A stretch of DNA of 39,019 nucleotides, taken from contig CALENB010000226.1 of the NCBI GenBank assembly GCA_937910235.1, forward strand, positions 1 through 39,019, given 5' to 3'. Shown here piece after piece: positions 1 to 39,019 of the stretch (its first letter is position 1; every line of letters begins with the position of its first letter). The position numbers were made by a program, and so were the translations under genes. The DNA is from an uncultured Myxococcales bacterium. Lineage in GTDB: Bacteria; Myxococcota_A; UBA9042. Below the pieces are notes generated by a model. It had not been told where the DNA came from. It worked only from the letters and a program-made list of their open reading frames with translations, and did not search any database.

Positions 1-55
1 CCCCGTCGTGGCCCCGTCGTGGACCCGTCGTGGACCCGTCGTGGACCCGTCGTGG
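1..55. repeat. 11-bp tandem repeat, five copies
   Basis: Five head-to-tail copies of (c/a)cccgtcgtgg at 1-11, 12-22, 23-33, 34-44 and 45-55. The first two copies start with c and the other three with a. A decayed sixth copy follows at about 56-71. The array touches the window edge, so its full length is unknown. An 11-bp period is not a multiple of three, so a coding version would cycle through all three frames. Confidence 0.85.
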
Positions 56-313
56 ACCTGGCCGTCGTTGCCGGAGAGCCGCACCCAATTCATGCGCTGG
101 GTGCGCCGGAACGGCTCGGCGTTTTGGACCTGCTGGATGCTGCTGTTCGGTCGCTGATTTTTTCGTGGTGGACGAAACGATGACCAAGGCCCAATCCAGT
201 GGCGGACGATTTCGCCCAACTCGCGGCGAAGGCCATCGGACGTCTCCGCCGCTGGTTCACGTCCGGCCGGCGCGGGTGTCGCGGTTGGCGCGGCCCGTGG
301 ACGGCGGGCTGCG
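1..313. other. Edge region without a confident gene
   Basis: This stretch lies downstream of the stop of the minus-strand DUF4340 gene. One plus-strand frame is open from position 2 to a TGA ending at 157. It reads through the tandem repeat and ends in a tryptophan-rich, partly hydrophobic tail, so it could be the 3' end of a gene that starts outside the window, but nothing identifies it. A second plus-strand frame opens with GTG at 199 and starts with a plausible helix, but runs antisense into the proline-rich tail of the DUF4340 gene and is probably a shadow. I see no terminator with a clear stem and T-run. Confidence 0.4.
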
Positions 314-2515
314 CTACTTCGGTGTCGTACCGGGCTGCGCTACAGGGCGCGGTGCAGGCGGCGGTGCAGGCGACGCTGCCGCGGGGTGCGGTGGGCTGGC
401 CGGTCGCGTGCCCATGGGAGGCGGGTTCCCAGGGCCCATCGGCAGCGGTCGACCAGGGCCCATCGGCGGCGGTCCGCCAGGGCCCATCGGCGGCGGTCCG
501 CCAGGGCCCATCGGCGGCATCCCAGCGGCGCCGGGTCGTCCCATGGGTGGCTGGCGACTGGGTGCGGCCTTCTTACCAGTGAGGTCATCCAACCGCTTCT
601 GCAGCATCGGCACCATCATCGTACTAATCGAGAAGATCCGCGTGTATTTTCCATTGACTAGCATGGCTCCGTACGGGTTGTTCTCCAGCAGTTTCGTCGA
701 TACCCGGAAGCCCAAGACGCGCCCGTCTGTGGTCTTCACCGACAGCGCATAGACGGGCGGCTCAAGCCCGACGTCGGCCGGTTTGTCGTCGACCTCTTCG
801 TGATACGTCGCCTCTGCCAGGCTCTTGAGCCACGAGTCGACGAGGGCCGCCTTGATCTGCACCCCATTGGACGCCTTCCAGCCCGCACCATCGCGGAGGA
901 TGGCCACCGTCACTCCGGCCTTGTCGGTCGGGATGGTGACGGAGGCGATCGCGCTCAGCGGCGCCTGCAGCACGTGTTTGTCGGCGAAGTCCCGCGGCCG
1001 GCGGTGCAGGCGGCCAGCGTTCCAGGACGGCACCTTGAACACGTCCCCCGTCAGGAAGGCTGCGAAGCCATCCTCGCCCTTCTTGGCGGCCACCAACAAC
1101 GTCCGCGTGACGGCAGGCTGCTTGCCATCGCCGGTCCACGTCAGCGTCAGCCGCGTCTTTGGTGGCACCAATCCGCTCTCCTCGCGCGATTTGGCCGATT
1201 GCCACTCGACGCGGATACCGTCCAGATCACCGAGGAAGTCGATGAGATTCTTTGGATCGAGCGACGTCGGTGAGGTCCAACCCGTCGCCGTTCTAGTTGC
1301 CGTGAAGCGCTCAGCGCCAGACGCGATCTCCACCGCGCTGGCCTCGGCGGCCTTCAGCCCGCTCAGCAGGCGCCGATCGCGCAGCTTGTCGCGATCCATG
1401 ACGATTTGGTCACCCATCCAGCCGGCGACGCCGTAGATCTCAGTCGTGTGGCCCACGACCTGTACGAAGATGTCCTGCTCAACCCCCTTGGGATTGCGCA
1501 GCCCGATGATGATCTCGACCACCTTGTCGCCGTCGTACAGCTTGACCGAGACGGCCTGTTTCTTGTCATCGAGCCCCGTTTTTTCGGGCAGTTTGCCGTC
1601 CTTGAGGTCCACATAATCCGTGGCGCTCATGCGCTCCAGACTCTCGAGCCATGACCCGATCTCCTGTCCATCCGCCTTAAATCCGCTCGGCGAGGTGATT
1701 TGCCAATCCGCCTCCGCCTTGCGCACCTCGTCCCATTTCTTGGCCGAGGCGATCTTGACCAGCTGCGCCGCGGTGAGCTTGGGCCGCTCAAGCACGACCA
1801 CGCCGCGACCCGGGCTGCGCGGGTTGTTGACCTCGACCCGGTGAATGCGTCCCGGGTTGATGCGGAGGATCTTGCGATCACGGATATCTTTCCACGGAGC
1901 GTCGAAGTTGGTGCGCAGATCGTGGCCAGAGATCTGGTAGATCACCCCCTCCACGTCTGGATTCATCACCCACGTGGACGAGCCGCCATCCTCCATATCG
2001 TGCTTGCTACCAATCACCAATTTGACGGTCTGATCCGGCGACGTCGCGACCACTCGGATCGCGTGCGCTGGGTCGAGGCCATACTCGTTGAGGTCCCTAC
2101 CGGTCGTCTTGAACGCGTAGCTGCTGCGGAAACTGCGCGCTAGCAGCTGGTTATACATGCGCAGCCGATAGTTCTCGGCCCGCACCTTCATCGTCTTTTT
2201 GCCGCCCTCGAACGTGCGGCTCACCCACCAGACCTTGTCGGCAGCCTTCTTCTCGTTGGCGGTCGTCGGATCGAGCTCCACCACGTACGACTCGGGACCG
2301 GTCGGGCCCTCTTTGTCGATGGCGTAGCGGGTATAGGGGGACTCCTCGTCCCTATTGTAGATCTTGATGTCTTGCAGCGAGATCTCTTTCTTCAGGAACC
2401 CATTCACGACTAGCGGAGGGACCTCGCGTTCGACGTCGCGTTTCTGCCCCGACAGCGCCCACACCAGGACGAGCAGGGCGAAGACCACCAACATGACCAC
2501 AGTTGACCGATTCAT
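314..2515 (-). CDS. DUF4340 domain protein of a Gld-like ABC system
   Basis: A 733-aa protein, last gene of a four-gene ABC-type operon. Residues about 5-22 form one hydrophobic segment, so it is probably anchored in the inner membrane with the rest outside the cytoplasm. The body holds repeated modules that each begin with a D/R-rich turn (for example DIRDRKILRINP and DKLRDRRLLSG), as expected for DUF4340, a family often found beside GldG-like ABC components. The C-terminus, roughly the last 90 residues, is a proline/glycine/methionine-rich tail with PPPMGPGG repeats. The start was set at the ATG at 2515 because AGGAG lies about 6 nt upstream and the membrane segment follows at once; an in-frame start 14 codons earlier has no such support. 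The gene starts 84 bp after the stop of the GldG-like gene. The transported substrate of these systems is not known. Confidence 0.85.
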   Translation of the reverse strand: MNRSTVVMLVVFALLVLVWALSGQKRDVEREVPPLVVNGFLKKEISLQDIKIYNRDEESPYTRYAIDKEGPTGPESYVVELDPTTANEKKAADKVWWVSRTFEGGKKTMKVRAENYRLRMYNQLLARSFRSSYAFKTTGRDLNEYGLDPAHAIRVVATSPDQTVKLVIGSKHDMEDGGSSTWVMNPDVEGVIYQISGHDLRTNFDAPWKDIRDRKILRINPGRIHRVEVNNPRSPGRGVVVLERPKLTAAQLVKIASAKKWDEVRKAEADWQITSPSGFKADGQEIGSWLESLERMSATDYVDLKDGKLPEKTGLDDKKQAVSVKLYDGDKVVEIIIGLRNPKGVEQDIFVQVVGHTTEIYGVAGWMGDQIVMDRDKLRDRRLLSGLKAAEASAVEIASGAERFTATRTATGWTSPTSLDPKNLIDFLGDLDGIRVEWQSAKSREESGLVPPKTRLTLTWTGDGKQPAVTRTLLVAAKKGEDGFAAFLTGDVFKVPSWNAGRLHRRPRDFADKHVLQAPLSAIASVTIPTDKAGVTVAILRDGAGWKASNGVQIKAALVDSWLKSLAEATYHEEVDDKPADVGLEPPVYALSVKTTDGRVLGFRVSTKLLENNPYGAMLVNGKYTRIFSISTMMVPMLQKRLDDLTGKKAAPSRQPPMGRPGAAGMPPMGPGGPPPMGPGGPPPMGPGRPLPMGPGNPPPMGTRPASPPHPAAASPAPPPAPRPVAQPGTTPK
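432..527 (-). repeat. 24-bp in-frame repeat coding for PPPMGPGG
   Basis: Four 24-bp units begin at 432, 456, 480 and 504 on the plus strand, each starting gggcccatc. They lie inside the 3' end of the DUF4340 gene and encode an eight-residue proline/glycine/methionine unit. The two middle units are nearly identical and the outer two have diverged. A period divisible by three means that gain or loss of units keeps the frame, so the tail may vary in length between strains. Confidence 0.85.
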
Positions 2516-2599
2516 ACTCGCTCCTAACGCCTCGCGATCTCTGAGGCGCAACGCCACCGCGATCCGCCGCGCGCGCTATCACCCAGGTTTGGTGCGCGA

Positions 2600-5122
2600 T
2601 CAGCTCGTCTTGCCGGCGCCAGCTTCCCGAACGCTGCGCTCAAGCGCGGCCACCAACGCGCTCACGCGACGGCGGCGAAAGCGGAACCGCAAGAAGCCAA
2701 ACAGCACCAGCAGCGCCGGCGCGCCCACAATGGCGATGATGCGCAGGTTGCGCGCATCACCCGCTTTGATCTCGGACAGCGGCCTGCGCGTGTCGCCCTT
2801 GCTCCGGATATCCGCCAGCGCTTCGTGGGCGACCGCCCAGTCCATCACGTTCGCAATGAAGCGCAGGTTGTCTTGGAGCAAATGGCTGACTTGGCCGATC
2901 TGAATCTGCCAGTTCTGGAAGTTCGCTTGCCAAATGCCGGCCTGCTTCATGCCTTGCACGCTGAACTTGGTGAGCGTGAGCGCGTTGAAGTTGCTGATCA
3001 CGTCCTCACGCGTCAGCCCGCTGATCCCCAGGTTCGAAGCGACGATGATGATCTGGCCCGTGCCGGTGGATTTTTGCCGACGCTTGGCCAAGTCGCGGTC
3101 CGCGTCCGTCTCTTCCGCCTCTCCTGGCCGAGGAAATGGGCTCGGCGCGCGCTTGCTCTTGGGTCGTGGTGGAATCGCCTTACCCTCAAACGCTGACTTG
3201 AAGGGTCCACGGATCGAGACAGCGACGGTGTGAGGACCGTTGCCCGGCTGCGTGAGCGCCATCTTGTTGAGGCTGATGGGATCGACCGGGATGCTCGCGC
3301 CGTCTTTGACGAACGCGTCCGGCGCGGACTTGATCAGCTCGTGCACCTCGAAGCGTTTGTCGTTCTTCACGGTCGGATCGACGACCAAACTCGAGGTGTA
3401 CGGCACCGAGACGCTCTGGATCGAGCGTGTCAGCGCGTGGCTGCGGTCAAAATCGCTAAACACCGGGATCAGCGCCGATGGGAAGTCACGCTGCGCCTGG
3501 AACTTCATCCCGTTGCGATTGACGAGCTCCATCACCCGCACCGTGTCGACGTGTTTCGCGTCGAGCACGAGGTCCCGATTCACGATGACACCGTAGCCTT
3601 TGAGGATCTCAGGCAAGTTCGTCTGTGTCGGCGCAATCCAGCTGGCCACGCTGATATCGCCGCCGATCTCACTGCTGGCCTTCATGTTGCTGATCGCGAC
3701 GGTGTAGTTCTGGACCAGGAACGCCACAGGCCGGCCGCTTAGGACGAACTGGTCGAGCTGGTAGCGGTCGTAGTCCTCGATCTTGCCGCTGGGCGCATAG
3801 ACGATGAGCGCCGACACCGAGTCTGGGATGGGCTTGTTCGCCGCCACCTTCATGATCGAGAAGCCTTGCTTCGTGAAGAGACCGTCGCCGACACGCTGAT
3901 TGGTCTGGTCGATCGACTGCGCCATCTGGGCGGCCGTGTCCGCGATCTGCTTCATCATCGGATTCTTCTGAATCATCGCGATCAGCTGCGGGCTAAACAG
4001 CGGCTCCGACTCCTTGAATGGGCAGAACTCGCCGTGCCCGCAAAGAAAACCGATTCGGCGCTGACCGGGGCTATCGGTCAGGCTGGTGTGGCGCGTCTCG
4101 ACCTCGGCCGACAAGTTCTCGCACAGCTTCAAGATCTGAGCCGCCGCGACCTCCGCTGGCACCTCTTTGCGCCCCTGGCCGCTCAGATAGCGCAGCAGCT
4201 CGTTGTAGACGTTCCAGAACTGCTTGGAGGATTGCAGCAAGCTGTCGACGAACTCATTGCGCCCCTTGAGCGTGCTCTCGCCTTGTCCGACGACTGGCCC
4301 GACCTTCTTGCAGATCGTCTCGTACTTCGCCCGGTTATCCTGCAGCGCCTTGAACGTCTTCTGGTTCGCGTCACCGCCCGACGTCGCCAGATCCAGCCCG
4401 CCCGTCGTTGCGCCCGCTTCGGCCGGTTTGGCGACGGCCTGGAGCGCCGTATTACACGCCTTTACGGCCTGATAGACGGTCTTGCCGCTCGTCAGCAGGT
4501 CCTTCATCAGCAGAGAGTTGTCGTACTTCTCCTTGAGCCGAAGGAGCCGCTTGGTGAGCTCAAACTCGAAGTAGCCGGGCTCGAGCGCCTTGGGCAGCAC
4601 CTCCTGCACCGACTTGTAGTGCAGCGTCGCGCCCAGGGCGTAGCGCGCGAACTTGACGTGTTCGCCCTCCACTTTGGCCTCGGTTGACGAGAACATCTCC
4701 AGCTTCGCCGCCTCCGCCTGCTCTTCAATGGAGCCGCTGTTTGGATAGTCCTGGTCAGCGTAGACCAGCTGCAGCTTTCCGCCCGAAGCGTTGGCGTACT
4801 CTTCGAGCTTGTCGCGGAACGCACGATCGACACCTTTCAGCGTCTGTTTCGCGCCGAACTGGGTCGGGATGCTCTCGGGCAAGCTCTCGCTGATGTAGAC
4901 GTGGATCGTCACGTTATCCAGCGCGGACGCAGCCTTGATCGACTCGGCGCTCAAGGTGTGCACCTGGTAGGTCGTCAGGTCGAGCCGCGCCGGCGTCTGC
5001 ATCATCACTACGTTGACCATGATGGCCACACCGAGGGTGGCGCCAAGCATGATCAGCGCGTCCGTGCGGATGCGTGTGCGGGTCTTGCCCGTGGCGCCTG
5101 TGTTGTTCTTTTTCTCAGCCAT
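2600..5122 (-). CDS. GldG-like ABC transporter auxiliary protein
   Basis: An 840-aa protein of the GldG / ABC_transp_aux type. One membrane segment at about 22-42 is followed by a short motif (DLTTYQVHTLSAES) that matches the start of GldG-like proteins, where a DLT..k.yTLS pattern is typical. The large middle part carries Rossmann-like stretches such as the one around SVSALIVYAPSGKIEDYD (a 'cannot be argued with' regulator-like fold in this family). A second membrane helix lies at about 793-812, followed by an arginine-rich stop-transfer and a short cytoplasmic tail. GAGGAG lies 11 nt before the ATG. It follows the permease gene by 43 bp and precedes the DUF4340 gene. In Bacteroidota GldG works with GldF and GldA in gliding, but homologues occur widely in non-gliders, so gliding should not be assumed here. 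The length is well above the roughly 550 aa of GldG, mostly through an expanded middle region. Confidence 0.85.
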   Translation of the reverse strand: MAEKKNNTGATGKTRTRIRTDALIMLGATLGVAIMVNVVMMQTPARLDLTTYQVHTLSAESIKAASALDNVTIHVYISESLPESIPTQFGAKQTLKGVDRAFRDKLEEYANASGGKLQLVYADQDYPNSGSIEEQAEAAKLEMFSSTEAKVEGEHVKFARYALGATLHYKSVQEVLPKALEPGYFEFELTKRLLRLKEKYDNSLLMKDLLTSGKTVYQAVKACNTALQAVAKPAEAGATTGGLDLATSGGDANQKTFKALQDNRAKYETICKKVGPVVGQGESTLKGRNEFVDSLLQSSKQFWNVYNELLRYLSGQGRKEVPAEVAAAQILKLCENLSAEVETRHTSLTDSPGQRRIGFLCGHGEFCPFKESEPLFSPQLIAMIQKNPMMKQIADTAAQMAQSIDQTNQRVGDGLFTKQGFSIMKVAANKPIPDSVSALIVYAPSGKIEDYDRYQLDQFVLSGRPVAFLVQNYTVAISNMKASSEIGGDISVASWIAPTQTNLPEILKGYGVIVNRDLVLDAKHVDTVRVMELVNRNGMKFQAQRDFPSALIPVFSDFDRSHALTRSIQSVSVPYTSSLVVDPTVKNDKRFEVHELIKSAPDAFVKDGASIPVDPISLNKMALTQPGNGPHTVAVSIRGPFKSAFEGKAIPPRPKSKRAPSPFPRPGEAEETDADRDLAKRRQKSTGTGQIIIVASNLGISGLTREDVISNFNALTLTKFSVQGMKQAGIWQANFQNWQIQIGQVSHLLQDNLRFIANVMDWAVAHEALADIRSKGDTRRPLSEIKAGDARNLRIIAIVGAPALLVLFGFLRFRFRRRRVSALVAALERSVREAGAGKTS

Positions 5123-5165
5123 GATCGCTAATGCTCCTCGCTATCTAGCCCGGAATTAAGGGGCT

Positions 5166-5897
5166 TCAGCGCCAGTTGCGCGACTTCAAGGTGTACGTCG
5201 ATGCCGCCACGGCGACGGCGGTGACGCTGACGAAGTAGACGACGTTGCGGATGTCGATGACACCCTTGGCAAACGCGGCGAACTGCGTCTTGAACGTGAG
5301 CAGCCGCAGCGCCATAGGTGGACGATCAAACGCGACCTTGATGAGCGCGTCGGTCGCGGTCCAGAAGAAGACGCACAGCAACAGACCGAGAATGAACGCG
5401 ACGATTTGGTTGTGGGTCCAGGTTGACGTCATCAGTCCGAGCGCGAGGAAGGTCGTGCCGATGAGGATGAGGCCAAGGTAGCCGCCGATGATGGCGCCGA
5501 TGTCAGGTGATCCGACCGTCATCACCACGGCCGGAAAGACGAGCGTGAGCGCCAGGGTCACGAACAGAAACCCCATAGAACCGAGCAATTTTCCAAGAAT
5601 GATGCGGCTGTCGCTGACGGGTAGGGTGACGAGCAGCTCCAACGTGCCGGAGTTCTTCTCTTCGGCGACGAGGCGCATCGTCACGGCTGGCAAGATGACG
5701 GCGAGGACCCACGGCGCCGCGTCGAAGAACGGTCGCAGCGTCGCTTGGCGTGCTTCGAAGTAGTCATCACCGCCGTCGATCCCGAAAAAGAACATCAACC
5801 CGGTGGCGACCAGGAAGACCGTCGCTGAGATGTACGCGATGGGCGAGTCGAATGTGGAGGCGAGCTCGCGCCGCGCGATGACCCAGATCTGCTTCAT
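5166..5897 (-). CDS. ABC-2 type permease, GldF-like
   Basis: A 243-aa inner-membrane protein with about six hydrophobic helices (near 18-39, 56-76, 100-126, 134-160, 165-187 and 215-235). The short cytoplasmic segment after helix 2, EEKNSGTLELLVTLPVSD, is the typical coupling element of ABC-2 permeases that carry a gliding-type or NosY-like signature. The length fits GldF-like permeases. The ATG at 5897 has CAGGAG about 7 nt upstream. It sits 87 bp after the ATPase stop and 43 bp before the GldG-like gene, so it is the membrane half of this transporter. Substrate unknown. Confidence 0.9.
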   Translation of the reverse strand: MKQIWVIARRELASTFDSPIAYISATVFLVATGLMFFFGIDGGDDYFEARQATLRPFFDAAPWVLAVILPAVTMRLVAEEKNSGTLELLVTLPVSDSRIILGKLLGSMGFLFVTLALTLVFPAVVMTVGSPDIGAIIGGYLGLILIGTTFLALGLMTSTWTHNQIVAFILGLLLCVFFWTATDALIKVAFDRPPMALRLLTFKTQFAAFAKGVIDIRNVVYFVSVTAVAVAASTYTLKSRNWR

Positions 5898-5984
5898 GAC
5901 TCAGCTCCTGCTGCGGCGGCGTCTGCGCGCCAAATCGAAGGGAGGCTGGGCCCCACCGCGGCGAAAATACGGATAATCAGGCGT

Positions 5985-6944
5985 CTACGCCTCGGAGGTG
6001 ATGCGCTGGAAGATCGTCTCGAGGTCGAGGCTGCGTCGCCGGAGCTCCACCAACGTGTGACCCCGGTCGTTGGCCCATGCGAAGATCGCGGCCCGCATGT
6101 CCTGTTTCGCGTCGATCTCAAACACCTGGTGACGAATCGGGTCAGACGCGCCGTGGCTGTGCGTCACCTTCAAAACGCCCGGCAGCGTGGCCAATTCCTG
6201 CCGAATAGGCTCACCGCGGTCGTCGCCGTCCCAACCCACACCCACCACCAGCTCGTGCGTGCCGTGTAGCTTGCCCTCGAGCTGCTCGATGGTGCCGTCC
6301 GCGACCTTCTCACCCTTGTGGATGATCACGATGCGATCACAGGTCTGTCGCACCTCGGGCAGGATGTGCGTCGACAAGATCACCGTGTGGTCTTTGCCCA
6401 GCTCCTTGATCAACTGCCGAATCTCGACGATCTGGTTCGGATCGAGCCCAGACGTCGGCTCGTCGAGGATGACGATCTTCGGATTGTGCAGCAGCGCCTG
6501 GGCCAATCCGACGCGCTGCTTGTAGCCCTTGGACAGCGTGTGAATGGGCTCCTTCAGCTTCTCGATCAGACCGACTCGCCCGGCGAGCGATCGGATGCGT
6601 TCGTGGCACTGCGCCCGCGTGAAGCCCCGCATCTCGCCGCAATAGACCAGGTAGTCCCAGACCACCATGTCGGGGTACAGCGCCGTAGATTCGGGCAAAT
6701 AGCCGATTCGAGCGCGGGTCTCGATGGGGTTGGCGAAGAGATCGAGGCCGTCGACCGTCACTTGCCCCGAGGTGGCGGAGATGAAGCTCGTCAGGATCTT
6801 CATCGTCGTCGACTTGCCGGCGCCATTGGGACCGAGCAAGCCGAGGATCTCACCCTGTTTGACATCAAAGGACACGCCGTTAAGAGCGGTAATCGTGTCG
6901 TATTCCTTCACCAAGTTTCGGATCTGGATGACGGCGTCTGCCAT
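5985..6944 (-). CDS. ABC transporter ATP-binding protein, GldA-like
   Basis: A 319-aa ABC ATPase, first gene of the four-gene operon. Walker A GPNGAGKST is at 38-46, the signature LSKGYKQR at about 137-144, Walker B ending in ILDEP at about 159-163 followed by the D-loop SGLD, and the switch histidine in STHI at 193. The C-terminal 100 residues form the extra domain usual in ABC-2/drug-exporter-type ATPases. The start was placed at the ATG at 6944 (MADAVIQIRN) because GAGGAG lies 5 nt upstream and the ABC fold begins directly. The open frame extends 63 codons further upstream, but that extension covers the promoter and repeat cluster. It would energise the permease encoded next. Confidence 0.95.
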   Translation of the reverse strand: MADAVIQIRNLVKEYDTITALNGVSFDVKQGEILGLLGPNGAGKSTTMKILTSFISATSGQVTVDGLDLFANPIETRARIGYLPESTALYPDMVVWDYLVYCGEMRGFTRAQCHERIRSLAGRVGLIEKLKEPIHTLSKGYKQRVGLAQALLHNPKIVILDEPTSGLDPNQIVEIRQLIKELGKDHTVILSTHILPEVRQTCDRIVIIHKGEKVADGTIEQLEGKLHGTHELVVGVGWDGDDRGEPIRQELATLPGVLKVTHSHGASDPIRHQVFEIDAKQDMRAAIFAWANDRGHTLVELRRRSLDLETIFQRITSEA

Positions 6945-7003
6945 TGTTCTCCTCGCATCGTGCGGGTCAATCGCCTCGCTCAGCGTGACCCGATGAGGCC
7001 GGG

Positions 7004-7031
7004 ACGTTAGGATGCCGTGCGCCGCTGTCAA
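7004..7031 (-). promoter_or_regulatory. Predicted sigma-70 promoter of the ABC operon
   Basis: On the minus strand a perfect -35 hexamer TTGACA (7031-7026) is followed, after a 16-bp spacer, by TAACGT (7009-7004). Transcription would start near 6997 and give a leader of about 50 nt before the ATPase start codon at 6944. The -35 overlaps the first copy of a 12-bp repeat that recurs upstream. This is a pattern match only; no transcript data. Confidence 0.5.
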
Positions 7032-7128
7032 GTGGATAGGGCGCCAAGTGGCATGGGCGCTGCGGGTCACGGGCGCTAGGTGACACGGGGCGTCCCGCTC
7101 GGCTGTAGGGTGGGCTAGGTGACACGGA
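7030..7128. repeat. Four-copy 12-bp repeat, candidate operator array
   Basis: Four copies of a 12-bp sequence matching ARGTGRMAYRGG (plus strand, with minor changes) lie at 7030-7041, 7046-7057, 7078-7089 and 7117-7128. Copies 3 and 4 share the longer core gctaggtgacacgg. The array lies between the divergently transcribed ABC operon (minus) and the secreted-protein gene (plus). Copy 1 touches the predicted -35 of the ABC operon. Copy 4 contains the AGGTGA that probably serves as ribosome binding site of the plus-strand gene. Start-to-start spacings are 16, 32 and 39 bp. Confidence 0.6.
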
Positions 7129-8006
7129 TGCACACAGGGTCAAGGGTAGCTGGCGGTGACGAGCGGCTGCTGACGCCGCGCTGGATTCGCTCGGTTTTCG
7201 GGTCGGCCCGGACCGTCGCGGTCGCCTTGCGGTGCTGGCCCGTCGCACTGGGGCTCTGCCTAGTTGGCGCGGCGGTTCCCGCAGTCGCGGCTGCGCCGAC
7301 GGTGCCGCTTCCGGCGCAGCCGCCTGCGCCGCCAGCGGTGCCGTCGCCTGCGCCGCCCGTCCGCGCGCCATCACCGCCGCCTCACGGGGTGTTGGTCCGA
7401 TGGCAGCCGCTGCGACCGAATCTCAACTCGCCGGCGCTGGGCCGCCCTGAGCTCCGCGTCGCGACGAAGGCCTATCGCGCTGGTCGCTGGCCATCGGCGT
7501 GTCACGCCTCAGCCAAGGCCCTCGATCGCATCGAGGACGCAGCCTCGCGCCTGTTTTATGCACCCGAACGCAAAGGTGCGGATTTGGACGGTATCGACCG
7601 CTTCCTCGCCGCGTACCTGGGCGGCAAGGCGCCGCTGCTGGAGGTCGCCGGCGAGGTCTTTGTGCCGGCCGCGCCGCTGCGCGCCCTTGCGGTGGACAGC
7701 TGCACACGGGCGAAGCTGCCGGGCATAGCCGATAGGTTCCTGGCGCACGCCGCGCTCACGCACCCTGGATCGCGGGGCCAGCGGCTGCGCACGGCGTTGG
7801 CGGTGGTGCGTTGGTCAGCGACGGGGCAGCTCTACGGCTGGTTGATCGCAGGGCAGGCCGGCGGCGCTCGGACCTGGTTGCTACGCGCCGTGTCAGCGCC
7901 GGCCGGGCGTCGGAGGGGCTTGATCTCGCGGGCGCGCAAAGGCGCCTTGGCGGCCGAACTTCCTGCCATTGACCACATCTCGCAGTGGTTGGAGTCTCAT
8001 CCATGA
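7128..8006 (+). CDS. Secreted or anchored protein, proline-rich linker, unknown function
   Basis: A 292-aa protein I do not recognise. An arginine-containing N-terminus leads into a hydrophobic stretch (about residues 31-55, ending AVAAAP), which looks like a Sec signal peptide or membrane anchor. A proline/alanine-rich linker of about 30 residues follows. The rest is mostly helical and alanine/arginine-rich with two well-separated cysteines, and could be TPR-like (for example ATKAYRAGRWPSACHASAKAL), but no family is clear. The ATG at 7128 was chosen because AGGTGA lies 5 nt upstream; a GTG at 7119 is in frame. Its stop overlaps the next start in an ATGA, so the two are translationally coupled. 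Confidence 0.7.
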   Translation: MHTGSRVAGGDERLLTPRWIRSVFGSARTVAVALRCWPVALGLCLVGAAVPAVAAAPTVPLPAQPPAPPAVPSPAPPVRAPSPPPHGVLVRWQPLRPNLNSPALGRPELRVATKAYRAGRWPSACHASAKALDRIEDAASRLFYAPERKGADLDGIDRFLAAYLGGKAPLLEVAGEVFVPAAPLRALAVDSCTRAKLPGIADRFLAHAALTHPGSRGQRLRTALAVVRWSATGQLYGWLIAGQAGGARTWLLRAVSAPAGRRRGLISRARKGALAAELPAIDHISQWLESHP

Positions 8007-8266
8007 ACTTGCCGCGACTGCGTGCCCGCTACCAACCGAACGTCGTCGGAGCAGAAGGCCGCGACGCTTTGATGGCCAGATTCCGCGCTGAGGCGAAGCG
8101 TTGGTCGCTGCAGTGGCGCTGCGTGGACTGCGTGTACGTCGTGACGTCGACCGGCGACTGCAGCCTGAAGTGGCCGAACGCGTGGCTGCGTCCAGACGAT
8201 CCCGATGTGCTCGACGCAGCGGACGTGCCGATCTTCTGCAAAGCGTTCGAACCGGCCTGCGACTAG
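8003..8266 (+). CDS. Small Cys-motif protein, likely metal-binding
   Basis: An 87-aa cytoplasmic protein. Cysteines lie at 40, 43, 53, 79 and 86. The first four form CxxC-x9-C-x25-C, with context WRCVDCVYV, GDCSLKWPN and FCKAFE, which suggests a bound zinc ion or Fe-S cluster. I recall similar short proteins with an FCKxFE ending in related genomes, but no function is known to me. The ATG at 8003 overlaps the TGA of the upstream secreted-protein gene (ATGA); the open frame reaches further back to 7985, but the overlap and protein start favour 8003. An intact four-Cys spacing argues that it is a real gene rather than a chance frame. Confidence 0.75.
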   Translation: MNLPRLRARYQPNVVGAEGRDALMARFRAEAKRWSLQWRCVDCVYVVTSTGDCSLKWPNAWLRPDDPDVLDAADVPIFCKAFEPACD

Positions 8267-8274
8267 CGCAGAAC

Positions 8275-8290
8275 GACGACGCGCGTCGTC
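8275..8290. other. Perfect 16-bp palindrome between convergent genes
   Basis: GACGACGCGCGTCGTC is identical to its reverse complement. It starts 9 bp after the stop of the small Cys-motif gene and 51 bp from the stop of the convergent minus-strand gene. It has no loop and no T-run, so it is at best a weak terminator stem in either direction; a protein-binding site is also possible. Confidence 0.4.
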
Positions 8291-8340
8291 ACACACGCTC
8301 GGCCGCCGACGCCTAGCAGGACGCCGATGGCCGCGCGGGT

Positions 8341-9531
8341 TCAGCGCTCGAGACCGGACCAGATGAGCGAGACGGGCTTGGGCACGTGCGCGCCGGCGAC
8401 GTCGCTGAAACGCTGCACAGAACGAAGGATGCTCTTCACTTGCGTACGGCCATGGGAGGTGGCCATCGCTTGGCGAGGCGTGATGCCGCCGAGGCTGCGC
8501 TGCGGGGTGTCCTCGAAGCTCGTCAGGTACTCGTCGAGCCAGTCTTGCGCCAGCCGTCGGACCTCAGCCGGCGACATGCCATCGTCGCCCAACAGGCCGT
8601 CGAGGTCGCGCAATAAGCTGACGCTGCGCCGCAGTCCAGGCAGGCGCCGTTCAAGTCGTTCGGCGAGGTCGTCCGACCGGTCGAGCGATGAGGTGGACGC
8701 CAGCAATCGGTCGCCACGAAGCTGGAGCGTCGCGCCGGCGTGGCCGATGGTGGGTGACGTCACGATCCATCGGTCGTGACCACGCTCGGCCAGGAGCCCC
8801 TGCTGGACCGCCGTCGCCAGGCCGGCGCGCACGACTCGGGGCTCGTCGACCACGAACACCGCTGTCGCGCGCATGATGGCGGCGCCGTCGGGCGCGGTCA
8901 GGCGCGAATCGACCGACAACACTCGGGACATGGCGCGATCAGCCGCCTCCATCAGGCGTGGCAAGCGCTCCTCGTCGGGCGCGTTCGCCGCACGACGCGC
9001 CGCGCGCACCATACCGCGCCGCGCGGAGGCTGGGAGGCAGGCGTGGACCGCGTCCAGCAGGCGACAGTCACCGAGATCGAGCACGCGCGCCACGAGCAGC
9101 TCATTCTGGGCGAGCACCGTGTGCAAGACAGGCTCTTCGAGGCCGACCAGCGTGCCATCGCTGACGCGTTCGAGCAGCGTCGTTCGCGCTGTGCAGTGAC
9201 GCACCTGATAGACGTCCGGCGACGTATCGAGCAACGCCTGCAGCAGCTCGCCACGCACGCCCGAGCTGCGCTGCACCAGCCGCGCGCCGAGTCGATCGGA
9301 GGCGAGGCCTGCGTCCCAAAGCAGCCACGGGAAGAACTGGCTGTGCGCGTCCAGATCTTGGAGGTAGAGCGAGAGATCGGAGCCGGTCGCGAAATTGCGC
9401 TTGAAGAACCGCGAGGCCGCGGCCACGACGGACTTGTCCTCCAAACGATCCTGCACTGTGTCCATCGCTTCCACGAGCACCTGGAGGTGCTCGCGGCGCA
9501 AGAGTCGCGGTCGTAGGCGGATGCACATCAT
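8341..9531 (-). CDS. Unknown 396-aa protein with TPRxA-type C-terminal motif
   Basis: I do not recognise this as a named enzyme. It has no signal peptide or membrane segment. The N-terminal part (about 20-70) contains LEDKSVVAAASRFF and an aromatic patch around FFPWLLW, and the middle is helical and arginine/aspartate-rich. The C-terminal 60 residues carry PQRSLGGITPRQAMAT followed by a basic helix. A 'PxxxLGGxTPRxA' turn of this sort occurs at the C-terminus of several uncharacterised and SEC-C-type proteins, so a shared small domain is likely (inference). The start is uncertain: tandem ATGs at 9531 and 9528 have no clear Shine-Dalgarno. A later ATG at 9465 is possible. It stands alone, convergent with the Cys-motif gene, and has its own strong promoter pattern. 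Confidence 0.75.
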   Translation of the reverse strand: MMCIRLRPRLLRREHLQVLVEAMDTVQDRLEDKSVVAAASRFFKRNFATGSDLSLYLQDLDAHSQFFPWLLWDAGLASDRLGARLVQRSSGVRGELLQALLDTSPDVYQVRHCTARTTLLERVSDGTLVGLEEPVLHTVLAQNELLVARVLDLGDCRLLDAVHACLPASARRGMVRAARRAANAPDEERLPRLMEAADRAMSRVLSVDSRLTAPDGAAIMRATAVFVVDEPRVVRAGLATAVQQGLLAERGHDRWIVTSPTIGHAGATLQLRGDRLLASTSSLDRSDDLAERLERRLPGLRRSVSLLRDLDGLLGDDGMSPAEVRRLAQDWLDEYLTSFEDTPQRSLGGITPRQAMATSHGRTQVKSILRSVQRFSDVAGAHVPKPVSLIWSGLER

Positions 9532-9709
9532 GGTTGTTCAGAGCGTCGCGAGCCGCGGAGACACGGCGCAGGGGCGGCGGAGAGAGACGGCGCGGAGACG
9601 CGGACGCGAACCCGAGCACGGGGACGCGCGGTCGCGTCCTCAATCGTAGCGGGAATCAAGCGTCGGATCACCCCTCAAACGAGGCGCCATCGCGCTGCTG
9701 CTGCCCGGT
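9532..9709 (-). other. Predicted long 5' leader with possible 16-aa upstream ORF
   Basis: This is the stretch between the predicted transcription start (about 9709) and the first start codon (9531) of the unknown 396-aa protein. It holds an ATG-to-TGA frame of 16 codons plus stop at 9690-9640 that has no clear ribosome binding site. The part nearest the gene is strongly pyrimidine-rich on the transcribed strand, with imperfect repeats of a ccgcgtctc / ccgtctctc type. Rho loading or a regulatory leader are possibilities. The remaining bases to 9809 hold only the promoter. Confidence 0.35.
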
Positions 9710-9715
9710 GATCGC

Positions 9716-9745
9716 GTTATAGGAGCGGCTTCGGCGCGGTGTCAA
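9716..9745 (-). promoter_or_regulatory. Near-consensus sigma-70 promoter
   Basis: On the minus strand TTGACA (9745-9740) is separated by 18 bp from TATAAC (9721-9716), which gives eleven of twelve consensus positions. In DNA this GC-rich such a match is unlikely by chance. Transcription would start near 9709 and read into the unknown 396-aa gene after a leader of about 178 nt. Confidence 0.65.
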
Positions 9746-9809
9746 CGACGATCAAAGTGGCGGTGAGAATCGTCGCTCGACGGCGTCGGAATAGCCCCGT
9801 CGGTCCGCA

Positions 9810-11042
9810 TCAGGATGGCTCCGAAGATGCGCCACCAACGGCAGGAGACCCTTGTAGATCCCGCTCCGCTGGCGGGTCCATCCCGTCGTCCGACTCGGTC
9901 GCCGTCGGGGGCGGCACCTGGACGCTCATCACCGACAAAGGCGCGATCGCGGCCACCGGATCGAGGCGCACACCGACCTCGTCGGGGATCCACAGAATCC
10001 CGCTCCGCAGCGCGCGCTCGCCGACTTGGGCGATCGCCTCCAGGTCCATGGCGTCGCCGTCAAAGCGGGGACGTCGCAACCACGCGGTGAGCATGGCGAC
10101 CAGCGCGAGCAGCCCGATCAGCCCCCAGATCGCCGAGTCCGAGAGCAGCAGCGACCAGCGACTGTCGGAGCTGTCCAGATAGCGTGCGTACAGCGCGTAG
10201 AGGTCTCTGGGTGGCAGGCCGAAGGTCGCGGTGAAGGCGGGGCCAAACGTGAGGCCGAGCGCCATGCGTCGATGCAGATCGGCGAGCGAGCTGCGTTCGC
10301 CGTTGCGGCGCACCGCGAACCGCAGAAAACCCGCGGCGACGGCGTAGGCACGCTGCACCTGCACCCGATGGCCGCCAAAGGCACCGTCGAGCTGCGCCAG
10401 GCTCGCCAGCTCGCCAAATGACCCGGCGGCGAGGCCTTGTTGCAGTCGCTCGATCGTCGCCTCACCTGCGACCGTCATCGCCACGCCCTCGTGAAACCAA
10501 CGCGGCAGGTGCCGACCTCCTGCGAGCGCATGAATGGCGATGTGAGCCAGCTCGTGGCGCACCACCTCGGATGTGAACAGCAACCCGGGGCCGTCCAGGC
10601 GCACGATGATGCGATCGGCATGCAACAGCGCGAGGCCGGCGACCCAGGGTTCGCCAAAGCTGCCGCCAGCGCCGCCGTCCTTTACGAGTCGTGTAAACGC
10701 CGCGTCGCTGCCAGCGAAGTCCACGCGCAGGTCGCCGTCGAGCGTCGCCGCGAGCGTCTGCTCCACGTCTTTCAACGCCCGTCGCACAATGCGCTGCAGG
10801 GGCGCACGGCGGCGCTCGTCGAGGTCGTGCAGGGCGACATGAACCTGCAGCCCCGGATGGATCTCGGTGGCGAGGGCCCGGCGCGGCGACACCGCGACGC
10901 AGGTCATCAGCAGCGCCGCCAGCGCGGCTATCAGCGTCCCGCGCAGCCTGATACCCCGGCGAACCAGCGGCGTCGCACCCTGCGGCGTGGTACGCGCCGA
11001 GGCTGAATTCGCGGGGCTGAAGTAGCGACGGTTGGCAGGCAA
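9810..11042 (-). CDS. Membrane-anchored HExxH metalloprotease, MA-like
   Basis: A protein of up to 410 aa with a hydrophobic N-terminal segment at about 35-58 (signal peptide or anchor). A zinc-protease motif HELAH lies at 163-167, and a downstream glutamate in RWFHEGVAM (about 181-189) fits the third ligand of gluzincin-type enzymes ('peptidase MA-like' proteins share this HExxH...WxxEG layout). A second membrane helix lies at about 303-322, followed by an acidic, proline-rich cytoplasmic or periplasmic tail. The catalytic part should face the periplasm. The start is uncertain: the only in-frame candidate at the 5' end is a TTG at 11042 without a Shine-Dalgarno. It follows the TonB-family gene by 50 bp and may be cotranscribed. 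Confidence 0.75.
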   Translation of the reverse strand: MPANRRYFSPANSASARTTPQGATPLVRRGIRLRGTLIAALAALLMTCVAVSPRRALATEIHPGLQVHVALHDLDERRRAPLQRIVRRALKDVEQTLAATLDGDLRVDFAGSDAAFTRLVKDGGAGGSFGEPWVAGLALLHADRIIVRLDGPGLLFTSEVVRHELAHIAIHALAGGRHLPRWFHEGVAMTVAGEATIERLQQGLAAGSFGELASLAQLDGAFGGHRVQVQRAYAVAAGFLRFAVRRNGERSSLADLHRRMALGLTFGPAFTATFGLPPRDLYALYARYLDSSDSRWSLLLSDSAIWGLIGLLALVAMLTAWLRRPRFDGDAMDLEAIAQVGERALRSGILWIPDEVGVRLDPVAAIAPLSVMSVQVPPPTATESDDGMDPPAERDLQGSPAVGGASSEPS

Positions 11043-11092
11043 GCGCGGACTCCGACTGGTGGCCCTATCAGCGCGCCGCCGCAGCGACCGGC

Positions 11093-12292
11093 CTATTGGC
11101 CCATCCGATAGAACTTGAAACGAGACGAGTTGATCTCAAACATGAAGCCGAACTTGAACTCCACGACCCCGTTTGGATTGATAAGCCCTCGCGGTGGGTT
11201 GGGGTACGGGCCCCCGGCCACGAAAGCGCGTCGCGCCTCATCGTCAAGGAAGCCGAGACCTGAGCGCTTGTCGACCTGGATGTCTTTGAGCGAACCGTCG
11301 GCCTGGAGCCGCACGCGCACCACCGTCAGGCGATCGCGCACGCCGTACCGCTTGCCGGTCGGATCGCGTGAGCGCCACGCCCCCGCCGGATCCCACTCGG
11401 TGCGGACGCGCTTGCGGACCCGCTGGAAGAAGTCCCAGTACCTGAATTTCCGGGTGTTTAGCAGGTTGGTGTCGCCGTCTTTGTCGACGTCGGGCAAGTA
11501 GTCATCGCTGCCTGGGCTGCCAGCGAGCGCCTGCAGGTTGTGCATCACGTTGCCGGCCGAGGTCGACGGCAGCAGCATGTCGCTGTGCTTGCCACGCAGC
11601 ACCGAGGGGCTCGTCTGGCGCGGCGCTGGATCCCCGCCCGCCACAGACGCACCTGGCCCCTCCTGTGGCGCCGCTGTGCTCGCTGCCTTGGGGCCCGGGG
11701 TCTTCGCGGCGTGTCCTGAGGCCGGCAGCGTCTGCGCCGCCTCGCGTTTGCGCTCCTGCCGTTTCTGCTTGCGCTTGGCGAGGCGCTTGGCGGTACGCAG
11801 CACCGTCGGATCCTTGCTGGTCGACGTCGGGCTCTGCAGCTTGCTCGGGTTTTCAATCTTCTTGGTACCGAGGTTGTCTGACTTCCGCTTCTGGCCGCGG
11901 CTCTTCTGCTCGACCTTGACCTTCATGTCGTAGCGGCCGAGATACTTCGCGACCTGCGGCGCCTCCTCCGTCTCGGGGCGAGCGGTCTCAACAACCTGAC
12001 CGTTGAGCTTGTCTTCGGGCAGCTTCTTCTTCTCTTTCTTCTCTTCCGGCGGCCGCTTCAGCGGTTGATTGTGCGGCGGTTGCAGCTGGGCTGCGGCGCG
12101 GGCCAGCTCCTGCCGCTTTCGGTAGATCCGCGTCGTCACGCGCCGGTGACTCTTCGCTGGGCGGTGCGTGCTCGTGATCAGTCGCAGCTTGGCGTCGGTC
12201 GGCGTCACCAGCCACCCGATCACCGTCATGAGCAGCAGCGTGAGCAGGAGCCCGATGACGGTGGCTGCGATAGTGCGGTGTCCCGAATCCAT
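11093..12292 (-). CDS. TonB-family protein with long basic linker
   Basis: A 399-aa protein anchored by one N-terminal helix (about 9-30). A long linker rich in lysine, arginine, glutamate, proline and alanine covers about 50-235, including runs such as KRLAKRKQKRQERKRE. The C-terminal domain (about 280-399) has YWDFFQRVRKRV, DRLTVVRVRL, SGLGFLDDEA and PYPNPPRGL, which fits TonB C-terminal domains seen in Myxococcota-like bacteria. It should span the periplasm and touch an outer-membrane or envelope partner. The ATG at 12292 is preceded by GAGGAGG about 10 nt upstream; an in-frame GTG 7 codons earlier lies upstream of that site. A weak promoter-like pair (TTGACC, 18 bp, TAGCTT at 12343-12314) lies just upstream but would start transcription inside the ribosome binding site. 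No ExbB/ExbD or receptor gene is in the window. Confidence 0.8.
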   Translation of the reverse strand: MDSGHRTIAATVIGLLLTLLLMTVIGWLVTPTDAKLRLITSTHRPAKSHRRVTTRIYRKRQELARAAAQLQPPHNQPLKRPPEEKKEKKKLPEDKLNGQVVETARPETEEAPQVAKYLGRYDMKVKVEQKSRGQKRKSDNLGTKKIENPSKLQSPTSTSKDPTVLRTAKRLAKRKQKRQERKREAAQTLPASGHAAKTPGPKAASTAAPQEGPGASVAGGDPAPRQTSPSVLRGKHSDMLLPSTSAGNVMHNLQALAGSPGSDDYLPDVDKDGDTNLLNTRKFRYWDFFQRVRKRVRTEWDPAGAWRSRDPTGKRYGVRDRLTVVRVRLQADGSLKDIQVDKRSGLGFLDDEARRAFVAGGPYPNPPRGLINPNGVVEFKFGFMFEINSSRFKFYRMGQ

Positions 12293-12401
12293 GAGCGTGC
12301 GCCCTCCTCTCACAAGCTAGGAGGCACCCGACCATACGGTCAAGCGGCTTCCTCGCGTGCAGAGACGCATGGCGAGCCAGGACGTTGCTTTTCTGGGGAG
12401 A

Positions 12402-13343
12402 TCAGAAGAGATCAGAGACGGAGTCGCCGTCGTGAATCCGACGAATCGCCTTGGCGAAGAGGCCTGCGACCGACAGCACCTTGAGTTTGCTGCAGCGCGC
12501 GAGCTTATCTGCGACCGGCATCGTGTCGGTGACGACCACCTCACGGAACGGGCTGTCGTTAATGCGCTCGATGGCGGGACCGCTCAGCACGCCGTGCGTC
12601 GCGGCGACAGACACCGACAGCGCCCCCTTCTCGAGCAAGAAACGCGCCGCCTCCACAACCGTTCCGCCGGTAGCGATCTCATCGTCGACGATGATCGCGT
12701 TCATGCCGTCGACAGAGCCGATCAGATTCGTCGCCACAGCCTGGTCATCGTCGGCATAGCGACGCTTGTCGACCACGGCCATGCTGAGCCCAAGGCGTGC
12801 GTTCAATCGCGCCAACTCTTTGGCGTGGCCCGCATCCCCAGCGACCAGCACCGTGTTGGTCAGATCGTAGCCGCGGATGTACTCGGCGATGAGCGGCGAG
12901 GCCTCGAGTTGATCCACCGGGACATGGAAAAAACCCTGAATTTGCGGTGAGTGCAGGTCCATGCACAAGACGCGATCGGCGCCCGCCGTCTGCAGCAAGT
13001 CAGCCATGAGTCGCGCTGCGATGCTGATCCGCGGGCGGTCCTTTTTGTCGCTGCGGGCGTAGGGGAAGTACGGCAGCACGGCGGTCACCCGGGCCGCTGA
13101 GGCGCTCTTGAGCGCGTCGATGGCGATCAGCGTCTCAATGATGTGCTCATTGGTCGGCGTCGCGGCCGTTTGGATGTAGAAGACGTCGCATTCGCGCACG
13201 TTCTCTTCGATCTTCACCATCAGGTTGTCGTTGGAGAACTTGACGACGTCACTCTTGCCCACTGGCAGGTCGAGGTCGTCACAGATGGCTTGGCACAGCG
13301 CGGGGTGGCTGCGACCGGCGAAGATCTTGATACGCGCGTTCAT
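12402..13343 (-). CDS. prs: Ribose-phosphate pyrophosphokinase
   Basis: A 313-aa enzyme that makes PRPP from ribose 5-phosphate and ATP in the cytoplasm, feeding purine, pyrimidine, histidine and tryptophan synthesis. Visible motifs are the N-terminal FAGRSHP, the catalytic flexible loop YARSDKKDRPR, the metal and substrate site DLHSPQIQGFF, and the PRPP-binding loop IVDDEIATGGTVVE. The length is typical of class I enzymes. ATG at 13343 with GAGG about 6 nt upstream. It follows argG by 65 bp; the gap contains a 15-bp dyad that could be an operator. No purine synthesis operon surrounds it. Confidence 0.97.
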   Translation of the reverse strand: MNARIKIFAGRSHPALCQAICDDLDLPVGKSDVVKFSNDNLMVKIEENVRECDVFYIQTAATPTNEHIIETLIAIDALKSASAARVTAVLPYFPYARSDKKDRPRISIAARLMADLLQTAGADRVLCMDLHSPQIQGFFHVPVDQLEASPLIAEYIRGYDLTNTVLVAGDAGHAKELARLNARLGLSMAVVDKRRYADDDQAVATNLIGSVDGMNAIIVDDEIATGGTVVEAARFLLEKGALSVSVAATHGVLSGPAIERINDSPFREVVVTDTMPVADKLARCSKLKVLSVAGLFAKAIRRIHDGDSVSDLF

Positions 13344-13384
13344 GGTGTCCTCATGGCTGCGATCGGTGGAATCATCCCGCTTGC

Positions 13385-13399
13385 GATCACGCTGTGATC
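13385..13399. promoter_or_regulatory. Inverted repeat GATCAC-gct-GTGATC, candidate operator
   Basis: A perfect 6-3-6 dyad in the 65-bp gap between argG and prs, 42 bp upstream of the prs start codon and 9 bp beyond the argG stop. There is no T-run, which speaks against an intrinsic terminator. Its right arm extends to an 11-mer (13391-13401) that occurs inverted at 14869-14879, upstream of the next plus-strand gene. The sequence looks like a CRP/FNR-type or similar dimer site; the factor is unknown. Confidence 0.4.
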
Positions 13400-13408
13400 A
13401 ATCGGGCG

Positions 13409-14680
13409 CTATTCGATGAACCCGGCGTGCATGCTACCCAACTCGGCGAGCACCTCATCGGACGGCGCCACCAACGAGGCGCGATCGCGGTAGGTGTTGA
13501 GCTTCAGTCGCAGCGCGTTGAGCTTGATGAAGCCCTCCGCGTCGAACTGGTTGTAGACGGTGTCGGCCTCGAAGGTGCTGTACTCTGGGTTGTAGAGCGA
13601 GTTCAACGCTTTGCGACCCGTTACGCGGCAGGATCCCTTGAACAGCTGCACCCGACCGACGCCGCTCACGCCCTTTTGCGTCTCGCGCATGAAGTTGAGC
13701 AGCAGCTGCATCTCCGGGCTATACCAGTAGCCGTTGTAGACCAGCTTGGTGAACTTCGGGACGAGCTCGTCACGCAACGCCATGACCTCGCGATCCAGGA
13801 CGATCTGCTCCAGCGCGCGGTGCGCGTGGTACAGAATCGTGCCGCCCGGGGTCTCGTACACGCCGCGCGACTTGATGCCGACGTAGCGATTCTCCACGAT
13901 ATCCACCCGACCGACGCCGTGTTTGCCGCCGAGCTCGTTGCACTTCTCGAGCAACGCGACCGGGCCGAGCGCCTCGCCGTTGACCGCGACTGGGATGCCG
14001 TCCACGAAGCGAATCTCCACCGACTCCGGCGTATTCGGCGCCAGGACGGGGTCGACCGTGAGCCGAAACATGTCTTCGGGCGGCTCGTACCAGGGATCTT
14101 CCAGCACGCCGCCCTCAAAGCTGATGTGAAAGAGGTTGCGATCCATCGAGTAGGGCTTCTCAGCGGAGGCCTCGATCGCGATGTCGTGCTCTTTGCAGTA
14201 GTTGATGAGGTCCATCCGGCCCTTGTAGGGCCACGTACGCCAGGGCGCGATCACCTCGATCTCCGGCTTCAGAGCGTACCCGGTGAGCTCGAAGCGCACC
14301 TGATCGTTGCCCTTGCCCGTCGCGCCGTGGGCGATCGCGACGGCGCCGACCTCGTTGGCGACGTCGATCAAGGCCTTGCCGATCACCGGTCGCGCGAGCG
14401 CCGTCCCGAGCAGGTAGTAGCCTTCGTAGACCGCGTTGGCCTGGATCGCTGGGAAGACGTAGTCGCGAACGAACTCTTCTCGCAAGTCGACGATGAAGAT
14501 GTCGCTGGCACCGGACGAGAGGGCTTTTTCGCGGAGCCCTGTCAGCTCTCCGCCGCCTTGTCCAACGTCTGCGGTCATGCAGATGACGTCGTATCCTTGG
14601 GTCTCTTTCAGCCAATGCAGCATGGCTGAGGTGTCGAGGCCGCCAGAATAGGCCAAGACGATCTTCTTACGCTCGCTCAT
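13409..14680 (-). CDS. argG: Argininosuccinate synthase
   Basis: A 423-aa cytoplasmic enzyme that joins citrulline and aspartate using ATP, the seventh step of arginine synthesis. The ATP-pyrophosphatase P-loop AYSGGLDTSAML is at about 10-21. GATGKGNDQVRFE and the EASAEKPYSMDRNL segment are typical of the family's citrulline/aspartate-binding region. The length fits the family. The ATG at 14680 has GGAG 8 nt upstream. argB and argC are about 8 kb away on the same strand, so the arginine genes are dispersed over at least two loci; argH, argD, argF and argJ/argA are not in this window. Confidence 0.98.
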   Translation of the reverse strand: MSERKKIVLAYSGGLDTSAMLHWLKETQGYDVICMTADVGQGGGELTGLREKALSSGASDIFIVDLREEFVRDYVFPAIQANAVYEGYYLLGTALARPVIGKALIDVANEVGAVAIAHGATGKGNDQVRFELTGYALKPEIEVIAPWRTWPYKGRMDLINYCKEHDIAIEASAEKPYSMDRNLFHISFEGGVLEDPWYEPPEDMFRLTVDPVLAPNTPESVEIRFVDGIPVAVNGEALGPVALLEKCNELGGKHGVGRVDIVENRYVGIKSRGVYETPGGTILYHAHRALEQIVLDREVMALRDELVPKFTKLVYNGYWYSPEMQLLLNFMRETQKGVSGVGRVQLFKGSCRVTGRKALNSLYNPEYSTFEADTVYNQFDAEGFIKLNALRLKLNTYRDRASLVAPSDEVLAELGSMHAGFIE

Positions 14681-15010
14681 AGAGTCGCTCCGTGCGGTTA
14701 GGGCCCATCAGGACGACACCGCCGCCCTAAAGAGGAGCCGGAGTCTCTGCGCAGCAGGGGAACTCGTCAAGCACAGATGACGCGCTGCGTCGTGAAGCGG
14801 GTCGCTCGTCTGGCACACCGCGACCGTGCTGCCACGGGACTTCTAGGCCGCGACGCTTGCCGTATGGTTTGATCACAGCTATGCCGCCGGGGCACGGACC
14901 CGGGGGCCGCCGACGCGACTCGACCCGATCACGGCGAACAAGGCGACCGGGCCATCTATCAGAGGACTCGTCTGTCGTTGGGACGGTCCCCACCGAATCT
15001 GGAGAACGCC
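14681..15010. other. 330-bp divergent intergenic region
   Basis: This holds the upstream regions of argG (minus) and the YggX-like gene (plus). No protein frame with gene-like features or RNA gene is visible. For the minus strand a TTGACG lies at 14770-14765 without a good -10 partner. For the plus strand a TTGCCG/TATGCC pair is described separately. Any real control site for arginine should be here, but I see no clear ArgR box. Confidence 0.5.
14857..14885 (+). promoter_or_regulatory. Possible promoter with motif in spacer, YggX-like gene
   Basis: TTGCCG (14857-14862), a 17-bp spacer and TATGCC (14880-14885) give a weak sigma-70-type match (seven of twelve). The spacer contains TTGATCACAGC (14869-14879), the same 11-mer found inverted between argG and prs. 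A protein bound there would cover the promoter. Transcription would start near 14892, about 120 nt before the start codon. Confidence 0.3.
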
Positions 15011-15313
15011 ATGAGCAACCCCACCGTCACTTGTGTCACCTGCAAACAGGAGGGCCCGGCGATCACCGGACGGATCCCGTTTCGCGGCGATCTGAAGGCT
15101 GAGATTCAAGGTTCGGTCTGCGCGCCGTGCTGGTCCAACTGGATGGCGCAGCAGCTCAAGATCATCAATGAATATCGCCTGAATCTGGCCGAAAAGCGCG
15201 CCCATGAGGTGCTTGAAGCGCAGGTGAAGCAGTTCTTACACCTCTCGGGTGCGGCCGACGTGGATGACGCGGCTGTCGGACCTGACAAGGCGCGCGAGCT
15301 CGGCAACTTGTAG
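15011..15313 (+). CDS. YggX-like Fe(2+)-trafficking protein with two CxxC motifs
   Basis: A 100-aa cytoplasmic protein. The core W-x-Q-x-x-x-INEYRLNL and the end Q-x-x-FLHL match the YggX family, which protects Fe-S enzymes from oxidative damage. Instead of the single conserved N-terminal cysteine of YggX it has C8-x2-C11 and C37-x2-C40, an arrangement that could bind zinc or an Fe-S cluster. The last 25 residues are an acidic tail not needed by the family. Start chosen at the ATG at 15011 because GGAG precedes it by about 6 nt; the frame continues upstream without a ribosome site. The stop lies 9 bp from the convergent guaD stop. Confidence 0.8.
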   Translation: MSNPTVTCVTCKQEGPAITGRIPFRGDLKAEIQGSVCAPCWSNWMAQQLKIINEYRLNLAEKRAHEVLEAQVKQFLHLSGAADVDDAAVGPDKARELGNL

Positions 15314-15322
15314 CGCTTTGGG

Positions 15323-16561
15323 CTACGCGCCCACCACCTGAGCGCCCCAGCTCCAGACCGCGCGTGCTGCGGACTCGTAGCTGGGACCACCTTGCGCCAG
15401 CAGCCCCCGCAACACCGCCTCTGGATCGTCGCCCTGCGGCCGCGCAAACGCGGTCATGTGGGCCGGGGCGTTCTGGCCCAGCGTGCCAAGCCCGGCGAGC
15501 GCTGGGTCGCCCTTCGCGAGCCAAGCCCCTGGGATCGAGGTCGCCCGTTCGAGGGCCTCCACCGCCGTCACGGTCACGCCTGCTGCTGCGTGCTGGGCTA
15601 GGAACGTCGCCATCACATGCAGTTGGCTCAGCTGTGGACCGGCGCCGACGTCCGTCGCCAGGACCCAGGGCACCCCGGCGGCACGCAGCCGCTCGACGGG
15701 CATGCGACCGCTCCCCAGCGCTTCGTTCGATGTCGGACAGTGCGCGATCGTCGTGCCCGTCTCGGCGAGGCGCGCGAGCTCCCCGTCGCTGAGATGCACG
15801 CCGTGCGCCATGACGACGTGTGGCCCCAGGAGCCCGGCGCGGTCGTAAACGTCGGTGTAGCTGTTCGCTTCCGGGAAGAGCTGCCCGACCCACGCGACCT
15901 CGTCGAGGTTCTCGCTCAGGTGGCTTTGCGCCCGCAAACGCAGGCTCGTAGCGGCCAGCCCACAGGCGCTGAGCCCCGCCGGCGTCAGGTTCGGCGCGAA
16001 GCGTGGGGCGATCGTCAGCCGGCGCCTCGTCGCGTCTGGCAACCGCGCGATGGCGGCGATCATCTCCCCAGCCGGCGTCTGCAGCGCCGACGGACAGTTG
16101 ACCTCCATCATGGCTGGCCCGTCGATCATGCCGTGCGGTGCAACGTCGAGAAAGCGAAGCGAGGCCGCGAGGAAGGGCGGGCCGAAGAACATCCCGGCCG
16201 TTGTGCCAGCGCGCAGCAGCGCCGACACAAACGTGGCGGCGCGCCGGCGGGCCTCGTCGTCCTGGCTGAAGGCAGCTTCGGCGGGCCAGATGGACTCGCG
16301 CAACCAGGGCAGCAGCGCGCCAGCGAACTGCCCACGCACATGGCTCTGAGGCCAGTGGCAATGCAGGTCAACAAAGCCAGGCAGCAGCAGCAGGTCGGTT
16401 GCGGGCGGGTCGCCAGCGATCGGCGCCCGCACTGCGTCAACGCGGCCGTTCCGGAGCACCACGACGGCGTCATCGCGAAGCGTCACCCGACCGGTCGCGG
16501 TCGGTGTCAGAACGGAGCCGCGGACGCGCGTCGGCCCGGCAGGGGGCGGCTGAATCGTCAT
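15323..16561 (-). CDS. guaD: Guanine deaminase
   Basis: A 412-aa amidohydrolase that converts guanine to xanthine and ammonia in purine salvage and catabolism. Zinc ligands and catalytic residues are visible: H67 and H69 in DLHCHWPQ, H214 and E217 in SHLSENLDE, H253 in AHGVHLS, and D304 in ATDVGAG; HCPTSN at 274-279 is also a GuaD signature. The length fits. The C-terminal motif that usually reads 'G..GKxADFVVLD' has decayed to GTLGQNAPAHMTAF. The ATG at 16561 has AAGGTGA 3-5 nt upstream and lies 16 bp after the stop of the TPR gene; an in-frame GTG at 16588 would overlap that gene. Other amidohydrolases such as chlorohydrolase-type deaminases are less likely. Confidence 0.88.
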   Translation of the reverse strand: MTIQPPPAGPTRVRGSVLTPTATGRVTLRDDAVVVLRNGRVDAVRAPIAGDPPATDLLLLPGFVDLHCHWPQSHVRGQFAGALLPWLRESIWPAEAAFSQDDEARRRAATFVSALLRAGTTAGMFFGPPFLAASLRFLDVAPHGMIDGPAMMEVNCPSALQTPAGEMIAAIARLPDATRRRLTIAPRFAPNLTPAGLSACGLAATSLRLRAQSHLSENLDEVAWVGQLFPEANSYTDVYDRAGLLGPHVVMAHGVHLSDGELARLAETGTTIAHCPTSNEALGSGRMPVERLRAAGVPWVLATDVGAGPQLSQLHVMATFLAQHAAAGVTVTAVEALERATSIPGAWLAKGDPALAGLGTLGQNAPAHMTAFARPQGDDPEAVLRGLLAQGGPSYESAARAVWSWGAQVVGA

Positions 16562-16577
16562 GTCACCTTCAGCGCCG

Positions 16578-17978
16578 TCACCTGCCACGCCGTCGTCGCG
16601 GCGCTGCCAGCGGCGCGGGCGGGACCGCGGCCCGGATCGACTCTGGATTCAGGGGCGTCGGCGGCACGAACGCGGGGTAGGGCTTCAGCCCAGGGTCGCT
16701 CATGCGGCGCAGCATGTGGTCTATGGCAGCGTGTCGCCAGCGTACAAACCCAGCCAGATCGGCGTCGGGGTTGGCCGTGGCAGGCCAGCTCAGTCCGGCC
16801 GGCGGCGTGGGGAGTGCTGGCAGGCCAGCGAATGGCCGCGCCAGCGCCGGCTGGTGTTTGCGTACGTAGATGGCAGCGAGGCAGTGGCGCGCGACGACGA
16901 GGCCGGGCGCTACACGCAGCACTTCGCGCACGTCCTTCTCCGCGGCCGTGATCTGACCGCTGCGCAGCCGCCCTTCCGCGCGCAGCAGCCGCACCACACG
17001 GCCCTTGTGACCGCCTGCGATCGCGGCAGATGCGATCTGCTCCGCCAGCAGCAGGTTGTCGTCGCGCAACGCCGCGGCTACGCGCAGGGCTGCCGGAGCG
17101 CGCCCGCTGTCGGCGAAGTCGGCGCGAAGACCGCCACGCGCCTCTTGTCGCAGCTTGCGCGCGGCTGTCGGCCAAGCAGACAGGGTGGGGAGGTGTTTAG
17201 CGTCGAGCTGCAGCGCTTGCCGGAACGCGATGGCGGCGGCGAGGAAATCGCGCTCGCCCAGGCGCGCTACGCCGAGCCGATAGCATCGATCCGCCGACGG
17301 CCCGCGACGGCACGCCAGCTCGAACCAAGCGCCCGCCTCAGCGTAGCGTTTGGCCCGGAAATGCAGCAGCCCTTCGCGTTCCGCGGTGGCGGCCGAGATG
17401 CGTCCTTTGGGCGCCGCGTCGACGAGGCGCAGGTAACTTTTGGCCCAGCGGCCGGCGTCCGTGTCGCCGTGATCGCGGGTGAGCTGCGCGAGCGCGGCGC
17501 GGCTGCCGACCGTGTCCCCCGTCGCTTCGCGGCACAGGGCCAATCCGCGCAGCGCCACTGGCCGCTGGGTCGACTGCCGGAGCAGCGCGGCGTAGTGGGG
17601 CAGGGCCTCGCCGCAGCGATTCGACGCCCGCAGCACCTCGGCGACACCTCGGCGTGCCGCGACTAGGTTCGGGTCGAGGCGTAGCGCTTCGCCAAGCTGC
17701 GCCGAGGCGAGGTCAAATTGGCCGTGCACGGCGTACAAGACGCCCAGCTCGTGTCGGATCCGCGCGTTCTTTGGAAACTGGGCGACCAGAGCCGCCAGTA
17801 GGTCGAACGCGCGCTTGAACTGGCCGCCCTTTCGCGCTTCGAGCGCCGCGCGAACCCCTACGTCGACGCTGCGGGCCTGCTCTTTGGGCGTCGCGGCGGT
17901 CGCCGTCACACCCGGCAGGGCGCACGCGACCAGGAGGAGAACGACGGCGCAACAGCGGTGAGGGCGGGTGACATGCAT
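16578..17978 (-). CDS. Secreted TPR protein, probable lipoprotein
   Basis: A 466-aa protein. The N-terminal 28 residues are a signal peptide with hydrophobic core VVLLLVACALPG; LVAC fits a lipobox, although cleavage after TATAA by signal peptidase I is also possible. The remainder is tetratricopeptide-like helical pairs, for example LLAALVAQFPKNARIRHELGVLY, and 'A..L.EALRLDPNLVAARRGVAEVL', up to about residue 400, then a proline-rich tail. It probably acts as an envelope scaffold; partners unknown. The start at the ATG at 17978 (MHVTRP) puts the signal peptide first; no strong Shine-Dalgarno is visible and the frame is open to 18110. It lies 152 bp after the dehydratase gene and 16 bp before guaD. 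Confidence 0.8.
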   Translation of the reverse strand: MHVTRPHRCCAVVLLLVACALPGVTATAATPKEQARSVDVGVRAALEARKGGQFKRAFDLLAALVAQFPKNARIRHELGVLYAVHGQFDLASAQLGEALRLDPNLVAARRGVAEVLRASNRCGEALPHYAALLRQSTQRPVALRGLALCREATGDTVGSRAALAQLTRDHGDTDAGRWAKSYLRLVDAAPKGRISAATAEREGLLHFRAKRYAEAGAWFELACRRGPSADRCYRLGVARLGERDFLAAAIAFRQALQLDAKHLPTLSAWPTAARKLRQEARGGLRADFADSGRAPAALRVAAALRDDNLLLAEQIASAAIAGGHKGRVVRLLRAEGRLRSGQITAAEKDVREVLRVAPGLVVARHCLAAIYVRKHQPALARPFAGLPALPTPPAGLSWPATANPDADLAGFVRWRHAAIDHMLRRMSDPGLKPYPAFVPPTPLNPESIRAAVPPAPLAAPRRRRGR

Positions 17979-18130
17979 GCGCCGGAGAATGCCGCAGGCC
18001 CCGCGGGCTGTCACGTCATGATCGGTCGTGGTCGGCCGGACTCGCAGGCACTGGCGCCGCGCGCGACGGGACCGAGCCGGCCCCACGTCGAGCCGGGCTC
18101 GCGCCTGCATGTCGACGTCGACTCGGCGCC

Positions 18131-20149
18131 TCAGACGGGCGCAGGCGTGTGGCGGCGCTCGCCCGCCGACCCGGTCGCGCCCCAGATCTCGTTGGGCGAC
18201 GCCAGCCGACCCTTGATCGCCGACGCGGCCACGACGAGCGGACTGGCGAGGTAGACGTTTCCCGGGCCGCTGCGACCCGGGAAATTGCGGTTGATCGCGG
18301 AGACGGTGACTTGGCCGGCCTCGCGTGAGACGCCGGGTCCCGCCTTGATGCAGGCGCCACAGCTCGGGTCGATGGTGTGGGCGCCGGCCCGGTCGAAGAG
18401 CGCCAGGTAGCCCTTGTCCACCGCATATTGCTTGATCTTCTGACTTCCGAACTGAATGTAGAGCTCGACGCCGTCCGCGACGGTCAGGCCCTGCTCGAGC
18501 GCGGCGCCGAGCACCGACGCGTACATGTCCATGTCGGCCATCTTGCCGCCCGTGCAGGAGCCACCATAAGCGATGTCGATGGCGATCGGCGTCGTCAGGC
18601 TGGACAACGGCACGCCATTGCGCGGATCACCCGGCGTCGCGACCATCAGCGCGAGATCGGTCAGATCGACGTGAAACGTCTCGGCGTACGCTGCGCCCGG
18701 ATCAGGCAGCAGCAGACGGTCGCGCAGGCCTTCGACGTCGAGCCCCGGTCGCATCTGCGCCAGATAGCGCAGCACCTCGTCGTCAGCCGCGATCACGCCG
18801 GACGTCGCGCCGGCTTCCACCGCCATGTTCGTCAAGGTGGCGCGCTCGTCCATGGGCAGCGCCCTCACACCGGGGCCGCCAAACTCGAGGACCTTGCCGA
18901 TCGCCTGGCCGTTCCGAATGTAGGGCAGCGCCATGATGCTGAGCATGATGTCTTTCGCCGTCACTTCGGGGCTCGGCTCACCGGTCAACTCGAAGCGCAC
19001 GGACTCCGGCACTTTGACGCGGATGTCCTTGGTGTACCAAGTGTTGGCCATGTCCGTGCTGCCCACACCGAAGGCAAAACAGCCGAGCGCCCCCGCCGTG
19101 CATGTGTGGCTATCGGTGCCCACGACGACGTCGCCTGGCAGGGCGAGATCTTCGAGCACCGCGTTGTGGCAGATCGCCTCAGACCCCGTCCCGTCGGCCG
19201 TTTCGTCGTAGAGACGGATCCCCTGCTCGGCGCAGAAGGCGCGCTGAATCGTCGCGAGGGCGGTCGCCTTATCGAGCAAGCCCATGTCGCGGTGTTGCTG
19301 GCTCATGACGTCACCGAGAAACGTCAAGTGGTCACGAAACGCATAGATGCTCGACGGCTCGTTGACCCGCGCGCCCTCGCCCAGCGCAGCCTTGAACGAG
19401 GCCTGCGCCATCGCCGTGGTGTAGTCGTGCGAGAAGCGAATGCCCGTCCGGACAAACACCGCGTCGCCAGGCTGCACGGCCTGCACGCCCACCGTGCCTG
19501 CGGCGGCATCGACGATGACGTGGCGAGCGATGATCTTCTCCACCAGATTCAGCGGCCGCGCCGGGGTCGTCAGCGTCGGCGGAACGACCTCGCCAGATAG
19601 ACGCCGTCGGTTGTATGCAAAGAGCCCCCCGGATTCGACGATGTCCGTCGCCACGGGGTCGAGACCCTGCGTAAAGGCCGACAAAGCAACCGATTCGCCG
19701 TTCAGGATCTTCGGGATCAGGCCAAAGTCGGTTGAGGTGAGCAGGCCGATGTTCTGGCAGTTGTTGCCGTAGATCTTCTCGATATTCTCGGCGATGACCA
19801 GACGAATACCGGCCGCTTGCTCTGAGTAGGGCGCCGTCTCGCGGCTGGAACCGCAGCCCTTGGACTTACCGGAGACGATGACGGAGAAGCCGCCGCGGGC
19901 GATGTCCATGTGTTTGATCACGCCGCCGCGTAGCCCGACGAGGCTGTATTCTCCGAGCGTCTCATCGAAGTAGAAACAGACCCAACCAGGGGTGATCTCA
20001 TCGGTGGAGATGTTGTCGATGCGCGCGAGGGCGGCGTCCCACGGCACCTCGACGCCGTCTAGCTGCGCGCGCACTAGGGCGAGGTCTTCGTACAAGAACA
20101 GGATTCGGCCGGGAAAGGCGATTTTACCGTCGACGACGTCCGAACGCAT
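18131..20149 (-). CDS. Isopropylmalate dehydratase-type LeuD-LeuC fusion
   Basis: A 672-aa fused aconitase-family enzyme, probably isomerising 2- to 3-isopropylmalate in leucine synthesis. The small-subunit swivel domain comes first (about 1-190), with NISTDEI (46-52) and GKSKGCGSSRETAPYS (94-109). The large subunit follows (about 200-672), starting at NLVEKIIARH. It has GTDSHTC (344-350) and three [4Fe-4S] cysteines C532 (GGSCTGG), C597 and C600 (PSCGAC). Classical bacterial LeuC and LeuD are separate genes in the order C then D. The ATG at 20149 has TGGAG 8 nt upstream. It lies 81 bp after a leuB-like gene, which supports the leucine role. Homoaconitase or another aconitase-like substrate cannot be excluded. 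Confidence 0.85.
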   Translation of the reverse strand: MRSDVVDGKIAFPGRILFLYEDLALVRAQLDGVEVPWDAALARIDNISTDEITPGWVCFYFDETLGEYSLVGLRGGVIKHMDIARGGFSVIVSGKSKGCGSSRETAPYSEQAAGIRLVIAENIEKIYGNNCQNIGLLTSTDFGLIPKILNGESVALSAFTQGLDPVATDIVESGGLFAYNRRRLSGEVVPPTLTTPARPLNLVEKIIARHVIVDAAAGTVGVQAVQPGDAVFVRTGIRFSHDYTTAMAQASFKAALGEGARVNEPSSIYAFRDHLTFLGDVMSQQHRDMGLLDKATALATIQRAFCAEQGIRLYDETADGTGSEAICHNAVLEDLALPGDVVVGTDSHTCTAGALGCFAFGVGSTDMANTWYTKDIRVKVPESVRFELTGEPSPEVTAKDIMLSIMALPYIRNGQAIGKVLEFGGPGVRALPMDERATLTNMAVEAGATSGVIAADDEVLRYLAQMRPGLDVEGLRDRLLLPDPGAAYAETFHVDLTDLALMVATPGDPRNGVPLSSLTTPIAIDIAYGGSCTGGKMADMDMYASVLGAALEQGLTVADGVELYIQFGSQKIKQYAVDKGYLALFDRAGAHTIDPSCGACIKAGPGVSREAGQVTVSAINRNFPGRSGPGNVYLASPLVVAASAIKGRLASPNEIWGATGSAGERRHTPAPV

Positions 20150-20230
20150 GGCGTGCTCCAGAATGAGAGGCTTGGCTGGCTGACGGCGGTCCGCGCGTGG
20201 GTCGGTGCACGCGTCGCCCTCGCGTCGCGT

Positions 20231-21283
20231 CTAGGCGTGGGCCACCTGCGCGCAAATGTAAGTACCGACCTCAGCGGTTGCAAGGTTGCCACCCAGATCG
20301 GGGGTGGTCTCCGTCGCCAGAACGGCCGCTGTGCAGGCCGATTGCACGGCGTCTGCCGCGTCCACGTGCCCGAAATCGCGCAGTAGCATGGCGACGCTGA
20401 GGATGGCGGCGAGCGGGTTGGCCTTGCCGGTGCCGACGATGTCAGGCGCCGAGCCATGGACGGGCTCGTACAGGGCGTGAACCCCCGGACGTAAGCTCGC
20501 GGACGGCGCTAGGCCGAGTCCACCGACCAACGCTGCCGCTAGGTCGCTCAGGATGTCGCCGATGAGGTTGTCGCCGACGATGACGTCGAACTCCTGGGGA
20601 TGCGTGACCATGCGCATCGCGGCCACATCCGCGTAGAGCGTGCGCGCTGTGACCTCAGGAAACTGCGGCGCCAGCTCAGCCAGGGCGCGGCGCCAGATGC
20701 CGTGGGCGTGAGGGATCGCGTTGGCTTTGTCACACAACGTCAGCACGCCACGACGCTGCCCGGCGAGCTCAAAGGCATAGCGCAGCAGGCGATCGCAGCC
20801 CATCCGGGTGTGGATCATGACGCTCTGGGCGACCTCGTGCGGGGTGTCCTTGCGCAGGTGACCGCCGATGCCGGTGTACACGCTCTCGGTGTTTTCGCGC
20901 ACGATGGCCATGTCGATGTCGGCGGGTGCTCGATCTTTCAGCGGGCACAAGCGCGCGTCGACGAGCTGCACTGGGCGCAGGTTCACGTACAGATCAAGTC
21001 GCTGCCGCAACCCCAGCAGGATGTCCTTGGCGTGCAGGTTGCTCGGCACCCGCGGATCGCCAAACGCACCGACGACGATGGCGTCGAAGTCGTCCCGCAG
21101 GTGGATGAAGTCGGCCTCGGGCAGCGTGTCGCCTGTGCGCAGGTAACGCTCCGCGCCCAGATCGAACAGCTCCGACGTCCACGGGATGTCGAAGCGGGTC
21201 GACGCAGCGGTGAGCACACGACACGCCTCGTGGATGACCTCTGGCCCGATGCCATCTCCAGGAAGCAGGGCGATACGCAGCAT
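20231..21283 (-). CDS. leuB: 3-Isopropylmalate dehydrogenase-like beta-decarboxylating dehydrogenase
   Basis: A 350-aa NAD-dependent enzyme that oxidises and decarboxylates 3-isopropylmalate in leucine synthesis, if the assignment is right. LLPGDGIGPE at 5-14 is the family's N-terminus; LYVNLRPVQL and VRENTESVYTGIGG form the substrate region, FDVIVGDNLIGDILSDL the metal site and EPVHGSAPDI the coenzyme site. The RENTES reading and overall wording resemble the tartrate/D-malate dehydrogenase and archaeal-type branch more than E. coli LeuB, so substrate is uncertain. The ATG at 21283 begins the conserved sequence; the frame is open a further 10 codons upstream. It follows the outer-membrane-type gene by 41 bp and precedes the dehydratase fusion. 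Confidence 0.8.
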   Translation of the reverse strand: MLRIALLPGDGIGPEVIHEACRVLTAASTRFDIPWTSELFDLGAERYLRTGDTLPEADFIHLRDDFDAIVVGAFGDPRVPSNLHAKDILLGLRQRLDLYVNLRPVQLVDARLCPLKDRAPADIDMAIVRENTESVYTGIGGHLRKDTPHEVAQSVMIHTRMGCDRLLRYAFELAGQRRGVLTLCDKANAIPHAHGIWRRALAELAPQFPEVTARTLYADVAAMRMVTHPQEFDVIVGDNLIGDILSDLAAALVGGLGLAPSASLRPGVHALYEPVHGSAPDIVGTGKANPLAAILSVAMLLRDFGHVDAADAVQSACTAAVLATETTPDLGGNLATAEVGTYICAQVAHA

Positions 21284-21324
21284 TGAGGAACCCCAGAGGT
21301 GCGGAGACGGCACCGCGTTGGTGA

Positions 21325-21939
21325 CTAACGGAAGAAGACGACGAAGCCGAGCCCACCCGAAAATCCGCCACGGAAGAGCGAAAAAGAGGTGGTGTCGCCC
21401 AGCCCGGTCAGTGGATTACCGGCGGCGCTGCCAAACGCGAGGACGGGGCCGACAGCGCCGGTCATGGCGAAGTGCTCGCTCAAGAAGAACATGGCGCGCA
21501 GCGGGACCTCCATGGAGAAGCCGACGTGGATCGCCTCAGCGGTATTCTTGACGGCGTCGACCGAGCGAGACAGCCCGACCGAGAAACGGAGACCTGCGGA
21601 CAAGTTGACTTTCGGCGCGCGGAAGACGTTGTAGTGGGCGCCGAGCGCCATGAAGGCGGCCCAGGCGAGCGGCGTGTTCGCGACGCTCTTGGTGCGACCG
21701 CCGAGGATGGCCTCAAACCCCGCGTTCCTGGTCCAGTACTGCAAGACGAGCCCAGATGCGGAGACGTCTGGCGTGCCGACGCTGGTGCCGCTGACTTCGG
21801 GAAGCGCGGTCAAAGTCTGCTCGTAGCCGACGCCGATCTTACGGTCCACGACCACGGCGGAGGCGCTGCTGGCGGCTAAGACACCGATCAACAGCGCGCT
21901 GCAAGCCAAGGTCCAAGCTCGAAGGGTGAGACGCGACAC
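21325..21939 (-). CDS. Small outer-membrane beta-barrel-like protein
   Basis: A 204-aa protein with a clear Sec signal peptide (cleavage likely after SSASA, about residue 28). The mature part alternates polar and aromatic/hydrophobic residues with many glycines, and ends in GLGFVVFFR, which fits an outer-membrane barrel whose last strand ends near an aromatic. No named family is recognised. The GTG at 21939 is supported by GGAGG 6 nt upstream. It is inserted between argB (56 bp upstream) and leuB (41 bp downstream), so it may ride on an amino-acid operon. Confidence 0.75.
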   Translation of the reverse strand: MSRLTLRAWTLACSALLIGVLAASSASAVVVDRKIGVGYEQTLTALPEVSGTSVGTPDVSASGLVLQYWTRNAGFEAILGGRTKSVANTPLAWAAFMALGAHYNVFRAPKVNLSAGLRFSVGLSRSVDAVKNTAEAIHVGFSMEVPLRAMFFLSEHFAMTGAVGPVLAFGSAAGNPLTGLGDTTSFSLFRGGFSGGLGFVVFFR

Positions 21940-21995
21940 GGGAGACCTCCGCCGCTTATGTACCGCGGAGCGCTGCCTGGGGCAACGGGGCGATC

Positions 21996-22838
21996 CTAGC
22001 GCTGTGGCGCCCGCACGGCGGTTCTGCGTCCCGGTCTGGCGGCGAGCGCGGCTGAGACGGGCGCGGGCTCGTGTAAGCCCACAATCCAGGCGGTTTGGAC
22101 GCCTCCGGAGACGATGCCCGCCATCTCCGTCAGCTTCGCGATCATGCCGCCCTGGACCACGCCAGTCGCGATCAGCGCCGAGATTTGGCTCGTCTGGACG
22201 ACGGGCAGGTGGCTCTCGGGTCTCTCCAGATCAGCGAACACGCCGGGGACATCAGCCAAGAAGAACACGTCGTCGAAGGGCAGCGCATCACACAGGCTGC
22301 GCACCAAGGTGTCGGCGTTGAGGTTGAGCGGTTGGCCGTCCTCATCGATGACCACCGACGACAGCGCCGGCACGAAGCCGCCGCGCCACAGCGTCTCAAG
22401 CAGGTGGCCGTTGACCGCGGCGACGTCAGCGACCAGACCGAAATCGACCGGATCGGCCTCCCCAGCGACTCCACGTGGCGGCCGTCGTGTCGCCGTCACG
22501 CAGCGACCGGACGAGGCCGACGTGCTGACCGCTGGCAGCCCAGCAGCCAAGCATGCGGCGAGCAAGTCGGTGCCGGCCTGGCCGACCAGGGCCATCTTGA
22601 CGATCTCGAGCATCGCCGCGTCGGTCACGCGCCGCCCGCCCCGAAACTCCGGCTCGTGGCCGAGACGTTTCGCCAGGTTTGTCGCTTGCGGGCCACCACC
22701 ATGGACGATCAACAGGTGCGCGCCGGCGGCATGGACCACTGCGAGATCACGAGCGATACGGGCTCGGTCGTCCGGTGCAAGCAGCGCCGCGCCGCCGATC
22801 TTTACGAGCACGCGCCGCCCGGCCAGGGCCGCTGTCAT
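21996..22838 (-). CDS. argB: Acetylglutamate kinase
   Basis: A 280-aa amino-acid kinase for the second step of arginine synthesis (phosphorylation of N-acetylglutamate). LVKIGGAAL (11-19), IVHGGGPQAT (45-54), RRVTD (69-73), LNLNADTL and FFLADVPGVF are the family's phosphate, substrate and nucleotide elements. The stretch after RRVTD reads VGQAGTDLLA where many ArgB have VGKVNKxLV. The ATG at 22838 overlaps the TGA of argC as ATGA, so argC and argB are coupled; an in-frame GTG 2 codons earlier is less likely. The C-terminus ends in a short basic proline tail. Confidence 0.92.
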   Translation of the reverse strand: MTAALAGRRVLVKIGGAALLAPDDRARIARDLAVVHAAGAHLLIVHGGGPQATNLAKRLGHEPEFRGGRRVTDAAMLEIVKMALVGQAGTDLLAACLAAGLPAVSTSASSGRCVTATRRPPRGVAGEADPVDFGLVADVAAVNGHLLETLWRGGFVPALSSVVIDEDGQPLNLNADTLVRSLCDALPFDDVFFLADVPGVFADLERPESHLPVVQTSQISALIATGVVQGGMIAKLTEMAGIVSGGVQTAWIVGLHEPAPVSAALAARPGRRTAVRAPQR

Positions 22839-23890
22839 GGCCACAGCGCCGGCTGTCCGATGCCGGTCGTCTCTGGCAAGCCGAGCACGAGGTTCATGGA
22901 CTGAACGGCCTGACCGGCGCCGCCTTTGATGAGGTTGTCGAGCGCTGAGTGGGCCACGACCGTCCGCTTGCCCTGACTCACCACCTCGCCGACCGAGACC
23001 CCGACGTCGCAGAACATCGACCCCTTGACGCTGGCCACCTCGGGCAAGCGCCCCTCCACTACCCGAACCAGCGGCTCGTGGGCGTAGCAGTCGCGCAGCG
23101 CGGCGTGGATGGCGGCGCTGGGTAGCTCCGCAGGCACGTCGAAGAAGCAGGTCGTCAGGATGCCCCGCGGCAGCGGCGCTGAGATCGGGACAAAATCGAT
23201 CGTCACGTCGGTGGCGCCCGAGAGCCGCAAACTCTGCTCGATCTCAGGGGTGTGCTGGTGCGTCAGCGGCTTGTAGGGCTTCAGATTGACGGCGCGATAG
23301 GGATGGTGCGTGCCCGCGCTCGGGCGAACGCCGGACCCCGACGAGCCAGTCACCGCGCTGACACGCACGCGCCCGGTGAGCAGGCCTGCGCGCGCGTAGG
23401 GCAACAGGGCGAGCGTCGTGGCGGTGGCGAAACAGCCCGGACTTGCGACGCGGTCGGCGCCTCGAATGGCGTCTCGGTTCATCTCGGGCATGCCGTACAC
23501 AAACGAGCCCATTCGGTCCGGCAGGGGGTGCGGTGCGCCGTAGAACTCCGCGTACGCATCGGCGTCGAGCAGTCGCCAATCGCCGCTCAGATCGATCACC
23601 TTGACGCCCAGGTCGACGTATTGTGCGCCGATCAGCGCGCTCACGCGGTGGGGCAGCGCCAGGAAGACGAGATCGACGTTCGGTGCGACCTGATCGGGCG
23701 GGATGTCTTCGATCTGCAGATCGGTCAGACCAGCGAGGCTCGGGATGACGGCGTCGGCGCGCGCACCGATGTTGTCGCGTGCGACGAGGTTGGTCACCTC
23801 GACGCTCGGGTGGGGCAGCAATAGTCGCAGCAGCTCGGCGCCGCCGTAGCCTGTCGCGCCGAGGATGGCCACACGGTGGCTCGCTCTCAT
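22835..23890 (-). CDS. argC: N-acetyl-gamma-glutamyl-phosphate reductase
   Basis: A 351-aa cytoplasmic NADPH-dependent enzyme for the third step of arginine synthesis, reducing acetylglutamyl phosphate to the semialdehyde. The dinucleotide motif GATGYGGAELLRLL is at 11-24. The catalytic cysteine lies in ASPGCFATA (about 152-160). GSSGSGVRPSAGTHHP and HQHTPEIEQ are the typical substrate region. The length fits. The ATG at 23890 has AGGAG 7 nt upstream. The gene starts 43 bp after the stop of the giant TPR gene and overlaps argB by 4 bp. Confidence 0.96.
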   Translation of the reverse strand: MRASHRVAILGATGYGGAELLRLLLPHPSVEVTNLVARDNIGARADAVIPSLAGLTDLQIEDIPPDQVAPNVDLVFLALPHRVSALIGAQYVDLGVKVIDLSGDWRLLDADAYAEFYGAPHPLPDRMGSFVYGMPEMNRDAIRGADRVASPGCFATATTLALLPYARAGLLTGRVRVSAVTGSSGSGVRPSAGTHHPYRAVNLKPYKPLTHQHTPEIEQSLRLSGATDVTIDFVPISAPLPRGILTTCFFDVPAELPSAAIHAALRDCYAHEPLVRVVEGRLPEVASVKGSMFCDVGVSVGEVVSQGKRTVVAHSALDNLIKGGAGQAVQSMNLVLGLPETTGIGQPALWP

Positions 23891-23933
23891 GAGGTCTCCT
23901 GGTTGTTCTGAGTTGGCGATCGCGTCGCGGGGA

Positions 23934-26900
23934 CTACGCGTCCCGCAATGCGTCGATCGCGTCGCGAAGGTCGGGCTGCAGCTCGAGCGCTCGGTTCAAG
24001 GCTAGTCGCGCCTGGGACGAGCGACCGAGCTTCTTGTGAAGCCGCCCAATCTCCAGCAGCGCCTGTGCGCGGTCCGACTTCTGGGCATGACGCGGCCCCA
24101 TGGTCGCGACCTTCTCAAACTCGATCATCGCACGATTGTCGTCACCCAGCAGCGAGCTGACGCGCGCTAGCCCCAGGGTGGCATCGACGTCACCCGGCGC
24201 GCCTTTCAGCGCGGTACGGTAGTGTTTCAGCGCGTCTTTGTGGCGCCCGACACGCTCACACAGCATGCCCGCGCGGGCGGCGGCGGCAGGCAACTGCGCG
24301 CGATCACGTGTCCGACGCAAGCGATCGACCACCCAGTCCTGCAGGCGAGCGGCGTCTTCGAAGCGACCCAACGTCGCCCAGACCATCGCCAGCGGCAGAT
24401 TGATGGTGATGTCGTCTTTCGTCAGCGCGTAGGCCTCCTCAAGCACGTCGACGGCCTCGGCGCCACGGTTGAGCTGCAAGTACACAGCGCCGAGCTGTGC
24501 GAGCACGACGGCCCGCCCTGAATCCGCGGGGTCCGTCGCCGTGGCCCAGTGGCGCAGGCTCTCCGCCAACGCCTCCTGACTCCCGCGCGCGGCATAGAGC
24601 GTGCACAGCTTCTCGTTGGCGAGCCAGTGGCCTGGGGCGATCTGCAGGAGTCGCTGCAACGCGCTGAGGGCCTGCGTCGGTTGCGCCAACTTGCCGTCGT
24701 ACAGCTCGCAGAGGCGCCACAGGAGGTCGACTTTGGCCGCATCATCGGGCGTCTGGTCGACCATCCGCTCCAGACCCGCGGCGGCGGTCTCCGGATCGTC
24801 GCTCCTGGCTTGGACGAGTCCCCGCAGCGCGGATCGCTCGGGGTCGTCGGGCGCGAGCAGCTTCAGCTCGTCGAGCCACTGGTCCGCAGGTTGACCCTGC
24901 TCCACAGCGTGCCGTGCCAGCTTCCTGACCAGCATCACGCGCTCGACCCGCGGCACATCGAACTTCAGTCGATGTGTGGCGGCGCGCTGGAAACCCGCGA
25001 CGTCGTTTGCGTCCTCACAAATGCCGATCAGCTCGCGTTGCAGGACCTCATTGCGCTCGTCTGAGGCCAGCGCCGTCTCCAGCGCTGCGCGGGCCTCCCC
25101 AGTCTTGCCGAGCTCCACGCAGACGTTGGCCAGCTTGCGCAGCACCACGACCCGCGCCGGCCCTGCGGCCACACCTTCGGCGCGCCGCCTGTAGAGCCGC
25201 TGCAGCTGCGTCGGATTGCCGGCGGCGTGACGCTCCACGAAGTGGAAGGCCTCATCGTCGGTCGGATTGAGGTCGAAGGCTTGGAGGTAGTGGGCTGCGG
25301 CGCGGTCTGGCGCGTTGAGGGGACCTGCGCACATGCGAGCCGCGCGGATCAGCGCCTCACCACGTTCGGGGCTCGTCGCGGGCAGCCGCGTCGCCCAGCG
25401 CTCCAGCGCGTCGCATTGTTTGGCAGGGTCGCCATCTTCCAGCATCTCGACCAGCGCCTCGAGCGGATCGGGGTCCGTCGGATCGGCCGCAGCGATGGCT
25501 TCGTAGGCGTCGATCGCGGCCGTCTGCTGTCCGCTCGCGCGGGCCAACCCGGCGAGCCGGTGTTGTAGGCCGACGCGGTCTGCGTCCGACTTCGTCGTGG
25601 CAATCCGGACATGCAGTGTGTCGACCAGCTCCTCCCAACGATTGCCCTCCTCCAGCAACGTATCGAGTCGCTCCCACGCAGCTTCGCGGCTCGGCGCCTG
25701 CGCGATGAGCATGCGCAGCAGCGCTTCTGTCCGCGCGACGTCGTCCGTCGATGCCGCTAGCGCGGTCTCCAGGACGGCGATCCGATCGCGCGACGTCAGC
25801 GTCGCACCAAGGGCGGCATCCAGCGCCGCGGTGAGCTGCGACTGGTCCTCGGCGGCCGGCGCCAGCCGCAACAGGGAGCGCACGCGCAGTCGAGTCGGCT
25901 CGACCAGGACCAGACGGGCCCAGACGTCTGCGGCGAGGCCGGGCGCCATCACGTGGTTCTCCAGCACCTCTGCCAGCGCGCTGAGCTGTCGCGTCGCCGC
26001 CGCGTCAGAACCCGCCTCAAGTACACGCCGTCGCAAGACGCTGGTCACACCGGACCAATCCTCTTGCGCGCGGTAGGTGAGCTCCAGGGCCCGCAAGGCG
26101 GCCGCGACGTGGCTGGAACCGTCTGCGATGCGCTCCAGCGTGGCAGCGGCCTCCGCGTGAGCTGGCTGATCACGGAGCACCGCTTCGAGGTGGCGCATGG
26201 CCTCCTCGGTTCGCTTGGAGCCATCGACCAACAGGCCAGCGAGCTCGACTCGCAGCTCAGCGAGCCCCTCGCCGCCTTGCATCAGCGCCCGATCGAGCTC
26301 GTCGATGAGGCGCGCGGGCTCGTGGGCTGCCCGGCGAAACGCCAACACCGCGTCACGCGCATCCAGGTTGTCTGGGTCGCGCTCCCAGAGGTGGTTATAC
26401 AAATCGGCCGCCCGACTTGGATCCTCGAGGTCCGCGGCGGCGCTGCCGGCGGCCGCCGCGACCAACTGGCCCTCTGTCGCGGCGTCGACTGAGAGGCGGC
26501 CGCCCAGGCCTCGCTCCACGGCCTCAACAAAAGCTTTCGGGTCGCCCGCCTGTTCGGCCAGCGTCTGGGCACGTTCGATCAGCAGTTCTGGCTCGTCGAC
26601 ATCGGCGCAACCGTTGAGAAGCGCAGCGATGGCGGACGCGACTTCGCCTTGCTCGGCCACCGCATCTGCGAGCTCGATCAAGCCGCTGACGCGACCGTGC
26701 CCAGAGGTCCCCACGAGCGCCGCGCGGCGCAGATCGATGAGCGATGTATGGAGTCCGCGCTCGGTGAACAGCTCCGTGAACGCCGACACAGCCGAACCGG
26801 CCAGGGTGGGGTCCGCGGCGGCTCGCGCCACCAGGAGCTCGGCGCTCACTGTGCCGGGGCGATCAACGTCCAGCAGCGCAGCAAACGCCGCGAGATCGGC

Positions 26901-29900
26901 TTCGACGTCGTCGCCTGCCACCGCCAACGCATGGTGAGCGGCCGGCAGCACCGCGTCGCGCCGCGCGTCCGTGTCAGCGTGGGCCAGGGTCATCATCACG
27001 CGTTCGCGGTCGTGCGGCGCCAACAGCAGCGCCCGGATGCTCCAGTCTGCGGCGAGGTCGGCGTCGCCCAGCGGACCCATGGCGTGATGGATGAGCGCGT
27101 CCAAGGCGGCGAGCTGATCGGCCGTGTCATCGCATCGCGTGAGCCAACGCAACTTCAGCGACGCCCACTCCTCGGGTGCCGCCTCGGCGTCGACGAACTC
27201 CAGCTGCCATTGCAGCACGAGCAGGCCGTCGCTAGCTGGCAACTCCTCCGCTTGTTCGCTGAGCAGGACCAGCTCGTCGCCGAGGGAAGCTGCGCCATCG
27301 CTGTCCACGGCCGACTTTGCGACTGCAAATGCAGCTTCGGCTTGATCGGACGCGAGGTGGGCGGCGACCGCTAAGCGGCGGCTGACGGCGGAGGTCGTCT
27401 CTGGATTGTTGACCGCGGCGATAGCGGCATCTCGCCAGCTCGGATCGCCTGCCGCCCGCTGCAGCGCGATGCCTCGGACCAGCAGCGTCGGATCGTTCGG
27501 CGCGAGCGCCCGTATACGCGCGAAGACGCTCGCCGCACGACCCGGATTGGCGAGCCCACCCGTCCAAAGATCAAGCGCCTGCGTGAGCAGCTTGCGGCGC
27601 TGCTCGGGGTCTTCGCTGGCGTCCGCCTCGGCCTCCAGCGCGTCCGCTAGGCCCTCGTTGGCGCCTGCGGCGAGCAACAGGTCGCGACGCTGCGCGCGCA
27701 CGGCCGGGTCGTCGCGGTGCTCCAACGCCATGCCGAGGTAGGCCGCGGCCGTCTCGGCGTCATCGGCGGATGCAGCCAACTCCGCTGCGCGGATCAGCAC
27801 TTCGGCTTGGTCGTTCGGCGATCTCGCCCACTCCAAGCTGCCGAGCAGTGCGTCCAAGACGGCGTCGGGCGCGGCGACGCCGGTCAACGCTTGCCAGCGC
27901 TGACCGTCCGTCGGTGCCAGCGCGAATCGCATCGCGCGCGGTGCGAGCGCGCTCGGATCCGCCTCGGACCAGGCCACCAGCCAGGCCTCGTTGATCGCTG
28001 GCCCGTGCACCTCAACCGCGATGCTCAGGAGCTCGACTCGCGCCGTGGCCTCGGCTGTGTGTAGCAGCAACGCGTCCACCAACTCGGGGGCGCGCGCGCC
28101 GTCCAGCCACAGCTGACGTAGCAGTGGCTCATCCTCCTCGGATGGCGCGATCGCCGCCGCTCGCAGGGCGTCGACCACAGCTAGCTCCGGTGTCGGCTGG
28201 CGACGGGCCAACGTCCGCAGCGCGGTGGACGCGTACGCGGCGTCCTTGTCGCTGGCGGCGGTCTGCAGCAGCGCCGAGATCGCCTCGGACGCAGTGCGAG
28301 CCACGTCTGCGTCGCTCGCCTCAAGGCTCCCTGTCGCAACGGCGAGCATCAGCAAGTCGATCCGCTCTTCGGCTGGCGCCTCGGCCAGCGCGTCTCGCAA
28401 CACCACGAACGCCGCAGCTGGCCCGGCGCCGTAATTGGCCTCGTGGTCCGCCAAGCGCAGTCGGAGGTCGCGTCGCTGCGGCTCTGTCGCCGATCGCGCG
28501 ACGGCGGCGCTCAAGTGGGCGGAGAGCCGCGGCCCCGCCACGTCGGGTGCCATGGCGCCTAGCGCGAGGTCTCGCAGCGTGAACGCCTCATCGTCCTCGG
28601 GCGCGTCCGCTAGCGCGGCGTCCAGCAGCTCAGCCGCCTCGTGCCAAGCCTCTCGCGCCAACGCCCGCTCCGCGAGATCGCGGCGCAAGGTGTTGCGCGC
28701 CGTAAGGTCTGCGATCTCGTCCGCGGCGATAGCGAGCAGACCGTCAACCTCGTTGCGTTCGTCATCGGACTCCGCCAGCGCCCGCAGGGCTGCGACCGTG
28801 TCGGCATCGGTCGGGTCGGCAACGACGAGCTGTTGCAGCTGCGCCTGAGCGCTGTCGCGATCGCCGCTCGCAGCGAAGGCCGCCGCGAGGCTGGTGCGCT
28901 CGGCGCGGACGTCCAGGCCGGCCGGCGCGGCCTCCAAGCGCTCCAATCGCAGCGTCTGGGCCGAAACAGGTTGTCCCGCGTCGGTGAGCGCCGCGATGAG
29001 ATCGTCAAAGACGACCGAACTCGGGGCGTCGCGCCACAAGGCGGTCCAAGCCGCGAGGCCGACCTCGCGGGTGGCCTCATCTTCCACCTGCGCGCGAAAG
29101 CCGCGCAGCTGTAGGCCCGGCCGCGCGGCCTCGGGTGCCGCTGCCGCTGCCTCCGCCCACGCCTCCGCCCGCGCCGCCGCGCTGACGCCGCTCGCGTCCG
29201 CGGCTTCGTCGAGCGCGTTGATCAGCGCTGTCTGTCCGGGCGACGTGATCAGCGCGCCAGCGAGTCGCTCGAACGCGAGCTTGGGGTCCGCCGCCGCGCG
29301 CCGGAGCTGCAGCGTGACCGCCACAGCGGTCTCGGCGCCGGCCGCCCACGCCTGAAGCACCGCGTCCCGCAAGTCGTCTTGGCCCAGGGCTTCGAGTCGT
29401 GCAGCGATGGTCTCCGCCATCGCGTGGCTTGTGGCGGGCAAACCGGGATCCGCCTGCGAGAGCAGCGCCGCCCCCGCGCGGGCTGCGACCTCCGCGTCGT
29501 CTGGCGATTGCGCCAGCACGTGCATCCAGTGGCCCGTCGCCGCGGCGCCGTCTTCGTCCTCAAGCAGCGTCGCCAGATCGCGATGGATCCCGACGATCAC
29601 CGCCGCCGATGCGGCCGCGGAGTCGCCTGCGCTGTCGGTGCCGCTGTCGGCGCCGGGCGCGCCGATCGCCGCGTTCGTGCCCTGTGTCAACGCCGCGAGG
29701 CGGGCCTCCAGGGCCTCCCGCGTCGCCTTGACATCGCCACTGGCGAGCTCCAGCCAGGCCGCCCAGAGCAGCTCCGAGTCCGGCAACGTCACTAGGCCAC
29801 GCTTCAGCGCAGCGACCGCGTCTTGCGGCGCGCCACGCTCGTCGGCATGCAGCATCGAGAGCCGCAGCCACGTCAGCTCAACCTCGTCCGGCGCCGCGCC

Positions 29901-32900
29901 GGCAGGATCCACCGCGCCGGCCGCGAGGCGCGATGTGAGCACGTCAGCGACCGCATCAAGGTCGCCCGCGTCTCGGTGCAGCGCCTCCAGCGCCTCGTAG
30001 GACTCCAGCGCCGCGGGGGCCAGCGCGCGCAGCGCCGTCCACGCCGCGATGGCGCGTTTGGCGTCGCCACTGGTCGCTGCGCGTGTCGCGACAAGGCGGA
30101 GCAGCGCGTCGTTCGGCGCAGCGCCGGCCGAGAGGCCCGATTCGGCATCTAGCGTCGCGTCTAGGCCGCTGTCAGCGCGGGCATCTGCGATCGCCAAGGC
30201 GCGTGTCCACACGGCCAGATCGGTCCGGGCGAACGACACCGCCTCGGCCGCCTTCGCGAGCGCGAGTGGCCCGTTGTCGGCGTGCCCGTGCGCCAGGTCC
30301 GCTTGGTCGAGGAGCGCGGCCACATGTTCGGGGCTACCCACCTCGGCGTCGGCGCTCAGCACCTCGACGCAGCGAAGGACCTCGTCCCAGCGCTGGTGCG
30401 CTCGAGCTGTCGGCAGCAACAGCGTCGCCGCGGCCTGCGCCTGTTCGGGCAGATCGAGGCGTCCGGCCAAGATCGCGATGACGAGCTCCTCATCGTCAGA
30501 CAGGCGCTCCGCGGTCGCTGCGGCCGGCAAAATAGCCGCAGCAGCGCGCAACACCGTCGCGTGGTCGTCGACGTCCGCCAGCTCGATGCGTCGCACCGCG
30601 GCCGCGGCTCTCGCCTCGCAGCCGCCGACTGCGGTCGCTAGGTAGGCGTCCAGGGCGACGCAGAGCGCTGGCTCGTCCCCTGCCTGTTCACATGCCGCCA
30701 GCCGCTGCGACCAGGCATCCGGGTCATTCGGGGCGAGTGATACGATCGTCTCGTACAGCCGCGCCGCGGACGTGGGATCATGGGCCACACCGTCGCAGAT
30801 GCCCGCGGCGCGGCGCAGCGCCTCTACTTTCTCTTCGCCCTGCAGCGTCTGCGCGAGGCGCTCCAAGGTCACGACGACCTCCGGCCAGTTGCCCTGCTCC
30901 ACGAGCAGTCGCTCGCGGGCGACCAACAGCGCGACGTGTGCGTTATCCGCCGTCGCCGTTGACGTCGCCGCTGACATCTCGGCGTCAATCGCTTCGAGCG
31001 CGGCGTCGAGATCGACACCCTCGCCCGCCGCCCACGCCGCCACGGCGATGAGGGCGGCTTGGGCTGCGTCCGGAGCGGCGTCGCGCAGTCGCGCCACCGC
31101 GGCGGCCACAGCGGCGACGACGCCTTCGGATTCACCGGCCCGTTCGGCGGCTTCACAGAGGCGATCGGTGTCCGAGATCAGGTCATCGGCCGTCGCCGCG
31201 TCAGCCATGGCCTGTTGCCACGCGGCGCGCGCTTCGCCCCAGTCGTCCCGGTCTTCGGCGCGCTCGGCGAGCTGGCGTCGGGTGCTCGCACGGGCTGGTC
31301 CGCGCGCGGCCAGCGTGGCGAGGGCTTGCTCAAGCCAGGCGTCGTCCTGGGCAGACTCGGCCAGCGCGAGCAGCTCAGTCGCCACGGCGGTCGCCAGCTC
31401 GTCGTCTTCGCTGTCCGTGGTGTGCAAGAGCGCGAGCCCGCACAGTTCGACAGCGCGCTCGGGCTGCTGGAGTTCGAGGGCTGCGGACTGCGCTGCAGCG
31501 CGCAACGGCGCGACCGCGGCGACGCCCTCAAGGTCTGCCGCCATCGCCTCCAATTGCGACACAAACGTCTCGGCGGCGTCGTCGCCATCGCCAAGCGCGG
31601 CGCGCAGGCTGTCGACGTCACCGCTTGCGACCGCCGCACGCTGGGCCAGCTTCTGACCGAGTGGCGACGTCGGACGGAGCGTCAACAGGCGCGCCACAGT
31701 AGACTGTGCCGCGCTGAGGTCGCCGCGACCCTCGGCATGAGCGCCCGCGAGTTGCTCGAGCAGATCTCCGCGCTCGCCATCGGACAATCGGTCATCGTCC
31801 AGCAAGACCTCTAGGACGCCGACCTGCTCGTCCGCGCGTCCAACCGCGCCGTACAGGCGACTCAACCCACGCAGGGCCGCAGGGTGTGCGGGTCGTAGCT
31901 CGCGCAGGTCTTCGAACAGGGAGATGGCGAGCAGCTTGTCGTCGAGCGCCCAGGCTGCCAGCGCGGCGGCCTCCTCAAGCACCGTCACGGCAGCGTCATC
32001 GTCGCTGTGGCGGCGGCGCCACGTCAGCGCCGTCACGAGATGACGATCGTCGCCGAGCTTGCGCGCAGCCTGCTCAATAGCCCTGTCATCTATCGTAGGG
32101 TCATGTGCCGTTGGGTCATCGTGGGCGTCGTCGCCTTCGGTCGACCCCGCTGCGGTCGATCCCGCGGGCCGCATCGCTACCAGCGCGTTGAGCGCGCGCG
32201 TGGCGAGCCCCGTTGCGTCGTAGGACTCGGTGGTGATGCGCAGCAAGGTGCGCGCGGCCGCGCGACCGCGGTCAGGATCGTTCAGGCGCAGCGCGAGCCG
32301 CTCCGCCAGCTCCTGCCAAGCCTCGACCGCCGCCAACGCCTCATCGAACGCCTCATCGAGGCCGGGTCGCTCCACGTCCAGCCGCGCGACGCGGCGCAGC
32401 AGCGTCACGTGAGCGCTCGGATCGGCGAGCGCTGCGTCCTTTCCGTGCAAGTCAGCACGGCGACTCAGCGCGTCCGCCAGGGCCTCTTCGTCCCCGGCGG
32501 CCTCGGCTTGATTGGCGCGTCGCTCCAGCACATCGCGCAGCTCGGTCCAGCGCTGGTTCGCCCCATAGAGCCGGACCAACGCGTCCGTCGCTTCGGGGTG
32601 GTTTGGGGCGCCCGCCAGCACACGATGCCACGCCTCAATCGCGCGATCAGGGCTGTCCATCTCGCCTTCAGCCAGCTCAGCCATGGCGCGGGCGATGCGC
32701 ACGGCCTCTTCGCCTGCAGCGCCCGGCAGCCGATGACTCAGCACCATGTACAGACGCTTGACGTCGCCCGCGGCTCGGAATCGCGCTTCAAAGAAGTCGA
32801 GCGCGACGTTGTTGCGAGGATCCAGGGTGCGGACACGCCGCATGTAACGTTCAGCCTGATCGTCGTTGCCACCCTGGATCGCCACGCGTGCCAGCGCCAG

Positions 32901-33944
32901 GCAGACCAACGCCTCGCCGTCGCGATCGCACTGTTTCACCGTGTGAAGACGCAGCTGATCGAGCTGCAGCGAGGCCGCGATCTCGCCGCCGATCGCACGC
33001 AGGGCCAGCAGACGCGCCTGCACCCCCAGATCGTCGGGGAGCGCCTCGCTCAGCACTTCGAGGGCACGCTGCGCCACGTCGGGCTGCCGCTGGTCGACCT
33101 CAAAGCGATTGGCCAACTCGTCTGCCGTGCGCAGACGTTCGTGCATGGGTTGCTCGCAATCGAGTGACGCCGCGAGCGCCCGGCCTAACATCTCGGGATC
33201 GCCGACCGCACGAGCTACTTCGGCCCACAGCGGCGCGGCCTCCTGAGGCTCGGCGCCAGAGTCCACGGCGTCCGCCAACACGGCGCTCACGTCCGCCAGC
33301 GGCTCGTCGCCGGCGAGGAGCAGCTGGGCGTACTCCAGCAAAACGGCGCCCCGCTGCGTGCCCGTCGCCTCAGCGATCTCCATGCGTTTTGCGGTCAGCA
33401 CCTCATGGCGATCTTCGCGCTGCGACGCCGCGATCTCGCGCAGCTCTCCGGGCTCGCCCGCCATGGCCTCCACGGGCTCACCGAGGGCGTCGAGGGCCTC
33501 GAGCGCAAGCACGGCTCGGGTGCCATGTCCGAGGCTGATGTGGGCCCGCGCCGCCCGAAGCAGGGCCCACGATCGCTCGTCTTCCGGCGCCAGGGCAGCT
33601 ACGGCGTCGAACAGATGACCGAGTCGACCCAGCCGCGACAGCGCCTCATCATCTTCGGCGGCCTGACACAGCCGCTCGCCGATCTCAAAACGGGGGTGTT
33701 GTCGAAACGCCTCACGCAGCAGCAGGAGCTCACGCTCTGGATCTGCGGCGCCGACTAGGTTCGCGGCACGCTCAAGCAGCGCGCCCTTCGCCCGCGGATG
33801 GCGCTCATGGGCTGCAAAGACGACGAGGCGATCGGCGACTTCAGCGCGGACCTCGCTGGTTTGGTCGTCCCGCAGCTGAGCGATGAGCTTCACCACGTCG
33901 CCGCGGGTCGGGGATTGCAGGGTCGTCGGCGTAGCGTCGGACAT
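23934..33944 (-). CDS. Giant TPR-repeat protein, 3336 aa
   Basis: A 10-kb gene for a soluble protein built almost wholly of helical repeats. No signal peptide or membrane helix is visible, so it is likely cytoplasmic. TPR-like units recur from the N-terminus (about residue 40) to the end; clear examples are RADDQ-type helices with ALDPRNNVALDFF, IVSLAPNDPDAW and, last, ALNRALELQPDLRDAIDAL. Many units carry a 'W.eLvd.L..R' helix followed by 'DP.RA...Y..I...P.d..A'. The protein is rich in alanine, aspartate, glutamate and leucine. Low-complexity linkers occur at about 594-620, 1253-1278 and 1418-1445. AGGAGGG lies 3-4 nt before the ATG at 33944, and a promoter-like pair lies 50 nt further up. 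I see no catalytic motif; a scaffold or stress/assembly platform is inference. Confidence 0.93.
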   Translation of the reverse strand: MSDATPTTLQSPTRGDVVKLIAQLRDDQTSEVRAEVADRLVVFAAHERHPRAKGALLERAANLVGAADPERELLLLREAFRQHPRFEIGERLCQAAEDDEALSRLGRLGHLFDAVAALAPEDERSWALLRAARAHISLGHGTRAVLALEALDALGEPVEAMAGEPGELREIAASQREDRHEVLTAKRMEIAEATGTQRGAVLLEYAQLLLAGDEPLADVSAVLADAVDSGAEPQEAAPLWAEVARAVGDPEMLGRALAASLDCEQPMHERLRTADELANRFEVDQRQPDVAQRALEVLSEALPDDLGVQARLLALRAIGGEIAASLQLDQLRLHTVKQCDRDGEALVCLALARVAIQGGNDDQAERYMRRVRTLDPRNNVALDFFEARFRAAGDVKRLYMVLSHRLPGAAGEEAVRIARAMAELAEGEMDSPDRAIEAWHRVLAGAPNHPEATDALVRLYGANQRWTELRDVLERRANQAEAAGDEEALADALSRRADLHGKDAALADPSAHVTLLRRVARLDVERPGLDEAFDEALAAVEAWQELAERLALRLNDPDRGRAAARTLLRITTESYDATGLATRALNALVAMRPAGSTAAGSTEGDDAHDDPTAHDPTIDDRAIEQAARKLGDDRHLVTALTWRRRHSDDDAAVTVLEEAAALAAWALDDKLLAISLFEDLRELRPAHPAALRGLSRLYGAVGRADEQVGVLEVLLDDDRLSDGERGDLLEQLAGAHAEGRGDLSAAQSTVARLLTLRPTSPLGQKLAQRAAVASGDVDSLRAALGDGDDAAETFVSQLEAMAADLEGVAAVAPLRAAAQSAALELQQPERAVELCGLALLHTTDSEDDELATAVATELLALAESAQDDAWLEQALATLAARGPARASTRRQLAERAEDRDDWGEARAAWQQAMADAATADDLISDTDRLCEAAERAGESEGVVAAVAAAVARLRDAAPDAAQAALIAVAAWAAGEGVDLDAALEAIDAEMSAATSTATADNAHVALLVARERLLVEQGNWPEVVVTLERLAQTLQGEEKVEALRRAAGICDGVAHDPTSAARLYETIVSLAPNDPDAWSQRLAACEQAGDEPALCVALDAYLATAVGGCEARAAAAVRRIELADVDDHATVLRAAAAILPAAATAERLSDDEELVIAILAGRLDLPEQAQAAATLLLPTARAHQRWDEVLRCVEVLSADAEVGSPEHVAALLDQADLAHGHADNGPLALAKAAEAVSFARTDLAVWTRALAIADARADSGLDATLDAESGLSAGAAPNDALLRLVATRAATSGDAKRAIAAWTALRALAPAALESYEALEALHRDAGDLDAVADVLTSRLAAGAVDPAGAAPDEVELTWLRLSMLHADERGAPQDAVAALKRGLVTLPDSELLWAAWLELASGDVKATREALEARLAALTQGTNAAIGAPGADSGTDSAGDSAAASAAVIVGIHRDLATLLEDEDGAAATGHWMHVLAQSPDDAEVAARAGAALLSQADPGLPATSHAMAETIAARLEALGQDDLRDAVLQAWAAGAETAVAVTLQLRRAAADPKLAFERLAGALITSPGQTALINALDEAADASGVSAAARAEAWAEAAAAAPEAARPGLQLRGFRAQVEDEATREVGLAAWTALWRDAPSSVVFDDLIAALTDAGQPVSAQTLRLERLEAAPAGLDVRAERTSLAAAFAASGDRDSAQAQLQQLVVADPTDADTVAALRALAESDDERNEVDGLLAIAADEIADLTARNTLRRDLAERALAREAWHEAAELLDAALADAPEDDEAFTLRDLALGAMAPDVAGPRLSAHLSAAVARSATEPQRRDLRLRLADHEANYGAGPAAAFVVLRDALAEAPAEERIDLLMLAVATGSLEASDADVARTASEAISALLQTAASDKDAAYASTALRTLARRQPTPELAVVDALRAAAIAPSEEDEPLLRQLWLDGARAPELVDALLLHTAEATARVELLSIAVEVHGPAINEAWLVAWSEADPSALAPRAMRFALAPTDGQRWQALTGVAAPDAVLDALLGSLEWARSPNDQAEVLIRAAELAASADDAETAAAYLGMALEHRDDPAVRAQRRDLLLAAGANEGLADALEAEADASEDPEQRRKLLTQALDLWTGGLANPGRAASVFARIRALAPNDPTLLVRGIALQRAAGDPSWRDAAIAAVNNPETTSAVSRRLAVAAHLASDQAEAAFAVAKSAVDSDGAASLGDELVLLSEQAEELPASDGLLVLQWQLEFVDAEAAPEEWASLKLRWLTRCDDTADQLAALDALIHHAMGPLGDADLAADWSIRALLLAPHDRERVMMTLAHADTDARRDAVLPAAHHALAVAGDDVEADLAAFAALLDVDRPGTVSAELLVARAAADPTLAGSAVSAFTELFTERGLHTSLIDLRRAALVGTSGHGRVSGLIELADAVAEQGEVASAIAALLNGCADVDEPELLIERAQTLAEQAGDPKAFVEAVERGLGGRLSVDAATEGQLVAAAAGSAAADLEDPSRAADLYNHLWERDPDNLDARDAVLAFRRAAHEPARLIDELDRALMQGGEGLAELRVELAGLLVDGSKRTEEAMRHLEAVLRDQPAHAEAAATLERIADGSSHVAAALRALELTYRAQEDWSGVTSVLRRRVLEAGSDAAATRQLSALAEVLENHVMAPGLAADVWARLVLVEPTRLRVRSLLRLAPAAEDQSQLTAALDAALGATLTSRDRIAVLETALAASTDDVARTEALLRMLIAQAPSREAAWERLDTLLEEGNRWEELVDTLHVRIATTKSDADRVGLQHRLAGLARASGQQTAAIDAYEAIAAADPTDPDPLEALVEMLEDGDPAKQCDALERWATRLPATSPERGEALIRAARMCAGPLNAPDRAAAHYLQAFDLNPTDDEAFHFVERHAAGNPTQLQRLYRRRAEGVAAGPARVVVLRKLANVCVELGKTGEARAALETALASDERNEVLQRELIGICEDANDVAGFQRAATHRLKFDVPRVERVMLVRKLARHAVEQGQPADQWLDELKLLAPDDPERSALRGLVQARSDDPETAAAGLERMVDQTPDDAAKVDLLWRLCELYDGKLAQPTQALSALQRLLQIAPGHWLANEKLCTLYAARGSQEALAESLRHWATATDPADSGRAVVLAQLGAVYLQLNRGAEAVDVLEEAYALTKDDITINLPLAMVWATLGRFEDAARLQDWVVDRLRRTRDRAQLPAAAARAGMLCERVGRHKDALKHYRTALKGAPGDVDATLGLARVSSLLGDDNRAMIEFEKVATMGPRHAQKSDRAQALLEIGRLHKKLGRSSQARLALNRALELQPDLRDAIDALRDA

Positions 33945-34000
33945 CAGCCCTCCTGGTGGCAGATGGCCGAGGTGTGGCCAGCCCTGCGCGCGTGTGCAGA

Positions 34001-34029
34001 AAGATACCTGCGGGCATCGCGTCGGACAA
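34001..34029 (-). promoter_or_regulatory. Predicted promoter of the giant TPR gene
   Basis: On the minus strand TTGTCC (34029-34024), a 17-bp spacer and TATCTT (34006-34001) match sigma-70 hexamers at eight of twelve positions. Transcription would start near 33994, about 50 nt before the ATG at 33944, which has a strong Shine-Dalgarno. argC, argB and further genes could be read from it too. Confidence 0.45.
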
Positions 34030-34049
34030 GCGCGCGAGGTTGAGCGTTC

Positions 34050-34388
34050 CTAGCGTGCGTAGCGATCTTCGAGGCGGACTACGTCGTCGAGCTCAGGCGT
34101 GCTGACCTCAACAAGGCGCACGTCGACGTCATCGGCCGCGAAGCGATGCACGGTCCCAGGGGCGACATGGAATGCCTCACCGGGGTCCAAGTACTGCACC
34201 ACGACGTTCGGACGCGCGCCGATCTCCAGCCGCAGTCGCCCACTCAGCACGCAGACCGTCTCTTCTTTTTTCTCGTGATACTGGCGCGAGAGCTCTTCGC
34301 CGGCGCGGATGATCAAGAATTTTCCGGCGTATCGCGCCGTCTCGGCCCAGATCTCTTCGTGGCCCCAAGGCTTCTCAACAATTCGCAT
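34050..34388 (-). CDS. Small cupin, mannose-6-phosphate isomerase-like
   Basis: A 112-aa single-cupin protein. VEKPWGHEEIWAET at the start and LSRQYHEKKEETVCVLSG are the pattern of the C-terminal cupin of type II mannose-6-phosphate isomerases and their stand-alone relatives; GEAFHVAPGTVHRF is the second cupin motif. H38, E43 and H78 (approximately) are likely metal ligands; the usual HxH is reduced to H-E. It may isomerise or bind a sugar phosphate, but no sugar gene sits next to it. The ATG at 34388 has GGGAGG about 11 nt upstream. It is 105 bp upstream of the giant TPR gene, which has its own promoter. Confidence 0.8.
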   Translation of the reverse strand: MRIVEKPWGHEEIWAETARYAGKFLIIRAGEELSRQYHEKKEETVCVLSGRLRLEIGARPNVVVQYLDPGEAFHVAPGTVHRFAADDVDVRLVEVSTPELDDVVRLEDRYAR

Positions 34389-34457
34389 GCGCGCACAGCC
34401 TCCCCGCGGTCTCGCCGCGAGCCAACAGCATGCGCCGGCTTGGCTGCACAGGCAACG

Positions 34458-34766
34458 CTACGACCGCCGTCCGGCAAGGACCGCTGCGCCAATGTGCAAG
34501 GTCAGCGCACACAAGGCCGCGTAGACCAACTGCGGCAAGATCGTGAGCGGCGCCGTCAGGCCCGCCAGCGCCTCCGTGAGCACCAGCGGCGCCGGGTAGC
34601 CGCTCTGATTGGCGACGATCAACTCGACGACCGCCGCCATCCAAAAAAACGCCGTCCCCACGAGCACGCCAAATCCGGACACCAGATCGCCCCGCAGCAC
34701 CTGTCCCGCTCCGGGGAGCAGCAGGCCAGCGATCAGGGGGCGGCGATCAGGTGCAGTAGCGTTCAT
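34458..34766 (-). CDS. Small three-helix membrane protein, unknown
   Basis: A 102-aa protein with three probable membrane helices (about 10-25, 30-50 and 68-97). LLLPGAGQVLRGD near the N-terminus resembles the 'PGxGQ' turn of small inner-membrane proteins of the TM2 or DUF5683-like kind, but I cannot assign a family. A TAGGG precedes the ATG at 34766. It lies divergently from the MFS transporter across 159 bp and 69 bp upstream of the cupin gene on the same strand. Confidence 0.65.
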   Translation of the reverse strand: MNATAPDRRPLIAGLLLPGAGQVLRGDLVSGFGVLVGTAFFWMAAVVELIVANQSGYPAPLVLTEALAGLTAPLTILPQLVYAALCALTLHIGAAVLAGRRS

Positions 34767-34864
34767 GGCCCTACGCTGCCACGGTCTCGGCGGCCTGAGA
34801 ACCCCATCGCGCAGCCTTTCCCGGCGCTTTTGGCCCCGATCACCGGGCTAGCCGGCGCGTGCCC

Positions 34865-34894
34865 TTGTCAGAAGCGGCGACGACGCGCTATGCG
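34865..34894 (+). promoter_or_regulatory. Predicted promoter of the MFS transporter gene
   Basis: TTGTCA (34865-34870), an 18-bp spacer and TATGCG (34889-34894) match sigma-70 hexamers at eight of twelve positions. Transcription would start near 34901 and leave a leader of about 25 nt with GGAG 7 nt before the ATG at 34926. Confidence 0.4.
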
Positions 34895-34925
34895 ATCGAC
34901 TCTCATCACCCTGGAGATACGCGCC

Positions 34926-36734
34926 ATGACTTTCACCGCGCACAGCCCCGCGTTTCGCACACGTCGATTCCTCAACTGGTTTCCGATGGGGCTGACGTAC
35001 GCGTTCCTCTACATGGGCCGCTACAATCTGACGGTGGCGAAGACCTCGCTCGGCGACCTGATGACGAAGGAGGACTTTGGCATCATCTTCGCCGCCGGCA
35101 CCTTCTGCTACGCTTTTGCGTTCCTGCTCAACGGCCCGCTCGTAGACCGGCTCGGCGGGCGGCTCGGCATCTTGCTGGCGTCGGCGGGCGCTGCGGTGGC
35201 CAACCTCGCGATGGCCTTCTACCTGCATGACCTGCTCATCGATCCCACGACGGGCAAGGACACGATGGTGCTGACCTTCAGCATCCTGTACGCCGTCAAC
35301 ATGTACTTTCAGTCCTTTGGCGCGGTCTCCATCGTCAAGGTCAACTCAAACTGGTTCCACGTCAGCGAACGCGGCGGGTTCTCCGGCATTTTCGGCACGA
35401 TGATCTCATCGGGCATCTTCTTGGCCTTCACCGTCAACGGCTGGCTGCTCCACCTCGCGACCGACAATATCGGGCCGAAAAGCCAGTGGGTGGTCTTCGC
35501 CGCGCCGGCGGTGCTGCTCGGCATCATGTTCTTTGTCGAGTTCGCGCTGCTGCGCAATCAGCCCACAGATGCGGGCCACAAGCGCTTCGACACCGGCGAC
35601 GCGTCGAGCGGCGACACCTCCGATGAGCCGGTGCCCACCCTCGTGCTGTTCAAGCGCATCCTGACCCACCCGGTGATTCTGACCATCGCCCTGATCGAGT
35701 TCTGCACCGGCGTGCTGCGCAACGGCGTCATGCATTGGTTCCCGATCTACGCGAAAGAGGTCTGGGTGCTGCCGAACCATCACGCCCTGGTCTACGGCCA
35801 GTGGACGCACATGTGGCTGATCGGGGTGATGTTTGCCGTCGCCGCGGTCTCCGGCTTCTTGGCCTCGAAGGCCACCGGAAAACGTCGCGCCTTCCTGGCC
35901 GCGTTGGCCGTGCTCGCCTTCCTTGCGCCCTTTGTGCAAGGCGGCTGGGGCGGCATCCTGTTTGTGGCAGGGGTGGTCGGCGGCAACGTCGCGGGCTGGG
36001 TGTCCGACTTGGTCTTTCAGTCCCGGCGTGGACCCGCGGCAGGTGGCCTGTACGCCATGCTCGCGCTGTGCACCGTCATCATGATGTTCACGCTCGCAGT
36101 ACCGGGCAACGTCGTCGGTGACGCTCCGGCTGGAACGGGGCTGCTGGCCGGTGACGAGGTGCGTGAGCTCGGCGGCCGCAAGGTCGAGGGCTGGGCGGAC
36201 GCCTCTGCCGCGGTCAAGTGCTGGCCGGCGCGCTGCATCGACTCGAAGTGGGACGCCAAACGCTGCATCTGCACCACGAAATCAGGGGTTGAGGGCACCT
36301 CGGCCGCCTCGGAAGGGTTCATCCCCGCCTTGGTGCTGCGCGCGGGGAAGATGCTGCGTGTGAAGATCGCCGATCCGATGATGACGCAGCGCGCCGGCGA
36401 CAAGCGAAAACTCAAGGTGCGACCGGTGTTGCCGATGTCGCCCTTCTTTCTCGGCACGGTGGTGTTCCTGATGAGCCTCTGTGTCATCGGCACCCACGGC
36501 CTGCTCTCCGGCACCGCCACGATGGATTTCGGCGGTCGCAAGGGCGCGGGCACGGCGGTCGGCGTGATCGACGGCTTCGTCTACCTCGGCACAGGCGTGC
36601 AGTCGCTCAGCCTGGGCTATCTGACCTCACAATCTTGGAGCTACTGGCCGATGTTCCTGCTGCCCTTCGCGGTGATCGGGTTCTTGCTCTGCCTCCGCAT
36701 CTGGAACGCCAAACCCGGCGGCGGTGGTCACTGA
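34926..36734 (+). CDS. MFS (OPA/GlpT-like) transporter with PDZ-like insert
   Basis: A 602-aa inner-membrane carrier. LYMGRYNLTVAK (28-39) and the loop motif GPLVDRLGGRLG (70-81) fit the organophosphate:Pi antiporter branch (GlpT, UhpT). About 12 helices are split: ten before residue 392 and the last ones from 505. Residues 392-500 are an extra domain with PAGTGLLAGDEVRELGG and LRAGKMLRVKI, the pattern of a PDZ domain, and inside it four cysteines (432, 437, 447, 449). It would face the periplasm or sit in the loop before the last two helices. Ordinary members are about 450 aa. The start is the ATG at 34926, with GGAG 7 nt upstream; the frame is open for another 260 codons but that part is antisense to other genes. 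Substrate unknown. Confidence 0.85.
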   Translation: MTFTAHSPAFRTRRFLNWFPMGLTYAFLYMGRYNLTVAKTSLGDLMTKEDFGIIFAAGTFCYAFAFLLNGPLVDRLGGRLGILLASAGAAVANLAMAFYLHDLLIDPTTGKDTMVLTFSILYAVNMYFQSFGAVSIVKVNSNWFHVSERGGFSGIFGTMISSGIFLAFTVNGWLLHLATDNIGPKSQWVVFAAPAVLLGIMFFVEFALLRNQPTDAGHKRFDTGDASSGDTSDEPVPTLVLFKRILTHPVILTIALIEFCTGVLRNGVMHWFPIYAKEVWVLPNHHALVYGQWTHMWLIGVMFAVAAVSGFLASKATGKRRAFLAALAVLAFLAPFVQGGWGGILFVAGVVGGNVAGWVSDLVFQSRRGPAAGGLYAMLALCTVIMMFTLAVPGNVVGDAPAGTGLLAGDEVRELGGRKVEGWADASAAVKCWPARCIDSKWDAKRCICTTKSGVEGTSAASEGFIPALVLRAGKMLRVKIADPMMTQRAGDKRKLKVRPVLPMSPFFLGTVVFLMSLCVIGTHGLLSGTATMDFGGRKGAGTAVGVIDGFVYLGTGVQSLSLGYLTSQSWSYWPMFLLPFAVIGFLLCLRIWNAKPGGGGH

Positions 36735-36754
36735 AAGCCTGGATTCTCGCCTGA

Positions 36755-37330
36755 TCAGCGACCGACGCGCAGCGACTTCACCGTCGCCGCGAGCGCCTCG
36801 CCGTGGCTCTTGCGCAGGGCGATCGGGGCGTACAGCGACGCGACGTACAGCCCATCCTCGACCTCAACGACCACCTGATAGAGCACCTGCCGATTGGCGC
36901 CGACAAGATCGATGGCCTCGATGTAGTGGCCCACCAAGTCGCCGAGCTCCACCGGCTCGTTCGCCGTGATCCCGGCCTGACCGCTGCGTTGCACCAGCGC
37001 GATCTTCTCCTTGAACCAGCGCTCCGCCCCCTGCTCCGGCGTGCGTGTGCGCCGCACGTTCAGCAAAAACACGAGGCCGCCGTGCTGCTTGAGCGTCCAC
37101 ACCCGATCGGCGGCCCGCTCAAAGCTGGTCGGCACCTCGAGCGTCGCGCCGGTACCGCGAACGTCCTGACGGGCGCGCTTGTCCAGCTTGATCTTGTCGG
37201 GATCGAGCTGGCGCACGGTCTGCGTCAACCCGCCACAAGCCACCGCGGCGCAGGCGACCAGCGTCAGCAGCGCGCAGAGTGATGCGGCGCGCAGGGCGGC
37301 GCGGCGACGAGGTTGGATGGGCAAAGGCAT
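36755..37330 (-). CDS. Lipoprotein with PsbP/DcrB-like domain
   Basis: A 191-aa protein whose first 32 residues are a basic stretch and a hydrophobic core followed by LVAC (cysteine 27) and AVAC (cysteine 32), so a lipid anchor is likely. The mature part, from about 60, alternates strands and one helix (for example TPEQGAERWFKEKIALVQ) and resembles the PsbP/DcrB-type fold, which is an inference from pattern. Convergent with the MFS transporter, 20 bp apart, and 60 bp after the CysN-like gene on the same strand. The ATG at 37330 has AGGAG about 12 nt upstream, slightly far. Confidence 0.7.
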   Translation of the reverse strand: MPLPIQPRRRAALRAASLCALLTLVACAAVACGGLTQTVRQLDPDKIKLDKRARQDVRGTGATLEVPTSFERAADRVWTLKQHGGLVFLLNVRRTRTPEQGAERWFKEKIALVQRSGQAGITANEPVELGDLVGHYIEAIDLVGANRQVLYQVVVEVEDGLYVASLYAPIALRKSHGEALAATVKSLRVGR

Positions 37331-37390
37331 GCGCGTGGGGTGCTCCTGACGTTGAAACGCCCGCAGCCGCGCCGCCTATTCCGGGCGACC

Positions 37391-39019
37391 CTAGCGGACC
37401 AGTGTGCTGACGCGCGCGCTGAGTTCGTCGAGCGTCTGCGTGCGGTCGGACGCGCCGAAGACCTGCATGTCGGCGTCGACCAGTCTGGCGTTTCGATCTG
37501 GGCTGAGCAAGACCGTGAGCTGCGGCGCGGCGAAAGAACCCCGCAAAAAGGCGTGATCCGCGAGCCCGAGCACGTTGGTTGTGACGACGACGACCAGCCC
37601 GGCGCTGAGCAGCGGCGTCAAGGTGCGTTGCAGCTGCTCGGCGAGCTGCGCCCGCGCGGTGTCGATGCTGGTGTCGCGCGGCGCCTCAGCGAGCACGTTG
37701 GCGCTGTCGAGCAGCACGGCGTGCATGCCGTCGGCGACGAGACGCTCGGTGACCTGGACGGCAAGATCGGCCTTGCCTTGGTCGCGATCCCCCGCGATGA
37801 CGATGAGCCCCGAGCGATGCCCCCGCAGCTGTTGCCAGCGGTCGACCCCGGCGGGCTGCGCTTTCCATTGAAAATCAGGGAGGAAATCGACGGCGCGGCG
37901 ACCCTCTCGCGGCACCGCAATCAGGGTCAGAAGCTGGCCGCCGCCCCACAGATCGTAGCCGTCGAGCAGCACGAAGCGCCGGGTCTGCGGACAACCACCC
38001 TCGATGTCAGCGGCGATCGGATGCGTCAACAGGAGCTGCACCTCCGCGATCTCGTTGCGCTCCACGGAGGTGCGATCATAGAGCGTCGTCAGCGTCGCGG
38101 CGTCAGTCGACGACGGAATCGAAACGACCTCGCACTCCAGCTCTGCGGTGCCTAGGCGCAGCCCGTACATCGCGCCGACACGCAGCGGTCGCTGACCGAG
38201 CCAGAAGATGCGGCCGGTCAGCAGCTGGCCTGTGATCGGCGTCGCCTCTGGGTGGTGCATGACCTCGCCGCGCGGGATGAACAGCTCGTCTTCCAGCACG
38301 ATCGTCGTGCTCTCGCCTGCCATCGCCGAGATCGGATCGGGCGCCGAGAACTGCCGCAGGGCCTTGATCCGCGAGCGCTTGCCGCTCGGGCTGAACACGA
38401 CATCATCGCCAACACGCAGCCGACCGCTCTCGATGCGACCCACCACCATCCGCTCGTCATTGCCGTGCCGATTGAACTTGTAGATGTCCTGCACCGGCAT
38501 GCGCAGCGGCCCTCTGTCCAAGCTCGGCGAGCGATTCAGGCTCTCCAGCGCCTCCAGCAGCGTCGGTCCCTGCCACCAGTCCAGCTTTTCGGACCGAAAC
38601 ACAACGTTTTCGCCGCCACGCGCGCTCACCGGCACCCAGTGTGTCGGGGTGATGCCGCACTCTTTGAGAAACGCGCCGTAGCTCTCGACCAGCTCCTCGA
38701 AGCGACCCTGATCAAAATCGATCAGGTCGAGCTTGTTGATCACCACCACCATCTGCTTGACGCCCAGCAAACTGAGCAACTTGCCGTGCCGCCGCGAGTT
38801 CTCCTTGATGCCTTCGTGCGCGTCGAGGAGCAGCAACGCCGCCTCGGTGCGGGCCGCGCCGGAGACCATGTTGCGCAGAAACTCCACGTGCCCAGGCGCG
38901 TCGACCAGGATGTAGTCGCGTTGGTCGGTCTTGAAGAACGAGCGCGCGCTGTCGATGGTGATGCCTTGCTCGCGCTCCGCCTCCAGCGCGTCGAGCAGAA
39001 AGGCGAACTCAAACGCCCT
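37391..39019 (-). CDS. cysN: CysN-type GTPase with degenerate APS kinase domain, 5' partial
   Basis: The visible 542 aa are the C-terminal part of a sulfate adenylyltransferase large subunit; the start with the G1 loop lies beyond the window. Motifs seen: GITID (19-23), DAPGH (40-44), NKLD (95-98) and SAR (132-134) of the GTPase; MPVQDIYKFN opens the elongation-factor-like second domain. The enzyme, with CysD, would form adenosine 5'-phosphosulfate from sulfate and ATP. Residues 399-542 resemble the APS kinase of CysNC fusions, but the P-loop reads AGDRDQGKA instead of a GxxxxGK(S/T), and the usual DGD motif reads LLDSAN. The kinase activity is therefore probably lost. The frame was followed to the edge by reading the codons before the apparent GTG at 38887. 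Confidence 0.87.
   Translation of the reverse strand, partial: RAFEFAFLLDALEAEREQGITIDSARSFFKTDQRDYILVDAPGHVEFLRNMVSGAARTEAALLLLDAHEGIKENSRRHGKLLSLLGVKQMVVVINKLDLIDFDQGRFEELVESYGAFLKECGITPTHWVPVSARGGENVVFRSEKLDWWQGPTLLEALESLNRSPSLDRGPLRMPVQDIYKFNRHGNDERMVVGRIESGRLRVGDDVVFSPSGKRSRIKALRQFSAPDPISAMAGESTTIVLEDELFIPRGEVMHHPEATPITGQLLTGRIFWLGQRPLRVGAMYGLRLGTAELECEVVSIPSSTDAATLTTLYDRTSVERNEIAEVQLLLTHPIAADIEGGCPQTRRFVLLDGYDLWGGGQLLTLIAVPREGRRAVDFLPDFQWKAQPAGVDRWQQLRGHRSGLIVIAGDRDQGKADLAVQVTERLVADGMHAVLLDSANVLAEAPRDTSIDTARAQLAEQLQRTLTPLLSAGLVVVVTTNVLGLADHAFLRGSFAAPQLTVLLSPDRNARLVDADMQVFGASDRTQTLDELSARVSTLVR

Follow-up and report, generated by a model that had tools for sequence, protein, structure and literature searches.

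The window, which here means the whole analyzed stretch of 39,019 nucleotides, encodes a carrier of the MFS with a predicted PDZ domain in the loop between TM9 and TM10. There is little doubt about the carrier fold with both of its phosphate-binding arginines, about the PDZ fold and its location on the periplasmic side, or about the conservation. Bacterial PDZ domains are known mainly from proteases, secretion or organelle systems, and a search of the accessible literature for PDZ domains in MFS carriers did not find a relevant description. The PDZ-bearing MFS carrier is real, is conserved across many genomes and is apparently undescribed. The reading preferred here, with a probability of about 0.55, is that of an OPA-type carrier in which a disulfide-locked PDZ of the RseP type would serve as a periplasmic cap or docking module. 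The features on which the description is based are collected in Table 1.

Table 1. Features of the carrier gene, its surroundings and the related carriers. Positions refer to the window, unless a locus number precedes them.
Feature	Residues	Position	Strand	Basis or remark
OPA-like MFS carrier gene	602 aa	34926..36734	+	Pfam MFS_1, E = 4.8e-22; AF2; fold matches
Arg32 codon	32	35019..35021	+	HMM alignment to 1pw4, opposite GlpT Arg45
Arg265 codon	265	35718..35720	+	HMM alignment to 1pw4, opposite GlpT Arg269
Extra TM hairpin (second insert)	~283-339 (helices 296-315 and 318-337)	35772..35942	+	AF2; between TM7 and TM8
Predicted PDZ domain, RseP/site-2-protease type	395-484	36108..36377	+	Family profile to 3wkl, 6.3e-9; AF2 pLDDT, 90.8; Foldseek
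Cys loop in PDZ (C432-x4-C437-x9-C447-x-C449)	432-462	36219..36311	+	From the PDZ helix to the next strand
Post-PDZ segment (RAGDKRKLKVRPVLP)	485-504	36378..36437	+	Conserved; leads into TM10
Giant ORF	3336 aa	23934-33944	-	Recurs close to the carrier with the cupin gene (9 close relatives)
Cupin gene		34050-34388		Accompanies the giant ORF in these 9 relatives
Tandem-PDZ carriers		L072:8997-9551, L074:3127-3687, L082:9006-9551		Two PDZs in the TM9-TM10 loop
KSB1 inserts	~110 aa	L079:9045-9377, L084:1901-2230, L086:1641-2000, L087:9045-9413, L088:9048-9377, L103:5635-5976		TM9-TM10 loop

The carrier and its extra hairpin

The carrier gene starts with an ATG (34926), and a GGAG-type Shine-Dalgarno sequence lies just upstream. 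An 862-aa ORF in the program-made list is an in-frame upstream extension of the carrier ORF and nothing more. The AF2 model of the full carrier has a pLDDT of 87.9 and a pTM of 0.87. Its 15 best Foldseek matches (E from 6e-10 to 2e-8) all belong to SLC37/G6PT/GlpT, with SLC37A2, G6PT and GlpT first. Both phosphate-binding arginines of GlpT (R45 and R269) are kept in the carrier as R32 and R265; in the HMM alignment, they fall on GlpT chain positions 44 and 268, counted as R45 and R269 in full numbering. Among 68 aligned relatives, Arg32 is nearly invariant and Arg265 is invariant. This conservation at the phosphate-binding positions of GlpT therefore suggests that the exchanged solute is probably a phosphorylated or similar anion.

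The preliminary description had taken the protein for an OPA-type carrier, and this is borne out by the NCBIfam group, by the Foldseek matches and by the arginine pair on 1pw4. Judged from model and sequence, it is an OPA-type carrier of the inner membrane, OPA being the organophosphate/phosphate antiporter branch of the MFS. The PgtP/GlpT/UhpC group of NCBIfam is matched well under the curated cut-offs, and the scores give no membership in the GlpT, PgtP or UhpT subfamilies (PgtP, 99.8 bits vs. 407.75; GlpT, 59.4 vs. 632.55). With GlpT (1pw4), SLC37A2 and SLC37A4/G6PT, its best fold matches, the carrier shares the twelve-TM MFS core, including the arginine pair of GlpT. Unlike them, it adds a hairpin between TM7 and TM8 and the PDZ between TM9 and TM10, and its scores for the named subfamilies are low.

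Fourteen TM helices are predicted in the AF2 model. Named by the MFS layout, they are TM1 (8-45), TM2 (48-76), TM3 (78-105), TM4 (114-143), TM5 (146-181) and TM6 (189-208), followed by TM7 (249-280), the two extra helices, TM8 (340-362) and TM9 (368-389) and, behind the PDZ insert, by TM10 (506-527), TM11 (537-569) and TM12 (573-591). The hairpin formed by the extra helices, overlooked in the preliminary description, has a cytoplasmic turn rich in K/R, and its segment (283-339) is missing from some of the insert-less relatives. The position between TM7 and TM8 is unusual for the extra TM pair of a 14-TM carrier. Rv1410 and MHAS2168, also MFS carriers with 14 TM helices and a periplasmic extension, have their extra pair between TM6 and TM7; their extension, unlike the one described here, is a helix extension of TM11-TM12 and is required for the hand-over to a periplasmic partner (PMC10576003).

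Fold and cysteine loop of the TM9-TM10 insert

The insert comprises residues ~392-505. The stretch that runs from SRRGP to the GT in TM10 is 165 residues long in the carrier, compared with ~52 in the insert-less homologues. Residues 392-500 (36099-36425) contain the run PAGTGLLAGDEVRELGG, four cysteines (C432, C437, C447 and C449) and then LRAGKMLRVKI. An extra segment with a PDZ-like layout had been proposed at about these residues, and its coordinates, its GD and RAG motifs and its four cysteines are confirmed.

Structure prediction returned the expected PDZ fold. The AF2 model of the insert has a pLDDT of 90.8, and its 11 best Foldseek matches are, except for one integrative model, PDZs of site-2 proteases, with a probability of 1.00 for RseP/MucP; the E-values are at least 2e-3, and the TM-scores to the target are 0.56-0.64 for single RseP/MucP PDZs. 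The profile searches gave a divided answer. The insert of this carrier alone stays below the Pfam cut-off (PDZ_2, E = 0.16, with a match starting at PDZ_2 position 18). A profile of 45 family members, of which 27 individually show weak PDZ_6 matches, reaches the PDZ tandem of Aquifex aeolicus RseP (3wkl) at 6.3e-9 and the PDZ of E. coli RseP at 1e-3, the single-domain i-Evalue against RseP PDZs being weak (0.021). An unrelated small beta fold with GD/RdG motifs by chance would fit the PDZ_2 score of the lone sequence; it is very improbable, as the profile, the structure and the sister tandem forms agree on a PDZ, and the KSB1 insert, searched alike, gives no match. The computation thus supports a PDZ fold, predicted to be nearest to the PDZs of RseP and other site-2 proteases.

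The RseP PDZ tandem (3wkl; E. coli 7w6x) is the nearest PDZ by profile and fold, and it shares the Trp that starts the helix. In both cases, moreover, a polytopic membrane protein has the PDZ inserted at one of its periplasmic loops. Unlike RseP, the host is here a carrier and not a protease, there is one PDZ, and a four-Cys loop is inserted behind the PDZ helix. The metalloprotease TM core of site-2 proteases was not found in the carrier, whose TM part is that of an MFS protein; the PDZ alone is common with RseP. RseP PDZs are described as noncanonical and circularly permuted, forming a steric size-exclusion filter (PMC7728848 and a title among its references); with RseP PDZs as the closest matches, the nearest type would thus be a noncanonical, permuted PDZ.

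The MFS layout, the AF2 helices and the positive-inside counts support a periplasmic side for the insert, as the topology check intended for this loop was to decide. Among the short loops, those placed in the cytoplasm mostly have the higher K+R density. A membrane-embedded segment is ruled out by the AF2 models of the insert and of the full carrier.

C432, C437, C447 and C449 are invariant in 45/45 inserts, and exactly four cysteines are found in 42/45; the tandem and KSB1 forms have none or one. They are most simply read as forming probable disulfides in the loop that links the PDZ helix to the following strand, with metal binding as a conceivable alternative. The oxidation of these cysteines in the periplasm, foreseen in the preliminary description, is made probable by their strict conservation. 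A redox or metal switch, in which disulfides or a bound metal would set the activity of the carrier, would equally draw on the invariant C-x4-C...C-x-C pattern in the 45 sequences and on the periplasmic location. It is nevertheless improbable: structural disulfides account for the same pattern, and the tandem-PDZ form has no conserved Cys. The Cys loop is located at the end of the PDZ groove helix. A canonical PDZ holds the carboxylate of its peptide near that end of the helix, so the modeled loop may cap this site.

Spread and possible exchange of the loop

A search of 36 related genomes yielded 11 other full-length matches without stops, with 53-85% identity. A scan of GTDB genomes yielded 80 loci; 44 of them supplied further sequences with a single insert for an alignment with the present one (n = 45), and some of these 44 come from the same genomes as the 11 full-length matches. 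As to the spread that was to be looked for, the insert profile matches 36 of the 379 sampled genomes of the phylum, in 20 of 236 genera. Most of the named relatives are Myxococcota MAGs, among them Polyangiaceae and Sandaracinaceae. A few oddly titled ones look like mislabeled bins, for example L063, titled Bifidobacterium breve, because its sequence falls inside a clade of such carriers. The frame is open and conserved in dozens of genomes, which rules out a sequencing error, an assembly artefact or a chimera.

In a codon comparison with the two closest relatives, the PDZ evolves faster than the carrier core (dN 0.24-0.30, dS 0.7-1.8, dN/dS about 0.16-0.34); by these ratios, it is under purifying selection. 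The post-PDZ segment is as low as the TM core (dN 0.08-0.09, dN/dS about 0.07-0.10), and its G491 and R494 are invariant in the 45 sequences.

Other domains occupy the same loop in related carriers. The tandem-PDZ carriers have neither conserved Cys nor the extra TM hairpin. Their inserts match PDZ_6 down to 4e-15 and the RseP tandem collinearly across both domains (3e-10). Single- and tandem-PDZ inserts have a common entry, FSLGGTxxxVGW, and a common exit, AGPxxTLxP, and these shared ends suggest one origin. For the KSB1 insert, no Pfam or PDB match above threshold was found. Its interpretation as a divergent PDZ was rejected (hhalign probability 0.3%, no match in the PDB search), and it is therefore treated as unrelated to PDZ.

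On the tree of core columns, the five loop/hairpin states require five changes in all. One clade (support 98/98) unites the PDZ-Cys carriers with six carriers that have the hairpin and no insert, and the tandem-PDZ and KSB1 clades are each separate. The TM7-TM8 hairpin, common to the insert-less Acidobacteriota and Planctomycetota relatives and absent in the tandem-PDZ and KSB1 forms, is a single change. The AU test rejects an exclusive clade of PDZ-Cys carriers (p = 7e-5), since the insert-less Acidobacteriota are nested within it, which can mean a loss or an exchange of the loop. Joining the tandem forms with the hairpin clade, that is, a single origin of the PDZ inserts, stays compatible with the data (p = 0.33). 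The tree and the AU tests, with loops that hold a PDZ, a tandem PDZ, a KSB1 domain or nothing, thus show the loop to be a site for exchangeable modules. For the transport core, the PDZ is an accessory, because related carriers are without it or have another domain in its place.

The nested absence in Acidobacteriota and the faster change of the PDZ would also fit a passive, tolerated fold, kept for stability alone and with no regulatory or docking role. This is unlikely, as the PDZ is still under purifying selection, the post-PDZ segment is conserved and the insert occurs in 20 of the genera sampled from the phylum. A more far-reaching proposal is that such carriers repeatedly acquired protein-interaction modules in the TM9-TM10 loop (RseP-type PDZ tandem, disulfide-locked single PDZ, unrelated KSB1 domain) through which an envelope protein or the periplasmic redox state would control exchange. 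We consider it tentative and rather doubtful. If it were true, a regulatory receptor for the periplasm would be built into a bacterial MFS carrier, and if the module controls transport, solute exchange would be coupled to the state of the envelope. Carriers that have the module, lack it or hold another one in its place are a ready natural comparison set.

Possible role and gene neighborhood

According to the preferred reading, a cap or docking module, the carrier would exchange a phosphorylated or similar anionic solute across the inner membrane. Its TM9-TM10 loop would hold a PDZ module of the RseP kind, whose helix-strand loop gained a four-Cys, probably disulfide-bonded element. By analogy, the PDZ would be a rigid cap above the C-terminal half of the carrier, acting either sterically, by limiting access, or as a docking face that holds a periplasmic partner near the mouth. 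It would work like the RseP tandem above its active site and not by reading free C-termini. We infer this capping or docking role from the RseP analogy and the position of the loop.

In the OATP carriers, ECL5 is the TM9-TM10 loop. The OATP/SLCO carriers have a Cys-rich, Kazal-like domain in ECL5, standing above the C-bundle, and the function of this domain is unknown (PMC10507018). The PDZ carrier parallels this unexplained domain of the human drug carriers: both are MFS carriers with a disulfide-rich extracellular or, here probably, periplasmic domain in the TM9-TM10 loop. The OATP/SLCO domain differs in being Kazal and not PDZ and in belonging to animals, and the two domains are without homology.

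The PDZ could also be a true peptide reader, which would bind a protein of the periplasm or envelope at its C-terminus and in this way gate or tether the carrier. The PDZ fold found by profile and Foldseek is in its favor, and other bacterial PDZs can bind peptides; for MucP PDZ2, which belongs to the same group, the peptide GPAVLA is listed. However, the insert begins right after TM9, and the N-terminal carboxylate-binding strand that would precede the first PDZ strand is absent, although a permuted C-terminal strand could substitute for it. Further arguments against it are the Cys loop, which lies where the groove helix ends, and the noncanonical nature of the nearest PDZs (PMC7728848). Neighboring genes give no support either: a comparison of neighborhoods across the relatives found no conserved partner gene beside the carrier, which leaves gating or tethering through an envelope protein a conjecture at this stage. 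Peptide-gated transport is possible and not favored; we consider it distinctly unlikely.

Among the neighbors, only the cupin gene and the giant TPR-like gene recur; they do so in the 9 close relatives and lie on the strand opposite to the carrier. All further large neighborhood clusters correspond to the carrier or to shadow ORFs. Further upstream, the genes at 18131-23890 have aconitase, isocitrate/isopropylmalate dehydrogenase, amino acid kinase and semialdehyde dehydrogenase domains, and this run looks like an amino-acid biosynthesis cluster.
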